A DNA stretch of 48,279 bases from the NCBI GenBank assembly GCA_031272265.1, contig JAISUD010000023.1, positions 1-48,279 on the forward strand, written 5' to 3'. The stretch's first letter is position 1. The number at the start of each line of letters is the position of its first letter. Of this stretch, positions 1 to 48,279 are shown one piece after another. The position numbers were made by a program, and so were the translations under genes. The stretch is from Endomicrobium sp. Lineage in GTDB: Bacteria > Elusimicrobiota > Endomicrobiia > Endomicrobiales > Endomicrobiaceae. The notes under the pieces were generated by a model. That model was given only the letters and a program-made list of their open reading frames with translations, was not told where the DNA came from and did not search any database.

Positions 1-101
1 AGTTGATAATGCCTGTTGCTATGGAAAAGCAGCTGAGGTTTGCGATTAGAGAAGGTGGCAGAACAGTCGGTTCGGGCATAGTTACTGAAATATTAGACTA
101 A
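1..101 (+). CDS. tuf: Elongation factor Tu, C-terminal end (5' truncated by window)
   Basis: The window opens inside a reading frame (first full codon at position 3, stop TAA at 99-101) whose last 32 residues include [20 protein letters not shown] and end [10 protein letters not shown]. This is the domain III end of EF-Tu, the GTPase that carries aminoacyl-tRNA to the ribosome. Position directly before rpsJ is the usual place for tuf at the end of the str operon, so rpsL, rpsG and fusA probably lie upstream outside the window. Only the tail can be seen, so nothing can be said about the GTPase domain. Confidence 0.95.
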
Positions 102-133
102 ACTGAAAATAAAATGAAACAGGATCAAAATTT

Positions 134-460
134 ATGGCAAATGAAAAAGCAGTATCAGCTCAGCGTATAAGAATTAAGCTGCGGGCGTATGATCAAAAGA
201 TGTTAGATGATTCGTTAGCAAAGATTGTGGAGTCGGCAAGACGTACGGGAGCGGCGATAACAGGCCCTGTGCTTTTGCCTACTAAAATAAAAAAATATAC
301 GGTTAACAGATCTGTTCATGCTGATAAGAAATCGCGTGAACAGTTTGAAATGAAAATACATAAAAGATTGATAGATATTCGTGAACCTTCCTCAAGAACT
401 GTTGATGAACTTATGAAACTTGATTTGCCGGCGGGCGTCTATATTGAAATTAAAATGTAG
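134..460 (+). CDS. rpsJ: 30S ribosomal protein S10
   Basis: The 108-residue product carries the S10 signatures [10 protein letters not shown] near the N-terminus and GPVLLPTKI around residues 44-52, and ends in the usual [13 protein letters not shown]10 sits in the 30S head and, in other bacteria, doubles as the NusE antitermination factor with NusB. It is the first gene of the S10 operon, 32 bases after the tuf stop, so it may be co-transcribed with the str operon. A short N-terminal extension ([10 protein letters not shown]) makes it a few residues longer than the E. coli protein. Confidence 0.97.
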
Positions 461-492
461 TTTTAGAATATCTGGAATTGTAGAGAGATAAT

Positions 493-1167
493 ATGTTAAA
501 ATCAATAATTGGTGAAAAGGTGGGCATGACGCAGGTTTTTGACTATAAAGGAAACGTTGTTCCTGTAACGGTAGTAAAAGCCGGTCCCTGCGTGATTATC
601 GGCGTGCGTACGATTGAAAAAGACGGATATTCCGCTGTTCAGCTTGGTTTTGGAGAAATGTTGGATAAAAACCTTATTAAACCTCAGAGAAGTTTCTTTA
701 AAAAAAATAATATTTCACCTAAAAAAGTTATCAGAGAATTTAGGGTCGCTGACGCGTCCGTATTTTCCATTGGTCAGGAAATAAGAGTGGACGTATTTAA
801 AGTGGGCGATTATGTTGATGTTTACGCGCTTACAAAAGGGAAAGGATACGCTGGAGTTATTAAAAGGCATAATTTCAGCATGCAGCCTGTTTCCCACGGT
901 CAGTCCGATAGAACGCGAGCACGAGGTTCAAGCGGTGGACAAGGGCCTCAAAAAGTTTTTAAGGGAATGAAAATGTCTGGACATTTAGGCAATGAATATG
1001 TTACAATACAAAAATTGCTTATTGTAAATGTTGCCGCCGAAAAAAATATTTTGCTTATCAAAGGCTGCGTTCCCGCTATTAAAATGGGAACTTTATTTAT
1101 AAGTAATACGCTTAAAAAAATTCCTGTTGTGCAAGAAATAAAAACTAAGGTCAAAGCCAAAAACTAG
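493..1167 (+). CDS. rplC: 50S ribosomal protein L3
   Basis: A 224-residue protein starting MLKSIIGEKVGMTQVFD, the standard start of bacterial L3, with the conserved loop KVFKGMKMSGHLGN around residues 154-167 that reaches toward the peptidyl transferase centre. L3 is an early assembly protein of the 50S subunit. It lies 32 bases after rpsJ in the S10 operon. Length is typical of the short bacterial form (about 205-225 residues). The start is preceded by GAGAG about 7 bases upstream. Confidence 0.97.
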   Translation: MLKSIIGEKVGMTQVFDYKGNVVPVTVVKAGPCVIIGVRTIEKDGYSAVQLGFGEMLDKNLIKPQRSFFKKNNISPKKVIREFRVADASVFSIGQEIRVDVFKVGDYVDVYALTKGKGYAGVIKRHNFSMQPVSHGQSDRTRARGSSGGQGPQKVFKGMKMSGHLGNEYVTIQKLLIVNVAAEKNILLIKGCVPAIKMGTLFISNTLKKIPVVQEIKTKVKAKN

Positions 1168-1469
1168 TAGGCTCGGCGAAAAATAAGTTAACTGAACATA
1201 ATACTGCGGTAAGTGAAATTTGATTTTATATCTTTTTATTTGCAGATGCGGAAAATAGTTTTTAAAGAAACGTTTTTTATTCTTTTAAATATTTTAGATT
1301 TGAGGGATTTTTGAATGTGTATAAATTATTCGCGTAGATAAATTATAAAAATAAAGGATTTTTTTAAGTCGGCGGGTATTTAAATGGAGTTTACGGGGAA
1401 GGATATTGAGTGAGATGACTGTTGAACGAAACGTTTAATTATAACAGTAAGTTTAAGAGAGAAAATAGG
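1168..1469 (+). other. 302-base gap between rplC and rplD
   Basis: Most gaps in this operon are under 120 bases, so this one is long. All three forward frames are interrupted, and no tRNA-like or terminator-like structure is seen. A reading frame from TTG at 1422 leads into rplD, but the first 16 residues have no L4 character, so I leave them in the gap. Several AT-rich stretches could act as -10 elements (for example TATAAA near 1319 and 1346), but I cannot support a particular promoter. Confidence 0.4.
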
Positions 1470-2102
1470 ATGGATGCGGTAGTTTATAATTCAAAAGGGC
1501 AGGAAACGAGTAAGATAAAACTGCCTGTTTTTTTCGGTATGGAAGCTTCCGATGCGCTTTTACACGAAATTGTAACGGCATATCTGAGCAATCAAAGGTC
1601 GGGGACGCATAAAACGAAGACGAGAAGCGAAGTGTCTTTTTCAGGTCAAAAACCATGGAAACAAAAACACTCCGGTGCTGCCCGCGCGGGGCAAAGAAAC
1701 TCCCCTCTGTGGAGGAAAGGCGGTATAATTTTCGGACCACAACCTAGGGATTACTATATAAGAATTCCAAAACAGAAAAAGAAACTTTCTTTAAATATGG
1801 CGTTGTCAATCCAATTTAAGAATGGGAATATAATTGTCGTGGATTCGCTGAAAGTTAGCGAAGCTAAAACGAAAAAAGTAGTTGAACTAATTAGAAATCT
1901 TAAAGTTGAAGATAAGAAAATTATTTTTGCAGTTTCTAAAAACAATGACGCAAATTTTAGAATCGCCGCAAGAAATATAAAGAATGTCGTAGTAAAAGAT
2001 ATCGAGAGTTTAAACACTTATCAGGTTCTGTGTGCCGATAAATTGATTATCACTCCCGAGTCTGTTAATTTAATAAATAGAAGACAATCGTTAATAAGCT
2101 GA
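1470..2102 (+). CDS. rplD: 50S ribosomal protein L4
   Basis: I choose ATG 1470, giving 210 residues beginning MDAVVYNSKGQETSKIKLPV, where L4 homology starts; an in-frame TTG at 1422 would add 16 residues without family support. The long loop with KQKHSGAARAGQRNSPLWRK around residues 70-90 is the L4 extension that lines the peptide exit tunnel. L4 is a primary 23S binder and, in E. coli, represses its own operon by attenuation; I see no such attenuator here. Followed 35 bases later by rplW. Confidence 0.95.
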   Translation: MDAVVYNSKGQETSKIKLPVFFGMEASDALLHEIVTAYLSNQRSGTHKTKTRSEVSFSGQKPWKQKHSGAARAGQRNSPLWRKGGIIFGPQPRDYYIRIPKQKKKLSLNMALSIQFKNGNIIVVDSLKVSEAKTKKVVELIRNLKVEDKKIIFAVSKNNDANFRIAARNIKNVVVKDIESLNTYQVLCADKLIITPESVNLINRRQSLIS

Positions 2103-2137
2103 AAGATGTCTTTTATTGCAGAGAAACAGGAAATAAA

Positions 2138-2428
2138 ATGAATATTGCGAATATCATTAAAAAGCCTATAGTAACAGAAAAAGCTACGGTTCTAAAAGAA
2201 AAAGGTAATAATAAGTATACTTTTATGGTTGACAAAGACGCGAACAAATTTCAGATAAGAGAAGCTGTTGAAACTTTGTTTAAAGTGAAAGTAAAAAGCG
2301 TTCATACTGCAAATTACACGGGAAAAAGAAGGAGAAGGGGTAAATACGTCGGTTATAAAAATGATTGGAAAAAAGCGATAATAAAACTCGCTCAAGGGCA
2401 GGAAATTCAAATGGTGGACGAACTCTGA
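2138..2428 (+). CDS. rplW: 50S ribosomal protein L23
   Basis: The 96-residue protein begins MNIANIIKKPIVTEKA, with the family motif P-I-V-T-E-K, and carries YTFMVDKDANKFQIREAVE and a basic loop (GKRRRRGKYVGYK) typical of L23. L23 lies at the tunnel exit and is the docking site for trigger factor and the signal recognition particle. Length matches the family. An AGAAACAGGAAAT stretch upstream of the ATG gives a weak ribosome-binding site. Confidence 0.96.
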   Translation: MNIANIIKKPIVTEKATVLKEKGNNKYTFMVDKDANKFQIREAVETLFKVKVKSVHTANYTGKRRRRGKYVGYKNDWKKAIIKLAQGQEIQMVDEL

Positions 2429-2532
2429 GTTATATATATGAATTGCGTATTTAAATAAATAGAGAAAGAAGTTTTTAATTTTCAGTTGTTAGTTAATTTT
2501 ACTTGATTGAATTTACATTATAGGGAAAGGTA

Positions 2533-3366
2533 ATGCCACTTAAGACATTTAAACCGTACACTCATTCAAGAAGACAAATGTCAGTTTTAAGTTTTTCGGA
2601 TATTACAAAAATAAGTCCTGAGAAATCGCTTACTAAAATAATAAAAAAAAAAGGTGGGCGCAATAATACGGGCAAAGCAATGGTTCGTTTCAAAGGGGGC
2701 GGCCATAAAAGATTTTATAGGATTATTGATTTTAAAAGAGATAAACTTAATATCCCGGCGGAAGTGATAGCTATAGAGTATGATCCTAACCGTTCAAGCA
2801 GACTGGCTCTTCTAAAATATGAAGACGGCGAGAAAAGGTATATAATTCAACCTGTTGACGTAAACGTTGGAGATTCTATTATGTCGGGGCCGAATGCTGA
2901 GATAAAACCGGGAAATTCTCTACCTCTTGCAAATATACCCTTAGGTGCTTTCATACATAATTTAGAATTTATAGCCAGCAAAGGCGGACAGCTAGTTCGT
3001 TCCGCAGGTGTTGCAGCTCAGCTTCTTGCTAAAGAGGGTGATTACGCCCATGTTAGAATGCCTTCCGGTGAAATAAGACTTATCAGGGTGAACTGTTATG
3101 CGACAATTGGACGAGTAGGGAATTTGGATCATGAAAATATTGTAATAGGTTCTGCGGGAAGAAACCGTCATATGGGTAGAAAACCTCATGTGCGCGGAAC
3201 GGCAATGAACGCTGTTGATCATCCTCATGGAGGTGGACGAGGAAGATCTAAAGGTGATAATCAGCCCAGAAGTCCTTGGAATCAACCTGCTAAGGGGTTT
3301 AAGACGAGGCCTAAGAAAGTCTGGGACTGGGTAATATTAAGTCGTCGCAATAAAGATAAGAAATAG
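2533..3366 (+). CDS. rplB: 50S ribosomal protein L2
   Basis: The 277-residue protein begins [15 protein letters not shown] and contains the near-universal block [18 protein letters not shown], whose His in DHPHGG is placed next to the peptidyl transferase centre in known structures. Length matches bacterial L2 (about 275). L2 is needed for subunit association and for the active 50S. AGGGAAAGG just before the ATG is a good ribosome-binding site. It is followed 16 bases later by rpsS. Confidence 0.98.
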
Positions 3367-3382
3367 TCGGAGGGAAAGATAT

Positions 3383-3667
3383 ATGAGTCGTTCAACAAAA
3401 AAAGGTCCTTATGTAGATGAGAAACTTTTAAAAAAAGTGCAAAAACTCAATGGAAGTGGCGAAAAAAAAGTTATTAAGACATGGGCCAGGGCGTGTGTTA
3501 TAACTCCGGATTTTGTTGGACATACATTAGCTATACATAATGGTAAAAAATTTTTACTGGTGTTTATGTCTGAGCAGATGGTAGGACATAGACTTGGTGA
3601 ATTTGCTCCGACTAAAATTTTTAAAGGACATGGCGGAATGACAAAGCAGGAAACGTCATCTACGTAA
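3383..3667 (+). CDS. rpsS: 30S ribosomal protein S19
   Basis: A 94-residue protein beginning [19 protein letters not shown], with the S19 block [26 protein letters not shown] and FKGHGG near the C-terminus. S19 forms a heterodimer with S13 in the 30S head and contacts the A-site tRNA region. CGGAGGGAAAG upstream of ATG 3383 is one of the clearest ribosome-binding sites in the operon. Confidence 0.97.
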
Positions 3668-3774
3668 ACATGAATAAAACGTAATGTAAAGCGCTTAGTT
3701 TAGTTTTAGTTAAGCCGTTGGATAAATAAAAAAGGCGCGCTGTTTGTATTGTTGGATAAAAAAGGATTATTAGG

Positions 3775-4161
3775 ATGGAAGTAAAAGCGATAGCGAAATT
3801 TGTTAAGTGTACTCCAAGAAAAGTGAATCAAGTTCTTGCGCTTATTAGGAATAAAAGAGTTGAAAAAGCGATTGAAATTCTTTCTTTTCTTCCTAAAACT
3901 GCCGCGCTGATTGCTGAGAAAGTTTTAAAAAGCGCGGTTGCAAACGCAGGTAAACTTAAAGACTATTCAGATCTTAAGGTTAAAGAAGCGTGGGTAGGAA
4001 GTGGATCAGAATTAAAGAGGGTGATGATCTGCTCTAAAGCAAGGAAACGGATTGTAAGAAAGAAAATGGCGCATATTACGATAGTTGTTACAGATGCGGA
4101 TGGTAGGGGAAAAAGAAATAATAAATCAGACGAAAATAAAATCAAGGTACAACACAAATGA
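3775..4161 (+). CDS. rplV: 50S ribosomal protein L22
   Basis: The 128-residue protein begins MEVKAIAKFVKCTPRKVNQV and has the L22 pattern of an alpha/beta core followed by a beta-hairpin (residues about 80-100, CSKARKRIVRKKMAHITIVV) that reaches into the exit tunnel; that loop is where macrolide-resistance changes occur in other species. The C-terminal tail is Lys/Asp rich and slightly longer than usual. The gene stops 31 bases before the chosen rpsC start. Confidence 0.95.
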   Translation: MEVKAIAKFVKCTPRKVNQVLALIRNKRVEKAIEILSFLPKTAALIAEKVLKSAVANAGKLKDYSDLKVKEAWVGSGSELKRVMICSKARKRIVRKKMAHITIVVTDADGRGKRNNKSDENKIKVQHK

Positions 4162-4192
4162 AATAAAAAATCTCGCGAAAGGTAAAGATAAA

Positions 4193-4906
4193 ATGGGTAA
4201 TAAAGTACATCCCAAAAGCGTAAGACTGGGATATATCAAAGATTGGGAATCTAAATGGTTTAATTTAAAAGAGATGCCTAATTTTATAGAAGAAGACTGG
4301 CGGATAAGGGTCTATCTTAAAGATAAGTTAAAATTAGCTTCAATATCAAAAATTGGCATTGAAAGACAAGGTAAACTTTTACGCGTGAATATTTATACGT
4401 CTCATCCCGGAATTGTAATCGGCAAAGGTGGACAAAGCATTGAAAACTTGAAAAAAGAACTTGAAACTATGACGTTAAAGAAAACTCTTGTAAACATTAT
4501 GGAAATTAAAAGGCCTGAAATGGATGCTCAACTTGCTGCTGAAAGCGTCGCATTCCAACTGGAAAAGCAGATTGCTTTTAGGAGAGCGATGAGAAAGGCT
4601 ATTGAAAGAGCAATTTCGGCGGGAGCTCAGGGAATAAAGGTTATGGTTTCAGGTAAAATTGGTGGAGCGGATATAGCGAGGACTGAATGGATTAAAGAAG
4701 GAAGAATTCCTCTGCAGACTTTCAGAGCGGATATAGACTATGGTTTTGCAGAAGCTTATACGACTATGGGAAAAATAGGAGTAAAAGTCTGGATATTTAA
4801 GAAAGAGCTTTTTAAGAAGACGACTAAGGAATTGCTGGGAGAAGCAAAACTTGTGGATACTTCAGTTGCAGCGGTGGATAATTCGCAAGAGGAATCTAAA
4901 AGCTAA
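4193..4906 (+). CDS. rpsC: 30S ribosomal protein S3
   Basis: I choose ATG 4193, which gives 237 residues starting MGNKVHPKSVRLGYIKDW, the canonical S3 N-terminus. A longer frame open from 4085 would overlap rplV and has no family support. The KH domain with GIVIGKGGQSIENLKKEL (residues about 69-86) and the C-terminal domain with GKIGGADIARTEWIKEGR are both visible. S3 lines the mRNA entry channel with S4 and S5. The C-terminal tail (AAVDNSQEESKS) is acidic and unconserved. Confidence 0.96.
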   Translation: MGNKVHPKSVRLGYIKDWESKWFNLKEMPNFIEEDWRIRVYLKDKLKLASISKIGIERQGKLLRVNIYTSHPGIVIGKGGQSIENLKKELETMTLKKTLVNIMEIKRPEMDAQLAAESVAFQLEKQIAFRRAMRKAIERAISAGAQGIKVMVSGKIGGADIARTEWIKEGRIPLQTFRADIDYGFAEAYTTMGKIGVKVWIFKKELFKKTTKELLGEAKLVDTSVAAVDNSQEESKS

Positions 4907-4952
4907 ACAGGATAGAAAGACAAAAACGCGGAGAATGTTATAAGGATTTTTT

Positions 4953-5366
4953 ATGTTGATGCCGAAAAGAGTTAAATATAGAAAGATGCATAGAGGAAGG
5001 ATGAAGGGCAGAGCTAAAGGAGGAACGTGTTTGTCTTTCGGTAAATACGGTCTTCAGGCGTTAGAGCCTGTATGGATGAACAGCAATCAAATAGAAGCCG
5101 CTCGTATAACACTTACAAGATTTATAAAAAAGGGTGGAAAAGTTTGGATAAGAATGTTTCCCGATAAACCTGTTACAAAGAAACCAGCTGAGACGAGGAT
5201 GGGAAAAGGCAAAGGAGATCTGCAATTCTGGGTAGCTGTGGTGAAACCGGGGAGGGTAATGTTTGAGATGGAAGGCATTCCAGAAGTGGAAGCAAAAAAA
5301 GCTCTTACGCTTGCTTCAAGCAAACTTCCTATTCACACAAAAATTTTAGTCAGAGCTGATGTCTGA
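4953..5366 (+). CDS. rplP: 50S ribosomal protein L16
   Basis: The 137-residue protein begins [19 protein letters not shown] and contains [18 protein letters not shown] and [20 protein letters not shown], diagnostic of L16. L16 sits beside the A-site on the 50S and is among the last proteins to join. ATAAGGATTTTTT precedes the ATG. The stop lies in the short segment that also carries the ribosome-binding site of rpmC, so the two are probably translationally coupled. Confidence 0.97.
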
Positions 5367-5373
5367 GGGTAAA

Positions 5374-5589
5374 ATGAAAAATGAAAACTGGAATGAAATA
5401 AAAAATATGACGTCTGCTGAGCTTAAAACAAAACTTAATGATTTGCAGAATAAGATTTTTAAGTTAAAATTTTCTCATTCGGTGACTCCGGTGAAAAATC
5501 CTCTTGAAATAAGGAAAATACGAAGAGACATAGCAAGAATTAAAACGCTTATTGCGCTAAAAGAAAAAATAACTGAAAAGGAAATATAA
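5374..5589 (+). CDS. rpmC: 50S ribosomal protein L29
   Basis: I choose ATG 5374 (71 residues, MKNENWNEIKNMTSAELKTK) because GAGGG lies just upstream; an ATG at 5359 in the same frame would overlap rplP by 8 bases. The two-helix pattern and the motif NPLEIRKIRRDIARIKTLI in the second half are typical of L29, which sits at the tunnel exit next to L23. Its stop TAA shares one base with the ATG of rpsQ, indicating coupling. Confidence 0.94.
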   Translation: MKNENWNEIKNMTSAELKTKLNDLQNKIFKLKFSHSVTPVKNPLEIRKIRRDIARIKTLIALKEKITEKEI

Positions 5590-5843
5590 TGCCAGAACGT
5601 GGAAGACGCAAGTGCCGCACGGGTGTAGTTGTAAGCGATAAGAATAATAAAACAAGACAAGTCTCTGTTGAGAGAACATATCGGCATTCTTTGTACGGCA
5701 GGGTAATCCGCAGTAAAAGAAAAATTGCTGTGCACGATGAAGAAAATATTTCTCACGTAGGTGACAAGGTAAAAATAATGGAGTCTAGACCGTTTTCAAA
5801 AACAAAAAAATGGGTTTTAGTTGAGATCTTAAATCAAAAATAG
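5589..5843 (+). CDS. rpsQ: 30S ribosomal protein S17
   Basis: The 84-residue protein starts MPERGRRKCRTGVVVSDKNN and contains the S17 OB-fold signatures KTRQVSVERTYRHSLYGRVI and HVGDKVKIMESRPFSKTKKW. S17 is a primary 16S rRNA binder in the 30S body. Its ATG overlaps the rpmC stop by one base. The family length is about 85, so it is complete. Confidence 0.97.
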   Translation: MPERGRRKCRTGVVVSDKNNKTRQVSVERTYRHSLYGRVIRSKRKIAVHDEENISHVGDKVKIMESRPFSKTKKWVLVEILNQK

Positions 5844-5876
5844 GGAACATAAAATGAGTTGGCAGAGGCAGATATA

Positions 5877-6245
5877 ATGATTCAGGAAAGAACTGTTTTG
5901 AATGTCGCGGATAATTCAGGAGCAAAAAAAATCCGCTGTTTTAGAGTTACGAAAGGTTTAAAACGCCGTTATGCGAGTCTAGGCGACGTAATCCACGCTT
6001 CAGTTCGGGATGCTTTACCACAAGCAAATATTAAGAAAGGGGATGTTATTAAAGCTGTGATTATTCGCACGGTAAAAGAGGTCCGTCGGACAGATGGAAC
6101 TTATATTAAATTTGACGATAATGCGGCCATTATTATAAACGACGATGGAGAACCGAGAGGAACTCGTATTTTAGGACCTGTAGCAAGAGAGCTTAGAGAA
6201 AGAAATTATCTTAAAATAATTTCTTTAGCGCCGGAAGTGATATAA
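5877..6245 (+). CDS. rplN: 50S ribosomal protein L14
   Basis: ATG 5877 gives exactly 122 residues, the canonical length, beginning [20 protein letters not shown]. An in-frame TTG at 5859 would add six residues and is unlikely. AGAGGCAGATATA precedes the ATG. Family signatures include [14 protein letters not shown] and [21 protein letters not shown]14 lies at the subunit interface and forms bridges with 16S rRNA; RsfS binds it to silence ribosomes in other bacteria. Confidence 0.97.
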
Positions 6246-6350
6246 ATAATATAAATATGAAAAAGTAAATTACGACGCGGGTGTATGGGTCAGCAAAATT
6301 TAAGTGGAAAAAGCCGGATTAAAGCAAAAAAAGAATGGATATACAAAAAA

Positions 6351-6662
6351 ATGCTTAATGTTAAAAAAAAGGATAAGGTGCTAGTTTTATGGGGAAAGGA
6401 CAAAGGGAAAGAAGGCCAAGTTCTCAGAGTCTTTCCTGATAAAGGCAGAGTTATTGTTGCAAAAGTTAATCTTATTAAAAGACATACTAAGCCCACGAAG
6501 ACAGACACGGGGGGAATTTATGAGAGAGAAGCTCCTATATCCATAAGTAAGGTTATGCTTGTATGTCCAAAATGCGATCGGGCTTCAAGATCTAAGTTTG
6601 ATAGACTCTCAGACGGTAAAAAAGTAAGAGTGTGTCGTAAATGTGGAGAGGTGATAGTCTAA
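6351..6662 (+). CDS. rplX: 50S ribosomal protein L24
   Basis: The KOW motif DKVLVLWGKDKGKEGQV near the N-terminus and the NLIKRHTKP block identify L24, the assembly initiator. ATG 6351 gives 103 residues and lines up with the start of E. coli L24; an in-frame ATG at 6285 would add 22 basic residues, and neither start has a strong ribosome-binding site, so the start is uncertain. The C-terminal half has two CxxC pairs (CPKC and CRKC) and could bind zinc, as in many bacterial L24 proteins. Confidence 0.93.
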   Translation: MLNVKKKDKVLVLWGKDKGKEGQVLRVFPDKGRVIVAKVNLIKRHTKPTKTDTGGIYEREAPISISKVMLVCPKCDRASRSKFDRLSDGKKVRVCRKCGEVIV

Positions 6663-6822
6663 AAGCGAAAAGCGTGAGAGCATAAATAATAGTTATGACG
6701 GATTATAGATTTGGGAATAGGTAACGCTGACCTTGGATTATAGCATCTGTTCTCAAAAAAAGAAGCGGAGAAGATTTTTTATTAAACAATCAATAGGCGT
6801 GTGTGGTAATAAAAGGAAAAGA

Positions 6823-7392
6823 ATGATGAATCAACCTCGTTTAAAGGAATTTTATCAGAAAGATATAGTGGGCAGACTCAAGAAAGAGTTCAACTTTAAA
6901 AACGTACATCAAGTTCCTAGACTTACTAAGATTGTTATAAATATTGGATTGGGCGAGGCAAAGGAAAATATTAAAGTTTTAGATATCGCGGCTGCAGAAC
7001 TTGCTGCTATTACAGGTCAAAAACCTGTTATCTGCCGCGCCAAGCGATCAATATCAAATTTTAAGCTGCGGGAAGGAATGCCTATAGGCCTTAAAGTGAC
7101 GTTAAGAAGCGTTATGATGTATGAGTTTTTAGACAGACTTATCAATATAGCGATACCCCGTATAAGGGATTTTAGAGGTATTGACCCCGGAAGTTTTGAC
7201 GGGAATGGAAATTTTAATTTAGGTATTTTTGAACAATATATTTTTCCTGAAATTAATGTTGAAAAGTCGGATAAAGTCAGAGGAATGAATATTACAATAA
7301 CGACGACGGCGGAAAAAGATGAATACGCTAGAGCCTTGCTTGACTTTCTTGGTATGCCGTTTAGAAAAAGAAATAGAAAGATAGTTAAATAA
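6823..7392 (+). CDS. rplE: 50S ribosomal protein L5
   Basis: I choose ATG 6823 (189 residues; the next codon is also ATG) because AAAAGGAAAAG lies upstream and L5 homology starts there ([17 protein letters not shown]). The frame is open from 6733 but the extra part is not L5-like. Signatures include [34 protein letters not shown] and a C-terminal [19 protein letters not shown]5 binds 5S rRNA and contacts the P-site tRNA. Confidence 0.96.
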
Positions 7393-7414
7393 AATGGTGA
7401 GGTAAAGGATTTTT

Positions 7415-7600
7415 ATGGCAACAATTTCAGCACAGGCAAAAATGCGTAAAGAACAGAAGTTTGCGACTCGCTATAGAAACAGATGCCGTCTGTGTGGAAG
7501 ACCGCGAGGATGTTATAGAGATTTCGGGCTTTGCAGAATATGTCTGCGCAAATTAGCGCATAACGGCGAAATACCGGGATTGACAAAATCAAGCTGGTAA
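7415..7600 (+). CDS. rpsN: 30S ribosomal protein S14, zinc-binding short form
   Basis: The 61-residue protein contains [20 protein letters not shown], with Cys at about 24, 27, 40 and 43, which is the zinc-ribbon (type Z, C+) form of S14. It ends in PGLTKSSW as the family does. S14 is a late-assembling 30S head protein. It is separated from rplE by 22 bases and from rpsH by 21 bases. AGGTAAAGG precedes the start. Confidence 0.97.
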
Positions 7601-7621
7601 TAATTTTAAAGAGGTTAGTGA

Positions 7622-8017
7622 ATGATTACAGATCCAATATCAGATATGTTTACGCGTATTCGGAACGCAAATATGAGACTACACGAAAAAGTTGATATTC
7701 CATTTTCAAGATTAAAACTGGAAATCGCGAAATCCTTGAAAAAAGAAGGATATATATCAAATTTCAAAAACAGTGGGGATAATAAACAAAGCTTTTTGAG
7801 AATTTATCTTAAATATACGATTGAGGGTAAATCAGTGCTTAAAGGAATAAAGAGAGTTTCAAAGTCAAGTCTGAGAATATATAAAGGATATATGGAAATG
7901 CCTAAGACAGTCAACGGATTGGGCGTTACGATTGTATCTACATCTAAGGGTTTAATGACTGACAGAGAGGCTAGGAAAAATAAAATAGGCGGCGAAATAA
8001 TAGGATATATTTGGTAA
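7622..8017 (+). CDS. rpsH: 30S ribosomal protein S8
   Basis: The 131-residue protein starts MITDPISDMFTRIRNANMR, the S8 signature, and ends with GVTIVSTSKGLMTDREARKN and GGEIIGYIW. S8 binds the central domain of 16S rRNA and in E. coli represses the spc operon by binding near the L5 start; I cannot see that site here. AAAGAGGTTAGTGA before ATG 7622 is the ribosome-binding site. It is followed by an unusually long gap with two hairpins before rplF. Confidence 0.97.
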   Translation: MITDPISDMFTRIRNANMRLHEKVDIPFSRLKLEIAKSLKKEGYISNFKNSGDNKQSFLRIYLKYTIEGKSVLKGIKRVSKSSLRIYKGYMEMPKTVNGLGVTIVSTSKGLMTDREARKNKIGGEIIGYIW

Positions 8018-8314
8018 CCATAAAGCGGAAGTAGGCGGTTAAAATAAAAAGTAGCTTATTGTTTGTTGTTTTTTTTGATATACATTTATAATTAGTTTTT
8101 ATAAAATAATGAAATTATTTAAAACTAATTTAGAAAATTTGAAAGACTGAGTGGACTTATTTTCTCATTTAAGTTAGATTTAATCTAAAAGAGAAAGTTG
8201 TTTGTCATAAGCTTAGAAATGTGTGGTTCTGAAAACATTTTTTAACTTTTGTTATATGTTAGTGATTTTTAAGAAATCTATTTTTTAACGGAAATTTTGT
8301 GGTGGGGATAAATA
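8018..8314 (+). other. 297-base spacer between rpsH and rplF with two hairpins
   Basis: The gap has no reading frame. It holds two strong AT-rich inverted repeats. The first has outer arms AATTAGTTTT (8090-8099) and AAAACTAATT (8121-8130) with a second nested stem inside. The second has arms TTTCTC at 8161 and GAGAAA at 8191 enclosing TTAGATT/AATCTAA. Neither is followed at once by a U-tract, so they are not simple intrinsic terminators; processing sites or attenuators are possible. Confidence 0.5.
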
Positions 8315-8881
8315 ATGAGTCGTTTAGGCAAAAAACCGGTTTATATATCGGAAAAAGTGAAAATGGAATTTAAAGATAAAATACTGGAAGTAACGGGACC
8401 CGCCGGAAAGCTTTCACAGGCGATAGATAAAAGATTAGACATAAAGATTAATGAGGACAATTTAGTCGTTGAAGCCCTTGGAGATTCGCGCCAGCATAAT
8501 ATGCTTCACGGTCTTACAAGAGGACTTGTTTTAAATATGATTGAAGGCGTTACAAAAGGTTTTAAAAAAGAACTTGAAATGGTAGGACTTGGTTATAAAG
8601 CTAGTATAGAAAACGGGAAAAATTTAGTTTTGGCCGTCGGTTTTTCGCATTTAGTGACTGTTCCGATACCTTATACAGTGAAAGTTACATCTGCTATTAC
8701 GTCGGATAAGAATAATTTAATTAGTGTAACGGGAGTTGATAAATATGAAGTTGGAGCATTCGCCGCTAAGATAAGGGCCGTAAAACCTCCTGAACCATAC
8801 AAAGGTTTTGGCATAAGATATGTGGGCGAAAGGATTATAAGAAAAGCCGGTAAGGCCGCGGCAGGCACGGGTAAAAAATAG
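8315..8881 (+). CDS. rplF: 50S ribosomal protein L6
   Basis: The 188-residue protein begins MSRLGKKPVYISEKVKMEF and ends with the L6 block RAVKPPEPYKGFGIRYVGE. Two repeats of the L6 fold are expected, and MLHGLTRGLVLNMIEGVTKGF marks the boundary of the first. L6 sits near the sarcin-ricin loop. GTGGTGGGGAT before ATG 8315 gives the ribosome-binding site. Only 8 bases separate it from rplR. Confidence 0.97.
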   Translation: MSRLGKKPVYISEKVKMEFKDKILEVTGPAGKLSQAIDKRLDIKINEDNLVVEALGDSRQHNMLHGLTRGLVLNMIEGVTKGFKKELEMVGLGYKASIENGKNLVLAVGFSHLVTVPIPYTVKVTSAITSDKNNLISVTGVDKYEVGAFAAKIRAVKPPEPYKGFGIRYVGERIIRKAGKAAAGTGKK

Positions 8882-8889
8882 AGGGTTAG

Positions 8890-9249
8890 ATGAAAAATTC
8901 AAGTGAAAGATTTGATTATCGCGTAAAAAGAGTCAGAAGTAAAATCAAAGGAACGCAAGAGGCACCCCGTTTGAGCGTCCACCGCGGACATAAACATATT
9001 TACGCACAGATTATTGACGATATTGAAGGCATCACTCTCGCCTCAGCATCAACGTTGTCTCCAGAACTTAAAGGGAAATTAAGTTTTACCGATAATGTGG
9101 CGGCTGCAAGGTGCGTCGGCGATTTGATTGCAAAAAAAGCGACTGAAAAGGGTGTGAAAAGGGTTGTATTTGATCGCAGAGGATATGAGTATGCAGGTAA
9201 GGTTAAAGTGCTTGCGGAAGCTGCGAGAGAAAACGGCTTAGAATTTTAG
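8890..9249 (+). CDS. rplR: 50S ribosomal protein L18
   Basis: The 119-residue protein contains the L18 motifs [18 protein letters not shown] and [20 protein letters not shown], and ends [12 protein letters not shown]18 binds 5S rRNA with L5. GAGGGTTAG precedes ATG 8890. The following gap of 108 bases to rpsE carries a very strong ribosome-binding site. Confidence 0.97.
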
Positions 9250-9357
9250 TGTTTAGTTTTTCTGTTTTTGCGGTGGTGCTTAAGAATCTAATAAGAAGGC
9301 ATTTAGAATAAATAATCTGTTAGCCGTGGGTAATGATTTTAGGAGGAGGATGCTGAG

Positions 9358-9864
9358 TTGGTTGAACAATTGGTAAAGCAGCAGCGAAACAACGAAGGTT
9401 TAAGAGAAACTGTCGTCGCTGTTAATAGAATCGCAAAAGTTGTTAAAGGTGGTAAGAGGTTTTCTTTGAACGCTTTAGTAGTAGTGGGCGATAAGGCGGG
9501 AAAAGTAGGTTGTGGACTTGGAAAAGCTAAAGAGGTGCAGGCCGCGATTCAAAAAGGTAATCTGCGCGCTTCAAAGCATATGATTTCTGTTCGACTTAAG
9601 GGAAACACTATTCCGCACGAGGTAATTGGCGTTTCAGGAGCGGCGAGAGTTTTATTGAAGCCTGCCGCACCCGGAACAGGTGTTATTGCCTGCGGAGCGG
9701 TAAGGGCGGTCCTTGAGGCTGTAGGTATAAAAGATATTCTTACGAAATCAATACGTTCTTCTAATTCTTTTAATGTAGTTTATGCGACGCTCGAGGCTCT
9801 TAAAGAGCTTCGCTCAAAGGAGGAAGTTGCCAGGATCCGGGAGAAAGGGGTTGCAGAATTATGA
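9358..9864 (+). CDS. rpsE: 30S ribosomal protein S5 (TTG start)
   Basis: The 168-residue protein carries the S5 double-stranded RNA-binding-like domain ([20 protein letters not shown]) and [20 protein letters not shown]. The start is TTG 9358, which is supported by AGGAGGAGG about 8-10 bases upstream. An out-of-frame ATG at 9350 touches that ribosome-binding site and opens an 8-codon reading frame (MLSWLNNW) ending at 9376, so the two starts may compete. The stop overlaps rplO by ATGA. L30 normally follows S5 and is missing here. Confidence 0.95.
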
Positions 9865-10355
9865 TAAGTTTAAGTAATTTGAAACCTGCGAGAGGTTCAA
9901 AGCACAGGAAGAAAATTGTGGGGCGGGGAGTAGGTTCCGGCCACGGACGAAGTTCCACGCGGGGCTGCAAGGGACAAAAAGCACGTTCAGGCGATGGATC
10001 AAAAAAAATAGGTTTTGAAGGCGGACAAATGCCTATTTTTAGGAGGATACCTAAGAGAGGTTTCAAAAATCGATTCCGCAAAGAATATGAAATTGTCAAT
10101 GTTGGAAAATTGGATAAGTTTGACGCGGGAACTGAAATTACTCCTGTATTTTTAAAAAAAGTGGGCTTTGTTAGTAAAACAAAATTCGTGAAAATTTTGG
10201 GGGACGATGAACTTACAAAGTCTTTAAGGGTGTACGCTGACGCTTTTTCAAGGTCTGCGTTTAGTAAGATTGAGACTGTTGGTGGGAAAGCTGAAATTGT
10301 TAAATGGACTGAAAACAAAAAAAGCGAAAATATAAATGTTAAAAAACTTTATTAA
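9861..10355 (+). CDS. rplO: 50S ribosomal protein L15
   Basis: The 164-residue protein starts [20 protein letters not shown] and has the Gly/Arg-rich N-terminal extension ([20 protein letters not shown]) that threads into 23S rRNA, followed by the [17 protein letters not shown] motif. It overlaps rpsE by 4 bases (ATGA) with no room for rpmD, and its last 20 bases overlap the start of secY, so all three are likely coupled. It is a little longer than E. coli L15 (144). Confidence 0.96.
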
Positions 10356-11679
10356 TATTTTCAAAACGCCGCAACTTCAAAATAAGATTTTTTTTACTCT
10401 GTTTACAATTGTTGTTTGTAGACTAGGAGCTACGATTCCAATCTCGGGTATTAACACGGAAGCGGTAAAAACTTTGTTTGCAGCGCAGAGAAATGGTTTT
10501 TTAGACTTTTTAGATATATTGTCAGGTGGCGCTCTTAATAGAATGTCGATTCTTTCTCTGGGTGTAATGCCTTACATAAACGCATCTATCATAGTTAGTT
10601 TATTGCAGGGCGCCCATGTAATTCCTTATTTAGACAGGCTTGTAAAAGAAGGCGAATACGGCAGAAAAAAACTTGTACAGATAACAAAGCTGGCGACACT
10701 AGGGATTGGTATAATGCATTCTTTTGGTTTAACGGTGGCGCTATCTAAAATGTCTACGCCATCAGGGATGTCTATAATTGTTAATCCGTCGTCTTCGTGG
10801 GTTATTTTGACGGTTTTGACTCTTGTTGCAGGTGCATTTTTGACTATATGGCTTGGGGAGCAAATTACAGAAAGAGGAATAGGAAACGGTGTTTCTATTA
10901 TAATTTTTGCGGGTATTGTAGAAAGACTTCCTCGCGCGGTGCTTGGAGTTGTAAAGCTTGTGCGGGTGGAAGAGCTTTCAATATTGTTTGCCTTCTTGAT
11001 GTTTGCTTTTGTGCTTGGAGTTTTAGTTTTGGTTGTATGGGTTGAAACTGCACAAAGAAGGATTCCTATTAATTATGCGAAAAAGGTCGTTGGCAGGAAA
11101 ATGTACGGTGGCCAGACGTCTTTTCTGCCTATAAAAGTTGATCAGTCAGGGGTTATGGCTGTGATATTCTCAGTATCTGTTTTATCTGCTCCTTTGGCTT
11201 TGGCGCAGTTTACTCCGAATTGGGCGATATGGAATTTTCCTTTAACTAGAAAGGTTGTAGACTGGTTTAATAATAGTTCCGCGGTATATAATTTAATTTA
11301 TGTATCTCTCATTATTTTCTTTTGTTATTTCTATAATTCTATATCTTTTAATCCTAAGGAATTATCGGAAAACATGAAAAAAGCGGGCGGTTTTGTCCCA
11401 GGCATAAGACCTGGCGAGCCTACAAGCGTATATATACAGAAAATTTTAGAAAGGATTACTCTTAGCGGAGCGGTGTTTGTTGCTGCTGTTGCCGTTTTGC
11501 CGGACTATTTAAGAACGGTGACGAGCGCTCCGTTTTTCTTCGGAGGAACGTCGCTGCTTATAGCTGTAGGTGTTTCATTAGATACTATTGGACAAATAGA
11601 ATCGCATATTATTATGCGTCATTATGAAGGATTTGTAAAAGAAAGGCGGGTAAAAGGAAGATGGTTTAACATTAAATAA
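10336..11679 (+). CDS. secY: Protein translocase channel subunit SecY
   Basis: The 447-residue integral membrane protein has about ten hydrophobic segments. It begins [20 protein letters not shown], which aligns with the normal SecY N-terminus, so the 20-base overlap with rplO is likely real. Visible signatures are RLGATIPISGIN at the first membrane segment, GVMPYINASIIVSLLQG, ITERGIGNGVSIIIFAGI, and KAGGFVPGIRPGEPT in the cytosolic loop used by SecA and ribosomes. It forms the SecYE(G) channel for protein export and membrane insertion. Confidence 0.98.
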   Translation: MLKNFINIFKTPQLQNKIFFTLFTIVVCRLGATIPISGINTEAVKTLFAAQRNGFLDFLDILSGGALNRMSILSLGVMPYINASIIVSLLQGAHVIPYLDRLVKEGEYGRKKLVQITKLATLGIGIMHSFGLTVALSKMSTPSGMSIIVNPSSSWVILTVLTLVAGAFLTIWLGEQITERGIGNGVSIIIFAGIVERLPRAVLGVVKLVRVEELSILFAFLMFAFVLGVLVLVVWVETAQRRIPINYAKKVVGRKMYGGQTSFLPIKVDQSGVMAVIFSVSVLSAPLALAQFTPNWAIWNFPLTRKVVDWFNNSSAVYNLIYVSLIIFFCYFYNSISFNPKELSENMKKAGGFVPGIRPGEPTSVYIQKILERITLSGAVFVAAVAVLPDYLRTVTSAPFFFGGTSLLIAVGVSLDTIGQIESHIIMRHYEGFVKERRVKGRWFNIK

Positions 11680-11682
11680 AAC

Positions 11683-12321
11683 ATGAATTTTATACTTTTA
11701 GGTCCTCCCGGGGCAGGTAAAGGCACGCAAGCAAAAAAGATTGTTGAAAAGTTCGGTATAGTGCATTTGTCTACGGGTGATATATTCAGGGAAGCGAAAA
11801 AATCAGACAAGGTTATAAGTAAGATTCTTTTGTCTGGACAGCTTGTTCCTGACAAAATAGTTGTTGATGTGATAAAAAAACGACTTGAAAGAGACGACGT
11901 AAAAAAAGGGTTTCTTTTAGACGGATTTCCAAGAACTTTAAAGCAGGCCGAAGAATTAGACGCGCTTGTTGAATCTAAAAATATAAAAATCAATGCTGTT
12001 TTTTTAATAGATATAAATTTTGAAGAAGCAGTTAACAGAATAGCAGGAAGGAGAGTTTGTAAGTGTGGCGCGAATTATAACATAGCGACGTTATCTCCTA
12101 AAAAGGCCGGAAAATGCGATAGTTGTGGCTCTGAGCTGTTTCAAAGGAGCGACGACGAGAAAAATGTTTTCAGAGAGAGGCTTGCTGTTTATGAGAGACA
12201 GACTAAACCTTTGATTGAATATTATAAGGAAGTGGGGTTGCTCATTGTAGTAGACGGCTTAAAAGACAAGGAAAATGTATTCAGACAAATAAGTAGTCAT
12301 GCGCTAGCGTTTATGCAGTAA
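11683..12321 (+). CDS. adk: Adenylate kinase
   Basis: The 212-residue protein has the P-loop GPPGAGKGT (residues 7-15), the NMP-binding TGDIFRE region, and DGFPRT (residues 80-85). The LID domain carries a zinc-type four-cysteine set at about residues 126, 128, 145 and 148; the first pair is CxC instead of the more common CxxC. The enzyme interconverts ATP + AMP and 2 ADP. It follows secY by 3 bases, a usual position in spc operons. Confidence 0.97.
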
Positions 12322-12407
12322 CAAGTTTTTCTAGATATAAACTTATCTGTCGTGCGGGATTTTAAAGGTGACTAGACGTTTGTGCTGCAGAGTAAAGAGG
12401 TGTTGAA

Positions 12408-13190
12408 TTGTTTTTTAAGAAGCGGAATATTATAGAATTGAAAACGGCGAAAGAGATCGAGAGAATGAAAACTGCGGGCAAAGTCGTAGGAGAAATCCTG
12501 AATAAACTTTACGATGTAATAAAACCCGGGATAACAACTAAAGATATAGATATTTTCTCTGAAAAACATATAAGATCACTGAAAATGGTGCCGGCGTTTT
12601 TAGGTGTTAAAGGAATAAATTATCCTTTTCCGTCTTCAGCTTGTGTATCAATAAATAATGAAGTTGTGCACGGAATCCCAAGTGCTTCACGCGTGCTTAG
12701 GGAGGGTGATATAGTTTCTGTGGACGTGGGAGTGATTTACGAAGGCTATTATGGTGACGCCGCAAAGACGTATCCTGTCGGAAATATCCTTAAAGCGGCA
12801 GATGAGCTTATTAAGGTTACGGAGATGTCTTTAAACAAAGGTGTAGGACAAGCCTTGCCGGGCAAAAGACTCGGTGATATTTCTTACGCCATTCAGAAAA
12901 CTGCAGAGGATGCCGGTTTTTCGGTCGTAAGAGATTTTGTAGGGCATGGAATAGGAAGATACTTGCACGAAGAACCTCAAATTCCAAACTTTGGAAAGTC
13001 AAATACAGGTATTAGGCTTCTTGCTGGCATGGTGCTAGCAATAGAGCCTATGGTTAATGCCGGAGGTTATGAAGTCTGCAGTACGGACGATACTTGGACC
13101 ATTGTTACAAAAGACGGTAGTTTAAGCGCGCATTTTGAGCATACTGTTGCAATAACAGAAGAGGGCTGCGAAATTTTAACAAAGGTATAA
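12408..13190 (+). CDS. map: Methionine aminopeptidase, type I
   Basis: The 260-residue protein starts at TTG 12408, with AAAGAGGTG upstream. It keeps the five metal ligands of the family: Asp106 and Asp117 ([14 protein letters not shown]), His180 ([16 protein letters not shown]), Glu213 (AIEPMVNAG) and Glu244 ([11 protein letters not shown]), plus the substrate-side His88 (VVHGIPS). It removes the initiator Met from new proteins after deformylation. It sits between adk and infA as in many bacteria. Confidence 0.96.
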
Positions 13191-13191
13191 A

Positions 13192-13410
13192 ATGCTTAAA
13201 GAAGAAAAGATTATTGTTGAAGGAAAAGTTCTAGAATCTCTCCCGAACGCAGTGTTCAGAGTTGAAATTGAGGGGAAGCATATAATTTTAGCCCATATGT
13301 GTGGCAGAATGAGAATGCATTATATAAAAATCCTGCCCGGGGATAAAGTAAAAGTTGAACTGTCGCCTTACGATTTAACAAGAGGTAGGATAACTTACAG
13401 AGAGAAATAG
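13192..13410 (+). CDS. infA: Translation initiation factor IF-1
   Basis: The 72-residue OB-fold protein is exactly the usual length and shows [17 protein letters not shown] and [19 protein letters not shown]. The conserved core [15 protein letters not shown] ends the protein. IF-1 binds the ribosomal A site during initiation. It begins 1 base after the map stop, so the two are translationally coupled. Confidence 0.98.
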
Positions 13411-13530
13411 TGGGAGCTAAAAGCGTGAAACCTATTTTATGTTTTTATTTTTTGAATTATAGTAGTTGATAAATTAATATCTAAAAAGTTCACGTAAAAA
13501 TTTAGATATAGAAGTACAACGGAGCACGAA

Positions 13531-13644
13531 ATGAAAGTCAAAGCGTCTGTAAAACCAATTTGCCAGAAATGCAAAATAATAAAGCGCAGAGGTATTTTAA
13601 GAGTGATCTGTTTGAATCCGAAACACAAACAGAGGCAGGGATAA
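13531..13644 (+). CDS. rpmJ: 50S ribosomal protein L36, zinc form
   Basis: This 37-residue gene starts [15 protein letters not shown] and ends NPKHKQRQG. Cys11, Cys14, Cys27 and His32 form the zinc site of the C+ type L36. ACGGAGCACGAA before the ATG contains the ribosome-binding site GGAG. Position between infA and rpsM is standard. A 120-base spacer separates it from infA. Confidence 0.96.
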
Positions 13645-13732
13645 TGGATTTTATTTATTTTCTTTGAAGTATTCTTCTTTTAAATTGAGTTATAAAATAA
13701 GGAATGGAAGTATAAAATCGGAGGACAGATAA

Positions 13733-14122
13733 ATGGCTCGTGTAGCTGGAGTGGATTTGCCAAAAAACAAAAGACTTGATATAGCCTTGAGATATATTTA
13801 TGGTATCGGGCCTGACGTATCAGATGAAATTATTGCAACGCTCTCTTTAGATCCTGCGAAAAGAGTTAAAGATTTGGCGGAAGAAGAAGTTAATAAGATA
13901 AATAATCTTATATCAAAAAGCTTGAAAGTTGAAGGTGATCTCAGAAGAGAAGTTCAATCAAATATTAAGAGACTTATAGAGATAGGCAGTTACAAAGGCT
14001 TGCGTCACAGAAAAAATCTTCCCGTAAGAGGACAGAGAACTAAGACTAATGCGCGCACGAGACGAGGCAAGAGAAGAACTGTTGGCTCCGGCAAAGCTCC
14101 GGTGCCCGGGAAAAAAGGCTGA
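13733..14122 (+). CDS. rpsM: 30S ribosomal protein S13
   Basis: The 129-residue protein starts [20 protein letters not shown] and ends with the basic tail [20 protein letters not shown] typical of S13, which reaches the P-site tRNA. S13 pairs with S19 in the 30S head and forms bridges with L5. ATCGGAGGACAGATAA before the ATG is a strong ribosome-binding site. Confidence 0.97.
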
Positions 14123-14249
14123 TACAGAATGGAATTTTAGGTGTGCAGGTGTGAGGAAGAATTTAAGCATTGGCTTTTCCCGTGTCGTAGATTCCCATAA
14201 AGTAACAACGTATATTTGCATTGAGACATGTGGTTTATTTGGAGGAAGC

Positions 14250-14642
14250 ATGGCAGAAGAGAAAAAAGTTGGCGGCTCTAAAAAGAAAAAGTATGCTGGC
14301 GGAGTGGCGAAAGCTTATGTATTGTCAACGTTTAATAATACTATTGTTAATATAACAGACGAAGTCGGGAATACTTTGGTCTGGGCATCAGCAGGTGCGG
14401 TGGGCTTTAAAGGTGCAAAAAAAGGAACTCCTTTTGCGGCGCAAATGATAGCGGGTGCGGTGGGGAAAAAAGCTGTGGATATGGGCGTAAAACAAATTAC
14501 AGTTTTTGTAAGTGGACCGGGTGCTGGAAGAGAGACAGCTATAAGAGGTTTACAGGGTTCGGGACTTGTCGTAATGGCTATAAAAGATATTACTCCTCTT
14601 CCTCATGACGGATGCCGTCCGCAAAAACTCAGAAGAGTATAA
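14250..14642 (+). CDS. rpsK: 30S ribosomal protein S11
   Basis: I choose ATG 14250 (130 residues, [14 protein letters not shown]) because GGAGGAAGC lies directly upstream and S11 homology starts here; the frame is open from 14049 but the extra part overlaps rpsM and is not S11-like. Signatures are [20 protein letters not shown] and [20 protein letters not shown], with the C-terminal [17 protein letters not shown]11 lines the 30S platform near the Shine-Dalgarno helix. Confidence 0.96.
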
Positions 14643-14836
14643 TTGTTTAAAGGATTTTTCTTCTCTAAGCAGGGGTTAAAAATATGTTTATCTCGTTAGA
14701 TTTATTTAAACGTTGGACTCAGTGGTTTTGGTATTTTTGTCGGCCATTCCGGTGAGACAAGATACCTGAAAAAGTAGAAAATTAAAAATGTGCAACAAAG
14801 TGAGGTAGTTTCATAAGACTTGGAGGATTTTGGTAA

Positions 14837-15463
14837 ATGTCACGTTATTTAGGGTCGGTATGTAAATTATGTCGTCGTGAAAAAGAGAAGCTTTTTCTTA
14901 AAGGTGAGAAATGTTCTTCAAATTGCACTCTTAATAGGAAAAGAGGTAAAAATAATCCGGGTCAACACGGTTCTGAGAAAATGAAGATATCTGATTACGC
15001 AAAACATTTACGCGAAAAACAGAAAGCGAGAAGAATGTACGGCTTAACTGAGGAGCAGTTTAAGCATTATTATGAAACAGCGGAAAGACTGAAAGGCTCT
15101 ACCGGCGATAATTTGCTTAGGATTCTTGAGCTAAGGCTTGACAATGTAGTTTACCGTCTGGGTCTTGCTTCGTCTAAAAAAATGGCGAGACAGATTGTAA
15201 ATCACGGTAATGTTTTAGTTAATGAAAAGAAAGTAGATGTTGCGCGCTATCAAGTAAGAGTAGGCGATATTATAACATTCCCTGAGAAATATAAGACAAA
15301 TACGGTTATGAAAAAACTCATTGGGAAAACAGTGTCAAACGTTTTGACATGGCTTAGTTTTGATAAAGACAAACTTACTGGTAGAGTTGTAAGCGAGCCA
15401 TCTATGAACGAGGTTTCTCATATTATAAACAGTCAGCTTATTGTTGAGTACTATTCAAAATAA
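14837..15463 (+). CDS. rpsD: 30S ribosomal protein S4, zinc form
   Basis: The 208-residue protein begins MSRYLGSVCKLCRREKEKLF. Cys9, Cys12, Cys26 and Cys30 form a zinc knuckle as in the C+ forms of S4. The S4 RNA-binding domain (RLDNVVYRLGLASSKKMARQ, then VNHGNVLVNEKKVDVARYQV) lies in residues about 97-160. S4 nucleates 30S assembly and in E. coli represses the alpha operon. GACTTGGAGGATTTTGGTAA precedes the ATG. The spacer before it is 194 bases. Confidence 0.97.
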   Translation: MSRYLGSVCKLCRREKEKLFLKGEKCSSNCTLNRKRGKNNPGQHGSEKMKISDYAKHLREKQKARRMYGLTEEQFKHYYETAERLKGSTGDNLLRILELRLDNVVYRLGLASSKKMARQIVNHGNVLVNEKKVDVARYQVRVGDIITFPEKYKTNTVMKKLIGKTVSNVLTWLSFDKDKLTGRVVSEPSMNEVSHIINSQLIVEYYSK

Positions 15464-15503
15464 ACTAGACAGCCAGAAGACTTATCAAATGAGGTTATGA
15501 ATA

Positions 15504-16199
15504 ATGAAGGCTCCAGATTTAGAAAAGTTGCGTAAGCTTATTTTAGAGGAAAAGACTGCTACAAAATTTTACGGTCGTTTTACGGCAGAACCTTTTGAAC
15601 GCGGTTACGGACACACAATAGGCAATTCGTTGAGAAGAATTCTTCTTTCAAGTCTTGAAGGAGCAGCTATCACTTCTGTAAAAATTACAGGAGCTTTGCA
15701 CGAATTTGCAGTTTTGAAGGGTATTAAAGAAGATGTAGCGCAGATTATTTTAAATCTAAAAAAAATAAAGGTAAAACTCCATTCTGCGGGGCCGGAAAGA
15801 CTTTATTTAAAAGTCGAAAAATCCGGGAAAGTGACCGCAGGAGATATTGAAGCTAACACGAACGTTGAAATAATAAATTCTGGACAGGAAATTGCAAATA
15901 TTGACAACGGAGCATCTCTTGAAATGGAATTGGAAGTTTCTTTAGGAAAAGGATATGTTCTTGGCGAGGAAATAAAAGAGGATAATGAGTATCCTGTTGG
16001 GACGATAACCATTGACTCTCTATTTTCTCCGATAATAAAAGTCAATTATGAAGTTGAAAATACACGGGTAGAACAAACTCTTAACTACGATAGGCTTGTC
16101 ATAGAGATATGGACGGATGGAACTATATCTCCCAAAGACGCTTTAGTGCGGTCGGCGAATATATTAAAGGACATTCTTACTATTTTTACCGATGATTAA
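15504..16199 (+). CDS. rpoA: RNA polymerase alpha subunit, N-terminal domain only (split rpoA, part 1)
   Basis: This 231-residue frame is a complete alpha N-terminal domain. It has FERGYGHTIGNSLRRILLSS (residues about 30-50), the dimer and beta-contact region, and ends ALVRSANILKDILTIFTDD. In E. coli the domain ends near residue 235 of 329, so the stop at 16197-16199 falls at the domain-linker boundary. The linker and C-terminal domain follow in the +1 frame from an ATG at 16192 that overlaps this stop. Alpha dimers nucleate the polymerase, so this part is expected to be essential. GAGG lies 9 bases before ATG 15504. Either rpoA is truly split, it uses recoding, or the sequence holds a frameshift error. 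Confidence 0.95.
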   Translation: MKAPDLEKLRKLILEEKTATKFYGRFTAEPFERGYGHTIGNSLRRILLSSLEGAAITSVKITGALHEFAVLKGIKEDVAQIILNLKKIKVKLHSAGPERLYLKVEKSGKVTAGDIEANTNVEIINSGQEIANIDNGASLEMELEVSLGKGYVLGEEIKEDNEYPVGTITIDSLFSPIIKVNYEVENTRVEQTLNYDRLVIEIWTDGTISPKDALVRSANILKDILTIFTDD

Positions 16200-16497
16200 G
16201 ATCGGCTTTAAAGAAACTTTAGACATAAACGAAGAAATTTTTGAAAATGAAAATAAGGAAGAAGAGAAAATTTTCAGCCGGCCGATAGATAGCGTCGTGG
16301 ATATTTCTCCCAGGGTGCTGAAAAACTTGAAAAATGCTGGCATTGAGACTATAGGGGATCTTATCAAATTGAAAGAAGAAGATGTGCTGAGTTTTAATAA
16401 TTTTGAAAAGCGTTCGTTTAAGGAAGTTAAAGATAAGCTTAAAAAATTGAACTTGTCTTTTGGAAGGAAAATCGTCGGTGATGGAGCGGAAAGATGA
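16192..16497 (+). CDS. rpoA: RNA polymerase alpha C-terminal domain as a separate frame (split rpoA, part 2)
   Basis: This 101-residue frame has an acidic linker (EEIFENENKEEEK), then a full alpha C-terminal domain: SRPIDSVVDISPRVLKNLKN, AGIETIGDLIKLKEEDVLSF and KRSFKEVKDKLKKLNLSFG. Aligned to E. coli, Arg265 and Ser299 are kept, but Asn268 becomes Lys and Gly296 becomes Glu, so DNA recognition may differ. The ATG overlaps the part 1 stop (ATGATTAA), with no good ribosome-binding site near it; the frame upstream has a stop at 16165-16167 and no other usual start. Termination-reinitiation is the simplest way to make it. It overlaps rplQ by ATGA. Confidence 0.88.
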   Translation: MIKIGFKETLDINEEIFENENKEEEKIFSRPIDSVVDISPRVLKNLKNAGIETIGDLIKLKEEDVLSFNNFEKRSFKEVKDKLKKLNLSFGRKIVGDGAER

Positions 16498-16847
16498 TAA
16501 AAACTTATAACGGAAGTAAACTTGGAGTTACAAGCTCGCATAAAAGAGCTTTGCTTCGCAATTTAGCAACTGATTTATTTCTCCACGAAAAAATAATGAC
16601 TACACTTCCCAAAGCGAAAGAGCTTGCAAGTTATTCTGAGAGACTTATAACAAAAGCGAAAAAGACTGATCTAAGTGCTGTGCGGACATTACACGGTGAG
16701 ATAAATAATAAGAATGTCGTAAAGAAAGTTTTCGGCGTCTTAGTTCCTAGGTACGCGAAAAGATGCGGTGGCTATACTCAGATTTTTAAATTGGGGTATA
16801 GACGTGGCGATAATTCGGAAATTGCTTTAATTAGGTTAGTCTTATAG
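16494..16847 (+). CDS. rplQ: 50S ribosomal protein L17
   Basis: The 117-residue protein contains SSHKRALLRNLATDLFLHEK and TTLPKAKELASYSERLITKAK, and ends GYTQIFKLGYRRGDNSEIALI, all L17 hallmarks. L17 lies near the tunnel exit. GGAGCGGAAAG precedes ATG 16494, which overlaps the alpha C-terminal frame by 4 bases, so this gene probably depends on translation of that frame. It closes the ribosomal cluster; 128 bases separate it from mreB. Confidence 0.97.
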   Translation: MIKTYNGSKLGVTSSHKRALLRNLATDLFLHEKIMTTLPKAKELASYSERLITKAKKTDLSAVRTLHGEINNKNVVKKVFGVLVPRYAKRCGGYTQIFKLGYRRGDNSEIALIRLVL

Positions 16848-16975
16848 AATTTATAAAACGGAAGTTTACGTAATTAAAGCTTGAAATATCGATTGAATGC
16901 GGAGCGCCGTCAATGTGTTTAGTTTGCTTGCGGTTTAGATTGGCTGTGGAGTCAGTTTTTTATTGAGGGTATTAA

Positions 16976-18019
16976 ATGTTTAACTATATTCTAGGGTTAT
17001 TTTCAAATGATATGGGCATAGATCTGGGAACGGCTTCGGTTCTTATTTTTATTAAAGGCCAAGACATTGTTTTAAGAGAGCCTTCAGTTGTGGCTATGAG
17101 AAAAGATACAAAACAGGTTTTAGCTATCGGTACGGAGGCGAAAAGAATGTTGGGTAAGACGCCTGAGAATGTTATTGCCGTACGACCGTTAAGGAACGGT
17201 GTCATCGCGGATTTTGAAGCGACTGAAAGAATGATAAGGTACTTTATAAAAAAAGTTCATAAAAAGAGAACGCTGCTTCACCCCAGAGTAGTTATAGGTG
17301 TTCCCTCTGGTATTACCGAAGTTGAAAGAAGGGCGGTTAGAGAATCTGCGCAGCAAGCGGGGGCGAGAGAAGTTCATCTCATTGACGAGCCTATGGCGGC
17401 AGCTATCGGTGCAGGCGTTCCTATTCAGGAACCGGAAGGGAATATGATAGTTGATATAGGAGGTGGCACCACTGAAGTGGCTGTTATATCTTTAAAGGGT
17501 ATGGTCGTCGCTAAATCAATTGATGTCGCGGGCGATAAAATGGATGAAGCCTTAGTTCAGCATTTTAGGCGTAAAAATAATCTTATAATAGGTGAGAATA
17601 CGGCAGAAGAAGTTAAAATAAAGATAGGTTCTGCGTTCCAGTTTGAAAGCGAAGAGCTGATTGAGGTAAAAGGCAGAAATATTCTTACGGGACTTCCTAA
17701 AACAGTTAGTATTACTGCGGAGGAAGTCAGAGCTGCGTTATCGGAGCCTATCAGGAAAATAGTAGAGGTTATAAGGAATGTTCTTGAGGAAACTCCAGCG
17801 GAACTCGCCGCTGATCTTGTTGATAGCGGGATAATATTGAGTGGTGGAGGTTCTCTTATAAAAGGACTCCCCGAACTCTTGTCGCAGGAGACGGAACTCC
17901 CTGTAAAGCGGGCGGATGATCCGCTTACATGCGTAGTAAGAGGAACGGGCACTTATTTGGAAGAGTTAGACAATATAAAAAATTCTAAAAAAATATATAA
18001 ATTTAAATTAATTATGTAA
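16976..18019 (+). CDS. mreB: Rod-shape actin homologue MreB
   Basis: The 347-residue protein shows the actin-fold nucleotide motifs: phosphate-1 around [10 protein letters not shown] (residues 13-22), phosphate-2 [12 protein letters not shown] (159-170) and the adenosine motif [14 protein letters not shown] (285-298). The N-terminal [10 protein letters not shown] is a likely membrane-binding amphipathic segment. MreB filaments steer the elongasome (MreC, MreD, PBP2, RodA), whose genes follow on the same strand. It suggests a rod-shaped cell or at least active side-wall synthesis. Confidence 0.98.
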
Positions 18020-18127
18020 GTCAGCTGAAAACTCAACGGTTAAATTTCTCTAAAAGTTATTTAGTGCAGAGGAGAAAGACTACTTTATAAGTCTAGTCCG
18101 TGTATATGTGCGTGGGATTTTTATAAA

Positions 18128-18964
18128 ATGTGCCAGCGCCGAACTTCAAAATATGAAGATATAATCTTTGCAGTTCTTCTTTTAATAGGTTTTTCTTTTA
18201 TAATCGGAAGATTTACTTCTACTGTAAATTTTATAAAAAACTTTATCTACTACTTTTCTTATTCAAATCTAAGCTTAGTAAACTATGTTTTTCATTCTGT
18301 GGAAAATCTTGCAGATAGTATTAAGACTATTGTTCACGTTCGCCGAAAGAATATCGTGTATAAACAGAAAAACAAAGAATTGGCTGATAAACTCCGCAAT
18401 TATAAGGCGGTAGTTGAAGATTATGATAATTTGTCAAAACTTTTAAAATTGGCGAAAATAAAAAACTTTGTTTCCGTATTTGCCAGAATTTCTGTTAGGG
18501 ATCCGAGCAAGTGGTACCAGTGGTTTATAATAGATAAAGGCAACATGGACGGTTTGTATAATGAGCTTCCGGTAGTAATGTTTAATAAAAAAAAAGGTGC
18601 GTTTTGCGCTGTGGGAAGAATAATGGAAACGTATAGTTCTTCGTCTAAAGTGGCTTTGATAACGAATGCGTTTTGCGCTTTGCCTGTAGAGATTAAAGGT
18701 AAAGGCATTAACTGTCTTGCGGAAGGGTTTAATTCAAGCTTATTGAAAATCACCTACATTCCGTGCGATACCGACGTTAAAGCGGGCGATGAAATCGTCG
18801 TAAGCGAATTAAGCTCTGTTTTCCCGAAAGGCACTCCAGTAGGCATTATCAACGAGGTGCTGGGAGAACCGTATATAGATTTTAAAACTGCTACAGCTAA
18901 AGTCTTTTTTGAAATTGATAATGTCTATAAAACAGTTGTTCTCATGCCTGAAGTGGAAACATGA
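18128..18964 (+). CDS. mreC: Rod-shape determining protein MreC
   Basis: The 278-residue protein has one N-terminal membrane segment (residues about 14-32, IIFAVLLLIGFSFIIGRF), a coiled coil (about 55-105) and the periplasmic beta domain with RISVRDPSKWYQWFIIDKGN and AGDEIVVSELSSVFPKGTPV. MreC activates the PBP2-RodA pair. Its stop overlaps the mreD ATG by 4 bases. The start is placed at ATG 18128; the ribosome-binding site is weak. Confidence 0.95.
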   Translation: MCQRRTSKYEDIIFAVLLLIGFSFIIGRFTSTVNFIKNFIYYFSYSNLSLVNYVFHSVENLADSIKTIVHVRRKNIVYKQKNKELADKLRNYKAVVEDYDNLSKLLKLAKIKNFVSVFARISVRDPSKWYQWFIIDKGNMDGLYNELPVVMFNKKKGAFCAVGRIMETYSSSSKVALITNAFCALPVEIKGKGINCLAEGFNSSLLKITYIPCDTDVKAGDEIVVSELSSVFPKGTPVGIINEVLGEPYIDFKTATAKVFFEIDNVYKTVVLMPEVET

Positions 18965-19425
18965 AAAAATTAGTTTACTATGCGGTTCTTTTTGTTTTTT
19001 CTTTCGTGATTCAATTTCTTTGTAGTAAGTATATAAACGTTTTAGGAATTTTTCCAAATTTTATACTGCTTGTCGTCGTCTATTTCGGCCTTTCAAAAAA
19101 AACTGTCACCGCACATTTAATGGGCTTTTTGTTTGGGTTGATGTGGGATGTTTTTTCAACTGATATTTTCGGTGTAAGGGCGGTGATGTTTACAATTGTA
19201 AGCTACCTCAGCGGCAGGATTTTCAAAAGTTTTGATATAAATGAAATTTTTTCTCAGTTTTTTATCGTATTTCTTGCGGAGGTCATTTATTGGCTGGGTT
19301 TCACGTTGATTCCTTTTATTATTCTGGGAAATAGCGTGCCGGCGGCAGACTATATAGAAATTATTTTAACGATTATAATTGCTCCGGCGATATTCCGTTT
19401 TTTGAATAAGGTTATACTAGTTTAG
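18961..19425 (+). CDS. mreD: Rod-shape determining membrane protein MreD
   Basis: The 154-residue hydrophobic protein has about five membrane segments and the MreD-like region HLMGFLFGLMWDVFSTDIFGV, a little before the middle. The family is poorly conserved in sequence, so the call rests on this motif, length (about 160) and the position between mreC and PBP2. It overlaps mreC by ATGA. A terminator-like hairpin follows 24 bases after its stop. Confidence 0.9.
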   Translation: MKKLVYYAVLFVFSFVIQFLCSKYINVLGIFPNFILLVVVYFGLSKKTVTAHLMGFLFGLMWDVFSTDIFGVRAVMFTIVSYLSGRIFKSFDINEIFSQFFIVFLAEVIYWLGFTLIPFIILGNSVPAADYIEIILTIIIAPAIFRFLNKVILV

Positions 19426-19449
19426 ACGGCTCAAATATATGAGTTTTTT

Positions 19450-19491
19450 GATCCTGTCTGATTTATTTTGGCAGGATCTACGCACTTTTTT
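19450..19491 (+). terminator. Likely intrinsic terminator after mreD
   Basis: GATCCTGTC (19450-19458) pairs with GGCAGGATC (19470-19478) as a 9-base stem with one G-U pair and an 11-base loop. A run of six T follows at about 19486-19491, seven bases after the stem. The short gap between stem and T-run makes termination partial at best, which would lower but not stop expression of the downstream mrdA-rodA pair. Confidence 0.55.
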
Positions 19492-19639
19492 GTCGAAAAT
19501 AGGCATTCAAAGTGTGAAAAGATAGAATTTATATAAAAAACTTGTTAGGATTAATAAGGAGGATGGCACTGGTAAATGGTGCTATAAAGCTGCGGGGAAA
19601 TTTGTTTCAAGTCGGCGGTTTTATATTAATTGGGTATAA

Positions 19640-21433
19640 GTGTTAAGCGAAATGGTATGGCAGAAAGAAGACAGATTTTCTTACGAAACTTTTATTGGAA
19701 AACACAAAAAGGTTTGTGTACTTTTTATAGCGCTGTTTATTTGTCTTTCCACGCGTCTTTTTTACTTGCAGATTATCAGAGGCGGCAGATACAGGGGGAT
19801 CTCGGAACAGCAGAGAATACATAACGCATACGAGCGAGCGCCGAGAGGGGTGATTTATTCCGCGGATGGCAACGTGCTTGTGGAAAATAAGTTCGCGTAT
19901 GTTGCTTTATTTTATCCTTTTAAGCAGCGCCGGACTCTGTCAGCTAAAAGCATAAAAGAGCTGAGTAAAATTTTAGGAAAAGACGTAGAGTTTATAATAA
20001 ATAAGTGTTATAAATATGGCAGATTTGTAAAACTCGCGGATAATCTTACATCGGAAGAAATGCTTAAAATAAGGGAGAAAAAGTTGGATTTAGAAGGCGT
20101 TTCCGTGCTGAAAGAATCGCGGAGAGTTTACTACCATTCTGAAGCTACCAGCCATATGACCGGTTATACCGGTGAAATAAGAGCTGACGAACTTGAAGAA
20201 TTGTTAGGACGCGGCTATAAGATGGGCGATTGTATAGGCAGGGGAGGCATTGAGCAGTTTTATGACGAATATCTTCGCGGTAGAGACGGTGGCTGGCAGA
20301 TTGAAGTAAACGCGCTGGGCTGGCAAATAAAAGATTTTAGGTATGTTCAGCCTGAAATTGGCGCGAGCGTTTATTCAACGGTAGATTTAGAGTTGCAGAA
20401 AGTCGCTTATGAGGCATTAAAAGACAGCAGCACCGGCAGAGGTGCCGCGATAGTGCTTGATACAAGAACAGGTGCTGTAAAAACACTGGTTTCATGTCCG
20501 GGATTTGACGCGAATAAAGCAGGTACTAAAGATTTCGGCAAATATTTAAAAGATAAAGAATTGTCGCTTTTTAACAGAGCTGTTCAAGCGCTTTATCCTC
20601 CGGGATCCGTATTTAAAATAATAACTTTTGCGGCCGCTGTAGAAATTATAGATATTGATCCTGAAAAAACAGTGCAGTGCAAAGGCAGTTTTAAACTCGG
20701 TGACAGATATTATTCCTGCTGGCAGAAGCTTGGACACGACAGATTAAATCTTATTTCTGCTATGGCTCTCTCATGCAATGTTTATTTTTATCAGCTGGGA
20801 CTTAAACTCGGAATAAGGAATCTTGAAAGATATGCGAGGAAATTTTATCTCGGACAGAGAACGAAGATAGATCTGCCTGGAGAAAAAAAAGGATTTATTC
20901 CTAACCGCGAATGGAAAAAATCAAAATTGAAGATGCGATGGCTTCACGGAGATACGGTTATATTTTCAATAGGGCAGGGTGCTCTTTGGGTGACGCCTCT
21001 TCAAATGGCGTGCCTGATTTCTGCTGTTGCAAACAAAGGTGTATGTCGCAAACCTTATATAGTTGATAGAATTGTGGATTTTAACGGCGGCGAAATATAT
21101 TCACATAAATTAGAATCCGAAGGACGGATAGACTTATCGGACAAAACGTGGACTTTGCTTCACGAAGCGCTTCTGGAAGTCGTTGAAAGCGGTACGGGAA
21201 CTAGAAGTAAAATTGTCGGCATTAAAATTGCCGGAAAAACAGGAACGGCTCAAAATTCACATGGAGATAACCATGCTTGGTTCGTTTCCTACGCGCCTGT
21301 GGATAATCCTGAAATTGCAGTAGCGGTTATCATTGAAAACGGTGGTGGCGGTGGACAAAATGCTGTTCCTGTAAGCAGAAAAATTTATGAAGCTTATTTT
21401 AATATGAAATCCGGGAAGAGGTTGCGCCAATGA
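19640..21433 (+). CDS. mrdA: Penicillin-binding protein 2 (elongasome transpeptidase)
   Basis: The 597-residue class B PBP has an N-terminal membrane segment (residues about 24-45), a pedestal domain, and the transpeptidase motifs SxxK at Ser323-Lys326 (PPGSVFK), SxN at Ser378-Asn380 (SCN) and KTG at 533-535 (AGKTGTAQN). It cross-links peptidoglycan during side-wall growth with RodA. I keep GTG 19640; an ATG at 19652 is a possible start four codons in. The stop overlaps rodA by 4 bases. A complete enzyme implies that the cell still makes a peptidoglycan wall. Confidence 0.96.
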   Translation: MLSEMVWQKEDRFSYETFIGKHKKVCVLFIALFICLSTRLFYLQIIRGGRYRGISEQQRIHNAYERAPRGVIYSADGNVLVENKFAYVALFYPFKQRRTLSAKSIKELSKILGKDVEFIINKCYKYGRFVKLADNLTSEEMLKIREKKLDLEGVSVLKESRRVYYHSEATSHMTGYTGEIRADELEELLGRGYKMGDCIGRGGIEQFYDEYLRGRDGGWQIEVNALGWQIKDFRYVQPEIGASVYSTVDLELQKVAYEALKDSSTGRGAAIVLDTRTGAVKTLVSCPGFDANKAGTKDFGKYLKDKELSLFNRAVQALYPPGSVFKIITFAAAVEIIDIDPEKTVQCKGSFKLGDRYYSCWQKLGHDRLNLISAMALSCNVYFYQLGLKLGIRNLERYARKFYLGQRTKIDLPGEKKGFIPNREWKKSKLKMRWLHGDTVIFSIGQGALWVTPLQMACLISAVANKGVCRKPYIVDRIVDFNGGEIYSHKLESEGRIDLSDKTWTLLHEALLEVVESGTGTRSKIVGIKIAGKTGTAQNSHGDNHAWFVSYAPVDNPEIAVAVIIENGGGGGQNAVPVSRKIYEAYFNMKSGKRLRQ

Positions 21434-22776
21434 TCCGGGACAAAAATTTTAATTGGCGTTTAATTTACAGAGTAAATTTTTGGCTTATTTTTTTAGCTGT
21501 TGGGTTAACACTTATAGGCTTTATTGCAATATATTCCGCGGGCAATAATAATTACGAAATATCGTTTAAATATCTTTTGGTTCAGTTTTTAGCTTTTGGG
21601 ATAGGATTACTGGGATTTGTTCTTCTTGTGGGTTTTAATTATCAATATTATAAATACCTTGATAAAATTATTTATATTTTATCTGCTGCGCTTTTAATTT
21701 TTGTTTTAATTTTTGGTTCTTCTAAGAGAGGAACGAAAGGCTGGTTTGATTTTGGCTTTATTTCTTTTCAGCCTGTTGAAATCGCGAAAATAATGTTTAT
21801 TTTATCACTTGCCTCTTTTCTTGACAGAAAATCAAAAGATACAGAAAAAGTTTCTTTTTTAGTTTCCGTATTTGCAATGCTTGCCGGGCATCTGTTTCTT
21901 ATAATGGCGCAGCCTGATTTTTCTTCTACGCTATCTTATTTCCCTGTAACTTTGACTCTTCTTTTTGTTATAGGAGTTGAGCCTTTTTATCTACTTTGCG
22001 CGATAATTTTGGGCGCTCTTGCTGTGGGGATACCGCTTTTGAAAACATTTTTAAGTATACAGCTGCCGCTTTTGCAGGACAAGACTTTTTTAGCGAATCT
22101 AATGATTTCCTTAAAAAACTTTTGGACATGTATTTGCGTTGTGGTAGGAATATTGTTTTTGATAGTTGGTGGCTGGTGTTTTTTGTGGAAATTGAAAATT
22201 AAAATTGCGCTTATTTATCCGGTTATTCTATGTGCTTCAATACTGCTTGGCTGCATAGCTTCTCTGCCGGTGGGAAAATCTTTAAAAGGTTACCAGCAGA
22301 AAAGACTTGTAGTGTTTTTAAATCCGAAAATTGATCCGAGAGGTTCAGGTTACAATATAATACAGTCTAAAATAGCTATAGGTTCGGGAAAATTTATAGG
22401 AAAAGGTTTTAAAAAAGGAACGCAGACTCAGCTGGGCTTTCTGCCGGAGCAGCATACGGATTTTATTTTTTCGGTTATAGCCGAAGAAGGTGGCTGGTTT
22501 ATAGCGCAGCTTACGCTTCTTTTCTATTTCTTTTTCATATGGCATGCTTTTGCGATAGCAAGAGAAGCACATGACCGGTACGGATCTCTTGTAGCAACGG
22601 GGTTTGCTGTAATGTTTGCGTTTTATGTAGTAATCAATATAAGCATGGTTATGGGTATGATGCCCGTAACAGGCATTCCGCTGCCTTTTATTTCTTATGG
22701 CGGGTCGTCAATTTTTTCGTCTTTGTGTGTCGTTGGCATTTTGTGTTCTATAAATATGAGAAAATATACTCATTGA
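21430..22776 (+). CDS. rodA: Peptidoglycan glycosyltransferase RodA (SEDS family)
   Basis: The 448-residue multi-membrane protein has SEDS family signatures: IAIYSAGNNNYE near the first segment, GTKGWFDFGFISFQPVEIAK, ILNPKIDPRGSGYN-like loop (residues about 296-309, LNPKIDPRGSGYNIIQSK), FLPEQHTDFIFSVIAEE and GIPLPFISYGGSS. It is longer than E. coli RodA (370), with extra residues in the middle membrane segments. It polymerises lipid II together with PBP2, encoded immediately upstream with a 4-base overlap. Confidence 0.96.
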   Translation: MIRDKNFNWRLIYRVNFWLIFLAVGLTLIGFIAIYSAGNNNYEISFKYLLVQFLAFGIGLLGFVLLVGFNYQYYKYLDKIIYILSAALLIFVLIFGSSKRGTKGWFDFGFISFQPVEIAKIMFILSLASFLDRKSKDTEKVSFLVSVFAMLAGHLFLIMAQPDFSSTLSYFPVTLTLLFVIGVEPFYLLCAIILGALAVGIPLLKTFLSIQLPLLQDKTFLANLMISLKNFWTCICVVVGILFLIVGGWCFLWKLKIKIALIYPVILCASILLGCIASLPVGKSLKGYQQKRLVVFLNPKIDPRGSGYNIIQSKIAIGSGKFIGKGFKKGTQTQLGFLPEQHTDFIFSVIAEEGGWFIAQLTLLFYFFFIWHAFAIAREAHDRYGSLVATGFAVMFAFYVVINISMVMGMMPVTGIPLPFISYGGSSIFSSLCVVGILCSINMRKYTH

Positions 22777-22995
22777 TTACTGCGTCAACCGGCGGATATT
22801 ATTAAATAAGACGATAATAGTGCTTGAACTTGAAATTTTTAAAATTGTTTTGAAATAATTTAAGTCCAGAGAATAAAGTTCTGTCGTTTATGATAGTATT
22901 TTCACGCAGGATATATGGCAGGCGCTGTTTAGTTTTTTAAGATCCTGGTTTATGCCACGGATATATAAATAAGTTCTTGCAGGGGGTTAATTAAT

Positions 22996-23024
22996 TTGCA
23001 AAAATATGTTAAAAAATATAAAAT
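22996..23024 (+). promoter_or_regulatory. Predicted sigma-70-type promoter for the small lipoprotein gene
   Basis: TTGCAA at 22996-23001 and TAAAAT at 23019-23024 are 17 bases apart, close to the consensus, in an AT-rich setting 46 bases before ATG 23070. The likely start of transcription is near 23031. Confidence 0.5.
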
Positions 23025-23069
23025 TATATAAAAATAAAAGCTGTTAATTTAAAAGAGGAGAACTGAGGG

Positions 23070-23243
23070 ATGAAAAAATTTATGTTATTTGTAGTGTTTA
23101 TGGCAGTGTTTGCTTTATCATTGTCGGCATGCGACGAAAAGAAGAAACAACAAGAAGGCACTGATGGATCGGTTACGTCAGAAACAGTGAACGACGAAAA
23201 TGCTGGCGATAACACGTCAGAGAATGAATCAGGAACGCACTGA
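23070..23243 (+). CDS. Small lipoprotein, 57 residues
   Basis: The frame starts MKKFMLFVVFMAVFALSLSA and has a lipobox LSAC with Cys21. The mature part is 37 residues, acidic and Ser/Thr rich, with no hydrophobic segment (for example DGSVTSETVNDENAGDN). It should be lipid-anchored in the outer or inner membrane after signal peptidase II cleavage. GAGGAG precedes the ATG by about 10 bases. It has its own promoter and terminator, so it is a single-gene unit. I do not recognise a family; the tail looks like a flexible spacer. Confidence 0.75.
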   Translation: MKKFMLFVVFMAVFALSLSACDEKKKQQEGTDGSVTSETVNDENAGDNTSENESGTH

Positions 23244-23349
23244 TAAATAAGGAGATTTAAAAAAGCGTGCTGATTATGTATTAAGCTGTTGTGATAGAGT
23301 ATAAGTAAGAATTGTTTTTTTATCTCTGTAAAAACTAAGAATATTTTTA

Positions 23350-23401
23350 AACAACGGTTCCTCACCGGCATTTACAAGTGAGAGGGACTGTTGTTTTTTT
23401 T
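23350..23401 (+). terminator. Strong intrinsic terminator after the small lipoprotein gene
   Basis: AACAACGGTTCCTCAC pairs with GTGAGAGGGACTGTTGTT around a loop of about 12 bases, then a run of eight or nine T follows. This marks the end of the intact core region; the next 4 kb are decayed. Confidence 0.8.
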
Positions 23402-23564
23402 AATTATGGAAAAGTGTCTGTGAGGATAAAAAAATCCATTCAAAACAATTCTAAAAAATAAATTCAAATCTTAAGCTTTAGGAAAGCAGGGCTTTTCTTT
23501 TTGAAATGTTGTAAACTGTTTATTAGCGAGTAACCCTAAAAAATAGAATGTACAAAAGAGCCTG

Positions 23565-23699
23565 ATGATATACTTTAAACTAAAAAACGGAAATCAATTT
23601 GGATTATTAATAAGCGGCGCGGAACTATATGCGGTGATGTATAATGTACGTAATCAGATAAATGGCAGCAAATTAAAACAAAATAACAGGATGAAATAA
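23565..23699 (+). pseudogene. Module copy A, upstream element (44-residue frame, unknown)
   Basis: A frame from ATG 23565 to TAA 23697-23699 reads MIYFKLKNGNQFG...ELYAVMYNVRNQING and is open for 44 codons. The DNA from about 23,590 to 23,745 aligns by eye with 25,290-25,430, and both are followed by a lipoprotein-like relic. I do not recognise the protein. It may be an intact small gene or the remains of the end of a longer one. Confidence 0.4.
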
Positions 23700-23775
23700 T
23701 AAACGAATATTTAAAAGACTTGGCAATAAAAAATATGAAATTACCAGAAATATCAAACATAAAAAAGGAAATAGG

Positions 23776-24330
23776 GTGAAAAAAATAGCTAGTAGGATGC
23801 GCGAAACAACCAAATATAGCAGTAACCCTAGCTGACGAAACATCAAATATACAAGATACAAGTAAGGATCGGTACGAAAAGATGATAGGCATACTCGTAA
23901 TAGGTTCTATTAGTGTCGGAGTTGTAGTAATAACAAAATATCTTATATCTTAGAAGTCAAAAATACAACGTCGTCGGAAGAAACATCAACACTGCAAGAT
24001 AAAAGTACGCTAAAAACAAGTAAAACATCTGAGATACCATACGCAGGTGAAAACCTAGCTGATGAGACACCATACTCAGATGAACAGCTGGTTGAAGACA
24101 TAAACAAATTATTCATTCAGGAGATATAAGCAAATGCCAAAGTTAACCTAATAGAATTCCTAAGAACAAGCAATCTTAGTATCATAAAATTAATAGATTC
24201 AACTAAAAATGATTTAATAAGAGCAAAGTTGAGTATAAAAAGAAAAATAAGAACCCATAGGCGGGAAAGCACCCACGAAAATAAAAACCCAGATTTGACA
24301 AATTTAAGTGAATATAAAAAAGAGAAATAA
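23776..24330 (+). pseudogene. Module copy A, degraded membrane-anchored lipoprotein-like gene
   Basis: From GTG 23776 the frame reads VKKIA, then a frame jump leads into VGCAKQPNIAV, with the lipobox Cys at 23798-23800. A hydrophobic segment (MIGILVIGSISVGVVVI) follows and ends at a stop. A second frame continues with a Thr/Ser/Glu-rich tether and the helical tail DEQLVEDINKLFIQEI, one in-frame stop (near 24127), then LIEFLRTSNLSIIKLI to TAA 24330. Start codon, AAAAAAGGA ribosome-binding site and frame use show that it was once a gene. It has at least two frame changes and one stop. Confidence 0.65.
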
Positions 24331-24612
24331 AGCAACGAGATAGTATTATCTTTTTACACGGCAATTATAGAATAGACGCGTTAGAGCATAAAAGAGAAAA
24401 CTTAGAGCCCCCAAAAAAACCGCAAAGGGAAACGAGGAAATAAATATGAATGCTTTACTTCTCTAATTTTATATGACGAGAAAATGTTAAAGAGACTGCT
24501 TTATATGTTTAATAGATGATTATCAAGCATTAATAGAAATGTTATATATATCAGCAAGATAATAATGTCAATGAGAAATCGTGAATGCAGCAAATAATTA
24601 TGCGACTGCAAA

Positions 24613-24782
24613 ATGCAAACAGATGAAATACTCAAAGATTTAAACGAGCAACAGAAACAAGTCGTACAATTTACCGACGGGCATTGGTAATCTTTACAAA
24701 CGAAGATAAAACAAAGATCATAACACACAGAACGGCTTATCTGATTTTGTAAGTGCAGAGAATACAACCTATACAAATGCTT
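24613..24782 (+). pseudogene. Relic of a UvrD/PcrA/Rep helicase N-terminus
   Basis: ATG 24613 begins MQTDEILKDLNEQQKQVVQF, which matches the start of UvrD/PcrA (I-L-x-x-L-N-x-x-Q). After a frame change the next part reads KTKIITHRTAYLI, the residues just after the Walker A motif, and then AENTTYTNA, which recalls the ENILAVTFTNKAA motif Ia. The Walker A itself is eroded (FTNEDKTK in place of AGxGSGKT). About 55 codons remain in three frames. No other helicase motif is seen downstream. The call rests on these three ordered matches. Confidence 0.6.
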
Positions 24783-25284
24783 GAATCCAACATTATAAGC
24801 GTCTTAACAGTGTTGATTACTGTCCAGAATATGATAAATGACTTTAGTTGTCAACTAAGAAGTGCCAGCTCTTCTTAACAACCACAAAAATCTCTAAGCG
24901 AGCTATAATTACTTATGCTCCGGTGAAAATCGTAGTTTTATCTCTATGAGTAGAATATATAGAATCTATATTAATAGGATTCAACTTTTAGGAGTTGTAA
25001 ATTTTTTGGGCTCTTCGGATGACGCATCTTTTATTTTGTTCGGAGTTATGCATAGATACCCCCCCGGCTGAAAATATAAATTAATGTAAAAACAAAACAA
25101 TATGTCAAATAGAAAATTGACGCGAAATCATAGAGTACGTAAAATAATAATGGGAAACGTAAAATTAAAAAATTAACAGAAAGATTATAAAAAATATCGC
25201 TTGAGAAACATAAAAAAGGTAGAATTATCGGAACATAACTAGAATTCTTTCCAAGACTTTTTCCAGAGAAAACAATAAAATGAA
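24783..25284 (+). other. Decayed spacer without recognisable gene
   Basis: All six frames are interrupted or low in complexity. It holds one interrupted inverted repeat (GTTGT..AAGAAG near 24848-24863 with CTTCTT..ACAAC near 24874-24884). The rest looks like relaxed AT-rich sequence. Confidence 0.45.
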
Positions 25285-25419
25285 TCAATAGGTGGGAATT
25301 AGTTTGGACTAGTGTATTAATGAGCGAAACGGAACTATACGTAGTAATTATGCAATCAGACAAATAGTGGTAAACTAGAACAAAACAATAGATAAAATAA
25401 TGGATGAACATTTAAAAGA
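25285..25419 (+). pseudogene. Module copy B, upstream element relic
   Basis: This stretch aligns with the upstream element of copy A: both contain the string CGGAACTATA, then a CAATCAGA/AATCAGA run, and end with AACATTTAAAAGAATT (AATATTTAAAAGACTT in copy A). In protein terms ETELYVVIMQSDK corresponds to GAELYAVMYNVRNQ. Several stops break it. Function unknown. Confidence 0.45.
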
Positions 25420-26164
25420 ATTGCTGATAAAGAATCTAATCTAAAGTACGTGTAAATACTAGGTTGTGTAAAGCAACCAAATATTATTGTTAAGTATGAA
25501 CCAAATACCATAAAGACTTCAACTGATAACAAAGCGTCACAAACGCTAGTATATGCGGTTGAGTACTATGATAAGCCTAGTATAATCTTTATAAGCATAT
25601 TCATAAGAGGCAGAGCAATATGTCTTAAAATCCAGAAACGACAACAGTAAAAAAGAAAAACCAACGCTGCCTAAACCTATAGAAACAGGAGAAGAAGATA
25701 AAACCGCAAGAGATCTACAAGTTGAAGAGACGATAGGGAAAAATGAAACAAAGGAAACACCGACGCCACAAGCTGAAGAAACGCCGGAAACAGACGGCAC
25801 AACAAACATTCCGGTGCAACGTGAAACTAAGAAAACCGCACTGCCTGAAGAACACATGTACATAAACGATTTTTTGCGAGAATTAATTCTTGACGATGTA
25901 GATATACAGCAAACAGAACTAACAATACGACAAATGAAAAGCAGATTTGAAGAATTGGATCTAACAAAAGCGCCGAGTAAATTAAAATGTATGCAACGTG
26001 ATATAGAGGAAGATCAAACCGTTTTAAAAGTATATATTAAGAGTAATTGCCGAATTTTGACGAAACAGAAAGCGAAAACCTTATTGATAGATCGAATAAG
26101 AGAAGTAGCATTAAGAAAGAGAATAGTCGAGCTTAATCCAGCACCGATCCCGCGGATATGTTGA
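25420..26164 (+). pseudogene. Module copy B, best preserved lipoprotein-like relic
   Basis: The signal region is eroded, but LGCVKQPNIIVKYEP with the Cys codon at 25465-25467 is clear. A hydrophobic part (SIIFISIFI) follows. After one frame change a frame stays open for about 165 codons to TGA 26162-26164. It starts with a Thr/Glu/Pro-rich tether (TPTPQAEETPETDG) and continues into a charged helical domain (INDFLRELILDDVDIQQTEL, then LTIRQMKSRFEELDL). An in-frame GTG lies at 25814 inside the tether. The open part is long for a pseudogene, so a truncated product may still be made. No known domain is recognised. Confidence 0.6.
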
Positions 26165-26868
26165 GATAGAAATATGTTCATCTTCAAGGCGGGCGTTGCT
26201 TGAGATATTATCTCAAGATGAAATATAAAGAATGATACAAGTAAAAACAGAAGAGGAAAAAAATGGGTGCATATATACTCTCTAGATTTTGCTAAAATTC
26301 GCTTGCAGGGCGCGAACAGATGTGTTCCGTTTTACAGATAAATGACAACAGCATACGCGTGGAAAACTTGCAGGATAAGATAGATAAGAAAAGATATATG
26401 GTTGAATTATTAATATTTTACCGTGTCAAGGGTTTCTCTTATCGCAACAGAGAATAAATACTCTTACATGCGATTAATGCGTAATATATGCCATCCAAAT
26501 AAAGAGAGAGATATAGGTAAAAAAATCGAAGGAGTTAGGAAAACTCTTCTGATGTTAGAATAGGTTTATTAGGTATTAACACATTTATTTGTTAGACGCG
26601 AAAAAAATCCAGAAAGCAAAAAAAGTAAAACAGTTAATAGGATGTGTCCCGATATGGGATTTCCCGCTAGCGTGCAAGAAAGGAACATATTTGAAACAAA
26701 GACAAAATAATTTTAACGGAAGAACGCGCAGAAAAACTGTTTAAATGCCAAAATAAGAATCAAAAGTAAAAGTTTATAACTGATTTTTGTAACATAATTG
26801 CAAATCTCTTTTATATCTTCTTACAAAAATGAACTAGTCTCAAATTTTTACTTTTTGCCTTTTTGTCA
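26165..26868 (+). other. Decayed spacer with a perfect hairpin and short frames
   Basis: CTTGAGAT (26199-26206) and ATCTCAAG (26210-26217) form a perfect 8-base stem with a 3-base loop just after copy B. A 45-codon frame at 26320-26457 (MCSVLQINDNSIRVENLQDK) and a frame with LIGCVPIWDF near 26637-26666 look like gene remains, the second with a lipobox-like start. None is long enough to name. Confidence 0.4.
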
Positions 26869-26976
26869 CTAATGTTCCAATCCGTACAGAGTTATCAAAT
26901 CTTTATGATGCGCGGTAAAAATCGGACAGACTTTTCTGTCAAAAATCAACTCGGATTCCTTAGTCGTTTTAGACAT
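26869..26976 (-). CDS. Possible 35-residue protein, unknown
   Basis: On the minus strand ATG 26976 begins MSKTTKESELIFDRKVCPIF and runs 35 codons. AAAAGGA lies 8 bases upstream, a better ribosome-binding site than chance would usually give in this decayed zone. It has one Cys and two adjacent His, with no membrane segment. It may be the 5' remnant of a longer gene. No family recognised. Confidence 0.3.
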   Translation of the reverse strand: MSKTTKESELIFDRKVCPIFTAHHKDLITLYGLEH

Positions 26977-27299
26977 TTGTTTTTCCTTTTTATCGGCGCA
27001 TAAAGCTGAGAAATTACGGAGCGGATAGAGTTCCTTATAATGCTGGTAAGAAAAAACAAACAACTAAATGCCGAAAACGTACGACAGCGTTCAACTCATA
27101 AATATTTTAATTTATTTTATTGCTTTAATTTGCTTGTGCATTTTATTTGTTGGTTATAATGCGATTAATTTATTTGCCAGCTTCGTTTAAGAAATAATCC
27201 GAGGCGTTTCATTTTGGAAATTGTGTGGTAATCTTGGTTGCAGTCTATCTGCACTTGGGTTCAACTGACAGGATTAATTATGCGAGTTTAAATTCTCAT
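26977..27299 (+). other. AT-rich intergenic stretch upstream of argF
   Basis: No gene-like frame beyond a few dozen codons is seen. One hydrophobic stretch near 27,105-27,190 (LIYFIALICLCILFVG in one frame) could be a membrane-protein relic but has no start context. The argF promoter lies at its downstream end. Confidence 0.35.
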
Positions 27300-27329
27300 T
27301 TGATTTATATGTTACATCTGTGATAAAAT
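27300..27329 (+). promoter_or_regulatory. Predicted promoter for argF
   Basis: TTGATT at 27300-27305 and TAAAAT at 27324-27329 are 18 bases apart, 61 bases before ATG 27391. This is the only good match in the spacer. I see no convincing ARG-box operator. Confidence 0.45.
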
Positions 27330-27390
27330 AAACCTCTATCAATATTAAAAATTATTATATCAATATTATTATTAAGAAGCGAGACGAGTT

Positions 27391-28317
27391 ATGGCAAAAA
27401 AAGATTTATTATCAATTTATGATTTAACAGTAGAAGAAATAAGCGTTTTGTTAGAAGAAGCTTTTAAGCTTAAAAGCGAGAAAAAATATCTGGATGTTTT
27501 TAAGGGTAAAACGTTAGGCATGATATTTGAAAAACCTTCCACGAGAACAAGAGTTTCTTTTACTGTGGCAATGATACAGCTGGGAGGCGCGCCCATTGCA
27601 CTTAATCCGGAAAATCTGCAGCGTAAAAGGGGAGAATCTATACATGATACGGCTGTAGTCTTGTCAAGTTATTTAAACGGTCTTGTAATAAGAGCTTTTA
27701 AACATTCTGATACGGAGGAATTTGCAAAATATTCTACAATTCCTGTCATAAATGCTCTTTCGGATTATGAGCATCCCTGCCAAGTCGTGGCTGATATTAT
27801 GACTGTCATGGAGCTCCATAAAATAAAAACAATTAAGGCTTTGAGGGAGATTAAAATTGTTTATACAGGCGACAGCAACAACGTTGCAAACTCGCTGCTT
27901 GCTATGGCCGCCGTTTTAGGGCTCAATTTTACTCTTATATCTCCCGAACAATGTTTGCCTAAAAAATATGTACGGGATAAAGCTTCCGAATACGCTTTGG
28001 CAAGCGGAGCTGAAATTAAAATTACAAGCGATATTGCTGAGGCGGAAGGCGCTGACGTGATTTATACAGATGTATGGTTATCAATGGGCTGCGAAACTGA
28101 GAAAAAGGATAGAAAAAAAGTTTTTGTCCCCTACCAGGTAAATGCTGGATTGTTGAGAAAAGCTTCTCCCGGCTGTATCGTTCTTCATTGTCTTCCTGCG
28201 GTTAGAGGAGAAGAAATCACCGCCGAGATTATAGACAAGTATGAATATTCAATATTTACACAGGCTGAGAATAGACTTCATGCCCAAAAAGCTATTTTAA
28301 TGCGTTTTTTAGTATGA
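27391..28317 (+). CDS. argF: Ornithine carbamoyltransferase
   Basis: The 308-residue protein has the carbamoyl phosphate site STRTRVSF (residues 50-57), HPCQ (128-131), the ornithine site DVWLSMG (227-233) and the catalytic HCLPA loop (266-270). These separate it from aspartate carbamoyltransferase. It makes citrulline from ornithine and carbamoyl phosphate in arginine synthesis. GAAGCGAGACGAG precedes the ATG. It stands alone between decayed regions, so the remaining arginine genes must lie elsewhere. That it is intact suggests selection on arginine supply. Confidence 0.97.
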   Translation: MAKKDLLSIYDLTVEEISVLLEEAFKLKSEKKYLDVFKGKTLGMIFEKPSTRTRVSFTVAMIQLGGAPIALNPENLQRKRGESIHDTAVVLSSYLNGLVIRAFKHSDTEEFAKYSTIPVINALSDYEHPCQVVADIMTVMELHKIKTIKALREIKIVYTGDSNNVANSLLAMAAVLGLNFTLISPEQCLPKKYVRDKASEYALASGAEIKITSDIAEAEGADVIYTDVWLSMGCETEKKDRKKVFVPYQVNAGLLRKASPGCIVLHCLPAVRGEEITAEIIDKYEYSIFTQAENRLHAQKAILMRFLV

Positions 28318-28387
28318 CTGTCGCGCCATTTCTTTGCAAAAAATCCAATAAATATTTTAAAGTGACAATAAGGCGGTTAATTAAAAA

Positions 28388-29047
28388 TTAAAATGTGTTT
28401 TTATTTATTGTTTTATTGTATGTTATTTTAGAGTTTTTAATAATATTTGAGTACCATTCGTTTAATGTAAAGTTTGCTTTTGTCATAGAGAGACTTCTTT
28501 TTATTATTGAAGGATTTTGCTTGAGGGCTTCTTCAAACTCGTAATTCCATAGTTTTATAGAGAATTTTAGAATAGTTTCAAGCTTGTACGTGTAAAGTAG
28601 TTTTTTTGATAAAGTTTCGTACTCTTTCGGCGTCATTCTCATAGACTTTAAGAATGAATAATATTTCTGTTTATCAAAAGTGTTGTTGCTTTTGAATATT
28701 TCCATACTCTGCAGATAAGTTTTCAGTTCTTTGTCGGTAACTGTAATACCGTAAAGTTTTGCCTGTTGGTAAGAAATTTCAATTCTTACTAAAAAATCAA
28801 TTATTCTATCTTGTAATTTTTTTAAATCTTTTTCGGTTATTTGATTATTTGTAATTTTTCTGTATTCTTCAACTAAGTGGTTATAATATAAGTTAAAAAG
28901 ATTTTCAGATATTTTCGCGCCATTTACTTTAACGATATAATCTTTAGAATGGAATAAATGAGGGACAAGAGGAACAAGACTGCTTATAAAAGCAATAATT
29001 GTTATAATAAAAATTATACGCGTATGTTTTCTTAAAAAGTTCATCAT
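28388..29047 (-). CDS. Membrane-anchored SurA/PpiD N-domain-like protein without a PPIase domain
   Basis: The 219-residue protein starts MMNFLRKHTRIIFIITIIAF with one membrane segment (residues about 10-30), then VKVNGAKISENLFNLYYNHL and an all-helical region with VRIEISYQQAKLYGITVTDK, the pattern of the SurA/PpiD N-terminal chaperone domain. The sequence ends at about residue 219, and no parvulin domain (expected G-x-G-F and H-x-x-x motifs) follows. PpiD is about 620 residues, so this is a short or shortened form. It would hold extracytoplasmic clients near the translocon. It converges with argF. Family call is likely; function is inferred. Confidence 0.65.
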   Translation of the reverse strand: MMNFLRKHTRIIFIITIIAFISSLVPLVPHLFHSKDYIVKVNGAKISENLFNLYYNHLVEEYRKITNNQITEKDLKKLQDRIIDFLVRIEISYQQAKLYGITVTDKELKTYLQSMEIFKSNNTFDKQKYYSFLKSMRMTPKEYETLSKKLLYTYKLETILKFSIKLWNYEFEEALKQNPSIIKRSLSMTKANFTLNEWYSNIIKNSKITYNKTINKNTF

Positions 29048-29333
29048 TTATTTTATGCTCCGTTTAACGCCTTATCGCTGCATATTATTTAGCTATGAGT
29101 AATATGTACTGAATTCAATGAGGCGGCTTTTAAAGGATTTTAGTTATTTTATTAGTTTTTGTAAATAGGTTGTAAATTTAGAAAGTCGCGTCTTTTACGA
29201 TATGCGGGTTTATTTTACAATTCTGGATCAATGTGAGTTTTGTGTTTTTGTCTAAGGCGACATAGATCAATTTTTCAATATTTTTGACGATAATACTGAA
29301 AGACTGTTTACACAAAAAGCGACAATATGAAGG

Positions 29334-29474
29334 AACTCAGGAAAAAATATCACTGTTTGCTTTAGAGAAATAAGAATCGTCGTTGGCGGCCTGAGACAAC
29401 TTGTAGCAATCGTGCAAAGTCAGCGAGAGGTGCCGGACAATATAATGAATCATCAGACGGCGAAAGTCAAATAA
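29334..29474 (+). pseudogene. Module copy C, upstream element relic
   Basis: A 46-codon frame ending at TAA 29472-29474 reads REIRIVVGGLRQLVAIVQSQ. It matches the relic at 30,370-30,430 (GEIRIADGKLRPLATVVQSR) in both protein and DNA, and both end in similar non-coding DNA (GACGGTGAAAACTAAATAAC compared with GACGGCGAAAGTCAAATAAC). Family unknown. The frame is open but has no start, so it is the end of a longer gene. Confidence 0.5.
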
Positions 29475-29495
29475 CGAAATAGAAGTGATAAATAA

Positions 29496-30131
29496 GTGAG
29501 AAAAATAACAGCAGCATTAATATTGTTCCAGTTGATAGGAGGCACGAAACAGTCTAATGTTATTGTTAAAACTCCTAAGATGGAAGTTCCGATTGATAAC
29601 AAAACATCGGTATAAAAAAGCTTCTTGTCTTGAAATTTAAATACAATTATAATAATAGGTGTTATAGTCTTATAGGGCTATATATAGTAAATAATTTTTA
29701 TAAATGTTGTATAAAAAACAGGAAACTGACAACACCTTTAAACAAAAACAAAGATACTAAGTTTGCAGAATTTTTTAAAGACGAACCCTTTGAATATAAT
29801 GTCACACCAGGAGATAATGGATATTGTAAATAAGATGCCTCTGAAAGTAGCACAAAAAGCATTAGAAATTACCAACGAGGAGATAGAGTTTTTACAAAAA
29901 AGATTAGATAAAATAGTCCAAAACCCCAGTAAAACTGAAAGAGAGAATTCTACGATAGCTGAAACAGAAGAAAATAAAAAATTACTTAAAGAAGAAGCAA
30001 ATGTGTTAAGAAAAAGAATAGTTTACCTTGAAAAAAGAAAATATAATAATAAAAACTATTATCTTATTTTTAACCTTATCATAACTGCTTGCAATAACCG
30101 TGCAAGACATAAGTTTGGATTAAAAAAGTGA
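29496..30131 (+). pseudogene. Module copy C, degraded lipoprotein-like gene with lost lipobox Cys
   Basis: GTG 29496 starts VRKITAALILFQLIGGTKQS. The place of the lipobox Cys (codon 16, 29541-29543) is now GGC (Gly), a one-base change from TGC, and KQPN has become KQSN. The frame stops at TAA 29613-29615. A hydrophobic stretch (TIIIIGVIVL) follows in another frame, then a 122-codon frame from 29763 with a coiled-coil tail (ITNEEIEFLQKRLDKIVQN, KKLLKEEANVLRKRIVYLEK). Start, anchor, spacer and tail are in the same order as in copies A and B. Confidence 0.6.
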
Positions 30132-30167
30132 ATCCTTATTTGGAAGTAATCTGTTGCACATTCTGTG

Positions 30168-30438
30168 CTGACAGTACTGAAATACTAACTAAAATAGGAA
30201 CAAGAATAAGGTAACAAGAATATTTTGCAGGAATTAACAAAAAGAGATACATAGAATATATTGAAGCGACGCTGCCAAATATTCCAATCGCCAATGCAAC
30301 TGAATAACCGACTTAGCAGACAAAATTGAAACAAATTTTGATCCAATGAGAAATAATATTTACTTTGGAGAAATAAGAATTGCTGATGGCAAATTGAGAC
30401 CGCTTGCAACAGTCGTGCAAAGCCGGTGGGGTCACTAA
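30168..30438 (+). pseudogene. Module copy D, upstream element only
   Basis: Pieces in two or three frames read RYIEYIEATLPNIPIANATE, then DLADKIETNFDPMRNNIYFG and GEIRIADGKLRPLATVVQSR, ending at TAA 30436-30438. This is the longest version of the upstream element and shows that the parent protein had at least about 90 residues. The expected lipoprotein part is missing; the sequence runs instead into GAGGAAAAAAATGGTGCA near 30,490 and a 61-codon hydrophobic frame with no family. I cannot name the family. Confidence 0.5.
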
Positions 30439-30660
30439 ACAATATAATAATCATTAGACGGTGAAAACTAAATAACAAGAGAGAATAGAGGAAAAAAATG
30501 GTGCACCATTATAAAATTGTCGATGTTTCTTTCTCCTTCAGTGCACATCTACCTGCTTTTTTGGGAATCTTGATAATGATTTTATTATATAAAAACGCGT
30601 CCTGTTCCGTCGTTTCGGGAAGCTTAGGAATTTTAAAGTGTTCAATAATGAGATTTTTGT

Positions 30661-30689
30661 TTGACATCAAAGGGTTTTTTTAATATCAT
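30661..30689 (+). promoter_or_regulatory. Near-consensus promoter for tRNA-Thr
   Basis: TTGACA at 30661-30666, a 17-base spacer and TATCAT at 30684-30689 place transcription start near 30696, about 6 bases before the tRNA. It is the best promoter match on the + strand of the window. Confidence 0.75.
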
Positions 30690-30701
30690 AACAATAAAAA
30701 T

Positions 30702-30774
30702 GCCGATGTAGCTCAGCTGGTAGAGCAGCGGTTTTGTAAACCGCAGGTCGTAGGTTCAAATCCTATCGTCGGCT
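30702..30774 (+). tRNA. tRNA-Thr, anticodon UGU
   Basis: The 73-base sequence folds as a cloverleaf. The acceptor stem is GCCGATG with CGTCGGC (one G-U pair), the D-arm GCTCAGCTGGTAGAGC, the anticodon stem GCGGT/ACCGC with loop TTTGTAA (anticodon TGT, reading ACA), and the T-arm GTAGGTTCAAATCCTAT. The CCA end is not encoded. The discriminator is T. It lies in a decayed region with its own strong promoter. Confidence 0.95.
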
Positions 30775-30963
30775 ATTTATTATCAGCTTGTTTACCGATT
30801 ATAAGAATCTATTATAAATCAATAAAAATACCAGCGGTAAATTTAAACGGACGAAGAAGAGAGACGAATTTCGCGTCCAGCTTAAGTCTTAAAATTTGAG
30901 TCTATTAAACCTATAATTGGAATAATCCTGCAGTACGTACGGTGGAAAAAAGGGTAGAGACAT

Positions 30964-31545
30964 ATGAAGAAACTTGCAATAGAATTAGCGTTGTTACAAT
31001 TGACGAGTTGTGCGAAACAGCCTAGTTGTTGAAACGATAGTCCTCCTAAGATAAAAGCGTTGGTAGAGACTGAGACTCTAAGTCATAAATTGCTTTCCTC
31101 AACACAGGTGAATTATTTGGAAAATAGCGATAGGAATAGGAATCTTTATACTCTTAACGATATGCACTGCAGTATATTTAATAAATCTTGTCAGGGTAAA
31201 CAAAATAAAACACTAAAATCACCTAAGTTAGCTAATAGGAGTATCTTGTAAATATAGGAAATGTATAGAATGTTGGATCCTCAGTCTGAAATGTTGAGTC
31301 CATTTTATTTGCAAAAAATATTACAAGAAGTACATAGAGAGATGCAATTAGCTTTGAAGTAATGTAAAAAGCGGAAAATGGAGTATGAGGAATGCGAATG
31401 TAAGTGGAACAAAGCGTCAAAAATGGCACATTTGTTAACTTTGCGGACTAAAGGATCAGTATTGATAGAAAGAATAAACGACATTCCTTGCGAATCCGCA
31501 AATTTGAATTTTGGAGTTAAGATTTTTGAGTTAGAAGGCGGATAA
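30964..31545 (+). pseudogene. Module copy E, degraded lipoprotein-like gene
   Basis: ATG 30964 begins MKKLAIELALLQLTSCAKQP with lipobox TSC and Cys16 at 31009-31011; the frame meets TGA seven codons later but stays readable beyond it. In another frame a membrane segment WKIAIGIGIFILLTICTAVY is clear (31,118-31,180). A tail frame with LDPQSEMLSPFYLQKILQEV and ELEGG ends at TAA 31545 with one in-frame stop (near 31,360). The order signal-Cys-linker-membrane-helical tail equals the other copies. At least one frame change and two stops make it non-functional. Confidence 0.6.
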
Positions 31546-31774
31546 GATAGTGAATTTTATAAGGTTGGCGCAAGATGTCAGCTGCATTTTGTTAAAGCGT
31601 GATAATATAATATATGAGTATAGCTGTGTCTGTTATTCAAAAGCGGTAAATTTTGTTAAGAAATAAGCCGGCGTTATACTTTGAATTGCAAAATATCCTG
31701 GGATAAAGGCGTTTTTTTAAAGGAATGAACTATGTTTACCGTGCGTAATTATTCAGTATTATTTAAATAACAAA

Positions 31775-32230
31775 ATGAAAAAAAGAGTTCTTTCGTCAAA
31801 CAAAAAAGCTTATTACAACTATGAAATTCTTGAAAAGCTGGAGACCGGCATCGTATTGTTCGGATACGAGGTAAAGTCCGCAAAAGAGTCTAACGTAAGT
31901 CTTGTTAACGTCTCTGTAAAGTTTTCTAACGGCGAGGCATTCGCTGAAAATATGTTTATAGCGCCTTATGAACGTATATCCACTCATATTGCCGATTATG
32001 ACGATAGAAGAAAACGGAAACTTTTAATGCATAAATCGGAAATCGTCAAATTTTGCTCAAAAGTTAAAGAAAAAGGATTTACTGCCGTGCCTTTAGAAAT
32101 TTATGTTAGCAGTAAAGGTAAAATTAAGCTTCTTATAGGGCTTGCAAAGGGCAAGAAAATGTACGATAAAAGGGAAGCGCTGAAAAGAAGAGATATTGTC
32201 AGAGAGACGGCCAGGGAATATGGATTATAA
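31775..32230 (+). CDS. smpB: SsrA-binding protein SmpB
   Basis: The 151-residue protein begins MKKRVLSSNKKAYYNYEILE and has GIVLFGYEVKSAKESNVSLV and AKGKKMYDKREALKRRDIVR, the SmpB core and basic C-terminal tail. SmpB binds tmRNA and carries it to stalled ribosomes. The tmRNA gene is not in this window. The start is ATG 31775; the spacer before it has no clear ribosome-binding site. Confidence 0.97.
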   Translation: MKKRVLSSNKKAYYNYEILEKLETGIVLFGYEVKSAKESNVSLVNVSVKFSNGEAFAENMFIAPYERISTHIADYDDRRKRKLLMHKSEIVKFCSKVKEKGFTAVPLEIYVSSKGKIKLLIGLAKGKKMYDKREALKRRDIVRETAREYGL

Positions 32231-32252
32231 TTTATGATGTGGGCGTAAAACC

Positions 32253-35200
32253 GTGGGTAAATCTCAAATAATTTCCGTTCAGGCTTCGGCAGGCTCGGGC
32301 AAAACTTATAGTCTTGCAAATAGGTATCTTTATCTTTTGCTTGGCTCGGGCAAAGACACTGGAATAAAAAATATAATAGCTGTGACTTTTACGAATAAAG
32401 CGGCTCTGGAAATGAAGTCTAGAGTTATAAGTTATCTGAAAAAAGCGGCGTTGTGTTTAGAAACAGGCAGTTTTTTTGACGATTTAAAGCTTACGAAAGA
32501 TGAGATAGTTGAAAAGAGCGCCGTTGTTTTAAATGATATTTTTGAGTCTTACGATAATTTTAATATAAGCACTATAGATAGCTTTAAAAATCGCATCTTA
32601 AAATCCTGCGCTATAAATATTGATGTTTCTCCGAATTTTACTGTCAAGCGTGATTATTCTGACAATCTTTTATTTTCTTTAGAAATTTTTCTGCAGAAAG
32701 CTCAAATCTCAAAAGAACTGAAAGACATTGTATTGCAGTATTTGGCGCAATATTTGATGAGAGATTTGGATTGGCTTCCTAAAAACAATATATATAAGGA
32801 AATTAAGAAAGTATTTGAAAAATCCGGGAACATAGGAAAAGATATTCTATTGGATAAAGGAATATCTTTTGAAAATGAAATTTCTTTGAGAGGTGGAATG
32901 ATTATTGAAAAAATAAAGAAACTTGCTGTTCTTATTTCGGGTTCTCAAGTGAAAAAATACTGTTTGGACGCTGTTGAAAAAGTTTTAAGCAAAGGCAAAA
33001 AAATTTTTTTCTCAATGGATATTCCGAAAAGTTTCTCATATGAAACTATCGGATATAAAAAAGACGCTGAAATTAACACTGAAGCGGACTCGCTTTGGGA
33101 AGAAATAAATAAGGAAATTAAATCTTTATGCGGTTTTTATATGGAAAACTATTACAATGTTTATTCCAATATATACTCAAAAGTTTCGTTTGAGTTTGAT
33201 AATCAGGCGAAAAAAGATGGCGTTGTGTTTTTAAACGAAATAAACAGAAAAACAATTAACTTTTTTGAAAAAAATGACGCGGTTATGCCTGAGGTGTATT
33301 ATAGATTATCTGAAAAATACAAGCATTTTCTGATTGACGAATTCCAAGATACAAGTCTTATACAATGGCTGGGAATTAAAAGATTTTTAGAAGAAAGTCT
33401 TGCCGAAGGAGGGACGTTTTTTTATGTCGGCGACGTAAAGCAAGCGATATACTCTTTCAGAGGCGGAAATCCCGAAATTTTTAACACGATATCTGAGGAG
33501 CTTCCTATTGCGGATATTGATAAAAAATATCTCAGGCAAAATTTCAGAAGTGGAAAAGCGATTGTGGATTTTAACAATGATATTTTTTCAAAGAAAAATA
33601 TTGAAAGATTTTTAAAGGAATTTTACGGGGAGGAATATTTTAGAAGTGATTTTTCAAAATTTCTTGAAGCTTATTCTTTCCCCAGTCAGACTGTGCCAGA
33701 AGAGCGTGACTACGGCTATGTTGAAATATACGCGCTGGATAAAGACGGCGAAGACGCTCAAGAAGAAATAAAGCGGAGATTTACTGAGTGCGTTTTTCAG
33801 TGTTTGGAAAGATTTAATGCTCAAAACATAGCTGTTTTATGCAGAACACATGACGAAATTCTTACTGTAAGTTCATGGCTTTTTGAGAACGGAATTGAGA
33901 TTGAGTCGCCTCAGACATTAAATATAAAAAACAGTGAGTATATAAAACAGATTATATCGCTACTTATGTTTATTGATTCTCCTATAGACGCGTTGTCATT
34001 TTCCTCTTTTATTATCGGAGATGTTTTCAGCGTGGTCTCGGGAATTGAAAGTGGTAAATTTGAGAAATTTATTTTTGACTGCAACAGTCGGGGAGAAAAA
34101 GCGGAAGCTTTTTATAAGACGTTCAGGAAAGAATACGAAGTTTTATGGAATGAGTATTTTGAAGATTTTTTTGCGCGCTCGGGGTTCATGCCCGTTTATG
34201 AATTAATGCTCGCGGTGCTTGCAAAATTTAAAATAATTGAAAATTTTCCTGCCGGTAAAGCGTTTATAATGTGTTTTTTGGAACTTATAAAAGATTTTGA
34301 AACCCAAGATTCTGGGCTTAAAAATTTTTTGGAATATTTTAAAGGATTAAAAGACGACGAAGAATCTTTGTATATAAAAAGCGCTTTTGGAAACGGCATA
34401 AAAATTATGACGGTGCATAAGGCTAAGGGACTTCAGTTTCCGGTAGTAATAATACCATTTCTAAAACTTTCAGTTAAATCTTTGGAAAATCTGTATTTTG
34501 ACGATTCAGGCGAGAAAATAAAGCTGCTAAATATATCGGAAAAGACTGCAACATTTTCCGAGAAAGCCGATGAGATATATAAAAAACGAAAAAAGGATTT
34601 ATTGTTGTCCGAGCTTAATGTGGTTTATGTTTCAATGACTAGGGCAGAATATGAATTTTATGCGATAGTTCCCGTTAAATCCGGGACCTCAAATAATAAG
34701 ATTCCTCTGCTTTTTGAAGGTAAAAATCTTATTTCAGGTAATAAACGGACGTATAATCTAAGCAGCGTTAAGGAAGACACAGTTATTTTAGATGTTTTTA
34801 CGTGCGGTTATAAAGATATTCAAAAATATTTAAAAAATGCAGATAAAACAAAACTTGACATAAAGGGTTTAAAGAAAAAAGGTTCAATTATCCATTACGT
34901 CTTGTCGAAAGTAACTTCGTTGAAAAATAAAAATATAGACGACAGCATTGACTGCGCGCTTAAATTTGCAAAAAGAAAATTTTTTTCTGAAAACATTGAA
35001 TTTGCAAGAGAAAAACTTTATAAATTGTTTGGCTCGGAAGAAGTTTTAAGCTTGTTTATGCACGACGAAAACTGTATTTACAACGAAAAAGAAGTCGTAA
35101 ACGCGGCAGGCAGAATTTTTAGAATTGACAAACTGATAATGAATGGTAACGAAATTACAATAGTGGATTTTAAGAGTTCAAGTTATGATAAAAAAGAAAA

Positions 35201-35312
35201 TGAAGAGCAGATAAAAAGTTATGTCAACCTTATTTCTGAGATTTATCTCGGTAAAAAGATATCGGCTTGCATTGTAGATATTGAAAAAGCATTGAGAATT
35301 GAATGCGGTTGA
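32253..35312 (+). CDS. addA: AddA-type helicase-nuclease subunit
   Basis: The 1019-residue protein starts at GTG 32253, 22 bases after smpB. It has Walker A ASAGSGKT (residues 11-18), the UvrD motifs DEFQDTS (about 361-367), YVGDVKQAIYSFRGGN (about 390-405), MTVHKAKGLQFPVV (about 719-732) and VSMTRAEYEF (about 792-801). A C-terminal RecB-type nuclease follows, with RIDKLIMNGNEITIVDFKSS (about 956-975). With AddB it resects double-strand ends for RecA. It is somewhat shorter than B. subtilis AddA (1232). All motor and nuclease residues seem intact, so the repair machine is likely active. Confidence 0.9.
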   Translation: MGKSQIISVQASAGSGKTYSLANRYLYLLLGSGKDTGIKNIIAVTFTNKAALEMKSRVISYLKKAALCLETGSFFDDLKLTKDEIVEKSAVVLNDIFESYDNFNISTIDSFKNRILKSCAINIDVSPNFTVKRDYSDNLLFSLEIFLQKAQISKELKDIVLQYLAQYLMRDLDWLPKNNIYKEIKKVFEKSGNIGKDILLDKGISFENEISLRGGMIIEKIKKLAVLISGSQVKKYCLDAVEKVLSKGKKIFFSMDIPKSFSYETIGYKKDAEINTEADSLWEEINKEIKSLCGFYMENYYNVYSNIYSKVSFEFDNQAKKDGVVFLNEINRKTINFFEKNDAVMPEVYYRLSEKYKHFLIDEFQDTSLIQWLGIKRFLEESLAEGGTFFYVGDVKQAIYSFRGGNPEIFNTISEELPIADIDKKYLRQNFRSGKAIVDFNNDIFSKKNIERFLKEFYGEEYFRSDFSKFLEAYSFPSQTVPEERDYGYVEIYALDKDGEDAQEEIKRRFTECVFQCLERFNAQNIAVLCRTHDEILTVSSWLFENGIEIESPQTLNIKNSEYIKQIISLLMFIDSPIDALSFSSFIIGDVFSVVSGIESGKFEKFIFDCNSRGEKAEAFYKTFRKEYEVLWNEYFEDFFARSGFMPVYELMLAVLAKFKIIENFPAGKAFIMCFLELIKDFETQDSGLKNFLEYFKGLKDDEESLYIKSAFGNGIKIMTVHKAKGLQFPVVIIPFLKLSVKSLENLYFDDSGEKIKLLNISEKTATFSEKADEIYKKRKKDLLLSELNVVYVSMTRAEYEFYAIVPVKSGTSNNKIPLLFEGKNLISGNKRTYNLSSVKEDTVILDVFTCGYKDIQKYLKNADKTKLDIKGLKKKGSIIHYVLSKVTSLKNKNIDDSIDCALKFAKRKFFSENIEFAREKLYKLFGSEEVLSLFMHDENCIYNEKEVVNAAGRIFRIDKLIMNGNEITIVDFKSSSYDKKENEEQIKSYVNLISEIYLGKKISACIVDIEKALRIECG

Positions 35313-35386
35313 GATTAATACAGCATTTTTGTTCGTGCCATCGCCGAAAACTTTATCTAATTTGCGCGTTTAAGACAATAGAATTA

Positions 35387-35411
35387 ACCTTTTAAACAAG
35401 GTAGTTTTTTT
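35387..35411 (+). terminator. Weak terminator-like hairpin between addA and addB
   Basis: ACCTT and AAGGT form a 5-base stem around a 6-base loop, followed after two bases by seven T. The stem is short, so this may only reduce read-through to addB. Confidence 0.4.
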
Positions 35412-35495
35412 GAGTTGTAGATTCAGGCTTTTTAGTTTGAAATAAACTCGGGGGCCTAGTTTATATATTAAATAAATTTTTTAAGCGGTGTTTAA

Positions 35496-38303
35496 ATGGC
35501 GGGGAAGATAATAAATTTAGACATTCACGAAAATATAATAGATTTTGCAAGCAATTACATCTTAAAGTCAAAAAAAAACACCGCTTTAATCAGTGGGGGG
35601 AGAAGGCCTTTTTTGTTTATCAGAAAACAGCTTGCCTCAAAGCAAAGAAAATCTTTTTTCCCTCCAAAATTTTTTACAAATGACGAATTTATTGAAGAAA
35701 TTGTTTTTAACAATGCTGAATTTGTAAAAATTTCTGATGTTGAATCAGTGTTTATGATATTTGAGATTGTTAAAAAAGAAGCGCCACTGCTGCTGAACGA
35801 CAAAACTTCTTTTGCGTCTTTTATAGAATGGTCTTTTGAAATTTTGTCTTTTATAGAACAGTTGGATATGGAAAATGTGCGCGAAGAAAAGCTTAAAGCC
35901 GTAAAAACAAACGCCGAAATAGGCTACGATGTTCCTGAAAATATTAATGATTTACTGAGAAACATTTTTAAAATAAGAGAAAGTTTTCATAACGCTTTGG
36001 ATAGCGCTTCAAAAATTACGAAAGGATATAGTTTTCTGAAAGCCTCGCTGCTGGAAGCAGAATTATTGTCTGGCGGTTTTGACGAAATTATATTGATGGC
36101 TCCTTTTTATCTTCACAAAACGGAGATTGAAATTTTTAAAAGAATTTACAAAAACGGAAAGCTTGTTATATTTATACATGGCAACCCTAAAAACTATGAA
36201 ATTCTATCTCGTATATATTCCGCGTTCGGAGAATCTTTACCGAACGTAAAAAATAAGAAAGACAGTTACAAATTAAACGTGTATTCCGCTTTTGACGACC
36301 AATCGCAGGGTTCGTTGCTGAAAAATCTTACGAAGGATTATTCCGAAGATGATATGGATAGAACTGTTATTATTGTTCCGGATCCAAAAATGCTGTTGTC
36401 TGTAATATCTGAAATTTCAATAGTTACACGGCATTATAACGTCTCAATGGGATATCCCGCTGAAAAAACAGCAGTTTTTTCTCTGTTAAAAGCGGTTGTT
36501 GAAGCACAGCTTTCAAGGAGGGAGCGGTACTATTATTCAAAGGACATTATGAAAGTGTTGGCTAATCCGCTTTTAAAAAATATGAGATTTTTTGGAGAAA
36601 GTTCAGTATCAAGAATTGTTGCTCATAAAATTGAGGAAGCTTTAGACCGGAATTCAAAAAGTTGTTTAAGTGGCAGAATGTTTGTTTCTTTTGAAGAGAT
36701 TGCTGGCGACGAACAGCTTCTCGGCGAAATAAGTCTTACCGTAACTAAAGCTTGGGAATACATAAGTCCTGAAAAAATAGCGAAAATATTAAAAGAAATT
36801 TTTAATGATTTTTTTATATCGTGGGAAAATATTGATGCTTTCAGCGTTCTGTCTGATGTTTTGTTTAATTTTTTGGAAAAAATATATTCTTTAAGTGCTG
36901 CCAGAAGTTATCCTTTGAATATTGAGGCTATGGAATTGTTAATGGAATTGGCAAAAGAACTGAAATTCGGCGAAGCGTTAAAAACGAAGTTTGAAAGCGG
37001 GGAAATTTTAGATATTTTTAAGAAACTGGTTAAAGATAAAAGAATAGTTCTGCTCGGTTCTCCGCTGAAAGGAATGCAAATACTGGGACTTTTGGAGTCA
37101 AGAAATCTTTTTTTTGATAACGTGTTTATCGTCGGCATGACGGACTCAGCGATACCTGCTGTAAGAAAAGAATATTCTCTTGTGCCGAAAGATATAATGT
37201 TTGCTTTAGGAATTGAAATAGCCGAAAAGGAGTTTGAAATACAAAAATATCATTTTCATAGACTTATTGCAGGCGCGAAAAATTTAAATCTTATTTATCC
37301 CGATAACGAGAAAGATGAGAGAAGCAGATTTGTTGAATCTATTATTTGGGATAAGCAGTTGGAAAGTAAAAATATTGACATTTTGAAAATAAATAAGTTT
37401 GTTTTACCTAAATTTTCTATAAAGTCTAATGTCAAACGAAAGTACTCCAAAACAGAAGGGATTAAAGAATATCTCAAAAATATGCCTTATACATACAGTA
37501 AAATTGACGCTTATCTAGACTGCAAGCTTAAGTTTTACTTTATGTATGTGTTGTCGCTTGACGAACGTTTGGAAGTGGGACGCGAGCTTTCAGGAAGCGA
37601 TATAGGAAATTTTGTGCATGATTTTTTAAAGGAAGCGCTATATGAAAAGCTTGACCACAGAAAACTGCAGTCTTTGGAATTTGAAAAAGAATATTTTAGA
37701 AAGCTTGAAGATAGCTTTGATAATTCTTCTCAGTTCAAATTCAGAGAAGACGCTTTTATGATAAAAGGAATCTTAATGCACAGAATGAAAAACATTTTGC
37801 ATTGCGAGAAAAAGAGGTTGTATAAGAATATTTACGGCTGCGAGAAAAGTTATATTTCAAGTATTGAAACTGAGTCAAGCGCTGTTTATAATTTGAAGTG
37901 CAGAATTGACAGGATAGATACGGACGGCAAAGATTATATTATATTTGACTATAAAACTGGTTATGTTGCGGATTCCGTCGTTTCAAAAAAATATCTTAAT
38001 TTGCTCTCAAGTTCAGGCAACTTTAACAGACAAAATATAAAAAAAGCAGTGAAATCTTTGCAGCTACCGCTGTATAAATATATATTTGAGAAAGAAACTG
38101 GACTTATAGTTTCCAAGTGCGGAATTTACGCCATAAAAAAAGCTGAAATTATTGAATTCCCTCTGGAAGAAGAAATATGCGACAAATGTATCAGCATAGT
38201 TAAAGCGGTTCTTGATGAGATAAACACTTGCAGAGATTTTGAATTTGACAAAGAAGACAAAGTCAACTGCAAAACATGCAGATATTTTTATATATGCAGG
38301 TGA
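35496..38303 (+). CDS. addB: AddB-type nuclease subunit with Fe-S cysteines
   Basis: The 935-residue protein has a UvrD-like inactivated helicase part with a degenerate N-terminal loop (LISGGRRPFLFIRKQL) and a C-terminal PD-(D/E)XK nuclease: GNFVHDFLKEALYEK (about residue 702), CRIDRIDTDGKDYIIFDYKT (about 803-822). Cys near 675 and CxxCxxxxxC at 925, 928 and 934 match the AddB 4Fe-4S pattern. It pairs with AddA encoded upstream. No other helicase motif set is present, as expected for AddB. It is shorter than B. subtilis AddB (1166). Confidence 0.87.
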   Translation: MAGKIINLDIHENIIDFASNYILKSKKNTALISGGRRPFLFIRKQLASKQRKSFFPPKFFTNDEFIEEIVFNNAEFVKISDVESVFMIFEIVKKEAPLLLNDKTSFASFIEWSFEILSFIEQLDMENVREEKLKAVKTNAEIGYDVPENINDLLRNIFKIRESFHNALDSASKITKGYSFLKASLLEAELLSGGFDEIILMAPFYLHKTEIEIFKRIYKNGKLVIFIHGNPKNYEILSRIYSAFGESLPNVKNKKDSYKLNVYSAFDDQSQGSLLKNLTKDYSEDDMDRTVIIVPDPKMLLSVISEISIVTRHYNVSMGYPAEKTAVFSLLKAVVEAQLSRRERYYYSKDIMKVLANPLLKNMRFFGESSVSRIVAHKIEEALDRNSKSCLSGRMFVSFEEIAGDEQLLGEISLTVTKAWEYISPEKIAKILKEIFNDFFISWENIDAFSVLSDVLFNFLEKIYSLSAARSYPLNIEAMELLMELAKELKFGEALKTKFESGEILDIFKKLVKDKRIVLLGSPLKGMQILGLLESRNLFFDNVFIVGMTDSAIPAVRKEYSLVPKDIMFALGIEIAEKEFEIQKYHFHRLIAGAKNLNLIYPDNEKDERSRFVESIIWDKQLESKNIDILKINKFVLPKFSIKSNVKRKYSKTEGIKEYLKNMPYTYSKIDAYLDCKLKFYFMYVLSLDERLEVGRELSGSDIGNFVHDFLKEALYEKLDHRKLQSLEFEKEYFRKLEDSFDNSSQFKFREDAFMIKGILMHRMKNILHCEKKRLYKNIYGCEKSYISSIETESSAVYNLKCRIDRIDTDGKDYIIFDYKTGYVADSVVSKKYLNLLSSSGNFNRQNIKKAVKSLQLPLYKYIFEKETGLIVSKCGIYAIKKAEIIEFPLEEEICDKCISIVKAVLDEINTCRDFEFDKEDKVNCKTCRYFYICR

Positions 38304-38327
38304 AAACGGTTAGACTTAACTGTTTTT
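38303..38327 (+). terminator. Terminator-like hairpin at the addB stop
   Basis: AAAACGGTTA and TAACTGTTTT form a 10-base stem (one G-U pair) with a 4-base loop, ending in a T-run. It begins at the last base of the stop codon. The next gene on the other strand converges, and the A-run on the opposite side could make it work both ways. Confidence 0.5.
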
Positions 38328-38422
38328 AATAAGCTTTTTAAGTAGTTTGTTTATGTATGCAGGTGAAAAAAGTTAAAATAGTGTAAAGAGTTGGTGAGAC
38401 GAATGCATAAAATCTAAAAAGA

Positions 38423-39169
38423 TTATTCGTTAAAGTACATTTTTTTAAGAAAGTTCTTAATGTCGTTAAAACAATCATTTGTAAAATCAAAGATGCCTTT
38501 CTCTGCAGCAATTCCAATAGATGGCCTGTCGTCCTGGTTGACTGATAAATAGGAATGTATTATTGACTTGCTTTCGTTTTTAATTTTGATTTCACATTTT
38601 TCCTTTATGCATTTTATATATCTATTTACGCAGCACGCTATTTTGGGATATTTTAATTCCATATACTCTTTGCATAAATCCTCCAAAGCCCCATTACCTT
38701 TATTGTTTGGCATTATATAAATGCCTAATTCGCCTAATTTAAAGTTATTTTCTATTTCTTTTTTGATATTATCCTTAATAAGTTTAATATCAAGAATTTT
38801 GCATATGTGACCATTATCATTTAGATTTTTAGTAATCTCTTTAATAATATCATTTTTCACTCCTTGAAATTCTTCTCCTTTATCACATTTATATATGCCT
38901 TTAACAATAGTGTCTATCATACTTTTAAGTGCATCTTCTGCGGAATCGTCAGCGTCGCGCAAAAATGCTATCTTTTTGACGTTTGGGAATTTTGGATTTT
39001 TCAATAAAATAGAAAATTTTTCTCCAAATTTTTCACGTCCGTTGACAGATATAATCTGTACATCTTTTTTCTTAGATAAAGATTCAATTAACTTTCCGAA
39101 AAACTTTTTGTCATCTTTTCCTTCAACAAGCAATATTTTCTCTTCTTCAATTTCTATTTCTTCTGCCAT
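38423..39169 (-). CDS. TOPRIM-domain protein, partner of the adjacent ATPase
   Basis: The 248-residue protein starts MAEEIEIEEEKILLVEGKDD. LLVEGKDDKKFF with Glu16 is TOPRIM motif 1, and AFLRDADDSAED with Asp72, Asp74 and Asp75 is the DxD motif, so metal-dependent nuclease chemistry is likely. The rest resembles small TOPRIM proteins of the DUF3226/DUF4435 kind; I cannot tell which without a profile search. It overlaps the ATPase stop by one base (TAATG), indicating a coupled pair like OLD nucleases or PARIS AriA-AriB. Phage defence is inferred, not shown. Confidence 0.75.
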   Translation of the reverse strand: MAEEIEIEEEKILLVEGKDDKKFFGKLIESLSKKKDVQIISVNGREKFGEKFSILLKNPKFPNVKKIAFLRDADDSAEDALKSMIDTIVKGIYKCDKGEEFQGVKNDIIKEITKNLNDNGHICKILDIKLIKDNIKKEIENNFKLGELGIYIMPNNKGNGALEDLCKEYMELKYPKIACCVNRYIKCIKEKCEIKIKNESKSIIHSYLSVNQDDRPSIGIAAEKGIFDFTNDCFNDIKNFLKKMYFNE

Positions 39170-40245
39170 TATCTAATCCTCATATTATTTTCTATAGCGG
39201 TTTCTAGTTCGTTTGCTGTATAAGTAACAGCAGTATGTTTATCGCCTCTTTTATCTAATCTTATTAAAGAAATAGTTTCGTTATCTTTATTATAGATTTT
39301 AGATAAAGCTCTGATGCAATCATATGAATGTGTTGTTGCAAATATCTGAACATTGTATAATTGGCAAGCTTTCAAAACTGCTTTCCATAACGACTCTAAG
39401 GATTCAAAATGTAATCCGCTTTCTATTTCGTCTATTAGTAGAATATCATTTTTAATTTTTCTTATACTAGCTAAAATAGAGATAAGGTTAATAATTCCGT
39501 CGCCCATAATATTTATAGGTACTGATTCAGTTTTACCTTCAATATCTATATAGACTGTATTATCGGGACCCATTTTTATCCCTGTAATGTCGCTGTCAAT
39601 TTCTTTTAATACGGATACTAATTCATTTTCGGACTTGCTGATAATAAATTCGCCGACAGATTTCAGCGCAGACGGCATAGTAGCGCTGTTTAAATATGAT
39701 CCTTTTATTCTACGGGGTCTGAAAGAGATAGGAGTAGGAGTAGGTATGTTGTAATCAATACTAAATGGCTTGTCGTCACTACTGTCAAAATATTCATAAT
39801 GTATCCCTGCTAGCTCATTACTGGTTTTTACAATTATTTTAGGAGCAAATTTACCGTCTCTATTATTAACAAAATTCTGATCTGTAGCATTATTTAAATT
39901 AGTATATTCCGGCATTCTAATATTCGGTCTTATATGTAGTCTCGTTTCTTTATTATCAGACGTTGTTGCTTTAAATTTAATGTTATTGTTGTTAATGTCG
40001 TCAATTCTGAAATCATTGAATAAATATCTAAAATCATTATTTGTGTTAACAAACATTCCTCTTATATTCTGTATTAATGTAGTTAAAGTAGGATTCGTGC
40101 CTCCAATTAACAAAAAGATAGCCTCTAATAATGATGTTTTTCCATAGCCATTTTTACCGACTAATAAGTTTATTTTTTTAAACTCTTCAATTTCTAAATT
40201 CTTAAAGCTCCTAAATTTCTCAATATTTATTGACTTTAAAAACAT
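39169..40245 (-). CDS. AAA ATPase (ABC/OLD-type), partner of the TOPRIM protein
   Basis: The 358-residue protein starts MFLKSINIEKFRSFKNLEIE, typical of RecF/OLD-like ATPases. Walker A is GKNGYGKTS (30-38), a signature-like segment NIMGDGIINLISIL lies at about 245-258, Walker B is DILLIDEIESGLHFE (267-281), and ATTHSYDCIRAL (303-314) is the switch region. It has no transmembrane segment or long coiled coil, so it is the short AAA_15/AAA_21 kind. TAAAGGAGG lies upstream of ATG 40245, a very strong ribosome-binding site. The pair is intact in a region where other defence genes are dead. Confidence 0.85.
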   Translation of the reverse strand: MFLKSINIEKFRSFKNLEIEEFKKINLLVGKNGYGKTSLLEAIFLLIGGTNPTLTTLIQNIRGMFVNTNNDFRYLFNDFRIDDINNNNIKFKATTSDNKETRLHIRPNIRMPEYTNLNNATDQNFVNNRDGKFAPKIIVKTSNELAGIHYEYFDSSDDKPFSIDYNIPTPTPISFRPRRIKGSYLNSATMPSALKSVGEFIISKSENELVSVLKEIDSDITGIKMGPDNTVYIDIEGKTESVPINIMGDGIINLISILASIRKIKNDILLIDEIESGLHFESLESLWKAVLKACQLYNVQIFATTHSYDCIRALSKIYNKDNETISLIRLDKRGDKHTAVTYTANELETAIENNMRIR

Positions 40246-40328
40246 AAAATACCTCCTTTACGTTAATAAATTCTTTTAATATATAATACAATATTTTGAA
40301 TCGATAATCTTAATTATTCAAAATAATT

Positions 40329-40541
40329 TTAATTATAAAATATGAAAATAAGTAGGAAATAATATAGTTTTTTTAAGTAAATAATTTTTGTATCTGTACT
40401 CTTTTTGTTGACAATTTCGATTTCTTCTGCTAAATAATTAAGTTCCACGCCTAATGTTGCCAACATTTCTGCAGGTGCTTCAGCCGCTTCCCAGTTTTCT
40501 GCGATTACTAATTTTTCGATTTTCTGCTGTAGTGCGCGCAT
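40329..40541 (-). CDS. Small unknown protein, 70 residues
   Basis: The frame starts MRALQQKIEKLVIAENWEAA one base after the upstream gene's stop, so it is likely translated by coupling. The first 45 residues are helical and acidic (EEIEIVNKKS). The last 25 residues are Tyr/Leu/Phe rich and look like random read-through into AT-rich DNA, so the true protein may have been shortened. It precedes the ATPase gene by 83 bases. No family recognised. Confidence 0.5.
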   Translation of the reverse strand: MRALQQKIEKLVIAENWEAAEAPAEMLATLGVELNYLAEEIEIVNKKSTDTKIIYLKKLYYFLLIFIFYN

Positions 40542-40542
40542 A

Positions 40543-40857
40543 TTAACTACGTAATTCCCAGAATTGGTTCTTTTTTTCGGTGAGAATTGGAGCGCCCTCT
40601 TCTGCGAGTTTTTTTGTTTTGGTTATCCTATCTATTAGCGTACCCCAACACACTTTATTCCCAAAAGACCTGGCTTCCGGATTTTCTTCGCAAATTTTTT
40701 TGGTTAATTCGAACTCGCTTTTTGTCATTTTTTCTCCTTGATTTGTTTTTTCTTTTTCTTCCGCTTTTTTTACTGCTTTTTCGATCCATAGCCAGATTGA
40801 TAATACTAGCAGTATTATTAGTGCTATGGCTTCGCGCAGTTCGCTTATGTCGCTCAT
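40543..40857 (-). CDS. Small membrane protein, 104 residues, unknown
   Basis: The product starts MSDISELREAIALIILLVLS with one membrane segment at residues about 8-24, then a Lys/Glu-rich helix (KAVKKAEEKEKTNQGEK) and a C-terminal domain with EENPEARSFGNKVCWGTLID. AAAAGGAGGTATAAA before the ATG is a near-perfect ribosome-binding site and a near-consensus promoter lies 46 bases upstream. The anchor-plus-helix form recalls phage or defence accessory membrane proteins. It may lead a four-gene minus-strand operon with the next three genes. Confidence 0.65.
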   Translation of the reverse strand: MSDISELREAIALIILLVLSIWLWIEKAVKKAEEKEKTNQGEKMTKSEFELTKKICEENPEARSFGNKVCWGTLIDRITKTKKLAEEGAPILTEKKNQFWELRS

Positions 40858-40902
40858 TTTATACCTCCTTTTGTGCTGCTTCCGTTGTGTCTGGGCGGTC
40901 GA

Positions 40903-40932
40903 GTTATACTACTTTTTCTTTTTTTTTGTCAA
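40903..40932 (-). promoter_or_regulatory. Near-consensus promoter for the minus-strand small-gene/ATPase/TOPRIM cluster
   Basis: Read on the minus strand, TTGACA (40932-40927) and TATAAC (40908-40903) are 18 bases apart, with transcription start near 40,896. It lies 46 bases before ATG 40857. The -35 hexamer is a perfect match. No second promoter as good is seen before the ATPase gene. Confidence 0.7.
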
Positions 40933-41479
40933 TGGCTATTTTCTTTTTTTTATTATTGTTTAATGCTATAATCAAATATGAGTATAAGACGTTGCTGGTT
41001 TCTTTTATGGTGAACAATATTTACTGCTGGCAAAAATGCTTTTTCTTTAAAAGCAAGATATAAAAATAGGAAAATTTACGATGCGGATAATTGAGAATGT
41101 GCGGAAGCGTTTTGCATTCTAATTGATTTGCACGCGCGACTATTTAAATTTATATTGTCTCTTGCACTCTTGCAATAGGCGGAATTGTTAGACGACTAAA
41201 AGTTGTATGGAATAAATCCTGCTTAAAGATGAAAGTAAAAATAAGATGGAAAACTGTAAAAATCAGCTAGGCGCATTGTATTATTTGGCTAGAAAGTTGC
41301 CTGCGCAAATCTAAATTTAGCAGGCAGGATAGTAAAAAATCGACAAGAGAAGTGACAATTGTCTTAATTAAGGAAGAGATTATAGAAGGTTTTGATACGC
41401 ATATGAAAGAGAGATGAATTAGAGTAGATAGATATGTTTTTGTGGTAATATATTTATTTTATTATGGATATAAAATGAA
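40933..41479 (+). other. AT-rich decayed spacer
   Basis: No intact gene is seen. A frame near 41,223-41,310 (ATG at 41248, MENCKNQLGALYYLARKLPA) ends after 22 codons, and a hairpin TGCCTGC/GCAGGCA lies at about 41,297-41,325 without a T-run. The stretch separates the minus-strand cluster from + strand relics. Confidence 0.35.
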
Positions 41480-41951
41480 GCTTATACAGAAAATGCTATG
41501 CTTGAAAGAATTCTGTTTCCATATTTTAAAAACTTTATATCTGGCTATTATTCCCTCTTGAAGGTCAATTGGTTGGTGAACTTAGAGATTTACTATTAGG
41601 ACAGTCTAAGGCAAGTGCTGCTCATTCAATTATGAACTGTTTTGAGAGTATTGACATATTCTTCAAGATAGACAGATATTTGTTCTAAGTTATGTTAGAG
41701 ATAATTGCGGGCAATCTGAGGTAAAATAAAATTAATCTTCTTTCGGAAAAAGTGAGGTGTATGACCATGAAGGTTAATCAAAGAGACTACAGAAACAGAG
41801 TATCTTTATTAAAAATAATAGTAAATTGCTTTACCCTGAATACGAAGAATGGTACTTTACAAACTTTAGAGTGAGTCATTTAAACCTACAACAACTAGCA
41901 TTATATACTAATGCAATTAATGTAATTAAGTCATTCCAAATTTCTTGTTAA
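41480..41951 (+). pseudogene. Unrecognised gene relic in several frames
   Basis: Pieces read AYTENAMLERILFPYFKNFI, then in another frame LEGQLVGELRDLLLGQSKAS and AAHSIMNCFESIDIFFKIDR, and later KLLYPEYEEWYFTNFRVSHL to a stop at 41949-41951. The runs are coherent helical protein text, each ended by a frame change or stop. The end lies 39 bases before the next gene's ATG, so the two may once have been one operon. I cannot name the family. Confidence 0.4.
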
Positions 41952-41990
41952 TGATATTTAAATGGAAAAATAAAGGAGAAGGTAACTACA

Positions 41991-42893
41991 ATGGAAAATG
42001 CAAAAGTGTATATCAATAATCTACTTCAAAAAGAAATCTGGACGGGACAAGAAACAGGAAGAGCTTATCTTTACAACAGATTACTCTTTTTAAAGGCTCA
42101 GTTGGAAGGAGGGTATACTGGAAGTTTAAACGAACAACTGGAACTGATATTAAGTAAGGTTCAAAAACTTTATGGCAATGACGAAATGGATTTTGAGCAT
42201 TATAAATACTTTTTTTCGTGGTTAAAAGAGGCCATAGAAAGGGTCGAAACACATTTAAAAATTGTATCTGATAATTGTAAAATAATTGAAAGTGTTTTAG
42301 ACAATATTCTAGACTTAGGTGGTATTCCACAACTTAAGAAAAAAGATATTGAATCGATTGTAAAAAAAGCAGTTGCAAAAATAAAACAGGGTATTAAAGA
42401 AGCATATTATTTCTCCTCTTCTATTTTGGAAATTGAGTCTATAATTAATATAAAAGGATTGAGCTTTTTTGATCCTGCGAAAAGGCCAAATGAGTTAATG
42501 GGTAAGGGTACAACACTTGAGAGGAAAATGGAAGAAATAAAGAACAAAATAAGCAGTATGAGTAGGAATAAATCTTTAGAAAAAGAACAAAAACTAGAAA
42601 ATCTACTAAAGGAAGAAATAGACGAATTAGACAAATATTTAAAGAAGTTAAGTCAAAAAAATTTATACAATATCATTAAGAAACCCGAAGATGAAATTAA
42701 AGACTACTATTTTGGAGGCTGTGCTATAGCTTTGTCAATCCAAGATCCTGAAAAGTATAGGGAGTTAAAAAGAGAAGAAGAGATGAAAAAAGGAGAAGGA
42801 CTGAATAGAAAAAGCAAATATTTCCCACTTTATCTCGAAAATATACAGAAAAGGATCGGCAAAAATAAAGATGAAAATAATGACGAAAAGTGA
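41991..42893 (+). CDS. Unknown 300-residue helical protein
   Basis: An intact frame with AAGGAGAAGG before ATG 41991. The protein starts MENAKVYINNLLQKEIWTGQ. It is helical and charged, with a likely coiled coil at residues about 175-225 (TTLERKMEEIKNKISSMSRN, KLENLLKEEIDELDKYLKKL), and a short conserved-looking stretch YYFGGCAIALSIQDPEKYRE near residue 240. There is no signal peptide or membrane segment. It sits between the ATPase-TOPRIM cluster and a dead restriction-modification pair, so a defence or phage origin is plausible, but the function is unknown. Confidence 0.7.
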   Translation: MENAKVYINNLLQKEIWTGQETGRAYLYNRLLFLKAQLEGGYTGSLNEQLELILSKVQKLYGNDEMDFEHYKYFFSWLKEAIERVETHLKIVSDNCKIIESVLDNILDLGGIPQLKKKDIESIVKKAVAKIKQGIKEAYYFSSSILEIESIINIKGLSFFDPAKRPNELMGKGTTLERKMEEIKNKISSMSRNKSLEKEQKLENLLKEEIDELDKYLKKLSQKNLYNIIKKPEDEIKDYYFGGCAIALSIQDPEKYRELKREEEMKKGEGLNRKSKYFPLYLENIQKRIGKNKDENNDEK

Positions 42894-43034
42894 CGAATAA
42901 AAAGGTATATAAAAGAACATGCCATGTGTATATGTAATATAACGGTGATATGCGATTATAGTGCATTCATTTGATAGTGAAGTAAGTATATTAAATTGCA
43001 TTGCAGAGATAGTTTTTAGTTGTAAGATGGACAT

Positions 43035-43737
43035 ATGGACAAAAGATTAAAAAGGTTTGACAATTTTGTGAAAAACAATAAATTTATACGAATATCGTGA
43101 GAAATATTCTCGTATAAAAATTGTTGAAATGGACTTGCCTAAGAGCATTCAAGCGTTAAGAAGTATATATTATTATTGGAAAAACGCAGGTGTGAATATT
43201 CCTGATTTTGAGAGATACTATAATTTATATTATGAAGAACTTAAAGATGAAATAGAAGCGTTTAGAAAAAAACGGGAATGTGTTATAACTACTTTAATAA
43301 GGGATTGAAAGCAAGAATTTACAGGACTTGGGCAGCTATATAATTACACAAATACACGCTGGGTACGTAGCTGAAAGCGTTTTTGGCGAGAATTCCATTG
43401 AGATGAGTGATGAGTTAGATCACAGTGGGAAAGATTTTGTCATTACACATAACAATAAAACAGTTGCCGTTCAAGTTAAAAAAGAAAGCAAACGACCGGA
43501 AAGTCGCATCATTAGAATGGCAACGGTAAAGATGATTCTGTGATAAATATAAGATACTGCGTTCCAAGTGCCGCTGATTTTGATAAACCAAGATATGTCA
43601 AGACGGACGAAATTAAACCCTGTATGTTAGATTTTGTTGAATTTTCTAAGGACGAGATACTGACAAGGTATAAAAACGGATTTGTCGTATTTTTGGATAA
43701 AATATTCATAGATATAAAGAACAAGTTTTTTAAATAA
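43035..43737 (+). pseudogene. Broken TaqI-type restriction endonuclease
   Basis: ATG 43035 starts MDKRLKRFDNFVKNN; after a frame change the text reads KYSRIKIVEMDLP and YYYWKNAGVNIPDFE, matching the N-terminal third of TaqI/TthHB8I-type enzymes as I recall them. Later frames give KARIYRTWAAI, ITQIHAGYVAESVFG, EMSDELDHSGKDF and VQVKKES, which is the catalytic region, and RYCVPSAADFDKPR and NGFVVF near the C-terminus. There are at least four frame changes (near 43,085, 43,290, 43,341 and 43,530), so it cannot make an active enzyme. A TaqI-type enzyme would cut TCGA. Confidence 0.75.
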
Positions 43738-44680
43738 TTTTTGCTTGCTTTTGAATAATCTCATAAAGCTCGCCGTAATTTGATTTTGTCGTTTTTTTCT
43801 TGTATTCGATTATTTTTTCCGCTAACATGCAATAATCGGGATTTATTTCAAAACCTATAAAGTTGCCGCCGTTTTTAAGTGTTATAACGCACTCTGAACC
43901 ACTTCCTGCAAAAGGTATAAGAACAATGAAATCGTTTCTATCCGGCTTTGCCGCTTTAATTAATTTATCTGTAACTTCATAGGATTTTTGAGTTGGATGT
44001 ATAAGAGTATTATGTTCTTTATGGCAGCGTCGTTTTTTTTGCATCAACTATCTTTCCGCAGGTTTTACAATAAATGATTCTTTCTTTTAATGAAGCGCCG
44101 CCGGCTAATGTTGAGACTTTTATAACGTCTCTCGGCAATGCTCCGCTTTCGTGAGCGTTGTAAATAGTTTTTTTTACCGTATCTACTGAATCTGCACAAA
44201 GTGCCGGTCCGCATTCTCCCCGCTGAATTTTTTAGGAATGTTTTTGTATACGCTTCTCTTACGTTGTTTCTGTTAAAAATCGGCTTCTTGCCTTTCCAGC
44301 AGCTTATTATAGATTCGTGGCTCCTCTGCCAAAAATTCAGCGAAGGAATGTTTTTATTTGTGTAATGCCATATAAGCCATCTTTGTTTATTAATGTCAAT
44401 TAGACAGGAAATTCTTGCAAGTATCTCACTAAAGCCATAAATATATATGGTCCCGCTTGGTTTAACGACCTGTAAGCATTCATTAAACCATTGTTTTGTC
44501 CATGATAGATAATCTCGCAGAGACAATTTATCTTTATTATTGCCGAAATCTTTGCCTATATTGTACGGCGGATCGGTAATTATAATATCTATAGAGTCAT
44601 TATTTATTTTTTATTCCTGTTATACAGCTTTCAAGAATTATCCTATTATTTAAATCAATGGAATTTTTTGATCCTTTCAT
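43730..44680 (-). pseudogene. Broken DNA methyltransferase (DPPY type, beta-class order)
   Basis: On the minus strand ATG 44680 gives MKGSKNSIDLNNRIILESCI, then after a frame change NNDSIDIIITDPPYNIGKDF carries the catalytic DPPY motif. The reading continues through VKPSGTIYIYGFSE to about 44,230, then a second change leads to VSTLAGGASLKERI and a CKTCGK pair, and a third to HPTQKS and PFAGSGSE, the AdoMet-binding motif. It therefore needs at least three frame changes. DPPY points to N6-adenine methylation. It converges with the broken endonuclease, and the two are a plausible former pair. Confidence 0.75.
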
Positions 44681-45434
44681 TATCAGCTCCATTTTTATAT
44701 GAAAAGGTATTTGAAAACAAAACAAAATGGAATTTTTGCTATGTTCATCATTTTTTACACAGTTTAGTATTAATGTTAAAGATATATATGATTTTATTAT
44801 ATTACATTATGTTTATAAATTCAGCAATAACATAGCTTTAATTGAGTATTTATATCGGCAAAGAAAAGAATTAATAAAAGCTGTTTGGATCGGACTGTGA
44901 ATCTGTAAAGGGAATATTAGTTTCTGAGATAGTGAGAAGGAGGTTAAAGAAGGCGATAATAATATCCAATTTCGACAATTAATGGTTTGCCGTATATTAG
45001 TATTAAAAGAATGCAGTTCTTTGCCGGAAAAATTTTCCTTATGAAAAAAATAATGATGAATGAATGGAAACAATAAACCTGCCGTTTTCGCCGGTCCCAA
45101 TTACAACGAAAATACTAATTAAAATTACAACTAGAAAGACAGCATAAGCTGAAAAAATCTATTAATGAGAATTACTTAAAATAAAAGGGATCCAAGTACT
45201 ACTGAATCTTTCGCTGGTAAATTAAACAAAATATTTATACAAGCAGCAGATATAGCGGGGATATTTACAGGATATGCTCATGTTATATATTGTGATAGTT
45301 TATTAGATCGGTTCATAGTCAAAGAAGTATAGTTTATAGTAAGATTGAGTCTATGAGAATTATATGAAGATTCATAGAGGTTTTGTTCGTAAAAAAGAGT
45401 TAGAAAATATATGGAAAAAGTAGTTAAAAAATAA
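44681..45434 (+). other. Decayed spacer with short frame remains
   Basis: Nothing intact is seen. One + strand stretch (45,190-45,330) reads FAGKLNKIFIQAADIAGIFT and YAHVIYCDSLLDRFIVKEV before a stop, and looks like former coding sequence of unknown family. A minus-strand frame of 95 codons at 44,813-45,100 has no gene-like features and I do not call it. Confidence 0.35.
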
Positions 45435-45638
45435 ATGGATAATCTGGGAATTAATGTTGGACAAATAAACACTATGCTAACAAATACAAATAAGGAAGTA
45501 AAAAACTTAAATGAGAAGATGACAGATACAACAAATGAACTAATTGATTTGAAAGGAAAAGTGAATAATTTGGAAGCTGATATTATGAGAGGGGGGGGAA
45601 CACCACGAGATAATAGAGACGATAGAGTAAAAAAGTAA
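45435..45638 (+). CDS. Possible 67-residue coiled-coil protein, perhaps a gene fragment
   Basis: ATG 45435 opens MDNLGINVGQINTMLTNTNK, followed by heptad-like leucines (VKNLNEKMTDTTNELIDLKG, KVNNLEADIM) and a Gly/Arg/Asp-rich end. There is no good ribosome-binding site, and a run of eight G near 45,591 is a likely frameshift site. It resembles the helical middle of a tail-fibre or trimeric coiled-coil protein, but the match is only compositional. It is perhaps the remains of a longer gene that began upstream. Confidence 0.35.
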   Translation: MDNLGINVGQINTMLTNTNKEVKNLNEKMTDTTNELIDLKGKVNNLEADIMRGGGTPRDNRDDRVKK

Positions 45639-46389
45639 GGTCAGGGTAAAAAGTTAAATCAACGAAATAAGATGACGGTAAACAAATAAACAATTGATTT
45701 GATTCTCTCTATAGTATTATCATAGGTGGTCCGACTTTGTTTTATCTATGTTAAATATGGACTAGTCTAGAATATTTACTGTAAACTCAGCTCATTTTGA
45801 ATTTGTATCTTGGTCCTATTTTATTCCATCTCGGATGTATTTAATCGTTGTTAGGCATGAGCAGCAACGATTTATATTTGCGTAACATTACGGAGATGAT
45901 AACTTAGTTATCCTTATGCGTTTTTTTATAAGTCGGAAAGATGCGGATATTTCACTCACGTGAGAAATGTTTGTGCGAGAAAAAAATTGCAGTCGTAAAC
46001 TTTTAATTGGCTTAACGGTCTAGCTTAAATCATAGTCATGATAAACATGGTACGTTAAAACGTATTATGGTTTCCTTACTCTACTGTAAATTATACAGCG
46101 AAAAACTAATTGAGTAGGATATAGCGGTAGAAAGAAAATCAACAAGTGATATACACATAACTAAATAGTTAATTTTTCTCAAAAATAAAATTTGAACGTA
46201 AAGAAGAATCTTTAATTGTTTCGCATTTTTTGATATTAACCTTGTACACGTGTAACTGTCCTCTAAAAAAATTTCGGTTTAATTCAGAATGACACTAAGA
46301 TTGTAAAGGATGGTAAACGGAGCATTTTTCGGAATGAGGAGAGATGCAGCTAATAGCGAGAAAATGCTGCAAGAGATTGCAGAGTAAGA
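45639..46389 (+). other. Decayed AT-rich stretch with small hairpins
   Basis: No frame looks like a gene. It holds AATCGTTG (45843-45850) with CAACGATT (45865-45872), the palindrome CTCACGTGAG near 45,955, and GATAAC..GTTATC near 45,899-45,913. None is followed by a clear T-run. Confidence 0.35.
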
Positions 46390-46587
46390 ATGGGAAGAAG
46401 TCCATTTGTTGTTTTGAAAAACTGTAAGAACAAACTAATCTGCCGGGAAATGCAGATAACGGCGATGGGAAAAAATGAGAATTTAAGATTTATAAACGAG
46501 GGAAATTCCGAAACAATTTATATGTGGTGGATGCTAGAGTTTGCTGAGACCGGTAGTATAGTTGGACTTGGTATTTTGCTGTACTGA
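46390..46587 (+). other. Short open frame, doubtful (65 codons)
   Basis: ATG 46390 to TGA 46587 reads MGRSPFVVLKNCKNKLICRE and later ETIYMWWMLEFAETGSIVGL. No ribosome-binding site is clear, and frames before and after look like related remains (GAFFGMRRDAANSEKMLQEI just upstream, then a Lys/Arg-rich run downstream). Taken together this may be a relic of one small operon of mobile-element origin, but no family is recognised. Confidence 0.25.
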
Positions 46588-46885
46588 GCCATTAGAGAAG
46601 AAATCACACAAAGAATTTTTAAAGTGGCAGAAAAGTACAGAAAGAGAAGAAAGAAGAGAATAACTCTCACAGAATGGAATTGAAAAGTAGAGAAAAAATG
46701 AAAAAGACAGTAGATAGTATTAATTTTTGCAGTTGTCTGGGTGCAAGGGGGGCAGCTTAGTGTTATAGCTGATATTCTAGGGTGCAGACGAAATGGAAAG
46801 TGGAAGATAGAATATAGAAACAGAGGGAGACAGAACTAATAAAGGGGACAGGCGAGGGAAAATGACGTGAAAAAGACTTCAATGA
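46588..46885 (+). other. Decayed sequence with a broken signal-peptide-like frame
   Basis: ATG near 46,698 starts MKKTV, and after one frame change the text becomes IVLIFAVVWVQGGQLSV, which looks like a signal or anchor segment. It cannot be followed for more than about 40 codons. No family is recognised. Confidence 0.3.
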
Positions 46886-47100
46886 TGGTATAATAATAGT
46901 GTGCTGTGATTGTCTAAGAGAGAGGATTTTAATTCTCACGCCGTAAGATTGAGTAATGTCTGCTGCAGACTGGAATTATGAGAGAATCGTGCTAAGCACG
47001 TAAATGTTATAGCAATAATATAATATTTGTACAGGCCAGCATTTTTGAATACAAATTTCAGCACTGTAAAAAGTCTGAGAGGAAGTTACGTGCTGAAAGG
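46886..47100 (+). other. Extended -10 promoter followed by a run of hairpins (possible RNA locus)
   Basis: TGGTATAAT at 46886-46894 is a perfect extended -10 element. Downstream, GTCTGC-T-GCAGAC (near 46,959-46,971) and CGTGCT-A-AGCACG (near 46,989-47,001) are tight palindromes, and TTTCAGCAC (47056-47064) pairs with GTGCTGAAA (47090-47098). No frame is open across it. A small RNA gene or its remains is possible, but no known RNA family is recognised. Confidence 0.3.
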
Positions 47101-47156
47101 CGGTGGCAAGGCGTGACTCACAGTCAGAACAGTTTTATTTTTAGGCGGATCTTATT

Positions 47157-47384
47157 ATGACTAAAACCCCGGAAAGTCTTAACTGTACCTGGACAAAGAA
47201 AATCCGAACGAAGAGAAAAAAAGGAGCAACAACTTTAGCTTTGTTAGTGTTAGCCGAAACGTGCGACAGACTGATACCCGGCTTAATCCTCAAGACAGGG
47301 GATGTTATTGACGCTCGAAGTACGGCTGGAAGTCTTACGAGAATCGGACGAAGCAAAAGAAAGAAAAAAAGAAACATAACATAG
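47157..47384 (+). other. Basic 75-codon frame, doubtful
   Basis: ATG 47157 begins MTKTPESLNCTWTKKIRTKR and contains LVLAETCDRLIPGLILKTGD. The ALAEN..GDVI spacing faintly recalls a leucyl aminopeptidase (M17) segment, but too little matches to call it. The end is Lys/Arg rich (GRSKRKKKRNIT). It has no clear ribosome-binding site (GGCGGATCTTATT precedes it). Confidence 0.2.
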
Positions 47385-47463
47385 AAGCAAAAGAAAAGAA
47401 ACTGCCTTCCCCTCTCAATCCCCTCTTATTCTATCCTTTTTTCAAAGGGTTGTCAAATTTTTG

Positions 47464-47501
47464 ATCATATTTAAAGACTCTAAAGACTCTTTAAATATGA
47501 T
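47464..47501 (+). repeat. Perfect 13-base inverted repeat
   Basis: ATCATATTTAAAG (47464-47476) and CTTTAAATATGAT (47489-47501) are exact reverse complements around a 12-base loop. The stem and loop together include a direct repeat of AAAGACTCT. It is not followed by a T-run, so it is more likely an operator or a cruciform than a terminator. Confidence 0.7.
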
Positions 47502-47934
47502 TTAAAATTATGACAACAGTAGTGTGTTGGTATTGTTGATAACTTTAATTCTTTATTACCCAAATTTTAATATTTCTTTTATATAAAGTTTCTACATTTT
47601 GCTCACTTATAAGTTTATAATTTTTAATACAAAAAACTGCGAACGGCTCGCATTTAAGGAAAGGCAACTACAACTACAATAAAGATGGTAAAATGAATCA
47701 GAAAGATTCAGTTTACAATTTACAATTTGTAGGTATAAATAATTATTAATTACTTTACATATAATTTAATTAAGCTGCCTCTCAGGAAGCCATTTTTAAG
47801 TCTTTTTTTTGATATTAATTTTAGTCCCAAAAAATTTTTTGTCTTAAAAAGCGTCTTTTTGAAGCTTAGAACTAAGTTCAAGCTGCCGTCCTGCCGATTA
47901 ATTAAGTTTAAGGAATTAAATTCTTAAAATGCCG
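47502..47934 (+). other. AT-rich non-coding stretch
   Basis: No frame looks coding. The first copy of the 24-base direct repeat lies at 47705-47728. A small stem CTTAG-AA-CTAAG (near 47,864) is present. Confidence 0.35.
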
Positions 47935-48252
47935 TTAAGCCGTTTACTTTATCCGCCGCCGCACTAAAGCCTGAGCGAAGCGAACAAATAAAGCTAGCGA
48001 ACGCTTTAGCGCAAGCGGCGAGAATAGCGGCTTAAGGCTTTACAACTTAATATGCAAAGTGTGAAATTTTAGCGTATTATATTGACTTGATAATATATGT
48101 ACAACTCACGACAGATAGACGATAAAAAGGAGTTTTTAAAAAATGTTTGATTTAGGATTAGGTGTAAGGTTCCTAGTATGAAGGTTAGTCAAGGGCAAAG
48201 TTTTAATTAGGAATTGTTGCTGATTCAGTTTACAATTTACAATTTACAATTT
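47705..48252 (+). repeat. Pair of direct repeats rich in TTTACAAT units
   Basis: The same 24 bases (starting GATTCAGTTTACAATTTAC) occur at 47705-47728 and 48222-48245. The second copy continues with a third TTTACAAT unit to 48252. The pair brackets the GC-rich palindrome. Tandem eight-base units are prone to expansion. Confidence 0.6.
47935..48034 (+). repeat. GC-rich 100-base imperfect palindrome
   Basis: Left arm TTAAGCCG...CGCCGC...CTAAAGC (47935-47970) pairs with right arm GCTTTAGC...GCGGCG...CGGCTTAA (48003-48034), with mismatches and small bulges and a smaller nested stem in the loop. The GC content is clearly higher than in the flanks, which suggests an acquired mobile palindrome (REP/MITE-like) or a structured RNA. 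Confidence 0.6.
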
Positions 48253-48279
48253 ATTGTTGTTGAGTATTAGGTGTGGCTG

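What the first reader, a model, noticed from the sequence alone, without database searches (positions are those of the whole stretch)
38423..40932. Four-gene minus-strand unit: two small proteins, an AAA ATPase and a TOPRIM protein
A consensus promoter at 40,903-40,932 leads a membrane protein gene with a strong ribosome-binding site, a coupled 70-codon gene, then an ATPase with a strong site and a TOPRIM gene overlapping its stop by one base. ATPase-TOPRIM pairs are the core of OLD and PARIS-type phage defences. The small leading pair with a membrane anchor is not part of the well-known layouts and may be a sensor, effector or antitoxin-like part. It is intact where nearby defence genes are dead.
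Basis: partly seen in the sequence, partly recalled or inferred. Interest (0 to 1): 0.72.

Follow-up and report, generated by a model that had tools for sequence, protein, structure and literature searches.

The report
ATPase–TOPRIM defence pair beside foreign genes
An insect-gut symbiont keeps an intact two-gene phage-defence-like pair, an ATPase and a nuclease, that its sister species carry only as wreckage; the two small genes in front of it are later foreign debris rather than part of the system.

Summary
The four minus-strand reading frames, the promoter-like site and the 1-base ATPase/TOPRIM overlap are all there. They are two separate things, not one four-gene system. (1) 38423-40245 is an intact two-gene module: an AbiLi/PDC-M38A-type ATPase and a DUF3226 TOPRIM protein (PDC-M38B). 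It sits downstream of addB. Three sister Endomicrobium genomes carry decayed copies at the same site, and a fourth keeps a scrap of the TOPRIM end. Pairs without the small genes occur in three other Endomicrobium genomes, one genome of the same family and three Bacillota. The same two-gene layout, again with a 1-base overlap, is carried by tiny ColE-type plasmids of Klebsiella and E. coli. (2) The 104- and 70-codon genes occur in no other genome searched. The 104-aa N-terminus has a paralogue in this genome, in a cluster with a lipoprotein shaped like a phage spanin. A sharp GC break runs through the 70-codon frame, so it is probably a truncated remnant at an insertion junction. Most likely the ATPase holds the TOPRIM nuclease inactive until infection, as in PARIS (inferred). 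By the published rules it is neither PARIS (no DUF4435) nor classical AbiL (no AbiLii match), but an unstudied relative.

The parts
38423..39169 (-). TOPRIM-domain protein, DUF3226 (PDC-M38B type), predicted effector; VEGKDD (E16) and RDADD (D72, D74) motifs intact
   Evidence: PF11536 E=8.2e-32; PF20469 OLD-like_TOPRIM 8.1e-5; PDC-M38B 4.1e-20; motif positions
39169..40245 (-). ABC-type AAA_15/AAA_21 ATPase, AbiLi/PDC-M38A type; Walker A GKNGYGKTS (residue 30), MGDG (247), Walker B LLIDEIE (269), ATTHS (303) intact
   Evidence: PF13175 2.4e-23, PF13304 5.6e-19; PADLOC AbiLi 3.7e-68, PDC-M38A 6e-55; motif positions
40252..40257 (-). AGGAGG ribosome-binding site of the ATPase gene
40292..40406 (.). 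junction zone: resident A+T-rich upstream sequence (13% GC) meets 38%-GC DNA; best change point 40390, inside the 70-aa ORF
   Evidence: resident side is alignable with sister fossils
40329..40541 (-). 70-aa ORF, orphan, probably the truncated start of a foreign gene; starts directly after the preceding stop; not part of the defence module
   Evidence: no family; no relative; GC break
40543..40857 (-). 104-aa small protein with one N-terminal hydrophobic segment (most hydrophobic 17 residues start at residue 10); lineage-specific, N-terminus paralogous to an ORF in contig C20; not part of the defence module
40864..40869 (-). AGGAGG ribosome-binding site of the 104-aa ORF
40903..40932 (-). sigma-70-like promoter TTGACA-N18-TATAAC (11/12)

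Best explanation
The locus is a self-contained two-gene defence module of the split-OLD kind (ATPase plus separate TOPRIM nuclease), with unrelated foreign small genes joined to its 5' side. The ATPase most likely forms an oligomer that senses a phage product and holds the TOPRIM protein inactive. On infection it releases or activates the TOPRIM protein, which cuts nucleic acid (tRNA as in AriB, or DNA as in OLD/GajA) and stops growth. Shown here: the gene pair, intact catalytic motifs, synteny with decayed copies in sister species, the pair's repeated occurrence without the small genes, and the foreign composition and lineage restriction of the small genes. Inferred: defence function, oligomer, sensing, nuclease target. 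The small genes are probably phage-like debris; the 104-aa protein shares its N-terminus with a paralogue found beside a unimolecular-spanin-like lipoprotein. Their promoter may now also drive the pair, but that is untested.
For: Family assignments. Fossils of the pair at the same site and strand downstream of addB in G014, G062 and G027 (both genes along their length in G027), and a TOPRIM-tail scrap in G001. DNA matches to the fossils stop at 40249-40255, just upstream of the ATPase start. Pairs without small genes in G020, G060, G338, G641, G700, G657, and in G025 with a shortened TOPRIM. Pair carried on 4.2-kb Klebsiella and 4.7-kb E. coli plasmids with the same 1-base overlap. Small genes absent from the 35 to 41 other genus genomes searched, viral contigs and phages. 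GC break. Paralogue in C20. A neutral simulation gives 7.6 new in-frame stops at 10% divergence, with zero stops in 0 of 400 runs, so an intact pair beside ruined sister copies suggests it was kept by selection. Sensor/effector model: AriA hexamer sequesters AriB, a two-metal tRNase (PMC12409363); AAA ATPases neutralise TOPRIM_OLD toxins in tested pairs (PMC10440598).
Against: No experiment on any DUF3226 TOPRIM was found (no paper in the held library names DUF3226). The AlphaFold model of the TOPRIM protein failed (pLDDT 38), so its fold is known only from profiles. F. nucleatum AbiLii is toxic but was not neutralised by its AbiLi (PMC3985639), and PARIS is reported not to behave as a toxin-antitoxin pair (PMC9122126), so the 'held inactive' step need not be simple neutralisation. 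The small genes keep an open frame, a perfect SD and a good promoter, which leaves room for function. The genome is a 60%-complete MAG, so a chimeric join near 40390 cannot be excluded.
Confidence: 0.66

Rival explanations
1. A true four-gene defence system: the membrane-anchored 104-aa protein and the 70-aa protein act as sensor, anchor or antitoxin for the ATPase-TOPRIM pair.
For: Same strand, closely coupled genes, strong promoter and RBS upstream, all four frames open.
Against: 0 of 7 pairs elsewhere, 0 of the plasmid pairs and 0 of the sister fossils have them; no relatives of either small protein outside this genome; GC break inside the 70-aa ORF.
Confidence: 0.06
2. The pair is a toxin-antitoxin unit in the strict sense: the TOPRIM protein is a stand-alone toxin and the ATPase its antitoxin, kept partly by addiction rather than phage selection.
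For: AAA-neutralised TOPRIM_OLD toxins were validated in E. coli for other families (PMC10440598); F. nucleatum AbiLii is toxic (PMC3985639); the pair is carried on tiny plasmids.
Against: In PARIS neither deletion is toxic (PMC9122126); the pair was lost repeatedly in sister species, so addiction is not strong.
Confidence: 0.2
3. The pair is a housekeeping or repair ATPase-nuclease that helps AddAB next door.
For: Located beside the UvrD-type helicase and PDDEXK nuclease genes of an AddAB pair in this lineage.
Against: Present in only 4 of 42 genus genomes while AddB is in 39 of 42; opposite strand; found at unrelated sites elsewhere and on plasmids; best profile matches are defence models.
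Confidence: 0.05
4. The pair is itself decaying and non-functional, merely not yet broken.
For: Sister copies are wrecked at the same site; the genus has reduced genomes.
Against: Full motifs and coding signal (z = 6.0 and 6.9); with 10% neutral divergence 0 of 400 simulations keep both frames open.
Confidence: 0.1

Closest known systems
PADLOC candidate system PDC-M38 (PDC-M38A ATPase + PDC-M38B DUF3226/TOPRIM)
   Same: Both subunits match its models (6e-55 and 4.1e-20); two overlapping genes in this order; the Klebsiella plasmid pair matches too.
   Different: Only a computational candidate: no paper in the held library names it. The ATPase scores higher still with an AbiLi model.
AbiL (AbiLi + AbiLii) of Lactococcus lactis
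   Same: ATPase matches AbiLi at 3.7e-68; bicistronic ATPase plus TOPRIM-like partner.
   Different: TOPRIM subunit has no AbiLii match at E up to 1; AbiLii is RloB-type (PMC10440598).
PARIS (AriA + AriB)
   Same: Two-gene split ATPase + TOPRIM; AriA 1.1e-24 and AriB 2.4e-5 secondary matches; solved AriA structures among profile hits.
   Different: Effector is DUF3226, not DUF4435, which the published PARIS rule requires (PMC9122126).
OLD / Gabija GajA
   Same: ABC ATPase plus TOPRIM catalytic pairing; the first 55 profile positions of the ATPase match a solved OLD protein (6p74).
   Different: Two separate proteins rather than one fused chain; no GajB-type partner in the unit (the UvrD-type gene at 32253 belongs to the AddAB-like pair).

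Membership tests
PDC-M38 (PADLOC candidate) | ATPase matching PDC-M38A | tested here: met
   6e-55, full length
PDC-M38 (PADLOC candidate) | Adjacent TOPRIM matching PDC-M38B | tested here: met
   4.1e-20, residues 10-245, 1-base overlap with the ATPase
PDC-M38 (PADLOC candidate) | Anti-phage activity | not testable with these tools
   no experiment possible
AbiL | AbiLi ATPase | tested here: met
   PDLC02336 3.7e-68
AbiL | AbiLii (RloB-type) partner | tested here: not met
   no AbiLii match at E up to 1; matches only in G025 (0.0047) and G338 (8.6e-8)
PARIS | AAA_15 >= 32 bits or AAA_21 >= 27 bits | tested here: met
   83.8 and 69.8 bits
PARIS | DUF4435 >= 27 bits in the partner | tested here: not met
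   no DUF4435 match at E up to 1; DUF3226 111 bits instead; rule from PMC9122126
OLD-family TOPRIM nuclease | Conserved acidic motif (E and DxD) | tested here: met
   VEGKDD at 15 and RDADD at 71; E16, D72 and D74 invariant in the four Endomicrobium proteins
Four-gene system with small membrane genes | Recurrent co-occurrence of the small genes with the pair | tested here: not met
   absent at all other intact, plasmid-borne and fossil loci examined
Phage spanin/holin cluster (for the small genes) | Significant match to a lysis family | tested here: inconclusive
   only E ~0.1 PHROG lysis matches; topology of the C20 lipoprotein fits

The most novel reading that the evidence does not exclude
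The foreign membrane gene pair was captured in front of the resident ATPase-TOPRIM module and now supplies its promoter and a membrane-anchored, lysis-protein-like trigger, making a lineage-specific four-gene defence operon.
Probability: 0.05. Interest if true: 0.6.

Novelty: new member of a known kind. Interest (0 to 1): 0.34.

Why it matters
It shows a split-OLD defence pair kept intact in an insect-gut symbiont while the same locus rots in its closest relatives. It also separates the core module from chance neighbours: a related pair with DUF3226 rides on 4-kb plasmids (139 Klebsiella plasmid records match the ATPase), so an unstudied relative of PARIS and AbiL is directly testable in laboratory E. 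coli.

Tried and rejected
Small genes as part of the system: rejected by co-occurrence and composition. Small genes in phages or viral contigs: no matches; their placing as lysis debris therefore rests on the C20 paralogue and topology only. Phage-borne copies of the pair: none found in viral contigs or phage records. AlphaFold model of the TOPRIM protein from two sequences: pLDDT 38, not used for a fold search. TOPRIM profile against solved structures: no significant match. The genome-contig scan with the ATPase alignment returned mostly N-terminal Walker A matches, so co-occurrence was taken from whole-genome searches instead. PARIS and AbiL membership: rejected on the effector. Helper of AddAB: rejected on distribution. 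Two papers on Endomicrobium defence decay (PMC5174739, PMC4760077) were not held.

Full report
What is there. The window is one contig of a 0.7-Mb, 60%-complete genome. Its genus is Endomicrobium in the broad sense: its congener G060 is the record titled Candidatus Endomicrobiellum dinenymphae, so a termite-gut flagellate symbiont is likely. The four minus-strand frames, both AGGAGG sites, the TTGACA-N18-TATAAC site and the 1-base ATPase/TOPRIM overlap are confirmed. Coding signal is strong for the ATPase and TOPRIM genes and weak for the two small ORFs.

The pair. The ATPase carries AAA_15/AAA_21 and matches PADLOC AbiLi (3.7e-68) and PDC-M38A (6e-55). The TOPRIM protein is DUF3226 (8.2e-32) with an OLD-like_TOPRIM match, PDC-M38B (4.1e-20) and a weak AriB match. 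Walker A, Walker B, the switch histidine, the TOPRIM glutamate and DxD are intact. Four of 42 genus genomes, including this one, hold the ATPase; one more genome in the family and one distant genome in the phylum hold a related one.

Its history. Downstream of addB, on the same strand, sister genomes hold ruins of the same pair: ATPase starts and TOPRIM ends in G014 and G062, both genes along their length in G027, and a scrap of the TOPRIM end in G001. DNA similarity runs to 40249-40255, just past the ATPase start, and alignable A+T-rich upstream sequence to about 40292. The pair is therefore an old resident of this site, lost repeatedly, and intact here. At 10% neutral divergence no simulated copy kept both frames open, so selection has probably kept it.

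The small genes. None of the pairs elsewhere (G020, G060, G025, G338, G641, G700, G657) or the sister fossils has them upstream; a permissive search of all these loci found nothing significant. On the 4.17-kb Klebsiella plasmid and the 4.7-kb E. coli plasmid the same two genes, with the same 1-base overlap, are present with plasmid genes and, in E. coli, one small gene downstream. Neither small protein has a relative in other genus genomes, viral contigs or phages, and window 40260-43045 has no DNA match in 41 other genus genomes. The 104-aa N-terminus matches a 50-aa ORF on contig C20 (score 106; best of 5,000 shuffles 62, block shuffles 81). That ORF lies beside a lipoprotein with a lipobox and a C-terminal hydrophobic segment, all inside a 3D-domain gene split by about 1.2 kb. 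GC steps from 0.13 to 0.38 at about 40390, inside the 70-aa frame: the frame probably starts in foreign DNA and runs out in resident sequence. These are best read as lineage-specific foreign debris.

Mechanism. By analogy with PARIS, where an AriA hexamer senses a trigger and releases the AriB TOPRIM tRNase (PMC12409363), and with AAA-neutralised TOPRIM_OLD pairs (PMC10440598), the ATPase is the likely sensor and inhibitor and the TOPRIM protein the effector. Substrate and trigger are unknown. It works like PARIS/AbiL but fails their effector criteria (rule in PMC9122126), and it fits the unstudied PDC-M38 candidate.

Limits. MAG incompleteness and a possible chimeric join, no experiments, no usable structure model, and the 'spanin-like' label rests on topology only. 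The genus sample includes incomplete genomes, so absences are not absolute.

Noticed in passing
L010 (G000:C20) 10437-11669: A 3D-domain (RlpA-like) gene is split by about 1.2 kb carrying a run of small minus-strand ORFs, including a lipoprotein with lipobox and C-terminal hydrophobic segment (10736-11134) shaped like a unimolecular spanin; the lipoprotein is found in no other genus genome.
   Followed up: partly
window 43045-44608: Broken restriction-modification-like remnant: DNA methyltransferase in two frames (43730-44526); the stretch is 72% identical to stretches in G013 and G005, consistent with RM units moving within the genus.
   Followed up: partly
window 47413-48246: Repeated DNA: 81-95% identical copies on contigs C16, C17 and C28 and a short exact match on C15, at the contig end; probably a mobile or repeat family that broke the assembly.
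   Followed up: no
window 41991-42893: Intact 300-aa plus-strand ORF with good coding signal (z = 4.9) and no family match, next to the dead RM remnant.
   Followed up: no
L102 (K. pneumoniae 4167-bp plasmid), L116 (E. coli 4693-bp plasmid): Tiny ColE-type plasmids whose main cargo is an ATPase + DUF3226 pair; 139 Klebsiella plasmid records match the ATPase. A compact, cultivable model of this defence family.
   Followed up: partly
L013 (G025:C10) 1706-3257: A further Endomicrobium ATPase-TOPRIM pair has a shortened 140-aa TOPRIM gene, probably decaying.
   Followed up: no
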